Shown piece by piece: positions 1 through 64,000 of a stretch of 64,000 nt of DNA. Both the position numbers and the translations under genes were made by a program. The notes under the pieces were generated by a model that ran no database searches, was not told where the DNA came from, and saw nothing but the letters and a program-made list of their open reading frames with translations. This stretch comes from Luteimonas granuli (GTDB lineage: Bacteria; Pseudomonadota; Gammaproteobacteria; Xanthomonadales; Xanthomonadaceae), in the NCBI RefSeq assembly GCF_007795095.1, contig NZ_CP042218.1:2583001-2647000 (forward strand), read 5' to 3'. Each line of letters starts with the position of its first letter. Positions within the stretch are counted from its first letter, which is position 1.

Positions 1-226
1 CGTCGACGGTGGTGAAGCCACGCTCGGCGCTGATGCGCGCGATATCGTCGGCATAGGCGGCCAGCACCTCGTCCTGCGACGCGCCGGCGGCGACCGGACG
101 GCCGGCCTGCCAGCGCTCGAAGGTGACGCCGATCTTCCCCAGCTCGGCCGCGATGGCGTCGCCGTCGCGGGTGTCGAGGAGGACGGTGTCGGGCGCGTCG
201 TCGGCGAAGATGCGCAGGCGGCTCAT
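1..226 (-). CDS. mtnD: Acireductone dioxygenase, N-terminal part (cut by window edge)
   Basis: The 75 visible residues begin [10 protein letters not shown] and match the N-terminus of acireductone dioxygenases of the methionine salvage pathway, which oxidise the acireductone 1,2-dihydroxy-3-oxo-5-methylthiopentene using an Fe or Ni centre. The metal-binding cupin residues lie beyond the window edge and cannot be checked. It starts 25 bases after the stop of mtnB on the same strand, so the two are very likely co-transcribed. The call rests on weak N-terminal similarity plus the strong mtnB context. Confidence 0.8.
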
Positions 227-251
227 GGGCGGATCTCCAGGTACATCGGTG

Positions 252-896
252 TCAGTGGCCCCGGGTCAGGCGCCGCAGCTCCAGCTCGCAGTCGAGCAGG
301 AACTCGAAGGCCTCCAGGTGCCGGCGGGCCTCGGCCATGTCGCGCCCCCAGGCGTAGAGGCCGTGACCGTCGATCAGGTAGCCCCACATCGGACCGGCGT
401 CGAGCAGGGCGTCGACCTGCGCGGCCAGGGTCGGCATGTCCTGGGAGTTCGGCAGCACAGGGACCTCGATCGCCGCCTCGTGGGTGTCGTTGCCGCGGAA
501 GGCCTTGAGCAGCTCGTAGCCCTCCAGGCGCACGTGGCCGCTGCCGGCGAACAGGCGCGAGGCCAGCGTCTGTGCCCGCGAATGCGTGTGCAGCACGCAG
601 CCCACGTCGGCGAAGCGCCGGTACAGCTGCGTGTGCAGCAGCGTCTCCGCCGAGGGCCGATGGTCGCTGCCGACGGCGTGGCCGTCGAAGTCCACGACCA
701 TGATATCGGCCTCGCGCAGCTTGCCCTTGTCGCGGCCGGAAACGGTGATCGCGGCGTGGCGGTCGTCCAGCCGGTGCGAGAAATTGCTGCTGGTCGCCGG
801 GGTCCACCCGCGCGCCGCCAGCTCGCGCACGTTGACGATGATCTCCCCGCTCAGCTCCCGCAGGCGGTGCACGTCATAAGGCACTGTCTCGCTCAT
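252..896 (-). CDS. mtnB: Methylthioribulose-1-phosphate dehydratase
   Basis: The 214-residue protein belongs to the class II aldolase/adducin family. It carries the family signature TSSNFSHR near residue 36, a THSR zinc-binding segment near residue 102, and a later zinc-binding histidine in the DGHGLYAWG segment near residues 176-184. MtnB dehydrates 5-methylthioribulose-1-phosphate in the cytoplasmic methionine salvage pathway. Length is typical of the family. The downstream neighbour is mtnD, so this is the start of an mtn operon that runs off the left edge. Confidence 0.95.
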
Positions 897-983
897 GCCC
901 GGATTCTACCGCCAAAGCCCTGCACGACGGGCCGCCACGGATGGAGCGACGCCATGGAAAAAAGCGCAGCCGAACCCTCTCCG

Positions 984-1028
984 CTTTATCCGTGCAGATC
1001 CGCGTGAATCCGCGTCGATCCGTGGCAA
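984..1028. repeat. Dispersed intergenic repeat, copy 1
   Basis: About 45 bases between mtnB and the permease gene consist of three short direct units of the form ATCCG(T/C)G. The reverse complement of this stretch recurs almost unchanged at 17585-17628, where it also sits in an intergenic space. It looks like a dispersed short repeat of unknown function. Confidence 0.6.
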
Positions 1029-1047
1029 CGCTCTTCCCGGTCCCCGG

Positions 1048-2349
1048 TCACGCCGCCACCGGCTTGCGGCGACCGAAGCCGCGGTAGGCGGCCAGCGCGA
1101 GGAGCGCGATGACGACGGCGCCGATCAGGGTGTCGATCGGTGTGGACCAGACCAGCAGGCCGCAGGCCACCAGGGCGCCCATTCCCAGCAGGCGGTCGGA
1201 GGTGGTCGCCGGGCGCGCGGCGGTGCCCAGCAGCAGGCTCAGCCCCGCGGCCACGTAGGCCATCACCACCAGGGTCACGGCCATGTTGATGATGACCTCG
1301 AACTGCGAGGACACCGAGTCCGAAAGCGTGGTCAGCGCGATCAGGGTCATGGCCACGACCACCAGGAGCAGGCCGGTCGACGCGGCGCCGTTGCGGCGCA
1401 CGCGCCCGAACACCGCCGGCAGGAACCCGCGCTGCGCGGCGCGCGCGCCCGACTCGCCGGTGACCAGCATCCAGCCGCCCAGGGTGCCGGTGGCCTTCAG
1501 TGCCGCGGCCGCGGCGATCACCGGGATCGCCCACTCGCCGAACATCCGCCCCGCGACCAGGGCGAAGGGCGCGCTCGACCCCGCCAGCTCCTGCACCGGG
1601 ACGATGCCCATCATCAGCACCGACGAAGTCAGGTAGACCACGCCGGCCAGCACGATCCCGCCGATCGTCGCGATCGGCACGTTGCGGTCCGGGTCGCGCA
1701 CCACGCCGGCCACCATGGCCCCGGTCTCCAGGCCGATGAAGGCCCAGAACACCACCGCCAGCGAGCCGAACGCGACCGCCGGGTCGGACTGTCCGCTGAC
1801 GTTCCAGCCGGCGCCGAACAGTTCCGGGTTGAAGTGCGCCCAGCCGGCGATGAGGATCGCCGCCACCGGCAGCAGGCCGAAGACCACGCAGAACGACTGG
1901 AAGCGAGCGATGCTCCGCGGGCCGAGCAGGTTGAGCCCGAACATCGCCCAGATCAGCAACACCTGCCCCGCCAGGCGCACGCCCAGCGTGTCCTCGATCG
2001 GCAGCAGGATGATCAGGTAGCCGAAGGCCGCGACCGCGATGGCGTTGTTGCCGATCCACGAGGACAGCCAGTACAGCGTCGACGCCAGGAAGCCCATGTC
2101 GCGGCCCAGCGCCGGTCGCACGTAGTCGTCGGGCGAGGTCAGGTCGGGGTGCTGGCGGGCGATGCGCGCGAACGCCGCGCCCAGCGCGACCGCCAGCAGG
2201 GTGCCGATCAGCCAGGACAGCGCGGTCACCGTGCCGGACCTGGCCAGCGTGGCGGGCAGCAGGAAGAAGCCCGAGCCGATCATGTTGTTGGCGACCATGA
2301 AGGTCGCCAGCACCGGGCCGATCTTCTTGACGGCGGTGGTCGTGGACAT
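1048..2349 (-). CDS. APC-superfamily amino-acid antiporter/permease (AdiC/PotE-like)
   Basis: This 433-residue integral membrane protein has about twelve hydrophobic segments. Its first helix carries the unwound substrate-site motif IGSGFFLLPA (about residues 24-33), which resembles AdiC, CadB and PotE of the basic amino-acid/polyamine antiporter family. These proteins exchange an amino acid or polyamine across the inner membrane. No decarboxylase gene lies beside it, so the substrate cannot be assigned. The next gene on this strand, also an APC permease, lies 21 bases upstream, so the pair is probably an operon. Confidence 0.85.
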   Translation of the reverse strand: MSTTTAVKKIGPVLATFMVANNMIGSGFFLLPATLARSGTVTALSWLIGTLLAVALGAAFARIARQHPDLTSPDDYVRPALGRDMGFLASTLYWLSSWIGNNAIAVAAFGYLIILLPIEDTLGVRLAGQVLLIWAMFGLNLLGPRSIARFQSFCVVFGLLPVAAILIAGWAHFNPELFGAGWNVSGQSDPAVAFGSLAVVFWAFIGLETGAMVAGVVRDPDRNVPIATIGGIVLAGVVYLTSSVLMMGIVPVQELAGSSAPFALVAGRMFGEWAIPVIAAAAALKATGTLGGWMLVTGESGARAAQRGFLPAVFGRVRRNGAASTGLLLVVVAMTLIALTTLSDSVSSQFEVIINMAVTLVVMAYVAAGLSLLLGTAARPATTSDRLLGMGALVACGLLVWSTPIDTLIGAVVIALLALAAYRGFGRRKPVAA

Positions 2350-2370
2350 CGTGTGGCCCCCGGATCGGCG

Positions 2371-3861
2371 TCAGCGCGCCTTGTTGAGCTTGCTGTTGCG
2401 GTAGCCGTAGCCGAAGTAGATCACCTGTCCGACCAGCGTCCACAGCACGAAGATCAGCCAGTGCTCCATGAACGACTGCAGGAACAGGAACAGGCAGGCG
2501 ACCAGGCCCAGCGGGCAGACCAGCCAGAACGCCGGCACCCGGAACGGGCGCTGGAGGTCGGGCCGGGTGTAGCGCAGCACGAAGACGCCCAGGCATACGG
2601 TGGCGAACGCGATCAGCGTGCCCATCGACACCAGCTCGCCCAGCACGTTCAGCGGCATGAAGCCGGCCAGCAGGCAGGCCACCACGCCGACGATGATCGT
2701 GCCCACGTGCGGGGTCTGGTGCTTCGGGTGCACGCGGCCGAACAGCTTCGGCAGCAGGCCGTCGCGCGACATCGAATAGAAGATGCGCGGCTGCGCCATC
2801 AGCATCACCAGGATGACCGAGGACAGGCCGGCGATGGCGCCGATCTCGACCGCGGTCTTGAGCCAGCCGAGGTTGGCGGCCGGGTTGTCGCGCATGAGCA
2901 GCTCGAGTGCCGTGGCCACCGGTTTGGCGGTGCCGAGTTCGGTGTAGGGCGCGATGCCGACCAGCACCGCGCAGACCGCGATGTACACCACGGTGCACAC
3001 CACCAGGGAACCGAGGATGCCGATGGGCATGTCGCGCTGCGGGTTCTTGGCCTCGCCGGCCGCGGTCGAGACCGCGTCGAAGCCGATGTAGGCGAAGAAC
3101 ACGATGGTCGCGGCGCGGAACACGCCCTCCATGCCGAAGCGGCCGGGACCCTCGTTCTCCGGGATGAACGGGGTGAAGTTGGCCGGATCGATGTACTGCG
3201 CGGCGAAGCCGAGGAAGGCGGCGATCACCACCACCTTGATCGCCACGATGATGCCGTTGACGAAGGCCGACTGGGTGATGCCGACGTAGCACAGGCCGCT
3301 GACCGCGGCCACGATCAGGATCGCCGGCAGGTTGATGATGCCTTCGGTCCTGACGAATGCGGCGCCGTCCCAGGTGATGGGCGCCGATGCCAGCTCCGCG
3401 GGGAATGGCAGCCCCAGCGTCGTCGTGAGGAAGCTGACCAGGTAGCCCGACCAGCCCACCGCCACGGTGCTCGATGCGAACAGGTACTCGAGCACCAGGC
3501 ACCAGCCGATGAACCAGGCGACATACTCGCCCAGGGTCGCGTACGAGTACGAATAGGCACTGCCGGACACCGGCATCATCGCCGCGAACTCGGCGTAGCA
3601 CAGGCCGGCGAAGGCGCAGGCCAGGCCGGCGAGCACGAAGCTGAGCATGATCGCGGGGCCGGCATGGTTGGCCGCCGCCTGGCCGGTGAGCACGAAGATG
3701 CCCGCGCCGATCACCGCGCCCACGCCCAGCAGCACGAGATGGCGTGCGGTCAGCGTGCGCTTGAGGGTGGCTTCGCCCTGCAGGCTGCCTTCGACCGGCT
3801 CACCGGCATCGACGTGTGGCGCCGGCTCGACCGGCTTGACCCTCATCAGCGTTTGCAGCAT
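2371..3861 (-). CDS. APC-superfamily amino-acid permease (cationic amino-acid transporter type)
   Basis: With the ATG at 3861 the protein has 496 residues. The frame stays open much further upstream, but that part lacks hydrophobic segments and overlaps the divergent Nudix gene, so it is not used. The first membrane helix has GAVIGAGIFVLTG, the APC motif that binds the amino-acid carboxylate, and there are about twelve membrane segments. It resembles YfnA/CAT-type permeases. Substrate is unknown. It is followed at 21 bases by a second APC permease on the same strand. Confidence 0.88.
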   Translation of the reverse strand: MLQTLMRVKPVEPAPHVDAGEPVEGSLQGEATLKRTLTARHLVLLGVGAVIGAGIFVLTGQAAANHAGPAIMLSFVLAGLACAFAGLCYAEFAAMMPVSGSAYSYSYATLGEYVAWFIGWCLVLEYLFASSTVAVGWSGYLVSFLTTTLGLPFPAELASAPITWDGAAFVRTEGIINLPAILIVAAVSGLCYVGITQSAFVNGIIVAIKVVVIAAFLGFAAQYIDPANFTPFIPENEGPGRFGMEGVFRAATIVFFAYIGFDAVSTAAGEAKNPQRDMPIGILGSLVVCTVVYIAVCAVLVGIAPYTELGTAKPVATALELLMRDNPAANLGWLKTAVEIGAIAGLSSVILVMLMAQPRIFYSMSRDGLLPKLFGRVHPKHQTPHVGTIIVGVVACLLAGFMPLNVLGELVSMGTLIAFATVCLGVFVLRYTRPDLQRPFRVPAFWLVCPLGLVACLFLFLQSFMEHWLIFVLWTLVGQVIYFGYGYRNSKLNKAR

Positions 3862-4044
3862 CCGCGACTTCTCCCCGAACTGGTGGTTTCCGCGGCACTG
3901 CCTCCCCTGGCCGTGCCGCGATGGATGGCGCTTGGCGCCACGGCCGCCGTACCTTGCCAAAGGCAGGGCCATGGACACAAGCCGCAGTGCAGCGTGGAGA
4001 GCGCGATAATGCTCCGACTTCCACTTCGCCATCGGCCACGCAGC

Positions 4045-4593
4045 ATGACGCACGAACAGTTCGCAGCCCTCCGGGCCGCATTCCTCGCCCATGCCGAAGC
4101 CTGTCCCGGCGAGCGCGCGGAGGCGGAGCTGTTCGTCGAACTCCTGCGCGAGGGTGCGCACGGCTTCGTGCGTGACCGCCTGGAGGGGCACTTCACCGCC
4201 TCGTCCTGGCTGGTCAGCGCCGACGGGCGGCGCGCGCTGCTGACCCACCATCGCAAGCTCGATCGCTGGCTGCAGCCCGGCGGCCATGCCGACGGCGACA
4301 ACGACCTGGCGCGCGTGGCGCTGACCGAAGCGACCGAAGAAAGCGGCCTGCCGGACCTGCGCGTGGAGGGCGGGATCTTCGACCTCGACCGCCACTGGAT
4401 CCCGGAGCGCAAGGGCGTGCCCGGTCACTGGCACCACGACGTCCGCTACGTGGTGCGCGCCGGCGCGAGCGAAGCCTTCGTGGTCGGCGAGGAGTCGCAC
4501 GATCTCGCCTGGCTGGACGTCGAAGCCATCGCCGCCGACGAGGCCATGGATCCCTCGCTGCGGCGCATGGCCCGCAAATGGCTCGCCCGCTAG
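4045..4593 (+). CDS. Nudix hydrolase
   Basis: The 182-residue protein carries a Nudix box variant around residues 76-98 (GGHADGDNDLARVALTEATE...SG) with the REATEES-like core ALTEATEES. This motif binds the metal used to cleave nucleoside-diphosphate-linked substrates, but the substrate cannot be read from sequence. An alternative ATG lies twelve codons upstream at 4009; MTHEQF was chosen as the more typical N-terminus. The stop codon overlaps the convergent stop of serA by four bases. Confidence 0.88.
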   Translation: MTHEQFAALRAAFLAHAEACPGERAEAELFVELLREGAHGFVRDRLEGHFTASSWLVSADGRRALLTHHRKLDRWLQPGGHADGDNDLARVALTEATEESGLPDLRVEGGIFDLDRHWIPERKGVPGHWHHDVRYVVRAGASEAFVVGEESHDLAWLDVEAIAADEAMDPSLRRMARKWLAR

Positions 4594-5825
4594 TAGAGGA
4601 TGCGCGTGCGCAGGGTGCCCGGCACCTCGGCCAGTTCGGCGCGCAGCGCCTGCGCCTGTCCGGGCGTGGCGCCGACGTCGATGACCACGTAGCCGACGTT
4701 GGCGTCGGTGCGCAGGTACTGGCCGTCGATGTTGAGTCCGGCCTGCGAGAACACCTCGTTGATGCGCGACAGCACGCCCGGCACGTTGCGGTGGATGTGC
4801 AGGATGCGCTGGCTGCCCTCGTGGCCCGGCAGCGTGACCTCGGGGAAGTTGACCGCGGACAGCGTGCTGCCGTTGTCGCTGTAGCGCACCAGCTTGGCCG
4901 CGACCTCGAGGCCGATGTTGTCCTGGGCCTCGAGCGTGCTGCCGCCCACGTGCGGGGTCAGGATCACGTTGTCGAAGCGGGTCAGCGGCGACTCGAAGGC
5001 CTCGTCGTTGCCCTTGGGCTCGACCGGGAACACGTCGATGGCGGCACCGCCGACGTGGCCGCTCTCCAGCGCCGCGGCCAGTGCGTCGATGTCGACCACC
5101 GTGCCGCGCGAGGCATTGATGAGCTTCGCGCCGGGCTTCATCGCCCCCAGCTCGGTGGCGCCGATCATCATCCGCGTGGCCGGGGTCTCGGGCACGTGCA
5201 GGGTGACCACGTCGGCGCGCGCGAGCAGGTCGTCGAGGCCGGCGGCGGCGCGGGCGTTGCCCAGCGACAGCTTGCTCTCGATGTCGTGGAACAGCACGCG
5301 CATGCCCAGTCCCTCGGCCAGCAGTCCGACCTGGGTGCCGATGTGGCCGTAGCCGACGATGCCGAGCGTCTTGCCGCGTACCTCATGGCTGCCGGTGGCG
5401 GACTTCAGCCAGCCGCCGCGCAGGCAGGCGGCGTGGCGCGCGGGCACGCCGCGCATCAGCAGGATGATCTCGGCCAGCACCAGCTCGGCCACGCTGCGGG
5501 TGTTGGAGTAGGGCGCGTTGAACACCGGCACGCCGGCGCGCGCGGCGGCCTCGAGGTCGACCTGGTTGGTGCCGATGCAGAAGCAGCCGATGGCCATCAG
5601 CCGTCGGGCCTCCGCCAGCACCTCCGCGGTCAGCTGGGTCCGCGAGCGGATGCCGACGATGTGCGCCTCGCGGATGCGTTCGCGCAGCCGGTCTTCGGAC
5701 AGGGAGCCGGCGTGGGTCTCGATGTCGGTGTAGCCGGCTTCCCGGAAGACGGCCACCGCGCTCGGGCTGAGGCCCTCCAGCAGCAGCACGCGGATGTCCT
5801 TGCGGGGGTAGGAGGTCGGCTTCAT
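4590..5825 (-). CDS. serA: D-3-phosphoglycerate dehydrogenase
   Basis: The 411-residue protein catalyses the first committed step of serine synthesis, NAD-linked oxidation of 3-phosphoglycerate. Visible landmarks are a Rossmann motif GIVGYGHIGTQVG at about residues 155-167, the catalytic region around LTPHVGGSTLEAQ, and a C-terminal ACT domain (about 335-411, VPGVLSRINEVF...) that normally binds serine for feedback inhibition. The start MKPTSYPRKD is preceded by a divergent oxidase gene, so the two share a 121-base promoter region. Confidence 0.95.
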   Translation of the reverse strand: MKPTSYPRKDIRVLLLEGLSPSAVAVFREAGYTDIETHAGSLSEDRLRERIREAHIVGIRSRTQLTAEVLAEARRLMAIGCFCIGTNQVDLEAAARAGVPVFNAPYSNTRSVAELVLAEIILLMRGVPARHAACLRGGWLKSATGSHEVRGKTLGIVGYGHIGTQVGLLAEGLGMRVLFHDIESKLSLGNARAAAGLDDLLARADVVTLHVPETPATRMMIGATELGAMKPGAKLINASRGTVVDIDALAAALESGHVGGAAIDVFPVEPKGNDEAFESPLTRFDNVILTPHVGGSTLEAQDNIGLEVAAKLVRYSDNGSTLSAVNFPEVTLPGHEGSQRILHIHRNVPGVLSRINEVFSQAGLNIDGQYLRTDANVGYVVIDVGATPGQAQALRAELAEVPGTLRTRILY

Positions 5826-5946
5826 GGCGTCGGCACGGGGCAGGGGTCGCCGCCAGTGTGCCAGCGACGCCGCGATGTTGCACCGCAGCGCTGGACGCTC
5901 GCGCGCCGCGCTGGCAGGCTGCAGGCACCCCCACGGCGAGGCCGAG

Positions 5947-7341
5947 ATGAGCGATCCCAGACTCGAGTCCCTGCGCGCGGCCGCGCCCGGCCTGCGCCTG
6001 GCCACGGCGCCCGACGAGCTGCTGCACTACGGCCGCGACTGGACCCGGCGCTGGACGCCGGCGCCGCTGGCCGTCGCCCTGCCCGCGACCGTGGACGAGG
6101 TCCAGGCGGTGCTGCGCTGGGCCAGCGCCGAAGGCGTGGCGGTGGTGCCCTCCGGCGGACGCACGGGCCTCTCGGGCGGCGCGGTGGCCGCGAACGGCGA
6201 GCTGGTGCTGAGCCTCGAGCGCATGCGCCGGGTGCTGGCCTTCGATCCGGTCGACCGCACGCTGACCGTCGAGGCCGGCGCCCCCCTGGAGACGGTGCAG
6301 GAGGCGGCGCGCCAGCACGGCCTGCAGTATCCGGTCGACTTCGCCTCGCGCGGGTCCTGCACCATCGGCGGCAACATCGCCACCAACGCCGGCGGCATCC
6401 GCGTGCTGCGCTACGGCAACACCCGCGAGTGGGTGGCCGGACTGAAGCTGGTCACCGCGTCCGGCGAGCTGCTCGACCTCAACCGCGGCCTGGTCAAGAA
6501 CTCCAGCGGCTACGACCTGCGCCACCTGGCGATCGCCTCGGAAGGCACGCTGGGCGTCGTGGTCGAGGCCACGCTGAAGCTCGCGCCTCCGCCGCCGCCG
6601 GTGGCGACCCTGCTGCTGGCGCTGCCCTCGTTCGAGGTGCTGATGCAGGTGTTCCAGGCGCTGCGCGGGCGGCTGGCGCTGGAGGCCTTCGAGTTCTTCA
6701 CCGGCACCTGCCTGCGCCACGTCGTCGCGCACGGCGCGCAGGCGCCGTTCGAACGCGAATACCCCTACTACGTGGTGCTGGATGCCGCCGCCGAGGGTCC
6801 GGACGACGAGCGCCTGCTGGAGGCCTTCGGCCACTGCGCGGAGCAGGGCTGGGTCGAGGACGGCGTGGTCGCGCAGTCGCAGGCGCAGGCGGCGCAGCTG
6901 TGGCGCCTGCGCGAAGGCATCACCGAGGCGCTGGCGCCGCACCTGCCGTACAAGAACGACGTCGCGGTGCGGGTGTCGGCGATGCCGGCCTTCCTCGCCG
7001 AGGCACAGGCGCTGCTGGCGGCGGAGTACCCGGAGTTCGAGGTGGCCTGGTTCGGCCACATCGGCGACGGCAACCTGCACATCAACGTGCTGAAGCCGAC
7101 GGAGCTGGGGCAGGAGGCGTTCGTGGCGCGCTGCGCCGAGGTGACGGCGCACCTGGCCGGACTGGTCGAGCGCCACGGCGGCACGATCTCCGCGGAGCAC
7201 GGGATCGGCCTGGTCAAGAAGCCATACCTTGGCTGTACGCGCAGCGCAGCGGAGATCGGGATCATGCGCGCGCTGCGCGCGGCGCTCGATCCGGCGGGTA
7301 TCCTCAACCCGGGCAAGCTCTTCGATCCCCCGGAACGGTAA
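5947..7341 (+). CDS. FAD-linked oxidase, D-2-hydroxyglutarate dehydrogenase-like
   Basis: This 464-residue cytoplasmic flavoprotein of the FAD-binding oxidase/VAO family has the FAD-binding segment VPSGGRTGLSGGAV (about residues 69-82), GSCTIGGNIATNAGG, and the C-terminal metal/substrate segment WFGHIGDGNLHIN and EHGIGLVKK. SerA enzymes can reduce 2-oxoglutarate to D-2-hydroxyglutarate, and a D-2-hydroxyglutarate dehydrogenase reoxidises it in Pseudomonas. The divergent position next to serA supports that role here. D-lactate or glycolate dehydrogenase remains possible. Confidence 0.88.
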   Translation: MSDPRLESLRAAAPGLRLATAPDELLHYGRDWTRRWTPAPLAVALPATVDEVQAVLRWASAEGVAVVPSGGRTGLSGGAVAANGELVLSLERMRRVLAFDPVDRTLTVEAGAPLETVQEAARQHGLQYPVDFASRGSCTIGGNIATNAGGIRVLRYGNTREWVAGLKLVTASGELLDLNRGLVKNSSGYDLRHLAIASEGTLGVVVEATLKLAPPPPPVATLLLALPSFEVLMQVFQALRGRLALEAFEFFTGTCLRHVVAHGAQAPFEREYPYYVVLDAAAEGPDDERLLEAFGHCAEQGWVEDGVVAQSQAQAAQLWRLREGITEALAPHLPYKNDVAVRVSAMPAFLAEAQALLAAEYPEFEVAWFGHIGDGNLHINVLKPTELGQEAFVARCAEVTAHLAGLVERHGGTISAEHGIGLVKKPYLGCTRSAAEIGIMRALRAALDPAGILNPGKLFDPPER

Positions 7342-7347
7342 CCGCGC

Positions 7348-7656
7348 ATGATCCGTCTCGCAGTCGTCTTCGCGTTCGTGCTCGCCATGGCCCCGGCGGT
7401 TGCCGTCCATGCCTCGAGTTTCGCCGGCACCAGCGCCGGGGCGGGATCGGCCTCCAGCGGGGCGACATCGGGCTCGACCTCGGGCAACGACAAGGTGGTG
7501 CTGCAGGCGCGTGAGGATGCCGCGGGCTTCGTGGCCAGCGACGGACGGATCCGCGGTGCCCGGCTGGAGGCGGCGCTGCGGGCGCTGCGGGAGGATTCGG
7601 CACAGGCGCGCTCGGCGAGCGACATGGAGCTGGCGCGGGCGATCCTCGCGCGTTGA
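7348..7656 (+). CDS. Small exported protein, DUF2388-like
   Basis: The 102-residue protein begins with a signal peptide (MIRLAVVFAFVLAMAPAVAV, cleavage near HAS). A Ser/Gly/Thr-rich stretch follows, then a charged helical C-terminus with VASDGRIRGARLEAAL. This layout resembles the DUF2388 family of short periplasmic proteins of pseudomonads and xanthomonads, whose function is unknown. It starts six bases after the oxidase gene and its stop codon region abuts the next gene, so it probably shares a transcript with both. Confidence 0.7.
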   Translation: MIRLAVVFAFVLAMAPAVAVHASSFAGTSAGAGSASSGATSGSTSGNDKVVLQAREDAAGFVASDGRIRGARLEAALRALREDSAQARSASDMELARAILAR

Positions 7657-7670
7657 ACAACTGCCTGGGC

Positions 7671-9518
7671 ATGGCGGGGGCGGCGCTCCCGGTACGCTGC
7701 GTGGTGAGGCGGCGGCTCTTTGCCTGGGCGGTTTCGTGGCTGCTGCTGGCGGGATTCCTGCCCGCCGCACAGGCGGGGCTGCGGATCGAACTGGAGCAGG
7801 GCCTGTCCGCCGGAGACGAGAGGGCCGCGCGGGAACTCGTGGATGCGGTGCTGTGGCGGTTGCCACCGCGCTGGCGAGAGGAGGAGACCGTGCTGCGGCT
7901 GGGCTGGCGGGACGATCTGCCGTCCGGGGTGCATGGGCGGATCCGGGGCGGGCGGATCGGGCTGTCGCGGACCTTGCTGGACCGTGCTGCCGCGTGGCCC
8001 TCGGACGAGGCGGTGGCCGCGCTGGTGCATGAACTGGCCCATGCCCGGGACCGGACGCATGGGCTTTCGCGGGATCCGCGGCTGCTCGACCTGGCGGGAT
8101 GGCAGGTGCGACCGCTGTGGCCCGGGCGCTCGGGCCGCAATGCCTTCGCCTCGCGCAGTCCGGACGTCTACGAGCTGCATTCGCCCGCGGAGTTCGTGGC
8201 CGTGAACCTGGAGCATTACCTGCTCGATCCCGACTACGCCTGCCGCAGGCCTGCGCTGCACGCATGGTTCGCGGAGCACTTCGGCCAAGCGCCCGGGGCG
8301 CCGGCATGCGGGAGTGCGCTGCCGTTCGTGGACGCGGGTGCGCTGTCGGACGCCGCCGCGGCGCCACTGCTGGAGCTCGATCCCGCACGCGTCGCCGGCG
8401 TGGACTATCTGCTGGCGGGCGAGGGCGACGCGGTGATGAGCCGCTGGGGCCACGGCATGCTGCGCCTGGTGGTCTGCGCCCCGGGCCGCAGCCCCGGACC
8501 CGACTGCCGGCTCGACCTCGACCACCACCGCGTACTCTCGTTCCGGGCCTTCGTCGACGACCTGCAGCTCTCGAACTGGCGCGGGCTTGCCGGTGGCTAC
8601 CCCTCGCGGCTGTTCGTGCTGCCGCTGCAGCAGGTGGTCGACGAGTACACGCGCGTGGAGATGCGTCCGCTGGAGTCGATCCCGCTGCGGCTTTCGCCCG
8701 ATGAGATCGGCGCGCTGCTGGAGCGCGCGGCGCGCGTGCACTGGAGCTACGACGGCCGCTATCGCTTCATCGACAACAACTGCGCGGTGGAAACCTGGAA
8801 GCTGCTGCATGACGGCCTTCCGCGCGCCGCGGCGGCCAGGCTCGACAGCATCACGCCCCGGGGTCTTTTGCGCCGCCTGCGCCGCGCCGGTCTCGTGGAC
8901 GCCGCCGCCCTGCCCGCCGATCCCGGCGAGGCGCTCCGGCTGGGCTTCCGCTTCGAACCCTGGAGCGCGCACTACCAGGCGCTGTACGAGACCGCGCGTG
9001 CGGACCTCGGTCTGGCCTATGGCGATGTCGAGGACTGGCTGCGACTGCCACCCGCGCAGCGCGCGCCCTGGCTCCGGCGCGGCGACCTGCGCGCATCCGC
9101 GGCCCTGCTCCTGCTCGAGGAGGCGGCCCTGCGGCGCGAGGAACAGCGCGCTCGCGACATGCTCAAACGCCTGCTGTTCCGCCCCGGCGATCCGCTGCTG
9201 CCGATGTTCGCCGAAGCCCGGCGCGATGGCGCGGCTTTCGCAAGCCCCTCGTCCCTGCTGCCGCTGCCCGGTTATGGCCTGCCGCTGGCTGACGAGCGCG
9301 GCCAGGCCCGCGCCGGTGCCGGCGAGCACGCGGCGCGCACGCGCGCGCTCCACCGGCGCCTGCAGGCCGCGGCCCGCGACCGGCTGCCGCGGGCGACACG
9401 TGATTCGCTGGAGCAGGCGGAAGCCAACGTGGCCGCCCTGGGCGCCCACCTGCGTGAGCTCCACGAGGCGCGGGGAGGGCTGCGTTCCAGGAGCGCGGGG
9501 GCCGCGACAGTTCTCTGA
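7671..9518 (+). CDS. Exported DUF4105 (Lnb_N-like) envelope protein
   Basis: The protein has about 615 residues. A signal peptide ending near PAAQA is followed by a region with HELAHARDRTH, a zinc-metalloprotease-like HExxH variant. Later come the DUF4105 landmarks GHGMLRLVVCAPG and NNCAVETWKLL, the latter holding a conserved Cys. DUF4105-type domains are periplasmic. A possible TTG start at 7653 would overlap the preceding stop (TTGA), and ATG 7671 is used here. Biochemical role is unknown. The HELAHA segment hints at an additional metallopeptidase-like N-terminal region. Confidence 0.8.
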   Translation: MAGAALPVRCVVRRRLFAWAVSWLLLAGFLPAAQAGLRIELEQGLSAGDERAARELVDAVLWRLPPRWREEETVLRLGWRDDLPSGVHGRIRGGRIGLSRTLLDRAAAWPSDEAVAALVHELAHARDRTHGLSRDPRLLDLAGWQVRPLWPGRSGRNAFASRSPDVYELHSPAEFVAVNLEHYLLDPDYACRRPALHAWFAEHFGQAPGAPACGSALPFVDAGALSDAAAAPLLELDPARVAGVDYLLAGEGDAVMSRWGHGMLRLVVCAPGRSPGPDCRLDLDHHRVLSFRAFVDDLQLSNWRGLAGGYPSRLFVLPLQQVVDEYTRVEMRPLESIPLRLSPDEIGALLERAARVHWSYDGRYRFIDNNCAVETWKLLHDGLPRAAAARLDSITPRGLLRRLRRAGLVDAAALPADPGEALRLGFRFEPWSAHYQALYETARADLGLAYGDVEDWLRLPPAQRAPWLRRGDLRASAALLLLEEAALRREEQRARDMLKRLLFRPGDPLLPMFAEARRDGAAFASPSSLLPLPGYGLPLADERGQARAGAGEHAARTRALHRRLQAAARDRLPRATRDSLEQAEANVAALGAHLRELHEARGGLRSRSAGAATVL

Positions 9519-9564
9519 TGTCGCCGCGGCGATGATGCCGGGCTCAACGCGCGCAGGCGGCCGC

Positions 9565-11067
9565 ATGAGCCCTTCCAGCCGAGACATTCGCGATCGCAGC
9601 GCATGGGGGCTGGCGCTGCTCTGCCTCGTGCTGGCGTTCGCGTTCCTCGGCAGCCGCGGCCTGTGGGATCCCGACGAGGGGCGTTACAGCAATGTCGCGC
9701 TCAACATGCTCGACAGCGGGGACTGGCTCAATCCGAAGCGCAGCAGCGACGTCGGCCACTGGACGAAGCCGCCGCTGACCTACTGGGTGATCGCCGCGAG
9801 CGTCGGCCTGTTCGGCAAGACCGCCGCCGCGGTGCGGCTCCCGGCGACGCTGTCCTACCTGGCGTGCATCTGGCTGGCCTGGCGCATCGCCCGGCGGCTG
9901 GTGCCGGGCGGCGAGCGCACGGCTGCGCTCGCCTACGCCACCATGCTGTTCCCGTTCGGGATGTCGCAGCTGGTCACGACCGACTTCCTGCTGGCGGCCT
10001 TCGAGACGCTGGCGGTCTGGGCCTGCCTCGAGGCGCGGCTGTCGGGCCGGCATGCGGGGGTCTGGGACGCCCTGATGTGGGTGGGGTTCGCCCTGGCATT
10101 CCTGACCAAGGGGCCACCGGGGCTGTTGCCCTTGCCCGTGCTGCTGGCGGCCGACTGGCTGGTGTGGCGTCGGCGCGCCCGGTTCGTGGTGCCGGGACTG
10201 CTGCTGTTCTGCCTGCTGGCGTTGCCCTGGTATGTCGCGGTCGTCGCGGACAACCCGGGCCTGCTGGAATATTTCATCGGCGACGAGGTGGTGCACCGCG
10301 TGGCCACGGACAAGTTCGGCCACAACGGGCAGTGGTACGGATGGCTGGCGGTCTATCTGCCCACCCTGGTGCTGGGGACGATGCCGTGGTCGCCCGCGCT
10401 GTGGCGCTGGCTGCGCGCACTGCCGCGCGATCTGCGACGCTGGCGCAGCGCCGAAGGCCGGCAGGCGGACGCGGCCGCGCTGTTCCTGGCGCTCTGGGTG
10501 CTGCTGCCGCTGCTGGTGTTCTGCCTGGCCAGGTCGCGGCTGCCGTCGTACCTGCTTCCGCTGTTCGTGCCCCTGGCGCTGCTGGTCGCGGTACAACGCC
10601 GCAGGGAACGACGGCCGTTGCCGCGGTGGCCGTGGCGGGCCGCCTGGGTCGTCGTGCTGCTGGCGCTCAAGCTGGCCGCGAGTGCCTGGCCCACGCACAA
10701 GGACGCGTCGCAGTGGGCGGTCGCGATCCGGGAGCGCACCGCGGTGCCGGTGCGCGAAGTGATCTTCGTCGAGGACATGACGCGCTACGGACTGCGCCTG
10801 CACCTCGATGCCGAGATCGAGAAGATCGGCCTGGATCCGGCTCCGGACGGGGTCGGTGCGCGCTTCAATCCGGTCAACGATGAGGACCTCGCCACCGAGC
10901 TGGCGGAGGCCGCCGACCAGGCGGGGGCGATCTGGATCTGCAAGCAGTCGCGATGGCCGGAGATACGCGGGCGGATCGAGGCGCTGGGTTTCGTGGCCAC
11001 CCCGCTGGGGACGCCCTATCGCGACCGCATCATCTTCCAGACGCGTTCCGCCGCCGCTCCGCGGTGA
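9565..11067 (+). CDS. ArnT-like lipid-linked glycosyltransferase (GT83 / PMT_2 type)
   Basis: This 500-residue polytopic membrane protein has about twelve hydrophobic segments. The first periplasmic loop carries the catalytic-type motif WDPDEGRYSNVA with the acidic pair of ArnT/PMT enzymes, and VGHWTKPPLTYW follows. Family members move a sugar from an undecaprenyl-phosphate donor to lipid A or another envelope acceptor in the periplasm. The sugar and acceptor are unknown. Earlier in-frame ATGs at 9532/9535 exist. ATG 9565 is preceded by AGGCGG and was preferred. Confidence 0.88.
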   Translation: MSPSSRDIRDRSAWGLALLCLVLAFAFLGSRGLWDPDEGRYSNVALNMLDSGDWLNPKRSSDVGHWTKPPLTYWVIAASVGLFGKTAAAVRLPATLSYLACIWLAWRIARRLVPGGERTAALAYATMLFPFGMSQLVTTDFLLAAFETLAVWACLEARLSGRHAGVWDALMWVGFALAFLTKGPPGLLPLPVLLAADWLVWRRRARFVVPGLLLFCLLALPWYVAVVADNPGLLEYFIGDEVVHRVATDKFGHNGQWYGWLAVYLPTLVLGTMPWSPALWRWLRALPRDLRRWRSAEGRQADAAALFLALWVLLPLLVFCLARSRLPSYLLPLFVPLALLVAVQRRRERRPLPRWPWRAAWVVVLLALKLAASAWPTHKDASQWAVAIRERTAVPVREVIFVEDMTRYGLRLHLDAEIEKIGLDPAPDGVGARFNPVNDEDLATELAEAADQAGAIWICKQSRWPEIRGRIEALGFVATPLGTPYRDRIIFQTRSAAAPR

Positions 11068-11082
11068 GCGGCCGGCGCGCCG

Positions 11083-11649
11083 TCAGTCGGCCCGGCCCGA
11101 GAACTCGCCGCTGGTGGTGTTGACCAGCACCCGCTCGCCGTTGGCGATGTACTCGGGCACCTGGATCTCGATGCCGGTCGACAGGCGCGCAGGCTTCGGA
11201 CGCTTGGTCGCGGTGCCGCCCTTCAGCTCCGGCGGGGTCTCGACCACTTCCAGCACGACGGTCTGCGGCAGCTGCACAGCCACCGGCGCGTCGTCGATGA
11301 TCTGGACGAAGCAGCCGGCCAGGCCGTCGGTGATGTAGCCGGCGGCCTCGCCCACCACGTCGGCGTCCAGGGTGTACGGCGTGTAGTCCTCGTCGTCCAT
11401 GAACACGAAGGCATCGCCGTCCCTGTAGGAGAAGCTGGCCTGGCGGCGCAGCAGCTCGACCTCCTTCAGCTCGTCGTCGGCGTCGAACGAGGCGTCGGTC
11501 TTGTTGCCGCCGGGCACGCTGTACATGGTGAAGCGGAAGCGCACGTTGCCGCCGCGGCCCTGCGGCGAGCTGCGCTCGATGTCGCGCACCTGGTAGACGG
11601 TGCCGTTGTGCTCGACCACGTTGCCCTTCTTGACGTCGTAAGCCTTCAT
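11083..11649 (-). CDS. yeiP: Elongation factor P-like protein EfpL (YeiP)
   Basis: The 188-residue protein has the three-domain EF-P layout: an N-terminal KOW-like domain, then an OB domain, then a C-terminal domain with [18 protein letters not shown]. The KOW loop reads SSPQGRGGN where canonical EF-P has the modified Lys or Arg loop, so Arg in QGRGGN is likely the tip. The YeiP/EfpL subfamily acts on ribosomes stalled at difficult peptide-bond motifs. A strong candidate rather than EF-P itself because of the loop and the divergent sequence. Confidence 0.9.
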
Positions 11650-11659
11650 CGGGTGTTCC

Positions 11660-12430
11660 TCAGCGGGGGGCCAGGCGCACGGCGCCGTCCAGGCGGATGG
11701 TCTCGCCGTTGATGTAGCGGTTGCCGGCGATGTACGTGACCAGGTCGGCGAATTCCTCCGGCCGGCCCAGGCGCGACGGGAAGGGGATCGAGGCCGACAG
11801 CGACTGCTGCACGTCCTCCGGCATGCCGTCGACCATCGGCGTCCAGAAGATCCCCGGGGCGATGGTGTTGACGCGGATTCCGAAGCGCGCGAGCTCGCGC
11901 GCCATCGGCAGGGTCATGCCGACCACGCCGCCCTTGGAGGCGGAATACGCCGCCTGTCCGATCTGGCCCTCGTAGGCCGCGACCGATGCGGTGTTGACGA
12001 TCACGCCGCGCTCGCCGTCCTCGCCCGCCTCGTTGTGCTGCATCAGCGCGGCGCCGGCCTTGGCGACGTTGAAGCTGCCCACCAGGTTCACCATCACCGT
12101 GGTGGAGAACGTCTTCAGCGGCATCGGCGCCTCGCGGCCGAGCACGCGGCCGGCACCGAGGATCCCGGCGCAGTTGACCACCATGTTGAGGCCGCCGAGG
12201 AAGTCCTTCGCCGCCGCGACGTTGGCCACCACGGCGTCCTCGCTGGTGACGTCGGTGGCGAAGTAGCGCGCGTTCGCGTCGCCGAGCGCCGCGACCGCCG
12301 CCGCGCCCTTGTCGTCGTTGACGTCGAACAGCGCGACGCGGCCGCCGTCGGCGACGATGCGGCTGGCGACGGCGAAGCCGAGGCCGGAGACGCCGCCGGT
12401 GACGACGGCGCGGATCGAATCTGCTTGCAT
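11660..12430 (-). CDS. Short-chain dehydrogenase, 3-hydroxyacyl-CoA dehydrogenase type II-like
   Basis: The 256-residue SDR has the cofactor motif TGGVSGLG (about residues 11-18), DVND after the second strand indicating NAD preference, NCAG, a catalytic Ser in NTASVAA and the YSASK motif. The overall sequence resembles 3-hydroxy-2-methylbutyryl-CoA dehydrogenases (HSD17B10-like) used in isoleucine and branched fatty acid breakdown, which fits the leucine-catabolic genes nearby. It lies 10 bases upstream of the yeiP start on the same strand. Confidence 0.85.
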
Positions 12431-12464
12431 GGCGTTCCCGAGGGAGTGCGGAAAGCCCGGTATT

Positions 12465-14660
12465 TTACCGGTTTCCCTGTCCCGCGCCTCGCAGGCGATG
12501 GGCGAAGTCCGCCGGCGCCAGGCCGGGGGCGAACAGGAAGCCCTGGCCCACCCGCACTCCCAGCTCCAGCAGGAAGCGCCGGTGCGCCTCGGTCTCGATG
12601 CCTTCGGCCACCAGCCCCAGCCCAAGGCTGTGCGCGATGCCGGCCACGGCCCGGCAGACCGCGACGTCGGACGGGTTGCCGGGCACGCCGTCGACGAACA
12701 TCTGGCTCAGCTTCAGGCCCTGGATCGGAAGCCGCCGCAGGTAGTTGAGCGCGCTGTAGCCCTCGCCGAAGTCGTCGATCGCGAGGCTGACCCCGAGCCC
12801 GCGCAGCGTCTCGAAGTTGCGCAGCGTCTCCGGCGCGTCCTCGATCAGCACGCGCTCGGTGAATTCCAGCTCCAGCGCTTCGCCGGGCAGGTCGAAGGCA
12901 TGCAGCAGCCGGCGCACGGCGGCGGTCAGGTCGCTGGCCAGCAGCTGGCGGTAGGAGACGTTCACCGCCATGCGCACCACGCCCAGGCCCGCGTCGCGCC
13001 AGGCCGCGGCCTGCCGGCAGGCCTCGCCCAGCACCCAGTCGCCGATGCGCACGATGTCGCCGGTGCCCTCGGCCTGGGCGATGAAATGGTCGGGGCGCAT
13101 CTCCCCCAGGCGCTGGTTGCGCCAGCGGATCAGCGCCTCGGCGCCCACGGTGCGGCCGGTGGCCAGGTCCACCTGCGGCTGGTAGACGAGGGTGAACTCG
13201 CCGTTGTCGGCGGCATGGCGCAGCTGGGTCTCGAACTGCAGGCGGTCGCTCTGCGACTGCTCCAGCGCGGGCGTGTAGGCGAGCCGGCCGTTGCGCGTGC
13301 GCCGCTTGCTTTCGTCCATCGCCGCGTCGGCGTGCTGGATCAGCAGGCGGGTTTCGGCGCCGTCCTGCGGCGCGCGCGCGATGCCGATGCTGGCGGTGAC
13401 CGCGAACTCGTCCCGGTCGAAGCCGAAGCCGACCGCGAACGCCTCCAGGATCGCGTCCGCGAGCCGCTCCGGCCGCCCGGCGTCGTCGCCGCAGTCGCAG
13501 GCCACCAGGAACTCGTCGCCGCCGAAGCGCGCGATCAGGCCTTCGTCGCCGACCGCCGCGCACAGCCGCCCGGCGGCCGCGGCGAGCAGGCTGTCGCCCG
13601 CGGCATGGCCGAGCACGTCGTTGACCAGCTTGAAGCGGTCGAGGTCGATGTAGAGCACGGCGACCTGCCGCCGCCGCGGCGGGGCCAGGCACTCGTCGAG
13701 GTGCGCGAGCATCGCATCGCGATTGAGCAGTCCCGTGAGCGGATCGCTGCGTGCCCGCACGCGCTGGCTCTGTTCGCCGCGCTTGGCGGCGGTGATGTCC
13801 TGCAGGGTGCCGGTGATGCGGGCGTCGCGGGCCTCTCCGATCCCGCTGCCGCCGATCACGCGCACCCAGAAGGCACCGCCGTCGCCGCGCGCGCCCTGGA
13901 GATCGAGTTCGAAGCCGGTGCCGCCGCCGGCCGCGTCGAGCGCCGTCCGCAGGCGTCGGCCGTCCCCGGGCTGCAGGCAGGCGAGCAGGGCGTCCATCGA
14001 GACCGGCCGCCGCGCCTGGGCCAGGATGCGCGCCGCTTCGTCGGTGAGATGGAGATGGCCGCTCGCGCGGTCCCACTCCCAGCCGCCGATGCTGGCCAGG
14101 GACTGCACGCGGTCGAACAGCGCGCTGTCGCGCTTGAGCTCGGTGACGTCCGAGAAGATCGACAGCACCTGGTCGGGATGGTCGCCGTCGGGGGCGAAGT
14201 GCGGGACGGCGGTGACCGTCAGCCAGCGCAAGCGCCTGCGCGCGCGATGGTAGAGGCCGACCAGGGTGCTGCCCACCGGCCGTTGCTCGCGAAGCGCACG
14301 CAGGGCCGGGAATTCGGACCGCGGCATGGCGGTGCCGTCGGCGCGCAGCAGGGCCCAGTCGCTGGTCAGGTCGCCGTCGCGCGGGAAGCGGTCGCCGTGG
14401 GACGGGTCGAACATGCGCAGGGCCGCGCCGTTGGCATGCAGCAGGCTGCCGTCGGCGGACTGGATGACGACGCCCCGGTCGATCGCTTCCATCAGGTCGT
14501 GGCAGCGGGCCTCGGCGGCGGCGGCCCGGTGCAGCAGGGCGCGTGCGGTTTCGGGAAGCGAAGGGTCGAACGCTGCGACGCCGGGCCCCGCCAGGATCCG
14601 CGCAGCCTCGCCGCCGTCGGGCGGCTGCAGCAGCGGATCCGGCGGCGGCGATCCGGTCAC
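12465..14660 (-). CDS. PAS-GGDEF-EAL cyclic-di-GMP signalling protein
   Basis: The 731-residue cytoplasmic protein has two PAS-like sensor regions (about 50-300), a GGDEF domain with intact RFGGDEF, and an EAL domain with intact [16 protein letters not shown] and [14 protein letters not shown]. The RxxD inhibitory site normally just before GGDEF is not seen. In the EAL loop normally reading LKID the Asp is Ser (LKLSQ), while the Lys is kept. Both cyclase and phosphodiesterase activity look possible. The start is a GTG overlapping the HMG-CoA lyase stop (GTGA), so translation is probably coupled. Confidence 0.9.
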
Positions 14661-15556
14661 CGCGAGGCCAGCGCCCTTCCGACCCTGCTGCCGCTCCCGC
14701 GGCCGAGAATGCCCGAGAGCCAGGTGCCGGTGTCGGCCAGCATCCCGAGGTCGACCCCCGTCTCCACCCCCAGGCCGTGCAGCATGTAGACCAGGTCCTC
14801 GGTGGCCAGGTTGCCGCTGGCGCCCCTGGCGTAGGGACAGCCACCGGTGCCGGCGACGGCGGCGTCGACCACGGCCACGCCTTCCTCGAGGCAGGCCAGC
14901 ACGTTGGCCAGCGCCTGGCCGTACGTATCGTGGAAGTGCACGGCCAGCGCCGGCATCGGCACGTCCGCGGCCACGGCCAGCAGCATCGTCCGCGCCTTGC
15001 CGGGCGTGCCGACGCCGATGGTGTCGCCGAGCGAAATTTCGTAGCAGCCCATCGCGTGCAGCGCGCGCGCGACGCGCACGACGTCGGCGAGCGGGACCTC
15101 GCCCTGGTACGGGCAGCCGAGCACGGTCGACACGTAGCCGCGCACGCGCACGCCGTCGGCGGCGGCGCGCTCGAGCACCGGCGCGAAACGCTCCAGCGAC
15201 TCGTCGATGCCGGCGTTGGTGTTGCGGCGGTTGAAGGCCTCCGAGGCCGCGGTGAACACCGCGACCTCGTCCGCGCCGGCGGCGCGCGCGCGCTCGTAGC
15301 CCTGCAGGTTGGGCACCAGCACCGGGTAACGGACGCCCGGGCGACGGTGGATGCCGGCATACACCTCGGCGGCGTCGGCCAGCTGCGGCACCCACTTCGG
15401 GCTGACGAAGCTGGTGGCCTCGATCGTCTCCAGCCCGGTGGCGGAGAGCCGGTCGATCAGCTCGATCTTGGCCGCGGTGGGAACCGTCGCGGCCTCGTTC
15501 TGGAGGCCGTCGCGCGGCCCGACCTCGACGATGCGGACCCGGTGTGGGATCGCCAC
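14657..15556 (-). CDS. mvaB: Hydroxymethylglutaryl-CoA lyase
   Basis: This 299-residue TIM-barrel enzyme cleaves HMG-CoA to acetyl-CoA and acetoacetate, the last step of leucine catabolism. It has the N-terminal [11 protein letters not shown] motif and the signature [14 protein letters not shown] with the catalytic Cys, then [10 protein letters not shown]. It starts with GTG one base after the end of the carboxylase alpha-subunit gene and its own stop overlaps the start of the GGDEF-EAL gene. It corresponds to LiuE. Confidence 0.95.
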
Positions 15557-15557
15557 C

Positions 15558-17579
15558 TCATTCCTCCAGGGTCACGAGCACGGCGTCGGCATCGACGAAA
15601 TCGCCCTCCTTCGCCAGGAGTTCGGCCACCACCCCGTCACGCGGAGCCTTGAGCGCGAGCTCCATCTTCATCGCCTCCATCACCAGCAGCTCCTGTCCCT
15701 CGCCGACCCGGTCGCCGGGACGCACCCGGGTGACCACGATCCGGCCCGGCATCGGCGCCGCGACCCGGTGGCCACCCCCGGTGCTGGCCGTGGCCGCCGG
15801 TTCGTAGGCGGCGATCCGCTCGAAGTTCCAGCGCCGCCGGCCATCGTGGACGAGCACGGCGGAACCCTCGGCATCGATCCCGAAACGCAGACCCCGGGAA
15901 TTGAAACGCGCTTGCAGGACGCCGCCGGCCATCGTGGCGCCGGCCACGTCCAGCGGCGCGGCGTCCTCGAATCCGATCCGGTAGTCGCCGCCTGCGCCGT
16001 GCGCAACGGCGATGTGGCGTGCGGCGCCCTCGCCGAGCACGACCCGGCGCAGGCCGGCGTGGCCCAGGCGCCAGCCGTCCGCGATCGCCCACGGCGAACC
16101 CGGGTCGGCGCTGGTCGCGGCGGCGGCGCGCGCCTCGGCCTCGGCCCGGAGCAGCATCGCCACCGCGGCCGCGGCCCGGGCTTCGGCATGGCCGTCGGCG
16201 TGGACGCCATCGCCGCCATCGCCGTCGCCGACGAATTCGTCGAGGTGGCGGTCGAGGTAGCCGGTATCGATCGTGCCCGCGACCACCGCCGGATGCCGCG
16301 CCAGGCGTTCGAGGAAGGCGATGTTCGACTTCGGCCCTTCGACCACGCATTCCGCCAGCGCCGTGCGCAGGCGGGCGAGGGCGGCGGGCCGGTTGCCGGC
16401 GTGGACGATGAGCTTGGCGATCATCGGATCGTAGAAGATGCTGACGGTGTCGCCCTCGACCACGCCGGAGTCCACGCGCACGCCCTCCGACGCCGCCGGC
16501 AGGCGCAGCCGCTGCAGGCGACCGGAGCCGGGAAGGAAGCCGGCATCGGGATCCTCGGCGTACAGCCGGACCTCGATCGCATGGCCCCGCTGCAGGATGT
16601 CCCCTTGGTCCAGCGGCAGCGGCTCGCCGGCGGCCACGCGCAGCTGCCACTCCACCAGGTCGAGGCCGGTCACCATCTCGGTCACCGGGTGCTCGACCTG
16701 CAGCCGGGTATTGATCTCCATGAAGAAGAAGCCGCCGTCGGGCGCGACGATGAACTCCACGGTGCCCGCGTTCTGGTAGCCGATGGCGCGTGCGGCCAGC
16801 ACCGCGGCCTCGCCCATGCGCCCGCGCAGTTCCGGGGTCAGGAAGGGCGAGGGGGCTTCCTCCAGCACCTTCTGGTAGCGACGCTGCGCGGAACATTCGC
16901 GCTCGTCGAGGTGGATGGTGTTGCCATGCGAGTCCGCGAACACCTGGATCTCGATATGCCGCGGCGACCCGATATAGCGTTCCAGCAGCACGCGGTCGCG
17001 GCCGAAGGCGTTGCGCGCTTCGCGCTGGCAGCTTTCCAACGCCGGCAGGAAATCGTCCGCGGAGCGCGCGATGCGCATGCCCTTGCCGCCGCCGCCATGC
17101 GCGGCCTTGATCATCAGCGGATAACCGATGCGGTCGGCTTCGCGCTGCAGCAGCTCCGGCGACTGGTCCTCGCCGGTATAGCCGGGCACCACCGGCACGC
17201 CCGCGGCGGCCATCAGTTCCTTGGCGCCGGCCTTGCTGCCCATGCGACGCATGGAGTCCGCCTTCGGGCCGATGAAGACCAGGCCGGCGGCCTCGACCGC
17301 GTCGGCGAAGTCGGCGTTCTCGCTCAGGAAGCCGTAGCCGGGATGCACCGCCTGCGCGCCGCTGGCCAGCGCGGCCTCGATGATGGCGTCGCCGCGCAGG
17401 TAGCTGTCCTGCGGCCGGGGCCCGCCGATCGGCCAGGCCTCGTCGGCCAGCCGCACATGCTGCGCATCCGCGTCGGCCTCCGAATACACCGCCACCGTGG
17501 CGATGCCCAGGCGGCGGGCGGTGCGGATGACGCGGCAGGCGATTTCGCCGCGGTTGGCGATCAGGATCTTCGAGAACAT
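15558..17579 (-). CDS. liuD: Methylcrotonyl-CoA carboxylase, biotin-containing alpha subunit
   Basis: The 673-residue protein has a biotin carboxylase domain with the ATP-grasp loop [11 protein letters not shown], a linker BT-like region, and a C-terminal biotinyl domain with VMEAMKMEL, the biotinylated Lys lying near residue 638. It carboxylates its biotin with ATP and bicarbonate and passes CO2 to 3-methylcrotonyl-CoA with the beta subunit at 20170-21777. The assignment to methylcrotonyl-CoA rather than propionyl- or geranyl-CoA rests on the adjacent HMG-CoA lyase and the liuC and liuB genes. Confidence 0.92.
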
Positions 17580-17584
17580 TCTCT

Positions 17585-17628
17585 GGCCACGGATTTGCGC
17601 GGATGAGCGCGGATCTGCACGGATAAGC
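17585..17628. repeat. Dispersed intergenic repeat, copy 2
   Basis: This stretch just upstream of the carboxylase alpha-subunit start is nearly the reverse complement of 984-1028. It consists of short units of the form CACGGAT / GCGCGGAT. Both copies are intergenic. Confidence 0.6.
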
Positions 17629-17715
17629 AGGGGAAGTCTAAGAGAAAACGCGGCGGCGGAATTCAGGGCGGGGACGCGGGTACGTTCCGCGGAAGTTCCC
17701 CGGAGTGCGGGCCGC

Positions 17716-18270
17716 CCGCGGCGGGCACGACCTTTGGTCGTGGTCGGGAAGAGGACCTTTTATTCAGGTTCTTCTCCAGACTCCGGGGGTGACGGCGTGC
17801 AGTTGGCGCGCTTCTGGCGCAGCGTCGCGCCCGGGAGTCGCCTCGTTGGGGTCCGCGCTGCCCGTCCCGCGCACAGGGGGTGTGCTCCCCCGGCAGTCTC
17901 CGCGTCCTGCTGCCACTGCCGGCCGCCGGCCATCCATGGCCGGCTGTCCGCACACCCCCTGTGCGCGGGACGGGCTCCGGCGTTCTCCGGCTTCGGGAGG
18001 GAAGATCAAGAGCGGCGGAGCCGGGCTGCTCCCGGTCATGACGCTCTCCGTTTGGACGTCGACATCGCTCTTGAAAATCTTCCCGACCGCGACCAGAGGT
18101 CGTGCCCGCCGCGGATGCAGGGGGGATGCCCAGAGCCGGCCATGGATGGCCGGCGGCCGGATCTGGGAGCAGGACGCGGAGAATCCGGCTGGGCATCCCC
18201 CCCTGCGTCCGTGGCGGGCGGCCAGGACTTGAACGGAGCGTCCCCTCGATCGGGAGAAGAACCTTTATTC
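17716..18270. repeat. Composite inverted-repeat block with three nested or adjacent stems
   Basis: This roughly 550-base gap holds no credible gene but is highly structured. A 35-base arm at 17716-17750 matches the reverse complement of 18080-18114 with two mismatches. A perfect 24-base pair of arms lies at 17861-17884 and 17951-17974. A third pair lies at 18117-18133 and 18189-18206. The block ends share AGGTTCTTCTCC (17766-17777) and its complement at 18253-18264. The right end runs into the stop codon of the hydratase gene. It resembles a non-autonomous repeat element, though no transposase-type end was recognised. Confidence 0.65.
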
Positions 18271-19047
18271 AACCCACGAAGCCGGGCGCTTGTCGAGGAA
18301 CGCGGCCAGGCCTTCCTGGCCTTCGGGGGAGACGCGCAGGGCGGCGATGAGGGCGGCGTTGTCGGCGTCCAGGCGGTCGCGGTCGGTGGCCGCGGCGACG
18401 TCACGGACCAGGCGCTTGGCGTCGGCCGAGGCGAAGGGCGCGGCCCGGAGGAGAAAGCCGACCTGGCGATCGACCGCGGCATCGAGTCCCTCCGCGGCCA
18501 CCACCTCGTGCAGCAGCCCGATGCGCAGCGCCTCGCCGGCATCGAAGATCTCCGCGGACGCGAAGTAGCGCCGCGCGTTGCGCGCACCGATCGCGGCCAC
18601 GACATAGGGCGAGATCACCGCCGGCAGCAGGCCCAGGCGGCTCTCGGTCAGGCCGAACTTCGCCTCCGGAACGCCGATGGCGATGTCGCAGCAGGCCACC
18701 AGGCCGACGCCGCCCCCGAAGGCCGCGCCATGCACCCGGGCGATGGTCGGCTTCGGCAGCTCGTCCAGGGTGCGCATCAGCCTGGCCAGGCGCAGCGAGT
18801 CCTCGCGGTTGGCCTCCTCGCTGGCCGCGGCCATGCCGCGCATCCAGTTGAGGTCCGCGCCGGCCGAGAACGAGGCGCCTGCGCCTTCCAGCACGACGAC
18901 GCGCACCGCCGGGTCGCGGCCAAGCGCCTGCAGCGCATCGGTCAGGCCGGCGATCAGGGCGTCGTCGAAGGCGTTGTGCAGGGCGGGGCGGTCGAGGCGC
19001 AGGCGCGCGACCGCGCCCGTGCGGGACAGCGTGAGGTTTGCCGACAT
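18265..19047 (-). CDS. liuC: Enoyl-CoA hydratase family protein, probable methylglutaconyl-CoA hydratase
   Basis: The 260-residue crotonase-fold enzyme has the oxyanion-hole segments FSAGADLNWM and HGAAFGGGVGLVACCDIAI, and acidic residues in PEAKFGLTESRLGLLP. In the liu pathway LiuC hydrates 3-methylglutaconyl-CoA to HMG-CoA. The neighbouring carboxylase subunits and HMG-CoA lyase support this specificity. The last codons overlap the end of the large inverted-repeat block. Confidence 0.88.
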   Translation of the reverse strand: MSANLTLSRTGAVARLRLDRPALHNAFDDALIAGLTDALQALGRDPAVRVVVLEGAGASFSAGADLNWMRGMAAASEEANREDSLRLARLMRTLDELPKPTIARVHGAAFGGGVGLVACCDIAIGVPEAKFGLTESRLGLLPAVISPYVVAAIGARNARRYFASAEIFDAGEALRIGLLHEVVAAEGLDAAVDRQVGFLLRAAPFASADAKRLVRDVAAATDRDRLDADNAALIAALRVSPEGQEGLAAFLDKRPASWVE

Positions 19048-19089
19048 GGAGGGCCCCGGAGCGATGGAGGCCGAATGATAGCGCCGGCC

Positions 19090-19464
19090 TCAGTGGCGGG
19101 AGCGCGAGTTCGGGCGTTTGGGCATGCGCCGCATGTCGCTGGTCGGCATGACTTCGACGGCGAGGGTGAAGGTGCGCGCGTCGCCCGGATGGATGGCGCC
19201 GACGCCCACCACCTGGTGCGAGATCTCCGTGCCTTCGTCGTCGCGGATGGTCAGGACCACCGAATACTCCCAGGCGCCGCCCTCGAGCGGGTGGCGGATC
19301 TCGCCCTCCACCTGCAGCGCGCGGGTGACCTCGGCGGGGGCGGCCGCGTCGTCGAAGCGCAGGTAGTGGCGGCACGACGGGCAGACCGTCGCGCTGTCGA
19401 GGATCGTGGCCTTGCAGTGCGGGCAGGTGCGCGTGGCACCTGCCGCACCGGGACGGGCGCTCAC
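19090..19464 (-). CDS. Zinc-ribbon protein of unknown function next to bactofilin
   Basis: The 124-residue protein has an N-terminal zinc ribbon with CPHC (about residue 14) and CPSC (about residue 30), followed by a beta-rich region and a basic Arg/Pro tail (MRRMPKRPNSRSRH). The GTG start overlaps the bactofilin stop codon (GTGA), so it is translationally coupled to bactofilin. Coupling suggests a joint envelope or cytoskeletal role, but nothing in the sequence defines a function. Confidence 0.75.
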   Translation of the reverse strand: MSARPGAAGATRTCPHCKATILDSATVCPSCRHYLRFDDAAAPAEVTRALQVEGEIRHPLEGGAWEYSVVLTIRDDEGTEISHQVVGVGAIHPGDARTFTLAVEVMPTSDMRRMPKRPNSRSRH

Positions 19465-20018
19465 GGAACGACGTCGAGGCCGGTCTTGTCCTTGCTGTCC
19501 TTCGCCCGGTCGCCCTTGCCCTGGGCGGCCGGCGTGGAGGCTTCGTCCCAGCCGCACTCGACGTGGCCGCGGATACGGGAGCCGGAGGACACGATCAGGG
19601 TGCCGGCCTTGACGTCGCCGATCAGCACCGCGGAGGGCTGCAGTTCGACGCGCTCGGCGGAGTCGATGTTGCCCTCGAGCTCGCCGGCCACGTTGACGCG
19701 CTTGGCGCGGACGCCGCCGTTGAGGCGGGCGCCGCCGTCGATGGTCAGGTCGCCCTCGACGTTGACATCGCCCTTGAACCTGCCGGCGATGCGGATGTGG
19801 CCGCTGCCGGAGATCTTGCCCTCGATGGTGAGGTCGGAGGCGATCACCGATTCCTTGGGCTGCGGCACCTGGGCCGGGGTGCGGGCCGGCTGGAACGGGA
19901 CATCGGCGGGCTGGAAATCGGCGATGGCCGGGGTCGGCTCGCGCCCCGCGGGGCCGTCCTCCCTGGCGAAGGAGGGGGTGGCTTCTTTCCTGGCGGAGCT
20001 CTGCGGGAAGATGGACAT
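19461..20018 (-). CDS. Bactofilin
   Basis: The 185-residue protein has a central right-handed beta-helix domain (about residues 55-155) with the bactofilin pattern SDLTIEGKISGSGHIRI, DGDV-like turns and LIVSSGSRIRGHVE, flanked by disordered Pro- and Lys-rich ends. Bactofilins polymerise into cytoskeletal filaments at the membrane and influence cell shape or polar structures. The start at MSIFPQSSARK was chosen over an upstream in-frame ATG whose extra residues look non-coding. A zinc-ribbon gene follows with overlapping codons. Confidence 0.92.
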   Translation of the reverse strand: MSIFPQSSARKEATPSFAREDGPAGREPTPAIADFQPADVPFQPARTPAQVPQPKESVIASDLTIEGKISGSGHIRIAGRFKGDVNVEGDLTIDGGARLNGGVRAKRVNVAGELEGNIDSAERVELQPSAVLIGDVKAGTLIVSSGSRIRGHVECGWDEASTPAAQGKGDRAKDSKDKTGLDVVP

Positions 20019-20169
20019 GGCGCGCTGCGTTCCTCGGTGCGGACAGGGGGGCGGGGGAAGGCCGACCTTAGCACGCGGATACGTCCACACGCCTGTGACG
20101 CGGCTCACCGAATCCGAACCGCGACAATGACTTACGGCTGCAACCCGGCGGCGCTACGTCGCGCGGGGC

Positions 20170-21777
20170 CTACATCCGGAAGACGCCGAAGCGGGCCGCT
20201 TCGATGGGCGCGTTGAGCGAGGCCGATACCGCCAGCCCGAGCACCCGGCGGGTGTCGGCCGGGTCGATGATGCCGTCGTCCCACAGTCGCGCGGTGGCGT
20301 ACCACGGGCTGCCCTGGTGCTCGTACTGCTCCCGGATCGGCGCCTTGAACGCCTCCTCCTCGTCCGCGCTCCACTCGCCGCCCCTGGCCTCGATGCCGTC
20401 GCGGCGCACGGTCGCCAGCACGCTGGCCGCCTGCTCGCCGCCCATCACGCTGATGCGCGCGTTGGGCCACATCCACAGGAAGCGGGCGCCGTAGGCGCGG
20501 CCGCACATGGCGTAGTTGCCGGCGCCGAAGCTGCCGCCGATGACCACGGTGAACTTCGGCACGCTGGAGCAGGCCACCGCGGTGACCATCTTCGCCCCGT
20601 CCTTGGCGATGCCGGCGTTCTCGTACTTCCGCCCCACCATGAAGCCGGTGATGTTCTGCAGGAACACCAGCGGGATGCCGCGCTGGTTGCACAGCTCGAT
20701 GAAGTGCGCGCCCTTGAGCGCCGACTCCGAGAACAGGATGCCGTTGTTGGCGACGATGCCCACCGGGTAGCCGTGGAGATGCGCGAAGCCGGTGACGAGC
20801 GTCCTGCCGTAGCGCGCCTTGAACTCCTGGAACTCGCTGCCGTCGACGATGCGCGCGATCACCTCGCGGATGTCGAAGGGGCGGCGCGTGTCGCGGGGCA
20901 CGATGCCGTACAGCTCCTCGGCCGCGAACCGCGGCTCGACCACCGGCCTGGTCGCCACCGGCAGCACCTTGCGGCGGTTGAAGCCGCCGACGATGTCGCG
21001 CGCGATCTGCAGCGCGTGGCGGTCGTCCTCGGCGAAATGGTCGGCCACGCCCGACACGGACGTATGCACGTCGGCGCCGCCCAGCGATTCGGCGTCCACC
21101 ACTTCGCCCGTGGCCGCCTTCACCAGCGGCGGGCCGCCGAGGAAGATCGTGCCCTGGTCCTTCACGATCACGCTCTCGTCGCACATCGCCGGCACGTAGG
21201 CGCCGCCCGCGGTGCAACTGCCCATCACCACCGCGACCTGCGGGATGTTCTCCGCGCTCATCCGCGCCTGGTTGTAGAAGATGCGGCCGAAGTGGTCGCG
21301 GTCCGGGAACACCTCGTCCTGCAGCGGCAGGAAGGCGCCCCCGGAGTCGACCAGGTAGACGCAGGGCAGGTTGTTCTCGCGCGCCACTTCCTGCGCGCGC
21401 AGATGCTTCTTCACCGTCATCGGGAAGTAGGTGCCGCCCTTGACCGTGGCGTCGTTCGCGACCACCACCACTTCCTGGCCCATCACCCGGCCGATGCCGC
21501 AGACCATGCCCGCCGCGGGGGCGGCGCCGTCGTACATCTCCTCGGCGGCCAGCGGCGCGATCTCGAGGAAGGGCGAGCCCGGATCGAGCAGGGCGGCAAT
21601 GCGTTCGCGCGCCGGCAGTTTGCCGCGCGACGTGTGCTTCTCGCGCGCCTGCTCACCGCCTCCGTCCGCGGCACGCGCCAGGCGCGCATCGAGTTCGTCG
21701 ACCAGCGCACGGTGGAAGGCGACGTTGTCCTGGAATTCCGCCGAGCGCGGATCGAGGCTGGAAGCGAGTACGGGCAT
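20170..21777 (-). CDS. liuB: Methylcrotonyl-CoA carboxylase, carboxyltransferase beta subunit
   Basis: This 535-residue carboxyltransferase has two crotonase-like halves. Visible landmarks include [31 protein letters not shown] and [16 protein letters not shown], typical of acyl-CoA carboxylase beta chains of the methylcrotonyl type. It transfers CO2 from the biotin of the alpha subunit (15558-17579) to 3-methylcrotonyl-CoA. In this genome the two subunit genes are separated by hydratase, zinc-ribbon and bactofilin genes rather than adjacent. Confidence 0.93.
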
Positions 21778-21816
21778 GCGGGGCGGCGGCAGTCTGGAAG
21801 CCGCCCAGCATACCGC

Positions 21817-22206
21817 TCAGTCGCCCTTGTCCTTGTCTTCGTCGTTGTAATCGCCCTCGAGCGCGTCGGCGGCCTGGGGAGCCCGGTCGTACGGATTCAC
21901 GCTGTCGTCGCGGGTGGCGGCCTCGGCACCGGCCACGTCGGAGGCGGCGGCATCCCGGGCGCCCTGGCCGGTGGCGTCGATGGCGACGCTCTCGGCTTCG
22001 GTGGCATGGGGGCCGCTACCGGCGGTGCCCGCGGCAGGAACACCGGCGGTACTGCCCGTGGCGTCGCGGTCCTGGCCGCCAGTGGCATCGGCGGGCACCG
22101 TCGGCGCGTCGTCACCGACATCGCCGTCGGCGACCGGCTCGGGGTTGTTGCATGCGGCCAGGGCGAGGCCCAGCGGCAGCAGGAGCGAAAGCGGACGGAT
22201 GTCCAT
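21817..22206 (-). CDS. Small acidic lipoprotein
   Basis: The 129-residue protein has a lipoprotein signal peptide ending LALAAC, with Cys at about residue 19, then a low-complexity Ala/Asp/Gly/Thr-rich chain that becomes strongly acidic at the end (DYNDEDKDKGD). No domain was recognised. It lies in a run of three small lipoprotein genes on the minus strand. Confidence 0.7.
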   Translation of the reverse strand: MDIRPLSLLLPLGLALAACNNPEPVADGDVGDDAPTVPADATGGQDRDATGSTAGVPAAGTAGSGPHATEAESVAIDATGQGARDAAASDVAGAEAATRDDSVNPYDRAPQAADALEGDYNDEDKDKGD

Positions 22207-22235
22207 GGTGTCGGGCCTCGCGACGGTCTGGCGCC

Positions 22236-22634
22236 TCAGTCGCGGACGTCTTCGGCAGCGCGATCGGCGGCTTCGGAAGTCTTCTCCAGCGCGTCGGACG
22301 TGGCCTCGCGGGTGCGGGCTTCGGCCTCGTCGGCGGCGGCGCGGGTCTCGTCCGCGGCCCTGCGCGCGGCGGCTTCGGCGTCGGCAGCGGCGGCCTGTGC
22401 CGCGGCATCGGCTTCGGCGGCGGCCTCGGCGGTGGCGGCGGATGCGGCTTCCCAGCCCGATTCGGCCGCTTGTCCTGCCGCAGCAGCGGCGTCGCGGGCC
22501 TCCTGCCCGGCCTGTTCCATCGCGGCGTCGGCCTCGGCGGCCTTCTGCTCCGCGGTGGCCGTGTCGTTCCGGCATCCGGCCAGGGCCAGGGCCAGGCTGC
22601 AGGCGCCAAACAGGAGGGCGGTCTTCGTCTTCAT
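22236..22634 (-). CDS. Alanine-rich coiled-coil lipoprotein
   Basis: The 132-residue protein has a lipobox LALAGC with Cys near residue 21. The mature part is an Ala/Glu/Asp/Arg-rich helix without prolines (for example AAEADAAMEQAGQEARDAA) that should form a long coiled coil, somewhat like Lpp-type or YtxH-like stress lipoproteins. Function is unknown. It lies 29 bases upstream of the next small lipoprotein gene on the same strand. Confidence 0.72.
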   Translation of the reverse strand: MKTKTALLFGACSLALALAGCRNDTATAEQKAAEADAAMEQAGQEARDAAAAAGQAAESGWEAASAATAEAAAEADAAAQAAAADAEAAARRAADETRAAADEAEARTREATSDALEKTSEAADRAAEDVRD

Positions 22635-22661
22635 CGATCTGTCCTCATCGCGGAAAAAGGA

Positions 22662-22687
22662 AAAGCCGCTGGAATTCCAGCGGCTTT
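22662..22687 (-). terminator. Rho-independent terminator
   Basis: A perfect 26-base palindrome (AAAGCCGCTGG then AATT then its complement) is followed on the minus strand by TTCCTTTTT. It sits directly after the alanine/aspartate-rich lipoprotein gene ending at 22727 and separates it from the next lipoprotein gene. Confidence 0.85.
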
Positions 22688-22726
22688 CCCCGTAACGCGT
22701 TGTGAAGCCAGGTTGCGGACCGGAGA

Positions 22727-23053
22727 TTACTGGTCCACGGCCTCGTCGGCAGCCTCGGCAGCAGCCTCGGCGGCGTCGGCGGCTTCGCCGGCCACGTCGG
22801 CGGCGGCGTCGGCGGCGTCGCCGTCAACGGCAGCGGCGGCATCGGCAGCGGCGTCGGCGGCGGCGTCGGCGGCAGCCTCGGCGCTGGCGGCAGCGGCGTC
22901 GGCGGCGTCGGTGCCGGCGACCGCGGCGTCGGCGGCGGCCTGGTCAGCGGCTTCGGCGGCGTCGGCGGCGGCGTCGGCAGCCTGGTCCTGGTTCGAGCAG
23001 GCAGCCAGGCCCAGGCCCAGCACCAGCGCGATCAGCAGCTTGTTCATGCTCAT
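22727..23053 (-). CDS. Ala/Asp repeat lipoprotein
   Basis: The 108-residue protein starts MSMNKLLIALVLGLGLAAC, a lipoprotein signal with Cys near residue 19. The rest is almost entirely Ala, Asp, Glu and Val in short DAA/EAA units, predicted as a continuous acidic helix. It contains no recognised domain. It has its own terminator, so it is transcribed separately from the similar lipoprotein gene downstream. Confidence 0.7.
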   Translation of the reverse strand: MSMNKLLIALVLGLGLAACSNQDQAADAAADAAEAADQAAADAAVAGTDAADAAAASAEAAADAAADAAADAAAAVDGDAADAAADVAGEAADAAEAAAEAADEAVDQ

Positions 23054-23176
23054 TGATACGTTTCCTCGTCGTGGATAAAAGCAACGCACACACGTGCGCC
23101 GCGTAGATGATGACAAGCCCCGAACGACTGTCAAGCGGTAATTTGAATGGGCCGGTGTAAAAGGAGTGTAAACGGC

Positions 23177-24352
23177 TCAGGCCAGCTCCACGGCGAGCGC
23201 GGTGGCCTCGCCGCCGCCGATGCACAGCGCGGCAACCCCCCGCTTCCCGCCGCGCGCCTGGAGGGCGTGCAGCAGGGTCACCACCAGCCGGGCGCCGCTG
23301 GCGCCGATCGGGTGGCCGAGCGCGCAGGCGCCGCCGTTGACGTTCAGGCGGTCGTGCGGGATGCCCAGGTCCCGCATCGGCGCCATCGCCACGCAGGCGA
23401 AGGCCTCGTTGACCTCGAACAGGTCCACGTCCTCCACCTTCCAGCCGGCCTTCTCCAGCACGTTGGAGATGGCCTGCACCGGCGCGGTCGTGAACCACTC
23501 GGGCGCCTGCGAATGGGTGGCATGGGCGACCACGCGGGCCAGCGGCTCCAGGCCGCGGGCCCGGGCCTCGTCGGCCGACATCAGCACCGCGGCGGCGGCG
23601 CCGTCGGAGATCTTCGAGGACGACGCCGCGGTCAGCAGGCCGTCCTTGCCGAAGGCCGGGCGCAGGGTGGGGATGCGGTCGAGCGCGATCTTCCCGGGCT
23701 CCTCGTCGGTGTCGGCCACGACCTCGCCCTTGCGGGTCCTGACGGTCACCGGGACGATCTCGGCCTTGAACGCGCCGTCGGCGATCGCCTGCTGCGCGCG
23801 GCGCGCGCTCTCGGCCGAGAACGCGTCCAGCGCCTCGCGGGTCATGTCGTACTTCGCGCAGGCGGCGTCGCCGAACACGCCCATGGCCTGGCCGTCATAG
23901 GGATTGGTCAGGCCGTCCCAGGCCATGTGGTCCAGGAATTCCGCGGTGCCGTAGCGGATGCCGGTGCGCGAGCCGTTGAGCAGGTGCGGGGCGTTGGTCA
24001 TCGACTCCATGCCGCCGGCCACGACCACCTTCGCCGAACCGGCCTTGATGATGTCGGTGGCGAACATGATCGCCTTCATGCCCGAGCCGCAGACCTTGTT
24101 GACGGTGGTGGCGCCCGCGGCGTCGGGGATGCCCGCCGCGCGCGAGGCCTGGCGCGCCGGGGCCTGGCCGAGGCCTGCCGGCAGCACGCAGCCCATGATC
24201 ACCTCGTCGACCTGGTCGGCCGCGATGCCGCCGTGTTCCAGCGCGCCACCGATCGCGGCCGCGCCGAGGGTGGGGGTGGGGACGCCGGTGAACTGGCCGA
24301 GCATGGAGCCGATGGCGGTGCGCTTGGCACCGACGATGACGACGTCGGTCAT
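23177..24352 (-). CDS. Acetyl-CoA C-acetyltransferase (thiolase)
   Basis: The 391-residue thiolase has the acylated Cys in NKVCGSGMKA (Cys88), the His motif GGACALGHPIGASGAR and the C-terminal Cys in CIGGGEA. It interconverts two acetyl-CoA with acetoacetyl-CoA. In this neighbourhood it would connect acetoacetate from HMG-CoA lyase with acetyl-CoA, although a CoA-transferase would also be needed and is not in the window. Confidence 0.92.
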   Translation of the reverse strand: MTDVVIVGAKRTAIGSMLGQFTGVPTPTLGAAAIGGALEHGGIAADQVDEVIMGCVLPAGLGQAPARQASRAAGIPDAAGATTVNKVCGSGMKAIMFATDIIKAGSAKVVVAGGMESMTNAPHLLNGSRTGIRYGTAEFLDHMAWDGLTNPYDGQAMGVFGDAACAKYDMTREALDAFSAESARRAQQAIADGAFKAEIVPVTVRTRKGEVVADTDEEPGKIALDRIPTLRPAFGKDGLLTAASSSKISDGAAAAVLMSADEARARGLEPLARVVAHATHSQAPEWFTTAPVQAISNVLEKAGWKVEDVDLFEVNEAFACVAMAPMRDLGIPHDRLNVNGGACALGHPIGASGARLVVTLLHALQARGGKRGVAALCIGGGEATALAVELA

Positions 24353-24526
24353 GGGGGACCTCCGGTTGGGTATGTGCGGCCATTATCCCACTGCGGCGCG
24401 CCTCCGCCATCGGACGTTGGTCCGGGGCCGGACTGTGTCCCCGTCCGCGTTGCGCGCATCCGCCCCTTGGCCTTGCCATCGGTTTCGCGTAATCAATAGG
24501 GGGTCCACAGTCCGGGGAAGGCTGTC

Positions 24527-27370
24527 ATGCCGCACACCATCGTCCGCGGAGCGGTCCGCGCGCCCGCCGCGTCCATCCTGGCCATCGCGCTGTCCAGCGC
24601 CCTTCTCGCGTCCTGCGGCGGCGGGGGCGGGGGAAGCGGCAACCTCCGTCCGGATCCGCCGCCGGCCGCACCTCCGCCGCCCCCGCCCGTGGTCGGTACT
24701 CCCGACCCCGCGCACAGCGCGCACCTGGCCAACACCAATACCGCACCGGCCCACGCGGCCGGCCTGACCGGCGCCGGGATCCGCATCGGCATCGTCGACA
24801 GCGGCGTCAACCGCAAGCATCCCGCCCTCGCCAACCGGGTCGTCGCCAACCTCACCTACATCAGCGCGAGCGGGAACAACCTGGCGGTGGACGACGTCGT
24901 CGGCCACGGCACGGCGGTGGCGCAGGCCGCCGCGGGCCGGCCCTTCGGCACCTGGCCCGGCGGCATCGCGCCGGGGGCGGAGATCGTCTCGGCGCGCATC
25001 ATCAGCGACAAGCCGCCCAAGGACGACGGCTCGGGCCAGGGCAACGAGGTCAGCGGGCCGCTGGGCCTGGCGGGCATCCATCGCGACCTGATCAGCCACG
25101 GCGTCCGGATCATGAACAACTCCTGGGGCGGTCTGTACTGGACCAACCCGAACGCCACGGTCGGCATCGCCTCGGAGTACCGCCCCTTCATCCGCGACAA
25201 CGACGGCCTGGTGGTGTTCTCCACCGGCAACTCGGGCTTCGCCGACCCGTCCGACATGGCGGCGCTGCCCAGCCAGCCCGGTCCCGAGGGCAGCCGCCCG
25301 GCCGCCGACCTCGAGCGCGGCTGGATCGCGGTGGGGGCGCTCGATGGGGATGACCCGACGCGGCTCGCCGAGTACTCGAACGCCTGCGGCATCGCCATGG
25401 CCTATTGCATGGTCGCGCCGGGCACGGTGGTGGTGACCGGCACCGACGATGCACCCGATGCGCCGAAGTACTGGCGCTGGTCGGGAACCTCGCTGGCGGC
25501 GCCGCTGGTGTCCGGCGCGGCGGCGCTGGTGTGGGAGGCCTTCCCGTACTTCGACAACGACGCCGTGCGGCAGACGCTGCTCGGCACCGCCACCGACCTC
25601 GGTGCGCCCGGCGTGGACGCGGTGTTCGGTCACGGTGCGCTGGACGTGGGCAAGGCGGTGCGCGGCCCGGCGCGCCTGGACTGGGGCGACTTCACCGCCA
25701 GCTTCGAGAGCGGGAGTTCGGCCTGGGGCAACGACCTCTCGGGCGCCGGTCGCCTCGTGAAGCGCGGCGCCGGCACCCTGGTGCTGGATGCGGATGCGGG
25801 CAACGCCGGCGGCGTGCGCGTGACCGGGGGCAGCCTGCAGGTGAACGGTGCGGTTTCCGGCGAGGTGCGGGTGGACGCCGGAGGCAGGTTCCTGTTCGGC
25901 ACGGCCGTGGGCGGCAGCGTGGTCAACGCAGGCCGCGTCGACGTGCGCGCGCTGGAGAGCGGCGATACGGTCGGCACGACCACGGTGGGCGGCGACTACG
26001 TGCACCGCCAGGGTGCGACGTTCGCGTTCGACGTCGGCCAGCGCCTGCAGGTCGCCGGTACGGTCACCATCGAGGGCGGCGACCTGCACCTGCGCGGCGT
26101 CAAGACCGGCTACACGCACCAGCGCCGGGAAGAGGTCATCGTGGCCATGGGTGGCCTCACCGGCACCTTCAACGGGCTGACCACGGCCGGCAACATCCTG
26201 CTCGCAGGCACGCTGGGCTATGGGGCGCAGAACGTGTGGCTGGACATCGCGCGCCTGGACGTCGCCGCCGTGGCCGCCTCGTTCGCGGGCATCACCCCGA
26301 TGGCGCTGTCTTCGGCCGAGCGCGTGGAGCGCGCCTTCCAGCGGCTCGATGCGCACCAGGACGGCGCGGGCGGCGCCGCGGGCGACGGCTTCCTGCGCCG
26401 CGCCGGCGAGCTGCAGCAGGTGGGCAGCGAGGCCGAGGCCGCGCGCGCACTGGCGAGCCTCTCGGGCGAGCTGCACGCGAACGCGGTGGCGATGACGCTC
26501 GACAGCATCGACATGGGCCGTCGCGCGCTGTCGGCGCGCATCGACGCCTTCGAGGGCGGCGTGCACGACGCCGGCGTCTGGAAGCGCGCGCTGGGACGCG
26601 GCGGCAGCGGCGGCTTCGCCGGCAACGGGTTCGCGCTGGACGGCTGGATGATCGGCCGCGACGGGGATCTCGGCGGCGGCCGCATGGCCGGCTTCGCCTT
26701 CGGCGAGACGCGCGCGCACGGCCGGGTCGATGGCCTGGGTGATCGCTCGCAGGACCGCCAGACCTCGGCCGCCGCGTATGCGGGATGGACGCGCGGCAAT
26801 GCCCATGTGTTCGGCCAGGCCGGCACGGGCCGCTTCGATCGCGACGTCGAGCGGCGCCTGCAGGCAGGCGACGATCTGTCCAGCGTGGCCAGCCGCTATT
26901 CCGGCGACTACGCGAGCGCGAGCGTGGAGGCGGGCTGGCGCGTCCGCGCCGGCGGCATGGCGGTCACGCCCTATCTGGGTGCGGAACACGTGCGCCTGCG
27001 CAGCGAAGGCTTCCGCGAGGGCGGGGCCGACGGCTTCGGCCTGCAGGCCGCGGCCTGGGACGCACGCCGCAGCCAGGCCATCGCCGGCCTGCGCATGCAG
27101 GGTGGCTGGAAGGGGCTGGCGCTGTACGGCTACGGCGAGTGGCAGCAGACGCTGTCGGCCAGCGGCTTCGACCTGCAGGCGAGCTTCACCGGCGTCGAAG
27201 CCTGGTCGCCGCTGCCGGGCGGGCATGCGGCGCGCTCGGGCGGTGTGTTCGGCCTGGGCACGCAGGCCTGGCTGGGCCGCGGCGCGGCGCTGGGCCTGGG
27301 CTTCGACCAGCGCTTCGGGCCGCGCGGCAGCGACCGCATGCTGTCGCTGCGCTTCCTGCAGGAGTTCTGA
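24527..27370 (+). CDS. Autotransporter serine protease, subtilisin (S8) type, with lipoprotein signal
   Basis: The 947-residue protein has a lipobox-like signal SALLASC (Cys30) followed by a Gly tract and a Pro-rich linker. The S8 domain has the triad Asp91 (IVDSGV), His127 (VVGHGTAVA) and Ser322 (SGTSLAAP). A beta-helical passenger stem follows (about 390-620), then a C-terminal autotransporter barrel of about 280 residues ending in LRFLQEF with the terminal Phe. It resembles NalP/SphB1-type lipidated S8 autotransporters. It is divergent from the thiolase gene. Confidence 0.92.
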   Translation: MPHTIVRGAVRAPAASILAIALSSALLASCGGGGGGSGNLRPDPPPAAPPPPPPVVGTPDPAHSAHLANTNTAPAHAAGLTGAGIRIGIVDSGVNRKHPALANRVVANLTYISASGNNLAVDDVVGHGTAVAQAAAGRPFGTWPGGIAPGAEIVSARIISDKPPKDDGSGQGNEVSGPLGLAGIHRDLISHGVRIMNNSWGGLYWTNPNATVGIASEYRPFIRDNDGLVVFSTGNSGFADPSDMAALPSQPGPEGSRPAADLERGWIAVGALDGDDPTRLAEYSNACGIAMAYCMVAPGTVVVTGTDDAPDAPKYWRWSGTSLAAPLVSGAAALVWEAFPYFDNDAVRQTLLGTATDLGAPGVDAVFGHGALDVGKAVRGPARLDWGDFTASFESGSSAWGNDLSGAGRLVKRGAGTLVLDADAGNAGGVRVTGGSLQVNGAVSGEVRVDAGGRFLFGTAVGGSVVNAGRVDVRALESGDTVGTTTVGGDYVHRQGATFAFDVGQRLQVAGTVTIEGGDLHLRGVKTGYTHQRREEVIVAMGGLTGTFNGLTTAGNILLAGTLGYGAQNVWLDIARLDVAAVAASFAGITPMALSSAERVERAFQRLDAHQDGAGGAAGDGFLRRAGELQQVGSEAEAARALASLSGELHANAVAMTLDSIDMGRRALSARIDAFEGGVHDAGVWKRALGRGGSGGFAGNGFALDGWMIGRDGDLGGGRMAGFAFGETRAHGRVDGLGDRSQDRQTSAAAYAGWTRGNAHVFGQAGTGRFDRDVERRLQAGDDLSSVASRYSGDYASASVEAGWRVRAGGMAVTPYLGAEHVRLRSEGFREGGADGFGLQAAAWDARRSQAIAGLRMQGGWKGLALYGYGEWQQTLSASGFDLQASFTGVEAWSPLPGGHAARSGGVFGLGTQAWLGRGAALGLGFDQRFGPRGSDRMLSLRFLQEF

Positions 27371-27382
27371 GGGGCGGACCGG

Positions 27383-27406
27383 CCGGGGCGGGCGCTCGCG
27401 CCCCGG
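27383..27406. terminator. Hairpin between convergent genes
   Basis: Arms CCGGGGCG (27383-27390) and CGCCCCGG (27399-27406) are flanked by further pairing GGACCG/CGGTCC. It lies between the convergent autotransporter and isovaleryl-CoA dehydrogenase genes. No U-tract is seen, so termination efficiency is doubtful. Confidence 0.4.
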
Positions 27407-27434
27407 CGGTCGGTCCGTGTCGGGGCCAGCGCGC

Positions 27435-28592
27435 TCAGTCCCGGCCTTCGAACAGCTCGCGGCCGATCAGCATGCGGCGGATCTCGTTGGTGCCGGCGCC
27501 GATGGCGTAGAGCTTGGCGTCGCGCAGGATCCGCCCGGTCGGGTACTCGTTGATGTAGCCGTTGCCGCCCAGCGCCTGGATGCCTTCCAGCGCCACCTGC
27601 ACCGCCGCGTCGGACGCATGCAGCAGGCAGCTGGCGGGGTCGATGCGCGAGCGGTGGCCGGCGTCGTAGTCGCGCGCGACCTGGTAGGCGTAGGCGCGCG
27701 AGGACTGCAGCGCGGTGTACATGTCGGCGATCTTGCCCTGCATCAGGCCGAAGGTGCCGATGGCGGCATCGAACTGCTTCCGCTCGCGCACATAGGGCAG
27801 GGCGGCGTCGAGCGCGGCCTGCATCAGGCCGATCGGCCCGCCGCTCAGCACCAGGCGCTCGGTATCGAGGCCGCTCATCAGCACCTTGACGCCCTGGTCG
27901 ACCTCGCCGAGCACGTTCTCCGCCGGGATCTCGCAGTCCTCGAACACCAGCTCGCAGGTGTTGCTGCCGCGCATGCCGAGCTTGTCCAGCTTCTGCGCGG
28001 TGCGGAAGCCCTTCATGCTCTTCTCGACGATGAAGGCGGTGATGGAACGGCTGCCGGCCTCCCTGCCCGCCGTGCGCATGTAGACCACCAGCACGTCGGC
28101 CTCGGGGCCATTGGTGATCCACATCTTGCTGCCGTTGGCCACCCAGGTGCCGTCGCGCAGCTCGGCGCGGCAGGCCATCGAGCCGACCACGTCCGAACCC
28201 GCGCCCGGCTCGCTCATCGCCAGCGCGCCCTTCCATTCGCCGCTGCACAGCTTCGGCAGGTATTTCTCCCGCTGCGCCTGCGTGCCGTTGTGATGGAGGT
28301 TGTTGACGCAGAGGTTCGAATGCGCGCCATAGCTCAGGCCCACCGAGCCCGAAGCGCGCGAGATCTCCTCCATCGCCACCAGGTGGGCCAGGTAGCCCAT
28401 GTCGCTGCCGCCGTACTCGGCGGGCACGGTCATGCCCAGCAGGCCCATCTCGCCGAGCTTCGGCCACAGGTCCTGCGGGAAGGCGTTGTCGTGGTCGATG
28501 GACTCGGCGCGCGGCGCGATCTCGGCGTCGGCGAAGCGACGGACCGCGTCACGCAGGGCGTCGAGTTCTTCTCCCAGCGGGAAGGTGCGCAT
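27435..28592 (-). CDS. liuA: Isovaleryl-CoA dehydrogenase
   Basis: The 385-residue acyl-CoA dehydrogenase has the FAD-binding segment [17 protein letters not shown], and the C-terminal signature [20 protein letters not shown]. The wording of these motifs is typical of isovaleryl-CoA dehydrogenases, which oxidise isovaleryl-CoA to 3-methylcrotonyl-CoA and pass electrons to ETF. The start MRTFPLGEE is used; an upstream in-frame start would add about 18 residues. It directly follows leucine dehydrogenase on the same strand, after a terminator. Confidence 0.93.
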
Positions 28593-28642
28593 GTCGGAAC
28601 CTCCGGTCGTTGCGCCGGCGCCCTGCGCCCTGCGCGGAATCT

Positions 28643-28674
28643 TCAAACAACGACGGGGCCACAGGCCCCGTCGT
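28643..28674 (-). terminator. Rho-independent terminator after leucine dehydrogenase
   Basis: An 11-base perfect stem (ACGACGGGGCC with a 3-base loop) is followed on the minus strand by TGTTTGAAG. It lies between the stop of leucine dehydrogenase and the start of isovaleryl-CoA dehydrogenase, so the second gene likely depends on its own promoter or readthrough. Confidence 0.75.
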
Positions 28675-28694
28675 CGGTGTGCATCGGCCAGCGC

Positions 28695-29798
28695 TTACGC
28701 GCCGCCGCGGATGCGGCCCTGGAAGCGCGGCACGGTGCGGCCCATCGGCAGCTTGAGCTTGCCCATGACCTCGATCCGCTCCTCGGCCATGCGGTCCGCG
28801 GCCTTGTACGTCGGGATGCCGTCGCGCTTGGCGATCTCGAAGATGCGCGTCAGGTTGTGGTAGATCGTGCGCATCTGGCGCATCGCGCGCTCGCGGTTGT
28901 AGCCGGTCATCTCCAGCGCCACGTTCATCACGCCGCCGGCGTTGACCGCGTAGTCCGGCGCGTAGAGGATGCCGCGCTTCTCGACCTCGTCGCCGACCGC
29001 GTTGGTCGACAGCTGGTTGTTGGCCGAACCGCAGATGACCTTGGCCTTCAGCCGCGGCAGGGTCTCCTCGTTGACGGTGCCGCCCAGCGCGCAGGGCGAG
29101 TAGACGTCGGCGTCGACGTCGTAGATCTCGTCCAGGCCCACGGCCTCGCAGCCGTACTCGCTCACCGCCTTGTCGACCAGCGCCTGGTTGATGTCGGTGA
29201 CGAAGATCTTGGCGCCGCGCTCCTTGAGCAGCTTCACGTATTCCATGCCGACGTGGCCCAGGCCCTGCACGGCGTGGCTGTACTTGCCCACTTCCTCGTC
29301 GCCGAACTTCGCGTTCAGCGCCGCCATCAGGCCCTGCAGGGTGCCGTAGGCGGTGAACGGCGAGGGGTCGCCGGAGCCGCCGTGCACCTGGTGCACGCCG
29401 GTCACGAACTCGGTCTCGCGGTACACGTATTCCATGTCGTTGACGTCGATGCCGACGTCCTCGGCGGTGATGTAGCGGCCGCCCAGCGACTGAACGAAGT
29501 GGCCGAAGGCGCGGAACAGCGCTTCGGACTTGTCGGTGGCCGGGTTGCCGATGATCACGGCCTTGCCGCCGCCGATGTCGAGGCCGGCCACGGCGTTCTT
29601 GTAGGTCATGCCGCGCGACAGGCGCAGCACGTCGTTCAGCGCCTCCTGCTCGGTCTTGTACGGCCACATGCGGGTGCCGCCCAGCGCCGGCCCGAGCACG
29701 GTGTTGTGGATCGCGATGATGGCCTTCAGGCCGGCGTCCTTGTTGTGGCAGAACACGACCTGCTCGTGGCCGTAGGTGTCGAGGTGCTCGAAGATCAT
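28695..29798 (-). CDS. Leucine (Glu/Leu/Phe/Val family) dehydrogenase
   Basis: The 367-residue protein has GLDIGGGKAVI with the catalytic Lys, the NAD-binding motif VQGLGHVGMEYVKLL and PCALGGTVNEETLP, typical of leucine dehydrogenases. It oxidatively deaminates leucine, and probably valine and isoleucine, to the 2-oxo acid, feeding the liu enzymes after oxidative decarboxylation. A branched-chain oxo acid dehydrogenase is not in the window. Confidence 0.92.
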   Translation of the reverse strand: MIFEHLDTYGHEQVVFCHNKDAGLKAIIAIHNTVLGPALGGTRMWPYKTEQEALNDVLRLSRGMTYKNAVAGLDIGGGKAVIIGNPATDKSEALFRAFGHFVQSLGGRYITAEDVGIDVNDMEYVYRETEFVTGVHQVHGGSGDPSPFTAYGTLQGLMAALNAKFGDEEVGKYSHAVQGLGHVGMEYVKLLKERGAKIFVTDINQALVDKAVSEYGCEAVGLDEIYDVDADVYSPCALGGTVNEETLPRLKAKVICGSANNQLSTNAVGDEVEKRGILYAPDYAVNAGGVMNVALEMTGYNRERAMRQMRTIYHNLTRIFEIAKRDGIPTYKAADRMAEERIEVMGKLKLPMGRTVPRFQGRIRGGA

Positions 29799-29999
29799 TC
29801 GGGACTCCGCAGCCGGCGGCCAGGGTCGCGCGGGGCGCGGCCGGCGGCCGGTGGTATGGGTTGGGTGGCTGGTTGTGGGGTGCCGCAGGGGCCGCCGGCG
29901 GGAGCACGGCGGCAGGCGCGGCATTCTACGCCGCCGCGGTGGCGAATGCAGGGCAGGCCATGCCGCAACGCAGCATCCGCCGGCCTCCCCGGACCGCTC

Positions 30000-31598
30000 C
30001 TACAGCTGGGATTCGACCGGCAGCCAGCGGAACACGGTGGCCTGGATGCGGCGCCAGAGGCTCGCCGCGGGCTCCCTGCGCAGCAGCTGGGGCTCGGGGC
30101 CGGCCGCGTCCAGCCAGTAGAGGTCGCCCCCGGCGTCCAGCCCCACCTTCCAGCTCATCGCCGGGCCGGCCAGGTGCAGGTATTCCGCGCGCAGGTCGGC
30201 GGCGAGGCCGGGGTCGTCGAAGAACACGCCCATTTCGGTATTCAGGTACGCCGAGCGCGGATCCAGGTTGTAGGAGCCGATGAAGCCGCGCGCGCCGTCC
30301 ACCAGGAAGGCCTTGGTATGCAGGCTGGCGCCGCTGCTGCCGGTCGGGCCGGCGCGCGTGCGCATCTCGCGGGCGTGGCGGGCGCCGCCGGTGGCGCCGT
30401 CGGCGGCTTCCGGCCGCAGCTCGTACAGGTGCACGCCGCCGGCCAGCAGGCGCTTGCGGTAGCCGGCGTAGCCGCCGTGCACCGCGACCACGTCGTTGGC
30501 CGCCAGCGAATTGGTCACCACGCCGACGAGGGCACCGCGACCGGCCAGCCCGGTCAGCAGCGCGCTGGTGTCGTCGCCGGGCACGAAGTAGGGCGACACC
30601 AGCAGCGCCGATGTGCGCGCGCCGCGCAGGGCACCTTCGATCCGTTCGACCAGCCAGCCCGTGGTGTCGTCACCGGGGCGCTTCAGCGGCGGGTCGGAGA
30701 CGATGCGGATCCGGTCGCTCCAGCGCGGCGACAGCGACTGCCGCAGGTAGGCCTGCACGCTGGTCGAGGACTCCACGCGCTCCAGATAGCGCCGCGCATC
30801 CGCGGAGCCGGCCTCGTCGCCGATGCGCCCCACGATCGCGCGGATGTCGTCCATGTCCAGCCGCCGCAGGTCCGACAGCGGCACCACCGCCCCGCTGTTC
30901 CAGAAGGCGTCGAAGATCGCGCCGGCCTGCGCCACTTCCGGCCCGAACAGCAGCAGGTCGAGGTCGTGGAAGTTGCTGCTCTCCGAGGCGCTGAAGTATT
31001 CCAGCCCGACGTTGCGCCCGCCCACGATCGCCACCCGGCCGTCGGCGATCCAGGCCTTGTTGTGCATGCGGTGGTTGAGGCTGAAGCCGCGCTGCAGCAT
31101 TTCCAGCAGCCGCGCGATGCCCTCGCGGTTGCGGAAGGGGTTGTACAGCCGGACCTCGATGTTGGGATGGCCGTCGAGCACCAGCAGCGGCCGGTCCTTG
31201 CCGCCGGCGTTGATGTCGTCCAGCAGCAGCCGCACGCGCACGCCGCGCTCGGCCGCCAGCCAGGCCTCGCGCGCCAGCAGGCGGCCGGTGAGGTCGTCGT
31301 GCCAGATGTAGTACTGCAGGTCCAGGCTGCGCCCGGCCTGGCGCGCCGACATCGCGCGCGCGGCGAAGGCGTCGATGCCGTCGACCAGGGTGATGGCGCC
31401 GGTCATGCCGGGATTGCGCGCGAGCAGCGGGGCGAGTTCGCGGTCGAGCGGCGTGTGGTCGTGCGCGACCGGCAGCGCGTACGAAGGCGTGCCGGTATTG
31501 GGCGGCGTCAGGCGGTCGGCCAGCAGCAGGCCGCTGGCGACCAGCGCCACCACGGCGAAGCCCCCCCAAAGGACGATGCGTCGTGCGCGGCCGATCAC
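30000..31598 (-). CDS. Phospholipase D-like protein (cardiolipin synthase family)
   Basis: The protein has about 532 residues. An N-terminal hydrophobic segment (IVLWGGFAVVALVASGLLL) anchors it to the inner membrane, followed by two PLD domains. The first HKD motif is HNKAWIADGRVAIVGGRN and the second HTKAFLVDGARGFIGSYNLD. Such proteins make cardiolipin or related phospholipids. No ATG was found, so the start is taken as GTG 31598, preceded by GGGAGG. It ends near the window's IS110 element, which lies upstream. Confidence 0.85.
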   Translation of the reverse strand: MIGRARRIVLWGGFAVVALVASGLLLADRLTPPNTGTPSYALPVAHDHTPLDRELAPLLARNPGMTGAITLVDGIDAFAARAMSARQAGRSLDLQYYIWHDDLTGRLLAREAWLAAERGVRVRLLLDDINAGGKDRPLLVLDGHPNIEVRLYNPFRNREGIARLLEMLQRGFSLNHRMHNKAWIADGRVAIVGGRNVGLEYFSASESSNFHDLDLLLFGPEVAQAGAIFDAFWNSGAVVPLSDLRRLDMDDIRAIVGRIGDEAGSADARRYLERVESSTSVQAYLRQSLSPRWSDRIRIVSDPPLKRPGDDTTGWLVERIEGALRGARTSALLVSPYFVPGDDTSALLTGLAGRGALVGVVTNSLAANDVVAVHGGYAGYRKRLLAGGVHLYELRPEAADGATGGARHAREMRTRAGPTGSSGASLHTKAFLVDGARGFIGSYNLDPRSAYLNTEMGVFFDDPGLAADLRAEYLHLAGPAMSWKVGLDAGGDLYWLDAAGPEPQLLRREPAASLWRRIQATVFRWLPVESQL

Positions 31599-31672
31599 GT
31601 CCTCCCTCCCTGCATGTCGTTCCCGCCCCCGCTCCCCCCGCCCCCCAGCATTGTAGGAGCAACTGTCTTTTT

Positions 31673-32808
<1,136 letters not shown>

Positions 32809-32902
32809 GCAGCTACAGCTGCGACCACGCGCCTGCGGCAACAGGACGTCGTGAATCGCGGCCCGGCTACATGGCGGGTCGCAGCTGTAGCTGCTCCTGC
32901 AG

Positions 32903-32934
32903 GCGGGCCGGGCGGGCCGGGCGGGCCGGGCGGA
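32903..32934. repeat. Short GC-rich tandem repeat
   Basis: Three copies of the 10-base unit GCGGGCCGGG lie directly after the second REP and before a TACAAT hexamer (32944-32949) that could be the -10 of the downstream mutase gene. Confidence 0.6.
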
Positions 32935-32984
32935 GGGGCGGGGTACAATCGCGAGGAGTCCGTTTTTTGCCCTGGAACCGCCCC

Positions 32985-35900
32985 ATGAGCGTCCCCGCAA
33001 GCCACCCGATCGCCCCCGCCCGCGACGCCGCCACGCCGCTGCGCTTCGTCACCGCCGCCAGCCTGTTCGACGGCCACGACGCCGCGATCAACATCATGCG
33101 GCGCCTGATCCAGGCCCAGGGCGCGGAGGTCATCCACCTCGGCCACAACCGCTCGGTGGAGGACGTGGTGCGCGCCGCGCTGCAGGAGGACGCCGACGGC
33201 ATCGCGCTGTCCAGCTACCAGGGCGGCCACGTCGAATACATGAAGTACATGGTCGACATGCTGCGCGAGCGCGGCGCCGGCCACATCCGCGTGGTCGGCG
33301 GCGGCGGCGGCACGATCACGCCGGAGGAGATCCGCGAGCTGGAGGCCTACGGCGTCGAGCGCATCTACCACCCCAACGACGGCATGAAGCTGGGCCTGGT
33401 GGAGATGATCGAGGACGTGGTGGCGCGCGTGGCGAAGGCGCGCGATGCCCGCGCCGCCGAGGCCCGCCAGCCGGCCAGCACCCGCCCGGCGCTCGAGGAC
33501 GAGATCGCCATCGGCCGCGTGCTTTCGGCGATCGAGGACGGCACCTACGGCGAGTCCGAGCTGGCCATGCTGCGCAAGCAGTGGGCCGCCGGCGCCGCGG
33601 GCCACGACGGCCCGACCCCGGTCATCGGCATCACCGGCACCGGCGGTGCCGGCAAGAGCTCGGTGACCGACGAACTGCTCAACCGCTTCCTCGCCAACTT
33701 CCCGCAGATGCGCATCGCCGTGATCTCGGTCGACCCGACCCGCCGCCGCACCGGCGGCGCGCTGCTGGGCGACCGCATCCGCATGAACTCGCTGCGCTCG
33801 CACCGCGTCTACATGCGTTCGATGGCCACCCGCCGCCAGAACGTGGCGACCAACGCCGTGCTGAAGGACTGCATCGGTTTCCTCAAGGGCCTGGGCTACG
33901 ACCTGGTGATCGTGGAGACCGCCGGCATCGGCCAGTCGGATTCGGAGATCGTCGACCTGGTCGACTTCCCGATGTACGTCATGACCAGCGACTACGGCGC
34001 CGCCAGCCAGCTCGAGAAGATCGACATGATCGACTACGCCGAGCTGATCGTGCTCAACAAGTACGACAAGCGCGGCGCCGAGGACGCCCTGCGCGACATC
34101 CGCAAACAGTGGAAGCGCAACCGCGTCGCCTTCAAGGTCGCCGACGAGGACGTCCCGGTCTACCCGACCATCGCCAGCCAGTTCAACGACCCCGGCATCA
34201 GCTGGATGTTCGCCAACCTGTGCCGCCTGCTGCGCGAGAAGGTGCTGGGCGATACAACTGCCGGGGCACCTGTAGGAGCGGCTACAGCCGCGAACCAATC
34301 TGGCCAGAACATCGCGGCTATAGCCGCTCCTACAGGGGCCGGCGTCCGTTGCGACTTCAAGCCGGACATCGACACCAGCCTCCGCGAGCCCCGCGCCACC
34401 GTGCTGATCCCCGGCGCCCGCGTGCGCTACCTGGCCGAGATCGCCGAGCAGGGCCGCGCGATCAACGCCGGCATCGACAAGCAGGCCGAGGCCGCCGACC
34501 GCGCGCAGTCGTTCTGGCAGTCGCTGCAGGAGCTGCAGGACCCGAAGCTGCCGAAGGCCCTCGACCTCTACGGCGCCGAAGACCTCCTTCCCCCCAGCCC
34601 CCGCCCCCCTGTAGGAGCGGCTACAGCCGCGAAGGGACCTGGCGAAGGCTTCGCGGCTATAGCCGCTCCTACAGCCGCGAATACCCCCGACCGCACCCTG
34701 CTGACCCTGCGCCAGCGCTACAACGACGCCGTGCAGGCCCTGACCAGCGAGAACCTGCGCAACCTGCGCGAATGGCCGGCGCGCCTGAAGTCGATCACCG
34801 ACGAGGTGACTGAGTACCAGGTGCGCGGCAAGTCCATCCGCGTCGAGAACTACCGCGAGTCGCTCAGCCACCAGAAGATCCCGAAGATCGCCGCGCCCGC
34901 CTACAGGAGCTGGGGCGAGCTGCTGACCTTCCTCGGCAAGGAGAACCTGCCGGGCCATTACCCCTACACCGGCGGCGTGTACCCCTACCGCCGCACCGGC
35001 GAGGACCCGATCCGCATGTTCGCCGGCGAAGGCACGCCCGAGCGCACCAACCGCCGCTTCCATTACCTCTCGGTCGGCCAGCCCGCCGCGCGCCTGTCCA
35101 CCGCCTTCGACAGCGTCACCCTGTACGGCGAGGACCCCGCGCCGCGCCCGGACATCTACGGCAAGATCGGCAACTCCGGCGTCAACATCCCGACGCTGGA
35201 CGACATGAAGAAGCTGTACTCCGGCTTCGACCTGTGCGCACCCACCACCAGCGTCTCGATGACGATCAACGGCCCCGCGCCGATCATCCTCGCGCTGTTC
35301 ATGAACACCGCCATCGACCAGCAGGTGGAGAAGTACCTGAAGGCCGACGAAGGCCGCTGGGCCGCCGCGCAGAAGACCATCGATGCCTTCTTCGAAGGCC
35401 GCGAGCGGCCGAAGTACCACGGCGAACTGCCGCCCACCAACGACGGCCTCGGCCTGGCCCTGCTGGGCATGACCGGCGACCAGCTGGTGGACGCCGACAC
35501 CTACGCCCGCATCAAGGCCGAGACCCTGGCCACCGTGCGCGGCACCGTGCAGGCCGACATCCTCAAGGAAGACCAGGCGCAGAACACCTGCATCTTCAGC
35601 ACCGAGTTCGCCCTGCGCATGATGGGCGACATCCAGCAGTACTTCGTGGACAACAAGGTCCGCAACTTCTATTCGGTGTCGATCTCCGGCTACCACATCG
35701 CCGAGGCCGGCGCGAACCCGATCAGCCAGCTGGCCTTCACCCTCAGCAACGGCTTCACCATCGTCGAGTACTACCTGGCGCGCGGCATGAAGATCGACGA
35801 CTTCGCGCCCAACCTGTCGTTCTTCTTCTCCAACGGCATGGACCCCGAGTACACCGTCATCGGCCGCGTGGCCCGCCGCATCTGGGCGCGCGCCATGCGC

Positions 35901-36710
35901 GAGCGCTACGGCGCCAACGAACGCAGCCAGATGATGAAGTACCACATCCAGACCAGCGGCCGGAGCCTGCACGCGCAGGAGATCCAGTTCAACGACATCC
36001 GCACCACGCTGCAGGCCCTGTACGCCCTGTTCGACAACTGCAACTCGCTGCACACCAACGCCTACGACGAAGCCATCACCACGCCGACCGAAGAGAGCGT
36101 GCGCCGCGCCGTGGCCATCCAGATGATCATCAACAAGGAGCTGGGGCTGAACTTCTGCGAGAACCCCTGGCAGGGCAGCTTCATCGTCGACCAGCTGACC
36201 GACCTGGTGGAAGAGGCCGTCTACAGGGAGTTCGAGGCCATCAGCGAGCGCGGCGGCGTGCTGGGCGCCATGGACACCATGTACCAGCGCGGAAAGATCC
36301 AGGAAGAGAGCCTGTACTACGAACACAAGAAGCACGACGGCTCGCTGCCGCTGGTGGGCGTGAACATGTTCCTGCCGAAGGAGCACGCCGGCGAGATCGC
36401 GACCGAGATCGAACTGATCCGTTCCACGGAAGAAGAGAAGGGGCAGCAGATCGAGAACGTGCGGCTGTGGCAGCAGTCACGCAACGTGCTGGCGCCGGTC
36501 GGGGAGACCGAGCATGGGCACGTGGTAGAGGACCAGGCCGCGGCGGCGACGGAGCCGCATGACGGGCATGGGCTGGGCTACCTGCAGAAGACGGCGCGGG
36601 AGCGCAGGAACGTGTTCGAGGCGCTGGTGGAAGCGGTGAAGACGCATAGCCTGGGGCAGATCAGCCATGCGCTTTATGATGTGGGTGGGGAGTATCGGCG
36701 GAATATGTAG
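32985..36710 (+). CDS. icmF: IcmF-type fused isobutyryl/methylmalonyl-CoA mutase with in-frame REP inserts
   Basis: The 1241-residue protein has an N-terminal B12-binding domain (about 18-150, DGHDAA with the cobalt-ligating His31 and SSYQGGH), a MeaB-like GTPase chaperone domain (P-loop GTGGAGKSS at 218-226, NKYDK), and a C-terminal mutase barrel. This order is that of IcmF, which isomerises isobutyryl-CoA and butyryl-CoA. IcmF proteins of other species are nearer 1,090 residues. Part of the excess comes from two REP pairs translated in frame at residues 429-451 and 542-564 (motif VGAATAA...AAIAAPT), on either side of the linker domain. A possible promoter lies in the gap after the tandem repeat. 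Confidence 0.93.
34269..34336. repeat. REP pair inside the icmF coding sequence (first)
   Basis: Two inverted 25-base arms (34269-34293 and 34312-34336, starting CCTGTAGGAGCGGCTACAGC) flank an 18-base spacer. They differ at one position (CTACAG against CTATAG). The family is the same as the REP hit by the IS110 element. The pair is read in frame as [20 protein letters not shown] in the IcmF-like protein. Confidence 0.9.
34608..34674. repeat. REP pair inside the icmF coding sequence (second)
   Basis: Arms at 34608-34632 and 34651-34674 repeat the first pair with a different spacer. A further partial copy of the REP tail (CCGCGAA) follows directly. It is translated in frame as [20 protein letters not shown]. 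The open frame is kept because each arm contributes Ala/Gly/Ile codons with no stop. Confidence 0.9.
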
Positions 36711-36932
36711 CGGTCCGAACCTGGACTACAGCACGTGCCGGGATGGCCCTCTAGTTCAAATTTCAAGAAGGGTAGGCGTAATAGTTTGGTGAGCAGCCCC
36801 TTTACTGCCAGCCGCGTATTGAGATCGGTGACGTTAATGGCCTGTCAGGAAGTTTCGCAGCCGACGATTGGCAAAAAGCTCTGAAGTTGCGCCTTTTTAA
36901 CGGGATTCAATCGCTTTATCGGGGGTGTGCCC

Positions 36933-38102
36933 ATGTGGGTCAAGCGCATTGAAATAAGTGGTGTAGGCGGAATTCAAGAACTGCTGCTTGAATTCGACGA
37001 CCACATAAACATTCTGTGTGGACCCAACGGGATCGGAAAGACCACAATCCTTGAGTCGGTCGCGCACGCATTCTCCGCTGGACAAACAACCATCCTCAAA
37101 CGCCATGCGAAGAGCGAGTCGAGCAAAATTGACGCTACCGTGTGCGTAGATAGTCAAGATCACACTGTTGTCATTGTGTTCAAGGAGTTCGTGCCCAGTC
37201 AGCATGCACAGATACACGCATTGCACCAGCTCTCCGCAAAATTAATCTCTCTGAAGGTTAATAGAACTCTCGACTATCGTCCGCTCAACTCTATCGAGAA
37301 AGATACCAAGAAGGAATTGCCGCAGACATATGCGGAAGCGCGGCAGGGGGTGTCGCTGGCTGATGTGAAGAACTGGTTTGTCAACCGTTACCTGTTCTCG
37401 AAGCACGCAAATCTAAGTGACAGCCAGTTCGCCAACTATGAGCTTGCGAGGTCTAGCTTTTCCGCGCTAAGCAAGGATTTTACGTTCAGCCGTGTCGACC
37501 CTTCAACATTGGAAATACTGGTCAACTCACCCAGCGGCGAGATCTACTACGAGTATCTGTCATCGGGATTCAAATCCTGCTTGTCGATAATATTTGGGAT
37601 CATCAAGGAGCTTGAGTTTCGCTTTCCAAGCCCGGGCATAGTGGCCGGCGAGTTCGACGGTGTTGTGCTAATTGATGAGGTGGAGTTACACCTTCATCCG
37701 GAGTGGCAAGCCACTGTTTTGCCGGTGTTGTCGCACAAGTTTCCAAAGGCGCAGTTTATCTGCAGTACACACAGCCCACACGTTATTCAAGCCGCTCAGC
37801 GTCACCAAATTATTGCCATCGAAGGGGAGCAGGGCGTTGTCCGGCAACGACCATTGCCGAACTCGCCGTTCGGCTTCAGGGGTTGGACTATTGAAGAGGT
37901 GCTCGTTGATGTTATGGGAATGAGCGATCTGAGGACATCGGAATACCGAGCCGCCACTCGGGCTTTTGAGAGAGCAATTGACTCGGAAGATCGAGTTGCC
38001 GCGGAAGAATCCTTCAAAGTTCTAGACGAGATGCTTCATCCCGAAAGTCACCTAAGAAAGATGTTCTTGCTCCAGCTCTCCGCCGTCGCCGGTGTGCCGT
38101 GA
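36933..38102 (+). CDS. ptuA: Septu-type ATPase PtuA
   Basis: The 389-residue AAA/SMC-like ATPase has a Walker A motif GPNGIGKTT (residues 30-38), a Walker B VVLIDEVELHLHPEWQ, and STHSPHVI as in OLD/RecF-like proteins. It is followed by an overlapping HNH nuclease gene, the defining pair of the Septu antiphage system. The ATG at 36933 is used over a GTG two codons upstream. The coding sequence is visibly less GC-rich than its neighbours, which suggests acquisition by transfer. Retron-associated or Wadjet-like ATPases were considered, but the HNH partner favours Septu. Confidence 0.85.
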   Translation: MWVKRIEISGVGGIQELLLEFDDHINILCGPNGIGKTTILESVAHAFSAGQTTILKRHAKSESSKIDATVCVDSQDHTVVIVFKEFVPSQHAQIHALHQLSAKLISLKVNRTLDYRPLNSIEKDTKKELPQTYAEARQGVSLADVKNWFVNRYLFSKHANLSDSQFANYELARSSFSALSKDFTFSRVDPSTLEILVNSPSGEIYYEYLSSGFKSCLSIIFGIIKELEFRFPSPGIVAGEFDGVVLIDEVELHLHPEWQATVLPVLSHKFPKAQFICSTHSPHVIQAAQRHQIIAIEGEQGVVRQRPLPNSPFGFRGWTIEEVLVDVMGMSDLRTSEYRAATRAFERAIDSEDRVAAEESFKVLDEMLHPESHLRKMFLLQLSAVAGVP

Positions 38103-38836
38103 TCAAGCTAAGACGCCTACCTCCGCCGGCCTACCTGACAGCCGCGCGAGTAGATGAGCTAACCGAAGAGTTCAAATCCAAGAGTTCGAGGGTATGGAAT
38201 CATGACGCCATTAAGAAACAGCTACTCGATTCCTCTAACTCGAAATGTGCGTACTGTGAGTCGCGGTTAGACGAAGAAAGTAAGTATATGGAGGTCGAGC
38301 ACTTCGAGGATAAGGACACGTATCCGGAGAACGTGGTGAGGTGGGAGAACCTCTTGCCGTCCTGCAAGCGATGTAACGGTGCGAAAGGTACTCATGACGT
38401 GCGCGCCGAGCCGATCGTCAACCCTTATGTAGAGGATCCCAGTGCGCACCTTTATTTGAAGGCGTTTCGTTTTCGACCACGGTCTCCTCTAGGTCGCAGC
38501 ACTATTGGCGTTGTAGATCTAAACAACTCTGCAAGAATTGTCTTGAGAAGATTTGAAGTTGGCGAGGCAGTGATCGCTGCGATTGCCGTCGCCAGCGATC
38601 GGTATGAACAATGGCGAACGTCGGGAAGTACGCGCAGCAAGAATATTCTAGTCGGTTGCCTAGAGGCTCTTTTGCTTGAATGTCAGCCACCGTCAGAGTA
38701 CGCGGCGACAGCCGCAACGGTTCTGCATGACGACGACGACTACGAGGACCTAGTGGGCAGGATGCAGAGCAGCGGTATGTGGTCGGACGAACTTGCGGCT
38801 CTTCACGCTTCGTCTAGAGCGCTAGTTCTGCTTTAG
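38099..38836 (+). CDS. ptuB: Septu-type HNH nuclease PtuB
   Basis: The 245-residue protein has a zinc-bound HNH fold with CAYC (Cys50, Cys53), EHF (His68), NLLPSC and CKRCN (Cys89, Cys92, Asn93), the pattern of PtuB nucleases. The GTG start overlaps the stop of ptuA (GTGA), so the two are translated together. Septu ATPase and nuclease form a complex that degrades invader DNA. Like ptuA it is lower in GC than the surrounding genes. Confidence 0.87.
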   Translation: MIKLRRLPPPAYLTAARVDELTEEFKSKSSRVWNHDAIKKQLLDSSNSKCAYCESRLDEESKYMEVEHFEDKDTYPENVVRWENLLPSCKRCNGAKGTHDVRAEPIVNPYVEDPSAHLYLKAFRFRPRSPLGRSTIGVVDLNNSARIVLRRFEVGEAVIAAIAVASDRYEQWRTSGSTRSKNILVGCLEALLLECQPPSEYAATAATVLHDDDDYEDLVGRMQSSGMWSDELAALHASSRALVLL

Positions 38837-38935
38837 CGTAAGCTGCCCGGTCAAACAGGCATCTTAACGATAGAGCCTTCGGCGGCTTGACGAGACTCGG
38901 CCGGCGTGAGGTCGCGGGCATGAGGGGCGCGAGGT
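38834..38935. repeat. Degenerate end of an IS3-family element
   Basis: About 100 bases here resemble 43688-43784 in the same orientation (shared blocks GCGTAAGCT, GGCGG, TTGACG, ACTCG, CCGGCGT). The 43.7 kb copy is the coding 3' end of an IS3-family transposase. This copy is more decayed. The two copies bracket the helicase/NERD segment as direct repeats. Confidence 0.6.
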
Positions 38936-39059
38936 CGCTGATGACGATGGTGGGGCGTGATTGCAGGGGCTTTCTATTAGGCACCAATGGCCCAAAGCGA
39001 CCGTTCACCGAGCAGCTGGGGTGCAATGCGTTGTATGTCGCGTCGATTCCCGCCGCAAT

Positions 39060-42000
39060 TCAAGGGATCGCTGCGCCGAAGCTGGCAAATAGATCACCGG
39101 GAAGCTCGTTCGAAAGACGCCAGGTGATGGCCATTGGTCGCTCGCCCTCGTGGCTCACGTAGGTGGCCGTCCCCAGCAGCCAGAAAGCCCGATCGTCGGT
39201 CGTCAGTCGGGCAAAAGGCAGCACCACGCTGCCATTGGCCTCGTGGGTCTGATAGCGCTGTCCTGTCTCGCTCGTTTCACGAGCTCCAGACTGGCTTTCC
39301 CAATGAAGGAGCGTGGGGCTGATCGCATAGTCGCGATAGCGAGTCGTAGGCGAAAAGCGGCCGCTGGTCTTGTCCAAAGTAAACGCCAATAAATCGACGC
39401 GCGCCTCGGGAAGCCAGCGCACGCCTTCCCGCCACTCGGGCACCTTGAGGTCATCTCCGCTCGCGAATGCGGCCAGCGTTTCTCGGCGGGTGTACCTGGC
39501 GTGGACGCAGAGGGGAACGTCAGGGTGCGTCGAAAGAGGTAGCTGCACATGGTCGACCCGGTCAGCCAACACATCCAGCAGCTGGCACAGCTCGGCCAGG
39601 ACTTGCGGATGTGCCCAGATGAGGTCGGCGGCTTCCTGTAGCGTCTCGTCACCTTTCAGCACGGTCTCGGTGAGGACGGTTGCGAGCATGTGGAACAGTC
39701 GACGCGTCCGAATGTCCAGTGCGGAAACGTCAAGGGCCGCCGGGGCTTCGGAGAAGGTCCGGTAGTGTTCGATGCGCAGAGCGTCGTCGACATGAAGCAG
39801 GCGCCCGAGCGCCCGGCGCAGCAGTGCTTCATGTGGTCCGGCAGGAAGCGTGGCCACGCCACCGGCTTCGAGAAGATCGGACCAGCTCCTGTTGTTGGCG
39901 TAAACGTCCTCCAGCTCGATGCCGGTCTGGTTGAGGAAGTTCTTCAGCGTGACCGTCGGGTCAGCCTCGGCGACGCGCCGCAGTTCCTGCGCCCGGCCCG
40001 GCCAGGTGTTCGGGAGGCTCTGGCGGATGTTCTCCAGCACGTGCTGCGAGGCCACGGCGTCGAGCTGCATATGGCAGCCGCTCGGCAAGTACGGGAAGCC
40101 GTCCTCAATGGTGCGCTCGATCTGTTTCCGGCTCCCGCCAAGCAGGGCGGCGTAACGGCGGTGCATCCGGAACTCTTTGCGGTGCTGGCCGACAAAGTCC
40201 AGCACGGTGCAGACGTTCTTGCCGGGCTCGCGCCGCAGCCCGCGCCCCAGCTGCTGCAGGAATACGGTGGGACTGTCGGTCGGCCTCAGTAGTAGCAAGG
40301 TGTCGACCGAAGGAACGTCGACGCCCTCGTTGAAGAGGTCCACCGAGAAGACGATACGGATCTCCCCGGCGGCCAGTGCCTGCAGCGCCTGCCGCCGCTC
40401 TTCGCGCGGGGAGTCGGCCCAAACGGCCACGGCGGGGAGGTTGGCGGCATTGAACTGCTCCGCCATGAACCTGGCATGCGCCACGGAGACGCAAAAGCCG
40501 AGGGCGCGCATGGTCTCCGGATTGGGGACCGTCTGCAGCGCGTTGGCGATGATCCGCCGCGCCAGCACGTGGTCGCCGGTGACGAGCTCGCTGAGCTCCT
40601 GTGGATCGTAGCCGCGCCCTCGGCGCCAGCTGACGTTTCGATAGTCGGCGCCATCGGCGATCCCGTAATAGGCAAACGGCACCAGGCGGTGCTGGTCGAT
40701 CGCATCCCAGAGCCGCAGCTCCGCGGCAATCCGGCCGCCAAACCATTGCAGGATAGGTTCGTCGTCGCCGCGCTCGGGCGTTGCGGTCAGGCCGAGGAGC
40801 TCTCGCGGCAGCAGGTGGTCCAGGAGTGCCTTGTAGGTGGGCGCCGCCGCGTGGTGGAACTCGTCGATGATCACGACATCGAAGTGATCGGCCGGCAGGT
40901 TGTCGAGTCCGCGGGCGCTGAGGCTCTGGATCGACGCAAAGACATGTTCGAAGCGGGCAGGGCGGTCGCCGCCCACCCATAACTCGCCAAAGGCCGCATC
41001 CCGGAGCGCATGCCTGAAGGTGGCCAGGCTCTGGTCGAGGATCTCCTTGCGGTGGGCAACGAACAGCAGCCGTGAGCGCGGCAGGCGTTTGCGCAGCCGC
41101 TGGTAGTCCAGGGCGGCCATGACCGTCTTGCCGGTTCCGGTGGCCGAGACCAGCAGGTTGCGGTGGTGGCCCTGCAGTCGGGAGAGCTCAATCAGCTCCA
41201 GCAGGCGCGACTGGAACGGCTCGGGGCGGATCTCGACGGGGCTCAGGTAGACCCGGGGGCCTTCTGCTCGCGTCTGGGTGAGATCGCGGAATTCCTCCGA
41301 ATCAAAGTCGCGGAAATCGTCGTTTTGCCAATAGCTCTCGAAGACCGCAGAGAACTTGTCGATGACGTCCGGGTTGCGGGCGCCTGACACCCGGACGTTC
41401 CACTCCAGGCCGGTGACCTGGGCCGAGTAGGTCAGGTTGGACGAGCCGATGTACGCGGTGGAAAACCCGGTGTGGCGGTGGAACAGCCAGGCCTTGGCAT
41501 GGAGCCGGGTGCTGGAGGTGTCGTAAGACACCCGGATCTGGGCGCCAAGGTCGCGCAGCGCTTCGAGCGCGGCGAGCTCGGTGGAGTTGGTGTACGTGGT
41601 GGTCAGGAGACGCAGCGGCCGGCCGCCGTCGACGTGCCGGCGCAGCAGGTCGAGCATCGGCCGGATGCCCGTCTGGCGCACGAAGGCCATCAGGACGTCG
41701 ATGCGGTCGGCCGACGCGACTTCCGAGTTGAGCTGGAAACCGATACGCGGCTCGCCCGGTGCATTCGTCAGCAGGGTGGTGTCGAGGAGCGGCGTGGCCG
41801 GAAGCGGAACGTCCTCGGGCTGGCCGTCGGGGCGGAGGGCGGCGATGGCGCGGAGGACGTCCCCGGCGGTGGAGAGGGCATCGGTGGCATCGACGCCCTT
41901 GCTCTCGGCCGCCAGCAGCCGAGTCACCTCACGCGCGAGCCGGGCGCCGACTTCCGTGCGCTGGCGGGCATCGAGCGCGGCTACGCTGCGGCGGACGAGG

Positions 42001-42149
42001 GCGGCCAGGTGGAAGGCGATGCGATCGGCGGCCTCCTCTGGATGGAGACCGGCACGCTGGGCTCGATGCTTCGGGTCCAGCGCCGACAGGGCCTCTTCGA
42101 GCCCTTCGGTGACCAGTTGTTCGTAGAGTCCGCGATTCAGTCCCGACAT
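39060..42149 (-). CDS. PLD-nuclease/SF2 helicase/DUF3427 protein
   Basis: This 1029-residue protein has an N-terminal region, then a PLD-type nuclease domain with one HxK motif (HAKAWLFHRHT...IGSSNLTYSA), an SF2 helicase with Walker A SATGTGKTVMA, DEFH box IIDEFHH and arginine-finger region QLGRGLRRE, and a C-terminal DUF3427-like region. Proteins of this architecture are frequent in bacterial defence islands. A restriction-like role on DNA is an inference from the PLD and helicase domains. It lies between two degenerate IS3-family ends. Confidence 0.85.
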   Translation of the reverse strand: MSGLNRGLYEQLVTEGLEEALSALDPKHRAQRAGLHPEEAADRIAFHLAALVRRSVAALDARQRTEVGARLAREVTRLLAAESKGVDATDALSTAGDVLRAIAALRPDGQPEDVPLPATPLLDTTLLTNAPGEPRIGFQLNSEVASADRIDVLMAFVRQTGIRPMLDLLRRHVDGGRPLRLLTTTYTNSTELAALEALRDLGAQIRVSYDTSSTRLHAKAWLFHRHTGFSTAYIGSSNLTYSAQVTGLEWNVRVSGARNPDVIDKFSAVFESYWQNDDFRDFDSEEFRDLTQTRAEGPRVYLSPVEIRPEPFQSRLLELIELSRLQGHHRNLLVSATGTGKTVMAALDYQRLRKRLPRSRLLFVAHRKEILDQSLATFRHALRDAAFGELWVGGDRPARFEHVFASIQSLSARGLDNLPADHFDVVIIDEFHHAAAPTYKALLDHLLPRELLGLTATPERGDDEPILQWFGGRIAAELRLWDAIDQHRLVPFAYYGIADGADYRNVSWRRGRGYDPQELSELVTGDHVLARRIIANALQTVPNPETMRALGFCVSVAHARFMAEQFNAANLPAVAVWADSPREERRQALQALAAGEIRIVFSVDLFNEGVDVPSVDTLLLLRPTDSPTVFLQQLGRGLRREPGKNVCTVLDFVGQHRKEFRMHRRYAALLGGSRKQIERTIEDGFPYLPSGCHMQLDAVASQHVLENIRQSLPNTWPGRAQELRRVAEADPTVTLKNFLNQTGIELEDVYANNRSWSDLLEAGGVATLPAGPHEALLRRALGRLLHVDDALRIEHYRTFSEAPAALDVSALDIRTRRLFHMLATVLTETVLKGDETLQEAADLIWAHPQVLAELCQLLDVLADRVDHVQLPLSTHPDVPLCVHARYTRRETLAAFASGDDLKVPEWREGVRWLPEARVDLLAFTLDKTSGRFSPTTRYRDYAISPTLLHWESQSGARETSETGQRYQTHEANGSVVLPFARLTTDDRAFWLLGTATYVSHEGERPMAITWRLSNELPGDLFASFGAAIP

Positions 42150-42260
42150 AGGGTCGCCAGGCTAGCAGGTTCGGAACGAGAATCTTCGAGTCCCCTCGCA
42201 GGTTGTGAGACCCACGGTTCTTAACCTCCTTCCGCCGGCAGAACCTGGGAGGAGGTCTTC

Positions 42261-42629
42261 ATGGAAGGGCAGTTCACCGTGTTTGAGTACATGTATCGCG
42301 ACGCGGGCAACTTCAAAACCGTGGGGCGGTTGTTGCTCTCGGGGCGCGACGCTAATGCCGAAGCCGCGATCAGGGCCTGCCTGGAATGGTCAGACCAATT
42401 CGTGGCCGAGCAGATCGGCGTCCCGACTTTGTGCGAGGGACACTGGGAGTCAGTGGGCGAAGGCCCCTCAGACCTCGACCACGCCTTTCACGATTTCCGA
42501 GGGCTGCGGCGGGCCAAGGAAGAGGACTTGACCCTCGACGTGTGGGGCTCACTGGAGTCGATGGTGAAACGAATGCAGACAGCGGCGCGCAAGTGGGACG
42601 TCACGCTGTCTCCGAACTGCGATCCGTAA
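42261..42629 (+). CDS. Conserved small hypothetical protein
   Basis: The 122-residue soluble protein has no recognised domain. An excellent ribosome-binding site GGAGGAGG lies 6 bases before the ATG. Its C-terminal motif VWGSLESMVKRMQ...SPNC is repeated in a truncated second copy at 44000-44104, so the family is at least duplicated here. It is divergent from the helicase gene and convergent with the NERD gene. Confidence 0.75.
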   Translation: MEGQFTVFEYMYRDAGNFKTVGRLLLSGRDANAEAAIRACLEWSDQFVAEQIGVPTLCEGHWESVGEGPSDLDHAFHDFRGLRRAKEEDLTLDVWGSLESMVKRMQTAARKWDVTLSPNCDP

Positions 42630-42638
42630 GCGTCGTCG

Positions 42639-43529
42639 CTAGTCCACTGTGGGATATCGCAAGGCAAGTGCCTTGGCGATGAGCGTGCGAACCCCAGGTT
42701 GCAGTACCTCCTCCCCGTAGGAGAACCATTCGTACGCCCGGCCCATTGGCGTGAAAACAAAAACGTCTGCGGATTTTGCGTCAGCGGTCTTCTCGATAAA
42801 CCAGCCCGGGAGCGACACCGCTGGTGTGACGGGAATCGAATCCCCAAGACTTTCCCTGATGAGCGAAGCCAGGAATTTTGCCTGCCGCCGTGCTTGCTCG
42901 ATCGGCGCCTTCGTCGTGAAATCACTGAACTTCAGCGTCGCGCCGTCGAACTGGACCTTGTGGGGATCGGCCGCCGAACCAGATTTCGGTTTCCGGAACG
43001 ACTTGGTTTCAATCGCGTAGACGCCACGCGGCGCGATTACCACGTGGTCGATATTGAAGTCCCCGCACGGGAGGTCGTGCAGCACGAGGCAGCCATTGGC
43101 GACGAGGCGGTTGAGCTGCATCCCAGTCACGCGCTCGGCAAGCAGGCCGTCCCGGGCCTTCTCCTTGCGTAAGGCGTGGCGTCTGTACTGCCAGAATCCG
43201 TAGGCGAATATCAGGAGCCATCCGGCGAAGAAGGCGGCCTCGGCCGCGCCGAACGTGACTGCCTGCCATTCAATGCGCATCGATGCCCAGACCAGAAAGA
43301 GCATCGGCAGCGCCATTATCATGACGTCGTAGCCGAATGTGGCTTCGCGATCCGCGTGGTCAATTCTGTCGAGGAGCTGCTGGCCAGGAACGTGTCCGAT
43401 CTGCTTCCCGTGGAGCGGCGAACGCCGCTGGCGGACAGCGCGGAGGACCTTGAACAGAAGGATGATGAGAGCGGTCACAAAGAGTGAGCTCAGAAACACG
43501 GCATGACTGATGAACATGTGCCACTTCAT
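42639..43529 (-). CDS. NERD-domain membrane protein
   Basis: The 296-residue protein has an N-terminal membrane segment (FLSSLFVTALIILLF) and a second hydrophobic pair (about 70-110), followed by a NERD domain with FNIDHVVIAPRGVYAIETKSF, in which D and ExK form a nuclease-like site. NERD proteins are often associated with DNA processing and defence. No direct partner gene was identified, although it lies next to the PLD-helicase in the same IS-bounded segment. Confidence 0.82.
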   Translation of the reverse strand: MKWHMFISHAVFLSSLFVTALIILLFKVLRAVRQRRSPLHGKQIGHVPGQQLLDRIDHADREATFGYDVMIMALPMLFLVWASMRIEWQAVTFGAAEAAFFAGWLLIFAYGFWQYRRHALRKEKARDGLLAERVTGMQLNRLVANGCLVLHDLPCGDFNIDHVVIAPRGVYAIETKSFRKPKSGSAADPHKVQFDGATLKFSDFTTKAPIEQARRQAKFLASLIRESLGDSIPVTPAVSLPGWFIEKTADAKSADVFVFTPMGRAYEWFSYGEEVLQPGVRTLIAKALALRYPTVD

Positions 43530-43689
43530 GCTGAGGCCTCCCCTCTAACAGCCTGGGCGCTGGTCCTGGCGCGGCTCGGTTGACGTTTCATATCCAAGAT
43601 CCCCTTGACCAGGGCAAGCTTAGCCGCAGCAACTGCTTGCCGCTGCGGGCTGGTTCACCCTTCGTAATGAGGGTGGCATGGTGCGGGGG

Positions 43690-43996
43690 CTGCGTAAGCT
43701 TCCCCGTCAAGCAGACATTTCAAAAGTTGAATTTCCGGCGGTTTGACGGTACTCGCCGGCGTCATGTCGCCGAGCGAGTCATGGGGACGCTCCTCGTTGT
43801 ACTCGAGCATCCACCAGTACGCGGCCTGGCTTGCCCGGCTGGATGTATCGGATTGCCATGCCGTTGAGCTTGGCCCACTGCACGAAGGCCTCACCCAGGA
43901 ACTCCGGGCCGTTGTCGGTGCGCAGGACCTGCGGCAGGCCGTGGTCGCGTTTGAGCTGCTCGAAGATGCGGATCAGGCCTGCGTCCCCTCGTTGAA
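43690..43996 (-). pseudogene. Fragment of an IS3-family transposase
   Basis: On the minus strand the pieces VLRTDNGPEFLGEAFVQWAK, then after a deletion and frame change WWMLEYNEERPHDSLGDMTP, are recognisable parts of the integrase core and C-terminus of an IS3-family OrfB. The first part contains the second Asp of the DDE motif. Upstream sequence is missing and the frames do not join, so the element is dead. Its left end is like 38834-38935. Confidence 0.85.
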
Positions 43997-43999
43997 GGG

Positions 44000-44104
44000 G
44001 ACGACGGCCTGAAGGTCTGGGGCTCCCTCGATGAGCTTCTGGCGCGAATGCGCGCAGCTGCAGGCAAATGGGATGTGCAGATGTCGCCCAATTGCGCCTT
44101 TTAG
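44000..44104 (+). pseudogene. C-terminal remnant of a paralogue of the small protein at 42261-42629
   Basis: Read in frame this gives DDGLKVWGSLDELLARMR, then AAAGKWDVQMSPNCAF and a stop, closely matching the end of the 122-residue protein (VWGSLESMVKRMQ...KWDVTLSPNC). It has no start and begins at the edge of the IS3 remnant, so insertion of that element probably removed its 5' part. Confidence 0.8.
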
Positions 44105-44215
44105 CTGGGAATCGCGTTGACCCCGAACATCTTGCCGTTACAGACTCCGATACAAGGAGCGTCGAAACTCCTCACAGAGCGGTACCCACTTCCGACAACC
44201 TGGTGGGTTTTTCGT

Positions 44216-44351
44216 GCCTGCGTGACTTGCAGGCGCAGCCGACGCGACCTGCGTCGGGAGGGCGGCTAATACAACACCCGCAAGGGGAATACGCCCGCCG
44301 GCTCTGTGCGGTTTCGAACCTCCCGACTTCCCGTCCGCCATCCCGGCGGGC
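44216..44351 (+). other. Structured leader upstream of a small gene
   Basis: The region can form several stems: GCCTGC/GCAGGC (44216-44234), CGACGC/GCGTCG (44240-44256), a long-range CGGGAGG/CCTCCCG (44255-44261 with 44319-44325), and GTCCGCC/GGCGGGC (44333-44351). The last stem ends 10 bases before the in-frame upstream ATG at 44361 and 24 bases before the start used for the next gene. The density of stems in about 135 bases suggests a structured RNA. No named RNA family was recognised. Confidence 0.5.
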
Positions 44352-44375
44352 GGCCGCTTCATGGAGGAACAGGCG

Positions 44376-44759
44376 ATGACGACTCGGCGGAACAAGGGCG
44401 ATCTTGACAGCAGCCATGCGGGTCCGGCGGAAGAAGGGATGAACCATCAGCCCGGCGGCGGCGCGGAAGATGCGTATGCCTACGGGATCGCTGTCAGGCA
44501 GATGGATGCGCTGGACCAGCTGCTCCGGATGCTCGCGGCCCACGGCGACCTGTTGGCCACGACGCAGGCGACCGATCTGGCCGAAGGAACGCTCCCTGCG
44601 ATCGGCGAGGCGCTCCACATGCACGCGCTCGCCATGCGGGACATCCTCGATCAGGTGGAGACGCAGCGGTTGCGAGAGGCTCCCGACAAGCAGGACGGGG
44701 TGGAGGAACGGCTCGCGATCTACGCCGTGACCCCGCTCCGCATGGCGGCGTTCCACTGA
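44376..44759 (+). CDS. Small conserved protein, XAC0095-like
   Basis: With ATG 44376, which is preceded at good distance by GGAGGAAC, the protein has 127 residues. The frame also opens at ATG 44361. It is helical and soluble, with the segment QMDALDQLLRMLAAHGDLLA then an Ala-rich middle. The layout resembles small xanthomonad proteins annotated as XAC0095 family, but this is a weak recognition. Function is unknown. It follows the structured leader. Confidence 0.6.
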   Translation: MTTRRNKGDLDSSHAGPAEEGMNHQPGGGAEDAYAYGIAVRQMDALDQLLRMLAAHGDLLATTQATDLAEGTLPAIGEALHMHALAMRDILDQVETQRLREAPDKQDGVEERLAIYAVTPLRMAAFH

Positions 44760-44951
44760 GCCCGGGAGGTGCCGGTCCGGCAGGGGGCAACCTCGCCATT
44801 CGCGGCGCCGCTTGCCCCGACGCGGCGTTGGTCGGCTAACCGGCGGCCCGGAGTCTTGGATTTTGAGACTGGGGTCACGTAGTCTCGCGCCACCGCCATG
44901 GAGCGGGGGAGGCGCCCCAAGCGCCGCCAGCGCAAGACCACAGGGGACATC

Positions 44952-45716
44952 ATGAAGAACATCCTTGCCGTGACTGCTGCCGCGGTCGTGATCTCTGCCG
45001 GCGTGCTCGCCTCGGGCGCCGTCCACGCACAGACCAAGCCGATCCAGGCGCCGCCTCCGCCGGCCCGCGAGATGGATCCGGCGAAGCGCATCCCGCCGCC
45101 GCCCGCGCCGGACGCGCCGGACGCACCAGTTGCCGGCCAGGCCACGCCTGGCGCACAGGCTCCCGTCGCACCGCAGCACGGGCAGCCGTCATCCGCTTCC
45201 CATGCGCAATACACCGCCGTTCCCTCCTGGCAGGACACGGAGCGGGGCGGGCTCTTCCTGGGTATCCAGGGTGGCCGCGGCTGGGTATACGACGACGTGG
45301 ACCAGACCGCGCTGGCCATCAGCGCTGGCTACCGCTGGCAGGCGGGCGCGGTGAGCCTGCTCGGCATCGAAGTGGCTGCGGGCCGGCTCGACGCCACCAC
45401 GGACGACGGATGGGAATACTCGAAGGTCGAGTACGCCAGCATCGGCTTCAACGGTCGCTTCAACTTTGGCGCCACGAGTCCGGTGTACGCGCTGGTCCGT
45501 ACGGGCTACTTCAGTGCCGACGAGGAATATGCCGGCAGCGCCGATGGCGGATATGTCGGCGTTGGCCTGGGGATGGACTTCAGCCGCAATTTCAACATGA
45601 GCCTGGTGTACACCAATTACGTGTACTTCAACGAGCTGTACTGGTACGAGGGCGACCTGTACTACGACGCCGGCCGCGCCGATACGCTGATGCTCGGAGC
45701 GGAAGCCCGGTTCTGA
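44952..45716 (+). CDS. Outer-membrane beta-barrel protein
   Basis: The 254-residue precursor has a signal peptide ending AVHAQ, a Pro/Ala-rich linker (about 30-80), then an eight-stranded-barrel-like domain with alternating strands and glycine turns (GLFLGIQGGRGW, TSPVYALVRTGYF, GGYVGVGLGMDFS) and a terminal Phe (AEARF). This matches OmpA_b-brl/OmpW-like small porin-like proteins. The ligand is unknown. Confidence 0.85.
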   Translation: MKNILAVTAAAVVISAGVLASGAVHAQTKPIQAPPPPAREMDPAKRIPPPPAPDAPDAPVAGQATPGAQAPVAPQHGQPSSASHAQYTAVPSWQDTERGGLFLGIQGGRGWVYDDVDQTALAISAGYRWQAGAVSLLGIEVAAGRLDATTDDGWEYSKVEYASIGFNGRFNFGATSPVYALVRTGYFSADEEYAGSADGGYVGVGLGMDFSRNFNMSLVYTNYVYFNELYWYEGDLYYDAGRADTLMLGAEARF

Positions 45717-45941
45717 GGGTTCGCGCAGCTCTGATCGGCCATCGCGTCGCGAGCTCCGCGCACGCACGCCACGGTCACCGGTATCTCAGACAGCACGAGA
45801 CGGTCATTAAACTGCAAAAATTTGCAAAACATCCGCACTAATCGACATTTATTTACTACAAGGGCGCTACGGTCTGCCGGCGGGGCCTGCGCCGAAGGCC
45901 GCCGGTGGCACACCATCTGCTAAGGGGGCAAGAAAGCGGGG

Positions 45942-46850
45942 ATGCCGGCAATGCGACTGAAACGCGTCAAGGAACGGCGGGACGATGCACTGGCCGGGGA
46001 GGGCTGGGCACGGGTCGAACAGCTGCTGGCGGATCACTACCGCGGCGAAGGCTATGCCGTGGAGCACTGCGGCACCGGCGGCCGGGCTGCCCGGTTCGAC
46101 GGCGGAGTCGATCTCCGGCTCCGGCGTGACGGCGAGACCATCCTCGTCCAGTGCAAGCACTGGAATGCCTACCAGGTCCCGCACAATGACGTGCACCAGC
46201 TGCTCGGCATCATGGTGAACGAGCAGGCGACCGGCGCGATCCTGGTGACAAGCGGCGAGTTCACGCGCGCGGCCATCGAGGCGGCCACGAGGCACGGCCA
46301 TGTGCAGCTGGTGGATGGTGATGATCTGCGCAGGATGCTGGGAGCGCGGTTCAGCCAGCTCGGCGGCGATAGCAAAGGGAAGGGCCGGTGGGGTAACCGC
46401 TGGGAAGGAGCGGCCGGCTCCTTCGGTTCCTGGGCAGCGGAGCGGCTGGTGTCGGCGGCCGAGGACCGGATCCGTGGCGGCGGAAGGCGACGCGCCAGGT
46501 CGATTGTTGCCGCCGGCGTGTGGTCCGGACTCGTCGCGATCCTGATCAAGTTCGCTCTGGCGCTCGCGCTGCTCTACTTCATGGGCTCGGCGCTCCAGCG
46601 CGCCATCCGGAACATCGGGTCGCCGCGACCGCCGGCTGTCCAGACCCGTGTGGCCCAACCCCCGGCAACGATCGCCGTTGAGCCGACGCACGAAATCCCC
46701 ATCCAGTCGCCCCCGCGCTCCGTGATCCACGTGCCGACGCAGCAGGAAATCGAGGAGCGGCAGCGGCGCAACGCGGAAGCGATGGAGATCCTGCGGGACT
46801 CGACGCCGGAGCTGCCGGTCGATCCGCGGACGCGTAGCGTGCTCGAGTAG
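45942..46850 (+). CDS. Membrane-anchored Mrr-like nuclease domain protein
   Basis: The 302-residue protein has a Mrr_cat domain with GGVDLRL and ILVQCKHW (Asp and QxK site) in about residues 30-120, as in Mrr-type restriction endonucleases, then one strong membrane segment (SIVAAGVWSGLVAILIKFALALALLYFMG, about 185-213) and a charged C-terminus. It may act on DNA near the membrane. It is the only gene between the barrel protein and the receptor. A second Mrr-like membrane protein lies at 58032-58826, flanking the lasso locus on its other side. Confidence 0.85.
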   Translation: MPAMRLKRVKERRDDALAGEGWARVEQLLADHYRGEGYAVEHCGTGGRAARFDGGVDLRLRRDGETILVQCKHWNAYQVPHNDVHQLLGIMVNEQATGAILVTSGEFTRAAIEAATRHGHVQLVDGDDLRRMLGARFSQLGGDSKGKGRWGNRWEGAAGSFGSWAAERLVSAAEDRIRGGGRRRARSIVAAGVWSGLVAILIKFALALALLYFMGSALQRAIRNIGSPRPPAVQTRVAQPPATIAVEPTHEIPIQSPPRSVIHVPTQQEIEERQRRNAEAMEILRDSTPELPVDPRTRSVLE

Positions 46851-47066
46851 CAAGAAACTTCAACAGCCCAAGGTCGATGCGATCGCCGAAGCGGCCAAGG
46901 CGCCCTTGGGACTTGGTCGGGATTTTCCGCCTGCTCACGGGGAAGGTCGTCAGCTGATGCTGCGGGACGATGTCGAAGCGGAGCACCACGCGGGCAGTGT
47001 CAGTCCGACGATCGGCCTGGCGGTGTGCCCGACTTGCGTGCTCGACGCCGGACGCTTGACCACCCT
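46851..47066. other. Gap without a recognised gene
   Basis: This is the left part of the 470-base space before the receptor gene. A 41-codon frame beginning at 46957 with a CPTC motif is present but has no ribosome-binding site worth the name and no recognised relatives, so it is not called a gene. Confidence 0.5.
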
Positions 47067-47109
47067 GCTACGGCAAACGTAGCGTGTCCGGAGCTACGGT
47101 GAACGTAGC
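47067..47109. promoter_or_regulatory. Twin palindromes GCTACG-N5-CGTAGC
   Basis: Two perfect palindromes lie at 47067-47083 (spacer GCAAA) and 47093-47109 (spacer GTGAA), 26 bases apart start to start, about two and a half helical turns. They lie roughly 210 bases before the TonB-dependent receptor. A regulator binding as a dimer to each site is the natural reading, though no regulator gene lies next to them. A possible -35 (TTGACC) follows the second copy. Confidence 0.6.
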
Positions 47110-47320
47110 GATTGACCGGCCGTTATCCGCCCTTTCCCGCAGTGGAACGGGTGCGAACGGCAAGGGGAGCTCGGATGCCGGTGGCGTCACCGGTGCCCTC
47201 GTGAACTGACGATCCGGCCACAGCTGGCCGCGGGCCCGTGCCTGCGCGGATTCCCGGTTCGCGAACGAGTGCCCCGCCGCAGGCCGGCGCGGAACCGCCG
47301 CCGACAACCGGAGAAATCGC

Positions 47321-49771
47321 ATGTCGAATGAAAGGGAACTCGTCGTGGGCCCGTCGGCCCGCGGAGAGATCATGGAAGAGCCCGCGGGACGGCGGCGGAG
47401 CCGCCCCGGACCGCCCCTGGTGCGCAGTGTCCTTGCCGCCGCGCTCGCATCCCTGCTGCCGATGCACGGCGCAGCGGCGCAGACCGCACCGTCGGAAGGC
47501 GAGGTCCCGGAGAGCCCGCCTGCGGACACGGCCGAGTCCGGCGCGCCGGCGGTCGAACTCGAAACCATCCAGGTCACCGGCACCCGCATCCGGGGCGGCT
47601 CGGTTCCGTCGCCGGTCCTCGCGATCGATTCCGAACAGATCCGCGAAGAAGATTTCAGCGACCTCGGCGACGTCATCCGCAGCATTCCGCAGAACTTCTC
47701 CGGCGGCCAGAACCCCGGCGTGATCAGCGGCAACCTGGCGGGCGCGGGCAACGCCAACCAGAACATCACCGGCGGTTCGGGCCTGAACCTGCGCGGGCTC
47801 GGTGCGGATGCCACGCTGACCCTGCTCAACGGGCGCCGCATGGCCTACGGCGGCTTCACCCAGTCGGTGGACATCAGCGCCATCCCGGTGGAGGCGGTTG
47901 AGCGCATCGAGATCGTGGCCGACGGCGCGTCGGCCATTTACGGCTCCGATGCGGTGGGCGGTGTGGGCAACGTGGTGCTCAAGCGGGAGTACCAGGGCGT
48001 GGGCGCCGGCGCGCGCTTCGGCAAGGCCACGCAGGGCGGGCTGGCCAGTCGCGAGTACCACCTCACCGCGGGCACGACCTGGAGCAGCGGCGGGTTGATC
48101 GCCACCTTCAAGGATGTTTCTGTCGACCCGATCTTCAGCGACCAGAGGTCCTATACCGAGCAGCTTGTGGATCCGTCCACGCTCTATCCGGGCAGCGACG
48201 TGCGCAGTGGACTGCTGAGCGTCCACCAGGCGCTGGGTAGTGCCGTGGAGCTGCGCCTGGATGCGTTTCGCACCGAGCGCGACCAGCGGCACCTGTACAA
48301 CTGGGCCGGGCGCAACAGCCTGCTGACGCCGGACACCACGATGACCTTCGTCTCGCCGGAAGTGGAGGTCTGGCTGCCGAACGGCTGGGCGCTGTCGCTC
48401 GGCGGAGCCATCGGCCGCGACCGGCATAACCAGTACCGCCTGGAGACCATCACCGCGACCGGGATGCAGATCGTCAGCGACGTCTGCTACTGCAACGAGA
48501 GCCTGACCTGGGAACTGGGTGTCGAGGGACCGCTGTTCGCCCTGCCAGCGGGGGACGCACGCCTTGCTGCCGGCATCGGCTACCGGCGCAACGAATTCAT
48601 CAACACGAACCATGCGACCGGAGTCGACACCATCGACGGCCGCGAGAGCGCCCGCTTTGGCTACGCCGAGGTCGACGTGCCGCTGGTCGGAGCGGGACAG
48701 GGCATCCGCGGGGTGGAGCGCCTGTCGTTCACCGCGGCGTTGCGCAGGGAGGACTACAGCAGCTTCGGCGGCGTCAACACGCCGAAGCTTGGCCTGATCT
48801 ACGGCCCGAATGCCGACTTCACGCTGAAGGGGTCCTGGGGCAGGTCGTTCAAGGCGCCGACGCTGTTCGAGCGCCACTACTCGACCGACGCCTGGCTGTA
48901 TTTCCCGAGCAGCTTCGGCGGGGCCGGCTACCCGGCCGATGCGACGGTGCTGGCGCTGGCTGGCGGCAATCAGGACCTGGAGCCGGAACGCGCGAACACC
49001 CGCTCGGTGTCGTTGGCCTGGCACCCGGAGTCGCTGGAAGGCCTGGAGGCGGAACTGACCTGGTTCAGCGTCGACTATCGCAACCGGGTGATCCAGCCGG
49101 TCGCCAATCCGACGCAGGCACTGAGCAACCCGATCTATGCGCCCTTCATCGACCTGACGCCCACGGCCGAAGAACTGGCGGCGGCCATTGCGCGGGCCCG
49201 GAACTTCCAGAGCGTGATCGGCGTTCCGTACGCCCCGGACAAGGTGGCGGCGATCATCTACCTGCAGTACGTCAACGTGGCCCGCCAGGAAATCCGGGGC
49301 GTGGATCTGTCGGGTTCCTACCGGGCCGGGCTGGCGGAGGGAACGCTGACCTTGCGTGGTTCGGTGAGCTGGCTGGAAAGCACGCAGCAGACCCTGCCGG
49401 CCCTGGAGCCGTTCGACCTCGCGGGGACGCTGTTCAACCCGCCGAAGGTCCGTGCGCGGCTGGGTGGGGTGTGGAAGCGGGGCGGGCTGACGGCATCGGC
49501 GTTCGGCAACCACCACGGCGCAGTGACCAATCGCCTGGATGGAGTGGAGTCGACGTCCTTCACCAGCCTGGATCTGGCGCTGCGCTATGCCACCGGGCCG
49601 CGCGGGAATGCGTGGTCGGGCATGGAGTTCGCCCTGTCCGTCGATAACGCGTTCGACCGGGACCCGCCGTTCTACACGGTTTCGGCGCCGCTGTACGTGG
49701 CGCCTTACGACTCGACGAACTATTCGCCGATCGGCCGCTTCCTGAGCCTGTCCGTGTCGAAGCGGTGGTAA
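47321..49771 (+). CDS. TonB-dependent outer-membrane receptor, lasso peptide-associated
   Basis: The 816-residue receptor has an unusually long N-terminal extension before a signal peptide (about 36-54), then a TonB box-like segment and plug (LETIQVTGTRIRGG, DLGDVIRSIPQNF, GLGADATLTLLNGRRMA), and a barrel ending LSLSVSKRW with a terminal Trp. In isopeptidase-containing lasso loci of Proteobacteria a TonB-dependent receptor is typically encoded beside the isopeptidase and is thought to import the lasso peptide. The isopeptidase gene begins 55 bases downstream on the same strand. Confidence 0.88.
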   Translation: MSNERELVVGPSARGEIMEEPAGRRRSRPGPPLVRSVLAAALASLLPMHGAAAQTAPSEGEVPESPPADTAESGAPAVELETIQVTGTRIRGGSVPSPVLAIDSEQIREEDFSDLGDVIRSIPQNFSGGQNPGVISGNLAGAGNANQNITGGSGLNLRGLGADATLTLLNGRRMAYGGFTQSVDISAIPVEAVERIEIVADGASAIYGSDAVGGVGNVVLKREYQGVGAGARFGKATQGGLASREYHLTAGTTWSSGGLIATFKDVSVDPIFSDQRSYTEQLVDPSTLYPGSDVRSGLLSVHQALGSAVELRLDAFRTERDQRHLYNWAGRNSLLTPDTTMTFVSPEVEVWLPNGWALSLGGAIGRDRHNQYRLETITATGMQIVSDVCYCNESLTWELGVEGPLFALPAGDARLAAGIGYRRNEFINTNHATGVDTIDGRESARFGYAEVDVPLVGAGQGIRGVERLSFTAALRREDYSSFGGVNTPKLGLIYGPNADFTLKGSWGRSFKAPTLFERHYSTDAWLYFPSSFGGAGYPADATVLALAGGNQDLEPERANTRSVSLAWHPESLEGLEAELTWFSVDYRNRVIQPVANPTQALSNPIYAPFIDLTPTAEELAAAIARARNFQSVIGVPYAPDKVAAIIYLQYVNVARQEIRGVDLSGSYRAGLAEGTLTLRGSVSWLESTQQTLPALEPFDLAGTLFNPPKVRARLGGVWKRGGLTASAFGNHHGAVTNRLDGVESTSFTSLDLALRYATGPRGNAWSGMEFALSVDNAFDRDPPFYTVSAPLYVAPYDSTNYSPIGRFLSLSVSKRW

Positions 49772-49826
49772 GCCCTTCGGGTTGATCGCGCTGCCCGCTC
49801 CGCGGGCGGCAGCGGAGGAGAAGCTC

Positions 49827-51535
49827 ATGCTGGAACTGATGTGGAGGCGCCTGCTGGCGGGCGCCATGGTGTGCGTCTGTGCCTGTGGTTCGTGGGCCGA
49901 AGCGGTTTCGCCACGGCAACTGCTGGAAGTGGCGGAGATCGGCAGCCCGGTGATCTCTCCGGATGGGCGCAGCGTGGCGTTCCGCGTCGAGCGCGCCTCG
50001 GTCGAGCGCAACACCTGGGGTTCGGTCTGGTACGTGCAGGGTCTGGACGAGGCCGCGCCGCGGCGCGTGGCAGAGGGCGGGGTGCCGCTGCGGGATTCGG
50101 CGGGAGTATCCCTGCCGGTGGCGGCGCTCTGGTCGCCCGACGGCCGATGGATCTACTACCGGGCATTGCTGGACGGGAGGGTCGACGTTTGGCGGGCGGC
50201 GGCGGACGGATCGCAGGCCGGGCGGGTCACTCGGGACTCGGCCGACGTGCGGGACTTCTCGTTGTCTGGCGATGGCGGTTCGATCCGCTACAGCGTAGGC
50301 GCGACGCGCGAGGAGGTGCTGGCGGCCGAGCAGGAGGACTACGAGCGCGGCACCCACATCGATGGCACCGTGCCGATCGGGCAGGGGTTGTTCCGCTCGG
50401 GCAACGTGGAAGGGCGCCTGGCAACGCAGCGCTTCGGCAGCATCTGGTTCTCACGCATGCCGCTGCTCGGAGAAACCCCGGACCGCTGGTACGAGATCGA
50501 CCTTGCGACGGGTGCGAAGCGGGCGCTGGCCGCCGCGGAAGTGAAGGGTCCGCCGCCGACGGCGCTGGGCTTGCCGGAAATGGAAGGGGATCCCTGGCAG
50601 CACGCCCGGAATGCGGGAGGCCAATGGGTCGCCATCCTGACGCGCGTCGGTGATGGCACCGGGCAGCTGGAGCGGCCCGACGTGCTGCTGTCGGTGCTGC
50701 CTGCCGGGGATGCCGCGGGTGCTGTTCACTGCCGTGCGGAGCTGTGCACGGCCAGGGCCATCAGCGGTATCCAGTGGCGGCCTATGCACGACGAGGTCGT
50801 GTTCACCGTCACTGATCCTGCGGAAGGACTGGCTCAGTCGATGTACCGGTGGAACGTGCGCGACGGTGGGGTCTTCGAGGTTGTTCGTGCGCAGGGGCTG
50901 CTGGGCGGCGGGCGTGATCCTTCGTCCCGCTGCGGCATTTCGCCCGCGCATCTGGTGTGCGTGGCGGCCGAGGCCGATCGTCTGCCCAGGCTGGAACGGA
51001 TCGATCTTGAAAACGGAACGCGCCACGTCCTCTTCGAGCCGAACGAGGCGCTGGCAAAGGACCTGGCCCTGGAGGCGCCGGCGCGGCTGCTGCGGTGGGC
51101 GGATGCGCAAGGCCGGCGGTTCACCGGGCAGTTCTACGCCGCGCGCCACGTTGGCGGCACTCCGCCACCATTGTTCGTCACCTATTACAGCTGTCCGGGT
51201 TTCGTGCGCGGCGGGGTCGGGGACGAGTGGCCCCTGGCCTCGCTGGCGCAGGCCGGAATTTCGGCCCTGTGCATCAACCGCCTGCCGGGATACACGATGG
51301 ACGCGGTGGAGCGGCACGGGGAAGGCATGGCGGCCGTCGAGAGTGCCGTCGACATGCTGGCCGCTGAGGGCGAAATCGACCAGGCGCGAGTGGGCATGGG
51401 CGGCCTGAGCTTCGGCGGCGCCGTGACGCTGTGGACTGTCACGGGCTCGGACGTGCTGGCTGCCGCGTCGGTCGCAAATCCCGTCGTGTCGCCGCTGTAT
51501 TACCTGATCGGAAGCATGAATGTCAACGCCGACTG
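49827..51535 (+). pseudogene. Lasso peptide isopeptidase, N-terminal part (gene split by IS21)
   Basis: About 565 residues of a periplasmic prolyl-oligopeptidase-like protein are present. A signal peptide (LLAGAMVCVCACGSWAEA) is followed by beta-propeller repeats and the start of the alpha/beta-hydrolase domain with GLSFGG, Ser528. Lasso isopeptidases of the AtxE2 type linearise lasso peptides at the isopeptide bond and have this Ser. The natural frame reaches GSM at 51516 and is then stopped by the IS21 end. It lacks the catalytic His, so it is inactive. Confidence 0.87.
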
Positions 51536-51592
51536 AAATCTGACCCACTTTGGCCCGTTATCGCCGATTGAAATCTGACCCACCTCGGGCGC

Positions 51593-53394
<1,802 letters not shown>

Positions 53395-53468
53395 AAGACC
53401 GCCATCCTCGCCCGGGTGGGTCAGATTTACATCGGCGCGGGTGGGTCAGTTTTACGTCGGCGGTGACA

Positions 53469-53867
53469 ATGAAGGGCGAGATGTTCTTCGGCAGCCTGCG
53501 GGATATGTGGGGTCTGGGGGATCCCGAAGAAACTCCGGAGCGGTGGCGGGAAATCTCACCCGCGTTAAAGCTGGACCGTGTGCGTGCGCCGATCCTCTTC
53601 CAGCTGCCGGAGCAGGAATACATGTACGCCCTGGATTACGTGATCCCGCTGATGCGGACGCACCGAGCCGATGTCTACGTGTTTTCCCACGAGCCCCACC
53701 AGAAGTTCCAGCCGAGACACAAGCTGGCCGCGTACGAGAGGAACGTCGACTGGTTCAGGTTCTGGCTGCAGGGGTATGAGGACGGGGCGGCGTCGAAGCA
53801 GGCCCAGTACGCGAGGTGGAGGGAGATGCGGGCGGAGTCGGGGAAGAGTGCGGCGGATAAACCCTGA
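53469..53867 (+). pseudogene. Lasso peptide isopeptidase, C-terminal part
   Basis: The frame MKGEMFFGSLRDMWG and onward is the missing end of the isopeptidase. Joining it to 49827-51520 and dropping one ATGAA copy gives 696 codons in frame (695 residues) reading LIGSMKGEMFFGSLRDMWG across the junction. It carries the HEPHQ segment (His637 and His640 in the rejoined protein), the likely catalytic His region. This part has no start signal of its own worth using. Confidence 0.88.
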
Positions 53868-53881
53868 CTTCGCGACCGGCT

Positions 53882-55615
53882 TCAGTGCTGGGTCCTGGCC
53901 TGGTGGCGGACCCAGTTCTCGACCTCGCACAGGTCGAAGATCCGCATGAAGGCGTCGCCCTGGGTGTCGGGGTTCTGGTTGAAGAAGGCGTGCAAGGCAT
54001 CCGTGTCCAGGAATCCGCGACCGGAAAGTTCACCCGCGAGGAGATAGTCACGGAGCCGGCGCCTGTTGTGGCGGTACACCGCGCCGGAGTAGTTCATGAA
54101 AGTGCCCTTGCTGCGGCGGTACAGGATGTCCGGTGGCAGGAGGTCCACGAACGCGTCGCGGGCGATGGCCCTGTTGCGGCCGCCCGTGAACCACATCCAG
54201 CTGGGCACCTTCAGGCAGGCCTCCATCACCGGCTGGGAGAGCAGGGGCATGCGCAGGTGCCTTCGTCCGCCCCGGGCGGCGCCGTCCCGGAAGCCCTGGT
54301 TGCCGGCGAGATCGAAGATGCGCTCACGGTCTCCGGAAAGTGCGCCGGCCGGGGCATCGAACCACGGGTGCAGCGTCGATGCGTCCAGATCGATGGCATG
54401 ACGCAGGAACGAGTGGTCGGGTTTCCGCGGAGGCTTCGGTGGCCCCCTGAGCTTTCTTGCCGCCAGCCGTGCGACCTTCCAGACGGTACATTGATGCAGT
54501 TCGGCCAGGTCGCGGATGGTCCGGATTCCGGCACGGAAGCCGCGCTCACGGAACGCATCGGCCGCCGGGGCGGCTGTCTTGGTGTAACCGAAAACCGTGT
54601 CCCCACCGCCACCTGAAAAGTAGCTGTTGACGTCGAGCTGGCGGCCGATAGTCTCCTTGAGCCGGTTGGATGCATGCTGGAGGAACCAGGTGCTCGGCAC
54701 CGCTGCATGGGAGGGTGGCGGGAACTCGAACTCCGCGTCTTCGATGCGCAGCGATCGGACGTGGATCTCGAAGCCAAGCAGATCGGACATCAGTCCTGCA
54801 TATCGCCGCTCATCAGCACCGGGCACGGGCGTGACGAGATTGCAGCAGTTCACCTCGGAGTCCGCCTCGAGCAGGCAGGCGGCAACGATGGAGGAATCCA
54901 GTCCTCCGGACAGCTCCAGCAGCAGTGTGCGATCGGTCTCGGCCCAGGTACGGACCGCTGAACTCACCACTTGGCGAACGTCTTCCTGGGCGTCCCGGGG
55001 ATGTCGATAGCGCTGGTGGGCGGCAACAAAGTCCCAGGGTGTCCAGGATTCCGCCGTGGCAGCGCGCCGGTCCAGGATATTCAGCACGCGGCCTGGAAGT
55101 AGTTCCTGTACCCCGGAAAGGCCGGTCCGTCCCGTCTTGAGATGGGGATAGGCCAATGTCTCGGAGATGAAGTCCCAGTCGATGCTCCCGCCATGGATTC
55201 CGGCGCGGATGGCCAATGAAATGTCCGAGGTCACGAAGCCGCCCTCGCAGGAGTAGTAGCAGCCAGCGCCACCCGAAGGGTCGCGCAACGCGGAAAGAGC
55301 GCCCCCGTCCCCGTCGTGCAGCAGGATGTACTCTCCCCAGCATTCCTCGATCAACCGATTGACGAGGCGTTCGAACTCCACGTTCTCGAAGCATCCGGAA
55401 TCGCCAACAGGCGTTCCGCTGCTGCGCCAGAAAACATGGCCGACAAGCACGGCGTTGGGTCGGATGTGAAGGAGCGGCGTGCCTGGAGCAACGATCACCG
55501 TGTGCGACGCGAGTGCCTGTGCATTGTCCAGCCCCGCCTGACGCAGCCGGTCGATGACGGCGACATCGCCGCCGTTCGCGCCGTCTGTGTGGGGCAGGGC
55601 AATGTAGCGATACAT
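53882..55615 (-). CDS. Lasso peptide cyclase (asparagine synthetase-like)
   Basis: The 577-residue protein has an N-terminal inactive amidotransferase-like part (about 1-200) and an AsnB-like synthetase domain with the adenylate-forming SGGLDSS at 236-242. Lasso cyclases activate the Glu/Asp side chain in the precursor and close the macrolactam with the core's first Gly. Its ATG overlaps the stop of the B gene (TGATG). It appears intact. A frame open from the IS3 orfA into this gene is a high-GC artefact. Confidence 0.9.
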   Translation of the reverse strand: MYRYIALPHTDGANGGDVAVIDRLRQAGLDNAQALASHTVIVAPGTPLLHIRPNAVLVGHVFWRSSGTPVGDSGCFENVEFERLVNRLIEECWGEYILLHDGDGGALSALRDPSGGAGCYYSCEGGFVTSDISLAIRAGIHGGSIDWDFISETLAYPHLKTGRTGLSGVQELLPGRVLNILDRRAATAESWTPWDFVAAHQRYRHPRDAQEDVRQVVSSAVRTWAETDRTLLLELSGGLDSSIVAACLLEADSEVNCCNLVTPVPGADERRYAGLMSDLLGFEIHVRSLRIEDAEFEFPPPSHAAVPSTWFLQHASNRLKETIGRQLDVNSYFSGGGGDTVFGYTKTAAPAADAFRERGFRAGIRTIRDLAELHQCTVWKVARLAARKLRGPPKPPRKPDHSFLRHAIDLDASTLHPWFDAPAGALSGDRERIFDLAGNQGFRDGAARGGRRHLRMPLLSQPVMEACLKVPSWMWFTGGRNRAIARDAFVDLLPPDILYRRSKGTFMNYSGAVYRHNRRRLRDYLLAGELSGRGFLDTDALHAFFNQNPDTQGDAFMRIFDLCEVENWVRHQARTQH

Positions 55616-55994
55616 CAGACGACCCGGATCGGAATGTGGGAGGCGACATTCCCCAAGGTGTCGTTCAGGACAAGGTCTCCTGCCTGTACCCAGCAGTGGG
55701 CGGAAAACGGGTCGATGGCGACACCGAAGACGATGTTGGCGTGCAGTTTTCGTTTCTGCAGAAACTTCACAAGCGCCAGGGAGTCGATCAGGCAGCGCAT
55801 TCCCACTGGCACGAACAGCCGGACTTGCCGGAACACCGCTGCTGCACGAATGAGGCGATCCTCTTCGGGGGCGGGAGATGAAGCGTTCCAGACGCCAGCG
55901 CTGCGTCGGCCCCGGGCCACCCTGTCGAGAACCTGCGCGAACGGAAGCAGCTCCAATCTGAGCTTCGCTGCGAGAACGATCGCAACGACTTCCG
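55615..55994 (-). pseudogene. Lasso precursor peptidase (B2 half), detached by IS3
   Basis: This is the C-terminal part of a fused RRE-peptidase. In the rejoined 225-residue protein the transglutaminase-like catalytic residues are Cys167 (GMRCLIDS), His199 (SAHCW) and Asp211 (LVLND). This half keeps all three. Reading upstream into the IS end gives a GTG at 56019 that would add eight element-encoded residues (MQKPLGHYT, the last codon spanning the junction), so it could be made as a separate protein. Confidence 0.85.
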
Positions 55995-56022
55995 TGTAAT
56001 GACCCAGCGGTTTCTGCACAGG

Positions 56023-56841
56023 TCAGGCCGCTAAAGCATAAGCCTCGGCGGGGGTCTTCATGCCCAGCGCCTGGTGCGGGCGCCGGTGGTTGTAGAACTG
56101 GATCCAGTCGCCAATGACGCGGCTGGCGTGCTGCTGGCTCTCGAAACGGTGGCGGTGCGCGCACTGCTCCTTCAGCGTCCGGATGACGCGCTCCACCATG
56201 CCGTTCTGCTGCGGGCAGTGCGGGGTGATGAACTCCTGCCGCAGGCCGTAGCTGCGCACGAGCCGCGTGTAGTCGCGGCTGGTGAACACCAGGCCGTTGT
56301 CCGAGCGCAGCAGGAAGGGACTCTGCACCCGCCCGAGGGTCCCGAAGCGGGTGATCAGCGCCTGCTCCAGTGCCGCGGCCGCGGTGCTGGCCTTGCCGCT
56401 GCGCGAGAGATGCCAGCCGAGCAGCTGCCGGGTATAGCAGTCGATCACCAGGGCCAAGGTCAACCAGTTGTCGCTGCCACCCCAGATCCGGCACAGGTCG
56501 GTCGCCCAACGTTCGTCGGGCGCTTGCGCCACCGACGGCAACGCCTGGATCCGGGGGCGACAGCCAACAGACCGTTTGCGGACCTGCCAGCCCATCAGCT
56601 GGAAGATCCGCTGTACCGTGTTCTTGTTCATGTCCAGGAGCCCCGCCACTGTCCGGTAGCCGAACGACGGCTCGGCCTCGATCAGTGCCTTGATCGGCTC
56701 CGCCAGCTCCGGCCGGACCTTGGGCGGCGCCTTGGTCGGCTGGTAGTACACGGTCCGCCGCGCCACGCCGAACCACCGGCACAGCTTCACCATCGAGACC
56801 TCGAACCCATCGTCCCGCAGTCCCTGCTGGATCGAGACCAT
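56023..56841 (-). CDS. IS3-family transposase OrfB
   Basis: The 272-residue integrase-core protein has DDE residues in WATDLCRIW, LRSDNGLVF and GMVERVIRTLKEQ, and HTH-like sequence N-terminal. It ends close to the element end. The ATG overlaps the orfA stop (TGATG). Confidence 0.95.
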   Translation of the reverse strand: MVSIQQGLRDDGFEVSMVKLCRWFGVARRTVYYQPTKAPPKVRPELAEPIKALIEAEPSFGYRTVAGLLDMNKNTVQRIFQLMGWQVRKRSVGCRPRIQALPSVAQAPDERWATDLCRIWGGSDNWLTLALVIDCYTRQLLGWHLSRSGKASTAAAALEQALITRFGTLGRVQSPFLLRSDNGLVFTSRDYTRLVRSYGLRQEFITPHCPQQNGMVERVIRTLKEQCAHRHRFESQQHASRVIGDWIQFYNHRRPHQALGMKTPAEAYALAA

Positions 56842-57154
56842 CAGGTCTCGTCCTTGCCCAACAGGGACGCCAATTTTTTCGGGCGCGCAGCTCCAGCATG
56901 GCTTCGCCGTAGGCTTCCTGGAGGTCCTTGAGCTGACGCTCGTACTGTTCGCGTACGTCCTCGGGCTTCGCCCGCAGGGCGTTCTCCATCCCCCGCTTGC
57001 CGTCCTCGACCCAGCTCTCGATCTCGGACGGCGTCAGGTCGAACTGCCGGCTGGCCTCGGCCACTGTCGTCTTGCCCTGGATGATCTCCAGAACCAGCGC
57101 CGACTTCCGCCGTGCCGTCCAACGCTTGATCTCTTCTTCCATCACTTGGCTCAT
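56841..57154 (-). CDS. IS3-family OrfA with A6 frameshift site
   Basis: OrfA begins MSQVMEEEIKRWTARRKSAL and has an HTH (TTVAEASRQFDLTPSEIESW). The stop at 56841 is reached only if the ribosome shifts back one base at AAAAAA (56874-56879), giving RARKKLASLLGKDET. Without the shift the frame runs on open. Either this is programmed frameshifting, which IS3 elements use, or one A has been lost. Confidence 0.8.
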
Positions 57155-57191
57155 CGTGCTCTCCGTGAAAAGGTAGCACCTGAGCAGGAAA

Positions 57192-57509
57192 TCACTGGGT
57201 CATTACATCCGCTGCGTCCCGAAGACGGGGCGGGGAATCCGGGATCGGGATCTCCATGGCGCTGCGAGCGGGCACGGCGGCTTCGGGTGAATCGTCCACG
57301 ACTCGATCGGGCCGCTTTACCAGTACGTTGCCTGCGACGAGTGCGCTCACGTCGATGCCGACTGCAGGGCCGGCATCGAGGTACGCGATCAGTGCCCGTT
57401 CCTGTGCGGGTGGAAGCGTGAGGTAGCGATCAGCTTCGACGTCGAGGAAGATCAGCCTGCCGCCCGCATGGCAGAACGAAAGGCTGGGCCGCAGCTGGTA
57501 GCTGGTCAT
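57192..57509 (-). pseudogene. Lasso RRE (B1) half, cut off by IS3
   Basis: The N-terminal part of the B gene encodes a PqqD-like RiPP recognition element (MTSYQLRPSLSFCHAGGRLI, FLDVEADRYLTLPPAQ) that binds the precursor leader. The natural frame reads to 57208 and then stops in the IS end after DAADVMTQ. Rejoining with 55615-55990 and one TCCG copy gives 226 codons in frame with DAAEVVAIVLAAKL at the seam. RBS GGAGATTGAC is visible upstream. Confidence 0.85.
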
Positions 57510-57530
57510 GTCAATCTCCAGAGAGAAGAA

Positions 57531-57550
57531 GGGGCGCACCGGTGCGCCCC
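57531..57550 (-). terminator. Hairpin between lasso precursors and B gene
   Basis: A perfect 20-base palindrome GGGGCGCACCGGTGCGCCCC lies eight bases after the A2 stop and 21 bases before the B start. On the minus strand it is followed by TTCTTCTCTC. This is probably an attenuator that lets precursor transcripts outnumber the enzyme transcripts, rather than a full stop. Confidence 0.7.
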
Positions 57551-57557
57551 TCCACGC

Positions 57558-57707
57558 TCAGTCCTGAGCGATTCCGAAGGACCAGAAACCGCCCATGTCC
57601 TCGCCGATCAGAGTCCCTCCTCTGGTTTCGACGCTGGCAACGGCCAGGATGCAGCGGGCTTCTTCCGTGGCCTCCACTGGGAGGCTCTCGTTCCACGTGG
57701 TTTCCAT
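57558..57707 (-). CDS. Lasso peptide precursor A2 (xanthomonin-like)
   Basis: The 49-residue precursor has a leader METTWNESLPVEATEEARCI...VASVETR and core GGTLIGEDMGGFWSFGIAQD. The leader ends T-R with Thr at the position -2 needed by lasso enzymes, and the core starts with Gly and has Glu at 7 (Asp at 8). Xanthomonins (GGPLAGEE...) have a 7-residue ring between Gly1 and Glu7, and this core fits that pattern. RBS AGGAGACAG precedes the ATG. Confidence 0.85.
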   Translation of the reverse strand: METTWNESLPVEATEEARCILAVASVETRGGTLIGEDMGGFWSFGIAQD

Positions 57708-57758
57708 GGTGACTGTCTCCTGTGCAGGAATGCTTCGAAAGTGCAGAAGCTTTCCTCA

Positions 57759-57899
57759 TCAATCCTCGGAGATCCCGGGGATGTAGGGATTGCCGACGTC
57801 CTCGCCAACGAGGGCGCCACCCTTGGTGTCGAGGCTCGCGACACCGAGCGGGGTAGCTTCTTCGTGCGTATCGGTGCACGGAATGACGTTCGCGTTCAT
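57759..57899 (-). CDS. Lasso peptide precursor A1 (xanthomonin-like)
   Basis: The 46-residue precursor has a leader beginning MNANVIPCTDTHEEATPLGV and ending LDTK, then the core GGALVGEDVGNPYIPGISED. Gly1 and Glu7 predict a 7-residue ring and Thr lies at -2. The core is close to xanthomonin I (GGPLAGEEIGG...). A1 and A2 share the pattern VAS-x-x-T-(K/R)-GG-x-L-x-GED-x-G. RBS AAGGAGACAGCA precedes the ATG. It is too short for normal gene callers. Confidence 0.87.
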   Translation of the reverse strand: MNANVIPCTDTHEEATPLGVASLDTKGGALVGEDVGNPYIPGISED

Positions 57900-57959
57900 T
57901 GCTGTCTCCTTGTTCGCCATGGATATTCATGGCAGTGACAAGGCTGCACGCACGAAAAT

Positions 57960-58000
57960 TTGATTATCAAGTAATTAATGCTGTGTTCTTTGATGATCAA
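57960..58000. promoter_or_regulatory. Twin palindromes upstream of lasso precursor A1
   Basis: TTGATTATCAA (57960-57970) and TTGATGATCAA (57990-58000) are near-identical palindromes exactly 30 bases apart, about three helical turns. One overlaps a possible minus-strand promoter, TTGATC with a 17-base spacer and TAATTA. The single-base spacer differs from FNR (TTGAT-N4-ATCAA), so FNR is not suggested. The bound regulator is unknown. Confidence 0.6.
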
Positions 58001-58031
58001 CTGCGGATCGAGGTCGGCATCACGACCGGAA

Positions 58032-58826
58032 TCAGGCCGGAGCCGTTCCCTTGCACTGCGGGAATCGCGCGCAGCCCAAGAACCGTTCACCGGTCCGGCG
58101 GTTGCGCCGCTCGACCATCGCGCCTGAGCAGAGAGGACAGGCCAGCGTCTGGCTGGTCGCAGGCGAGATCGCTGGCTCGCCCATACGAGCGATTTCCTGC
58201 GCCATCCGGATCCGCTCGATCAACTCGCTTCCGGTCACCAGATAGATGGGCTTTCCACGGGCAAAGCGCGCCGCATCAGCGGTGAAACCACCGGCGCTGA
58301 CGATGTGCACCGCATCCGCGCGGTGGTGGTCGACCAGGCCCCACATCTCACGTACGGTGGAGGCGTTCACCTGGCGTCGCTTCCATTGCTTGCACTGCAC
58401 GAGTTCGCGACGACCGTCCCTGGACAGGATGAGGTCGATGCCGCCGTCCTTTCCGCCCAGTCCGTTCTCGACGACCTGGTAACCCTGGCGACGATACGAC
58501 TCGCCGACCAGCATCTCGAACTCACGCCACGAGATGTCGGCCAGACTGTCGAGGCCGGTGCGGGTGTCGTGCAGGTTGCGTCGCCGTTGTGCGTTCGCCC
58601 AGGACCCGCCGGCGGCGGCCCAGCAGGCCAGCATCACGATCCACGCCAAGGGCGCCAGCACGGCTCCGATCTGTTGTCCCACGGGGCGAAGCAGCGGCCC
58701 GCCCGCCGACAGATAGGCGCCTATCCCGTAGCGGATGACCACGAAAGCGACGATGCCAGCCAGGATCCCCAGCGGCCATGGCCATGATGCAACTTCATCC
58801 AGACCGCTTTTCTTTCGACGTCGCAT
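58032..58826 (-). CDS. Mrr-like nuclease with membrane helices and topoisomerase-type zinc ribbon
   Basis: The 264-residue protein has two N-terminal membrane segments (about 15-75), a Mrr_cat domain with GGIDLIL and ELVQCKQW, and a C-terminal zinc ribbon with CPLC and CARFPQC as in topoisomerase tails. The start MRRRKKSGLDEV follows AAGGAGGATCGT. It sits directly upstream of the lasso precursor genes on the same strand, separated by the twin palindromes. Confidence 0.87.
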   Translation of the reverse strand: MRRRKKSGLDEVASWPWPLGILAGIVAFVVIRYGIGAYLSAGGPLLRPVGQQIGAVLAPLAWIVMLACWAAAGGSWANAQRRRNLHDTRTGLDSLADISWREFEMLVGESYRRQGYQVVENGLGGKDGGIDLILSRDGRRELVQCKQWKRRQVNASTVREMWGLVDHHRADAVHIVSAGGFTADAARFARGKPIYLVTGSELIERIRMAQEIARMGEPAISPATSQTLACPLCSGAMVERRNRRTGERFLGCARFPQCKGTAPA

Positions 58827-58860
58827 ACGATCCTCCTTGTGAGGACGCGTGGCTCGCACG

Positions 58861-59385
58861 TCAGGGCGCGTCGTTCGGCTCCGCTGCAAGCATCTCATCA
58901 GCCCGCGTGTCCGCCGCTGTGTCACGGGATATCTCGCGCGGCGTCGCGGCCCGCAGCCTGGAGGTCATTTCCGCGACAAGTTCGCTGACCACCTTCTTTT
59001 CGTCCTGGAAACCATGAAAGGCGGAGTTCTTCCAGTCACCGGTGACGAGCAGGTCGCCGTTTCGCGCGTCGAAGATCTTGATCGCCACAGAGTGCAGGTA
59101 CATCACGATGTCCCAGCGCCAGACATCCACGTAATTCACGATGCCGTCGACTTCGCCGGACTGGCGAGTGCCCGCGGGCAGCGGTGCGCGGACGGTAAAG
59201 CCGTTCTGGACCAGCGCATTCCGCAGCGCGCCGTCCATTGCCTCGGAGTTGCCATCGTCCGGAACCTGGGCAATGGACACGATGGACGGCGGCACGGATT
59301 TCGCCAGCATTACATCCTGGTGGGTGGCGCAGGCGGACAGGAACAGGGCGGCCGCGATGGCGGCGCCGCGAACGAGAAGTTTCAT
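58861..59385 (-). CDS. Lipoprotein of unknown function
   Basis: The 174-residue protein has a lipobox LFLSAC (Cys at about residue 19), then a soluble domain with alternating strands and helices (DGALRNALVQNGFTVRAPLP, ...VNYVDVWRWDIVMYLHSV). The fold resembles small periplasmic DUF-type lipoproteins, and the function is unknown. The Mrr-like gene lies 34 bases downstream of its stop on the same strand. Confidence 0.7.
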   Translation of the reverse strand: MKLLVRGAAIAAALFLSACATHQDVMLAKSVPPSIVSIAQVPDDGNSEAMDGALRNALVQNGFTVRAPLPAGTRQSGEVDGIVNYVDVWRWDIVMYLHSVAIKIFDARNGDLLVTGDWKNSAFHGFQDEKKVVSELVAEMTSRLRAATPREISRDTAADTRADEMLAAEPNDAP

Positions 59386-59689
59386 GGTGTCTCCCCCTGT
59401 GGAGCAAAAACTATAGGCGATCGGAAGCATGCGACGAAGTCGGGGCCAGTGAGCGAGCAGCGGCTGGAAACGAGGGTCCTGAGCCGGGTGCCCACTGACA
59501 AGGAATGTCACCCGCAGTCGAAACGGGAAGGCGACCCGTGTTTCGGCGTGGCCAATCGGCAGCCGGTTCCTGCTGATCGTTGCCGGCGATGCGCTGGACC
59601 CTCGCGCCCTGCGGCTCTCGCAGGCGAGGTGACCGACGCCAGTGATGGCGCGCTGCATTGGGGCCAACTACGCCCCGGCACAGCGGTCC
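59386..59689. other. Gap without a recognised gene
   Basis: About 300 bases between the lipoprotein and pseudouridine synthase genes. No credible gene, repeat or hairpin was seen. A promoter for the lipoprotein must lie here. Confidence 0.5.
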
Positions 59690-60412
59690 TCAGAAACGCT
59701 CGCCTACGGGCAGATAACGCCACTCGCCCACCGGCATCTTCGCCAGCGCCACCTTGCCGATGCGGATGCGCCGGATCGCCACCACGTCCAGGCCCACCTG
59801 CGCGCACATGTGGCGCAGCTGGCCGCCCTGGACGCCCTTGATCGCGAAGCGCAGGCGGACCTCGTTCTGCCAGCTGACCTTGCACGGGGGCAGGGCGCGG
59901 CCGCCGTAGGAGAGGCCGTGCTGCAGGCGGGCCAGTCCGTAGGGAGCGATCTCGCCGGCGACCTCGACCACGAACTCCTGTTCGATGTCGTCGCGGTCCT
60001 CGGTCAGCCGCCGCCACACCCGGCCGTCCTGGGTCAGCACCATCAGGCCGCTGGCCTCGGCGTCGAGCGGCATCAGCGGCGTCAGGCGATGGAAATGGCG
60101 CTGCAGCAGGCGCACGCCCGAGGGATCGTCGGCCCAGCGGCTGTCGCGTGCCACCAGGTCGGCCGCGGGCCGGGGACCGCTGATCGCGTCATGGCCGACG
60201 GGCTTGTGCAGCAGGATGGTGGCCGGTTCGATCGCCTCCTGCCGGGCGGCCGGATCCAGCACGATGGTTTCGCCGGTGACCGGGTGCGCCGGGTTCTCGA
60301 CCACGCGTCCGTCGACCGACACCCAGCCACCCTTGATGTACTGCTCGGCCTCGGTGCGCGAGCAGCCGGTGAGGGCGATGAGGCGTTTCGCCAGTCGGAC
60401 CGGATCGGACAT
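59690..60412 (-). CDS. S4-domain rRNA pseudouridine synthase (RluF-like)
   Basis: The 240-residue protein has an N-terminal S4 RNA-binding region (VRLAKRLIALTGCSRTEAEQYI) and a pseudouridine synthase domain with MPLDAEASGLMVLTQDGR containing the catalytic Asp, as in RluF/RsuA-type enzymes, and LRHMCAQVGLDV. The exact rRNA target cannot be read. Confidence 0.88.
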   Translation of the reverse strand: MSDPVRLAKRLIALTGCSRTEAEQYIKGGWVSVDGRVVENPAHPVTGETIVLDPAARQEAIEPATILLHKPVGHDAISGPRPAADLVARDSRWADDPSGVRLLQRHFHRLTPLMPLDAEASGLMVLTQDGRVWRRLTEDRDDIEQEFVVEVAGEIAPYGLARLQHGLSYGGRALPPCKVSWQNEVRLRFAIKGVQGGQLRHMCAQVGLDVVAIRRIRIGKVALAKMPVGEWRYLPVGERF

Positions 60413-60493
60413 GGGCAGGGGCGTCGGACGGGGGGCCGGCAGTGTACCCGCTGGCCGGTGCACCCCCGGCGGGCATCGATGGAGCGCGCCCGG

Positions 60494-61450
60494 TCAGGAC
60501 GCACGCGGCTTCCGCGGGCGCGCCAGGCTCAGCGCCACCGTGCCGGCCAGGATCACCGCCACCACGCCCAGCGACCACAGCACGGGGATCTTGTACAGGT
60601 CGATCAGCAGCATCTTCGCGCCGATGAACACCAGCACCACCGCCAGGCCGTAGGGCAGCAGGTGGAAGCGCTCGGCCATGCCGGCCAGCAGGAAGAACAT
60701 CGCGCGCAGGCCCAGCACCGCGAACACGTTCGAGGTCAGCACGATGAAGGGGTCGGTGGTGATGGCGAAGATCGCCGGGATCGAGTCCACCGCGAAGATC
60801 ACGTCGGTGATGCCGATCATCACCAGCACGATGAACAGCGGGGTGAACTTGCGGCGGCTGCCGCGGCCCAGCCACAGCGCGCCGCCGTGGTAGCGGCGCA
60901 CGAAGGGGACGTGCGAGGTCATCCAGCGCAGCACCGGATTTTTTTCGAGGTTTGGCTCCTTGCCCGCGGCGAACCACATCTTGACGCCGGTCAGCAGCAG
61001 GAAAGCGCCGAACACGTAGAGCATCCAGTGGAAGTGGGCCAGCAGCGCGGCGCCGGCGAAGATCAGGATCGCGCGCAGCACGATCGCGCCGAGGATGCCG
61101 ATCACCAGCACGCGCTGGCGCTGCTCCTCGGGCACGGCGAAGTAGGTCATCAGCATCAGGAAGACGAAGATGTTGTCGACCGCCAGCGCCTTCTCCACCA
61201 GGTAGCCGGTGAGGAACTCTAGGCCCACGCGCCGGGCCTCGTCGGGGCCGGCGGTCTGGCCGAGGTACCACCACAGGGCGAGGTTGAAGGCCATGGCCAG
61301 GGCGACCCAGCCCAGGCTCCACCACGCGGCTTCCTTGAACGTGACCCTGTGCGCGCCGCCGTGGCGCATCAGCACCAGGTCCACCATCAGCGCGACCAGC
61401 ACCAGGCCGGCGAAGCCGGACCACAACCAGGGATTGCCTATCGTTTCCAT
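60494..61450 (-). CDS. alx: TerC family membrane protein (Alx type)
   Basis: The 318-residue protein has about nine membrane segments with acidic residues in TM helices (DLVLMR, VDNIFVFLMLM, TDVIFAVDSIPAI), the TerC signature. Alx-type TerC proteins export manganese. The upstream manganese riboswitch at 61508-61640 supports this role and gives the likely regulation. Start at ATG 61450. Confidence 0.92.
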   Translation of the reverse strand: METIGNPWLWSGFAGLVLVALMVDLVLMRHGGAHRVTFKEAAWWSLGWVALAMAFNLALWWYLGQTAGPDEARRVGLEFLTGYLVEKALAVDNIFVFLMLMTYFAVPEEQRQRVLVIGILGAIVLRAILIFAGAALLAHFHWMLYVFGAFLLLTGVKMWFAAGKEPNLEKNPVLRWMTSHVPFVRRYHGGALWLGRGSRRKFTPLFIVLVMIGITDVIFAVDSIPAIFAITTDPFIVLTSNVFAVLGLRAMFFLLAGMAERFHLLPYGLAVVLVFIGAKMLLIDLYKIPVLWSLGVVAVILAGTVALSLARPRKPRAS

Positions 61451-61507
61451 CGGGGTTTCCGGGCAAGGGGAGGGGACTGCCGCGGACTCGGGCGGCACGG
61501 AACCCTT

Positions 61508-61640
61508 GCTCGGAGATCCGGGGACGCACCTTCGCCATCGCGGCGAAGGTCTTGCTCACAGCCCGGTGGGCTGCCGTGGGACCGGAGCATTGCTGCTCGA
61601 AATGACGGCCTGCACGTCGGGAGCTACTCCCCTTCGGCGG
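61508..61640 (-). ncRNA. yybP-ykoY manganese riboswitch
   Basis: On the minus strand this reads GAAGGGGAGTAGCTCCCGAC, then GCCGTCATTTCG, and finally TGTGAGCAAGACCTTCGCC with the closing hairpin CCTTCGCC...GGCGAAGG. The conserved GGGGAGTAG, CGTCA and GAGCAAGACCTT blocks are the hallmarks of yybP-ykoY. The gene downstream is a TerC protein, the classic target in proteobacteria, so manganese would raise its expression. The linker to the ATG is about 60 bases. Confidence 0.87.
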
Positions 61641-61724
61641 GCATTCTGCGGTCGGCTGCCAGGACCGGTCAAGGCCGCACGCGCTGGCGCCGGCGAGGCC
61701 TGCGCGTGCTGCCCTGGACCGGCC

Positions 61725-62756
61725 TCAGGGCACGATGCGCAGCACTTCGCCCGCCATCGCAGTGACGCCGCGGTTGCTGACATACAGCGCGCCGTCGGGG
61801 CCCACGGCCAGGCCGGTCGGCCGGTCGAGGCCGCCGAGCACCAGGCTGCGGCTGCCGTCGGGCGCGACCCGGATGAGCTGGCCGGGGCCGGCGAAGAACA
61901 TCGGGCCGGTCGCGTGCTGCAGCACGTAAAGGCTGCCGTCCTCGCCGAAGCCGATGTCGATGATGGTCTTGAAGCCGGTGGCCCAGACCGTGGGCGCGGC
62001 GCCTTCGACGACGCGGAACACGCTGGCGGTGCCTTCGATGAAGGGCGCGCCCGTGAGCTGGCCGACGTACAGCGCGCCGTCGGGACCGCGCACGAAGCCG
62101 GTGGGTACGGCATCGGTGGGGGCCGCCGGGCGCGAGTCGAACGTGGCCACGGTGCGGATGCGGCCACTGGCGGCCACGCGCAGCAGCGAGTTGCCGGCGG
62201 CATCGGTCACCAGCCGCGCGCCGGGCTCGGCGAGCACCGCGAAGGGGTTGGTCTCGATGGCGCCGCCGGCCGGGTTCTCGGCCGCCTCGTGCGCCGAGAT
62301 GTCGGCGATGACATGCCATTGGCCGGCGGGCGTGACCTGCAGCAGATGGCCCAGCGCGCGCCCAGCCGTGCCCAGCTCGGCGCGCCGTTCCGGCGCCACG
62401 CCGGCGAGGCCCACGGTGACGTAGCCCACCCCGCCCTGGAAGGAAATGTCGTTGGGGCCGCCGACCTCGGCGCCGGCCGGATCCGACAGCGAGGGCAGGC
62501 CGGTCGCCACGCGCTGCTGGCGTCCGTGGCGCAGACGGCTGATGGCACCGGTGGGGCCGTAGCAGAACGCCACGCCGCGCACCTCGAGGCAGGGATGGGT
62601 GCCACCGCGGCCGGCCTCGGCGACATACAGGTCGCCGTTGGCGGCGAAGGCGAGGCCACGGGGGTTGTCGAGCCCGGACATGACCACGTCGACCGACGTC
62701 GCGGCCAGGACGGGGGCGGGCAGGAGCAGGCTTGCCGCAAGGAACAGGGTACGCAT
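61725..62756 (-). CDS. Secreted ScyD/ScyE-like beta-propeller protein
   Basis: The 343-residue protein has a signal peptide ending PAPVLAA, then NHL-like repeats (GLDNPRGLAFAANGDLYVAEAG, GLAVGPDGALYVSNRG). The fold resembles ScyD family proteins. The substrate is unknown. It is followed downstream by the riboswitch and alx. Confidence 0.82.
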   Translation of the reverse strand: MRTLFLAASLLLPAPVLAATSVDVVMSGLDNPRGLAFAANGDLYVAEAGRGGTHPCLEVRGVAFCYGPTGAISRLRHGRQQRVATGLPSLSDPAGAEVGGPNDISFQGGVGYVTVGLAGVAPERRAELGTAGRALGHLLQVTPAGQWHVIADISAHEAAENPAGGAIETNPFAVLAEPGARLVTDAAGNSLLRVAASGRIRTVATFDSRPAAPTDAVPTGFVRGPDGALYVGQLTGAPFIEGTASVFRVVEGAAPTVWATGFKTIIDIGFGEDGSLYVLQHATGPMFFAGPGQLIRVAPDGSRSLVLGGLDRPTGLAVGPDGALYVSNRGVTAMAGEVLRIVP

Positions 62757-62894
62757 GGCGGAACCTCCAGGGGGACGCGCGGCGGGGGATGCCGCGCAAC
62801 GGGGCAAACGCCACCCTGCGGACGCAGCGGCCACGGCGTGCAGCGGCGCGCGGAGTCCAGCTCATGAGCGACGGTGGACTTCGCATCATCCAGT

Positions 62895-63620
62895 TCACAT
62901 GGTGGGCGCGACCGCTGCATGCGTGCGCGTCACGTCGAGCACGAACGCCCCGACATCGGCGAACTCGTCCTTCTGCGCGTCGGCCGTCGAGCCGACGCCA
63001 TGTCCGCTGGCGTAGTCCAGCCGGTAGATCACCGGCTGCCCGCTTGCAGCGTGCACGTCCTGTTCGATCGGCGTGCCGACGCGGTGCAGCCAGGCCTGCG
63101 AGTCCAGCCAGGCTTCGGCAGCTGGCGTATCGGGAGCCGCTTCGTTGAAGCGGTGCACCAGCATGCGCTCGTCGGTTCGGAGCCATTGGGCGCAATGCCC
63201 ACGGCGACGCGCCGGCCGCTCGGGGAGGGCGCGACGCGGCCGACGCCATGCGCGCCTGGGAGGTCTCGGACATCCGGATGCGATCCCCGAACGCGCCGCA
63301 CTCCGGGCCGCGCTCGGAACGTGCGGTCCGCGGTGCTGCGCTGGTCGAACAGCAGGCGCCCGGTGCCGCTGTCGCCCCAGCACGCGGCGGGCGTGGGCGG
63401 CCCGGGCCTTCATCCAGGCCTGCGTGTCCGGGTCCTTGAGATCCTCGAGGTTGCGGTACGGATCCGTGAGGTCGAAGCCGGGGTAGTGGTCGGTGGCGGG
63501 GACCGATTTCGCGGCGGGAGCGGTGGCGGACGGTTCGGCGTCGTGGAGGGTGGCCACGAGGGTCGCGGGCAGGCACAGCGTCAGGGCGGCAGCGGCAAGG
63601 CGGGGGTGGGCAGTGGACAT
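62895..63620 (-). pseudogene. Decayed prolyl oligopeptidase
   Basis: A signal peptide and the N-terminal HYPGFDLTDPYRNLEDLKDP of a prolyl endopeptidase are followed by a frame that has lost its match, then RFNEAAPDTPAAEAWLDSQA, and at the end the C-terminal GHGVGSTADAQKDEFADV. The catalytic serine region is absent and the protein is far shorter than the usual 700 residues. Deletions and frame changes have removed most of the middle. Confidence 0.8.
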
Positions 63621-63820
63621 GCGCGGCGCTCCGTTGGCAGGGCGGGGCGGAACAGGCTCCGGGACCCCGCGCAAGGGGGGAACGCTAGCGGTCCGCGGGT
63701 TCGGACACGTCGGCGTCACCCGTGCGCATGTGTCGTCTTCACGCCAACCAGGCGCCGCCTGATGGACTGGGGTGGGCGCATACTCGCTGGTGGACGGTGC
63801 AGGGGACGCTGGTCGGACAG

Positions 63821-64000
63821 ATGAGAATGATCACGCTGCTGACGGCCCTGGCGGTTGCCGCGGGCTGTGCCGGGGTTCCTGGTCCCTTGGTCAACGACCG
63901 CAGCATGCGCGAGACCGTGCAACACCGGCTCGCCGGTGGGTCGCCGCGCACCGTGGTGCGCACGAAGGTACAGCCGGCCGGCGCTGCTCCGGCGCCAGTC
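63821..64000 (+). CDS. Lipoprotein, N-terminal part (cut by window edge)
   Basis: The visible 60 residues start MRMITLLTALAVAAGCAG, a lipoprotein signal with Cys near residue 16, then PGPLVNDRSMRETVQHRL. The frame is open to the edge. Nothing more can be said of function. Confidence 0.6.
   Translation, partial: MRMITLLTALAVAAGCAGVPGPLVNDRSMRETVQHRLAGGSPRTVVRTKVQPAGAAPAPV

Follow-up and report, generated by a model that had tools for sequence, protein, structure and literature searches.

A xanthomonin-type lasso peptide cluster of a Luteimonas with insertion sequences in its B and isopeptidase genes

The 64,000-nucleotide stretch of DNA analysed here (the window) carries what we consider, with a probability of about 0.8, to be a xanthomonin-type class II lasso peptide cluster (gene order A-A-B-C) of a Luteimonas, which was recently hit by two insertion sequences (ISs) and makes little or no product. 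An earlier, sequence-only reading had placed a cyclase, an RRE, a peptidase, an isopeptidase and a TonB receptor in the same 10 kb as two precursor genes. All of these do lie within 10.6 kb (47321-57899); however, what had been read as an RRE and a peptidase is a single B gene that an IS has divided, and the isopeptidase is likewise divided into two pieces by another IS. The intact system which that reading implied therefore has to be given up: the cyclase (C) and the receptor are open, as in an intact xanthomonin-type cluster, but an IS lies within each of the B and isopeptidase genes. As a result, the expectation for extracts of the strain also changes.

Loci compared

Ninety-nine loci were compared with the window, 20 from its own genome and genus and 79 from named genomes, the latter being the best 79 of at least 315 confirmed. 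For the own-genus set, 20 of the 27 matched places were taken, with the window's own place and six others left out. Counts for the B gene exclude eight loci without a match for one or both halves (L068, L091, L114, L115, L117, L118, L120 and L121), and counts for the isopeptidase exclude eight loci without both pieces (L044, L083, L099, L105, L106, L111, L117 and L118). Ten loci duplicate a cyclase; nine are the same place found twice and enter both counts of 91, and the tenth, L118, is another record and enters neither. A first scan of genome contigs with the cyclase alone as query returned no relative, and a search of a plasmid collection found related cyclases in 25 records, each of them below 60% identity and under an alphaproteobacterial name.

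Precursor genes and cores

Both precursor genes are located on the minus strand. Precursor A2 (57759..57899) encodes 46 residues from an ATG at 57899, with the core GGALVGEDVGNPYIPGISED, and has the place and type of xanthomonin I; precursor A1 (57558..57707) encodes 49 residues, with the core GGTLIGEDMGGFWSFGIAQD, and has the place and type of xanthomonin II. For A2, 57899 is the preferred start, because many relatives open with MN.N and the residues added by a longer frame overlap the ribosome-binding site (RBS). The NCBIfam model NF033522 (benenodin family), with a curated cut-off of 33 bits, matched A2 at 33.9 bits and A1 at 27.1 bits, below that cut-off; the Pfam subterisin model matched A2, also below its cut-off. 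Moreover, relatives of A1 and A2 were both found at the equivalent position next to related cyclases, and this, together with the NF033522 matches, upholds the earlier claim that the two genes are real, beyond chance. The features described for each gene were also confirmed, namely its own RBS (AAGGAG ahead of A2, AGGAG ahead of A1), a leader Thr at -2, Gly1 and Glu7.

The earlier reading knew of no description of the two cores, and fragments of cores (four from the window and two from relatives) were absent from the literature searched, whose coverage leaves out most subscription papers. By their sequences, the window cores are two added lasso peptides of the known xanthomonin type, with expected seven-residue rings. 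The monoisotopic masses calculated for the predicted lassos are 1939.916 (20 residues) or 1495.731 (residues 1-16) for A2 and 2038.909 or 1611.703 for A1.

Among the loci compared, one from Luteimonas lumbrici (L101, NZ_ML636798.1, frame within 7938-8267, plus strand) exhibited three leader-like ends in a single precursor frame, each leading into a core that starts with Gly and has Glu at position 8 (GIPVGTTEPLGRDDVL, GIPGKLDEPLGHWAI and GFPVGADEPLGMNFQTGISAE). This frame is a possible multi-core lasso precursor.

Cyclase, clade and ring position

The lasso cyclase gene (53882..55615, minus strand) is open, with 577 residues and a PF00733 match. Its name is taken from its place and its relatives, as its scores fell below the cut-offs of NCBIfam's models for lasso cyclases. 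In a tree of 90 distinct cyclases, built with a quick method and SH-aLRT support values, the window cyclase belonged to a clade of 18 rows (support 100), comprising nine Xanthomonas loci (two of them from X. hortorum) and loci from Rhodanobacter, Dyella, Luteimonas and a Lysobacteraceae bacterium. Its grouping with the xanthomonin I/II-type loci of X. hortorum was tested with 500 label shuffles, none of which gave a value as low, with the group label fixed before shuffling.

The X. hortorum loci in the clade (L048 and L049) carry GGPLAGEEIGGFNVPGISEE and GGPLAGEEMGGITTLGISQD, and their cores begin GGPLAGEEIGG... and GGPLAGEEMGG.... We take these GGPLAGEE cores to be xanthomonins I and II, which Hegemann et al. 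reportedly described from Xanthomonas in 2014. This assignment fits the presence of a xanthomonin I/II cluster in X. hortorum strains, one pathovar of which is without half of it, according to the excerpted text of PMC9062649. The GGPLAGEE-type core string itself occurred in no paper of the literature searched. The window resembles xanthomonins I and II in having two precursors in the same order, with Gly1, Gly6-Glu7, an acid at position 8 and Thr at -2, as well as a cyclase in the same clade; L048 and L049 also have an adjoining B gene, isopeptidase and TonB receptor. It differs in core residues 3-5 (ALV and TLI versus PLA), in Asp for Glu at position 8, in a distinct loop and tail, and in its cyclase, which is 57-58% identical; moreover, B and isopeptidase are interrupted only in the window and not in the X. 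hortorum loci.

The nearest cyclases in the tree were those of a same-genus locus (L024, genome G029; support 98) and of Lysobacteraceae bacterium NML93-0399 (L043; support 96). The cores of these loci and the window are closely alike by eye (GGALVGEDIGDPFIPGISEG with GGALLGEDMGNTTLPGIAED, and GSALIGEDVGGRYTPGISED with GTNKIGEDMGGFWAGGISQE), whereas B and isopeptidase are uninterrupted in L043 and L024. In order and sequence, A2 and A1 match the first and second precursor, respectively, of the X. hortorum loci. The clade of the cyclase, the order of the precursor pair and an invariant Glu7 beside a variable position 8 all bear out the suggestion that the two peptides are new members of the xanthomonin type.

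Whether the ring closes at Glu7 or Asp8 had been left open. Among 19 distinct cores from the 17 other loci of the clade, Glu7 was present in all 19, and residue 8 was Glu (10 cores), Asp (4), Val (4) or Phe (1). With Glu7 invariant and an acid missing from position 8 in 5 of the 19 cores, these sequences are best read as closing the ring at Glu7, and closure at Asp8 was rejected on the same grounds. The E7D variant of xanthomonin II, which excerpts of PMC4960549 list among variants with production not confirmed, likewise points to Glu7 and not Asp8. A benenodin-family assignment of the precursors was also rejected: only A2 exceeded the NF033522 cut-off, and benenodin-1 has an eight-residue ring (PMC13352647, in the portion available), at odds, on sequence grounds, with an invariant Glu7 and a position 8 that is not always acidic in the clade. 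StcA of Stenotrophomonas acidaminiphila is a similar lasso peptide, for which a seven-residue macrolactam closed at Glu7 was predicted (PMC4675943; the same core occurs in L090). StcA differs in having one precursor found and a cyclase located elsewhere in the tree.

Two loci in the comparison, L065 and L099, come from contigs labelled Paenibacillus dendritiformis G25-126, and their cyclases are placed among those of Lysobacteraceae and Rhodanobacteraceae. These contigs are possibly contamination.

Interruption of the B gene

The B gene, on the minus strand, is interrupted by an IS3-family element of 1,213 bp (55995..57207, minus strand), with the ends TGTAATGACCCAG and CTGGGTCATTACA and a target duplication, CGGA, at 57208-57211 and 55991-55994. 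The 5' half of the gene, with the RRE domain (57192..57509), matched no Pfam or NCBIfam model. Among the last five residues of its frame, the first spans the junction, and the other four and the stop are supplied by the IS. The 3' half, with the peptidase (B2) domain (55615..56019), matched PF13471 and NF033537 (78.5 bits, over the cut-off, profile positions 9-131 of 132). Its first eight codons, including a GTG start located three bases past the transposase stop on the same strand, lie within the IS, and the ninth spans the junction. The element is present in three copies in the genome, identical across their full length; the other two have different flanks, one with a 4-bp duplication (L122) and one without a target duplication (L123). 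The family names of this and the second IS were assigned from Pfam matches and from the usual habits of IS3 and IS21 elements.

B was in one open frame in all 91 related loci in which both halves were found (among the 99 compared), and none of them shared a split that could be ancestral. The fused form is thus typical of the group and the split form of the window is derived. One example of an uninterrupted cluster is that of Rhodanobacter sp. FW104-R8 (L110). Native, separate B1 and B2 genes were rejected for the same reason, the DNA that parts the halves being moreover a mobile element with a target duplication. An open frame of 1,090 residues (53882-57154) was also rejected as a fusion protein; it corresponds to the stop-less frame of the transposase's first gene, which is by chance in phase with the cyclase.

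The IS entered B in the linker, or in the first helix, between the RRE and peptidase domains. The halves are separate open frames that hold whole domains, so that production is not necessarily zero. This raises the question of whether the insertion made a working pair of B1 (RRE) and B2 (peptidase) proteins, with lassos still being made and left unopened by the local isopeptidase. The match of the peptidase half to the B2 family begins at profile position 9 (of 132), and this half was predicted to be compact (pLDDT 82, pTM 0.79), with its final 13 residues mostly below 50; in an alignment of 28 rows, C76 and H108 were invariant and N119 near-invariant. The Cys and His are presumably catalytic. 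Neither a profile search of this half against PDB sequences nor a fold search against PDB gave a significant match, the former giving none at all, which speaks against a working pair, as do the nine IS or junction residues that replace its native start. For the RRE half, the six top Foldseek matches were all solved lasso B1 chains (TbiB1, 6jx3), but these matches were weak (best E 5.7e-3, TM by query length 0.34-0.38), the model was uncertain (pLDDT 76, pTM 0.52) and a profile search returned a single match at chance level.

Translation is a further difficulty. No RBS was visible ahead of the peptidase GTG, and it is doubtful that B2 is translated by coupling to the transposase stop as part of a functioning, IS-made pair. 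An artificially split rubrivinodin B, a proteobacterial protein that is naturally fused, still gave detectable lasso at a significantly lower yield, but that construct had been given an RBS (PMC5067487, as excerpted). On balance, we regard a working pair as unlikely; were the split B to work, the strain may accumulate unopened lasso, since the local isopeptidase is lost.

Interruption of the isopeptidase gene

The second insertion is that of an IS21-family element of 1,948 bp (51521..53468, minus strand; PF01695 and PF00665), with an IstA-like gene (52366-53394), an IstB-like gene (51593-52369) and a target duplication, ATGAA, at 51516-51520 and 53469-53473. It is present in three identical copies in the genome, the others having different flanks. 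The element parts an isopeptidase gene on the plus strand into an N-terminal piece (49782..51520; NF033523, 479 bits, profile positions 1-540), which contains the GLSFGG serine motif, and a C-terminal piece (53469..53867; profile positions 543-638), which contains the conserved His region. The frame of the N-terminal piece continues 16 bases into the IS, and its stop ends at 51536. Alignments with AtxE2 gave the same allocation of the serine motif and the His region to the two pieces. The Ser and His, which we take to be catalytic, are therefore not on one chain as in the Atxe2 family, profile positions 1-540 and 543-638 (of 638) being parted by 1,948 bp.

The isopeptidase was contiguous in 90 of the 91 loci in which both pieces were found (among the 99 compared). 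The exception was L038, from a same-genus genome (G011), in which the isopeptidase pieces are in different frames and TonB receptor matches occur in two frames; this is perhaps another decaying receptor/isopeptidase arm.

In the window, the TonB-dependent receptor gene (47321..49771, plus strand; 816 residues; PF00593 and PF07715) is open, and the receptor and isopeptidase genes converge on the A-A-B-C genes. About 3.4 kb before the receptor gene, a partial rve transposase match below the family cut-off (43827-43961, minus strand) is perhaps an IS remnant. The genome is not unusually rich in such elements, with 8 rve-type transposase matches versus 0-10 in the 15 same-genus genomes searched.

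Both interruptions might also have been created by an assembler that misplaced IS copies, both genes being whole in the organism. The completeness estimate for this one-contig assembly (89.98%) gives some reason for caution, as only 2 of the 36 same-genus genomes listed had lower values (88 and 89). Nevertheless, the target duplications are exact at both insertions (CGGA and ATGAA) and the other IS copies lie in other flanks, and such an artefact is very improbable.

We retain the reading of a damaged cluster. Points against it are the cyclase that scores below the NCBIfam models, the changed base of the -10-like element described below and, as regards recency, the L123 copy of the IS3-family element without a target duplication. 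Judged from the identity of the three copies of each IS, the damage is apparently recent, which would be why the precursors, the cyclase and the receptor are still open.

DNA upstream of the precursors

The 130 bases 5' of the first precursor could be aligned between the window and the 17 other loci of the clade, with a common order of a TTGAAA-like element, 18 bases, a TA...T element, an inverted repeat and the RBS. In the window, a promoter-like TTGATA-18-CAGCCT (57941..57970, minus strand) upstream of A2 aligns with the TTGAAA-like-18-TA... of the relatives; a scan for consensus promoters detected none upstream of A2. The first base of the -10-like element (57941-57946, minus strand) is T in all 17 other aligned loci of the clade, but the window has C. 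Since this conserved base is altered, the locus may have been weak earlier.

Right before the RBS of the first precursor, an inverted repeat like GTCATGG...CCATGAC was observed, which varies within the clade and is GCCATGAATATCCATGGC in the window (57916-57933). Two TTGATNATCAA palindromes, 30 bp apart, were also observed upstream of A2 (57960-57970 and 57990-58000). The pair at that spacing is unique in its own genome, and the palindrome was missing from all 79 loci searched, these being the best 79 of at least 315 confirmed in named genomes.

Between A1 and B there is a GC-rich hairpin (57528..57553, minus strand). A similar hairpin was present in all 12 clade loci that were folded, out of the 17 others. 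Hairpin removal is tabulated as a strategy for astexin-1 in the available part of PMC7549694.

A second lasso locus in the genome

A second lasso locus starts about 19 kb from the precursors, outside the window (genome positions 2659681-2676170; L126 and L031). It has three TonB receptors, two uninterrupted isopeptidases (723 and 727 residues), three precursors with the cores GGGGATNEPYGRLIVPGIVEE, GLAGDGEPYGAIVLPGIAED and GGVFETGEHMGLNIGVGISEE, and a single B/C pair found, in open frames (B, 225 residues; C, 579 residues). Two of the precursors are located directly downstream of receptors, on the opposite strand. Moreover, the window receptor (47321-49771) and one at genome 2665505-2667973 exhibit a near-identical N-terminal stretch (MSNERELVVGPSARGEIMEEPAGRRR...), yet are 65% alike over their first 491 residues; this is perhaps a trace of duplication or gene conversion.

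The open B, C and isopeptidase frames of this nearby locus count against the reading of a damaged, unproductive cluster, as these enzymes might process the window precursors in trans. The leaders of both loci end in a ...SVETKG-type sequence, which would favour such a rescue. Against it, the B halves and C of the second locus are 46-49% identical to those of the window (peptidase half 46%, cyclase 49%), and its cyclase belongs to a different part of the 90-cyclase tree; in addition, a paeninodin B1/B2 pair failed to cut a caulonodin precursor, as stated in excerpts of PMC5067487. Given the divergence of the enzymes and the place of the cyclase, rescue in trans is possible and not favoured, and we judge it improbable.

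Discussion

Taken with the reading of a recently damaged cluster, the uninterrupted locus would have worked as described for members of its family. Leader binding would fall to the RRE half of B, and cleavage behind the T-K or T-R dipeptide to the peptidase half. C would then close a ring between Gly1 and Glu7 around the tail, so that two lassos with rings of seven residues were formed; each lasso would be imported by the receptor and opened by the isopeptidase. As the sequence shows, the IS3-family insertion has cut B at the domain border, so that its halves are now separate open frames, and the insertion of the IS21-family element has broken the isopeptidase. In the present strain the cluster is most likely silent or near-silent, with little or no lasso made.

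Split B proteins are known from the paeninodin, lariatin and streptomonomicin systems, which, like the window, have the RRE and peptidase on separate open frames (PMC5067487). The window differs from them in that its split is IS-made, within a gene that its relatives have in fused form. The available sections of the same paper describe the characterised proteobacterial B proteins as all intact and mention a putative type of proteobacterial cluster in which a kinase accompanies a divided B; in this phylum, a split B would therefore not be unprecedented. Neither a kinase nor an ABC transporter was found among the ten window frames scanned by profile. No description of an IS-split lasso B gene was found in the literature searched, most subscription papers being outside its coverage and some sources being covered in part. 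A laboratory analogue comes from Sphingomonas, in which a mutant with Tn5 inserted into B2 of a lasso cluster had stopped using phenanthrene (PMC11006600, as excerpted). As far as these sequences go, the two cores add new members to a known type, and the IS-made split of B is a variant.

The cyclase clade of xanthomonins I and II is now seen in Xanthomonas, Rhodanobacter, Dyella, Luteimonas and a Lysobacteraceae bacterium. The expectation of an intact system in this Luteimonas has been corrected, and the case indicates that gene-by-gene calling of lasso clusters can overlook IS damage. Whether B proteins evolved from fused to split or the other way round is called unknown in the accessible text of PMC5067487. 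If the two halves of the window's B did function together, they would exemplify, in nature, how split B proteins can arise by division; with a natural and apparently recent split at a domain border, a division origin of these proteins may be tested on a real case.
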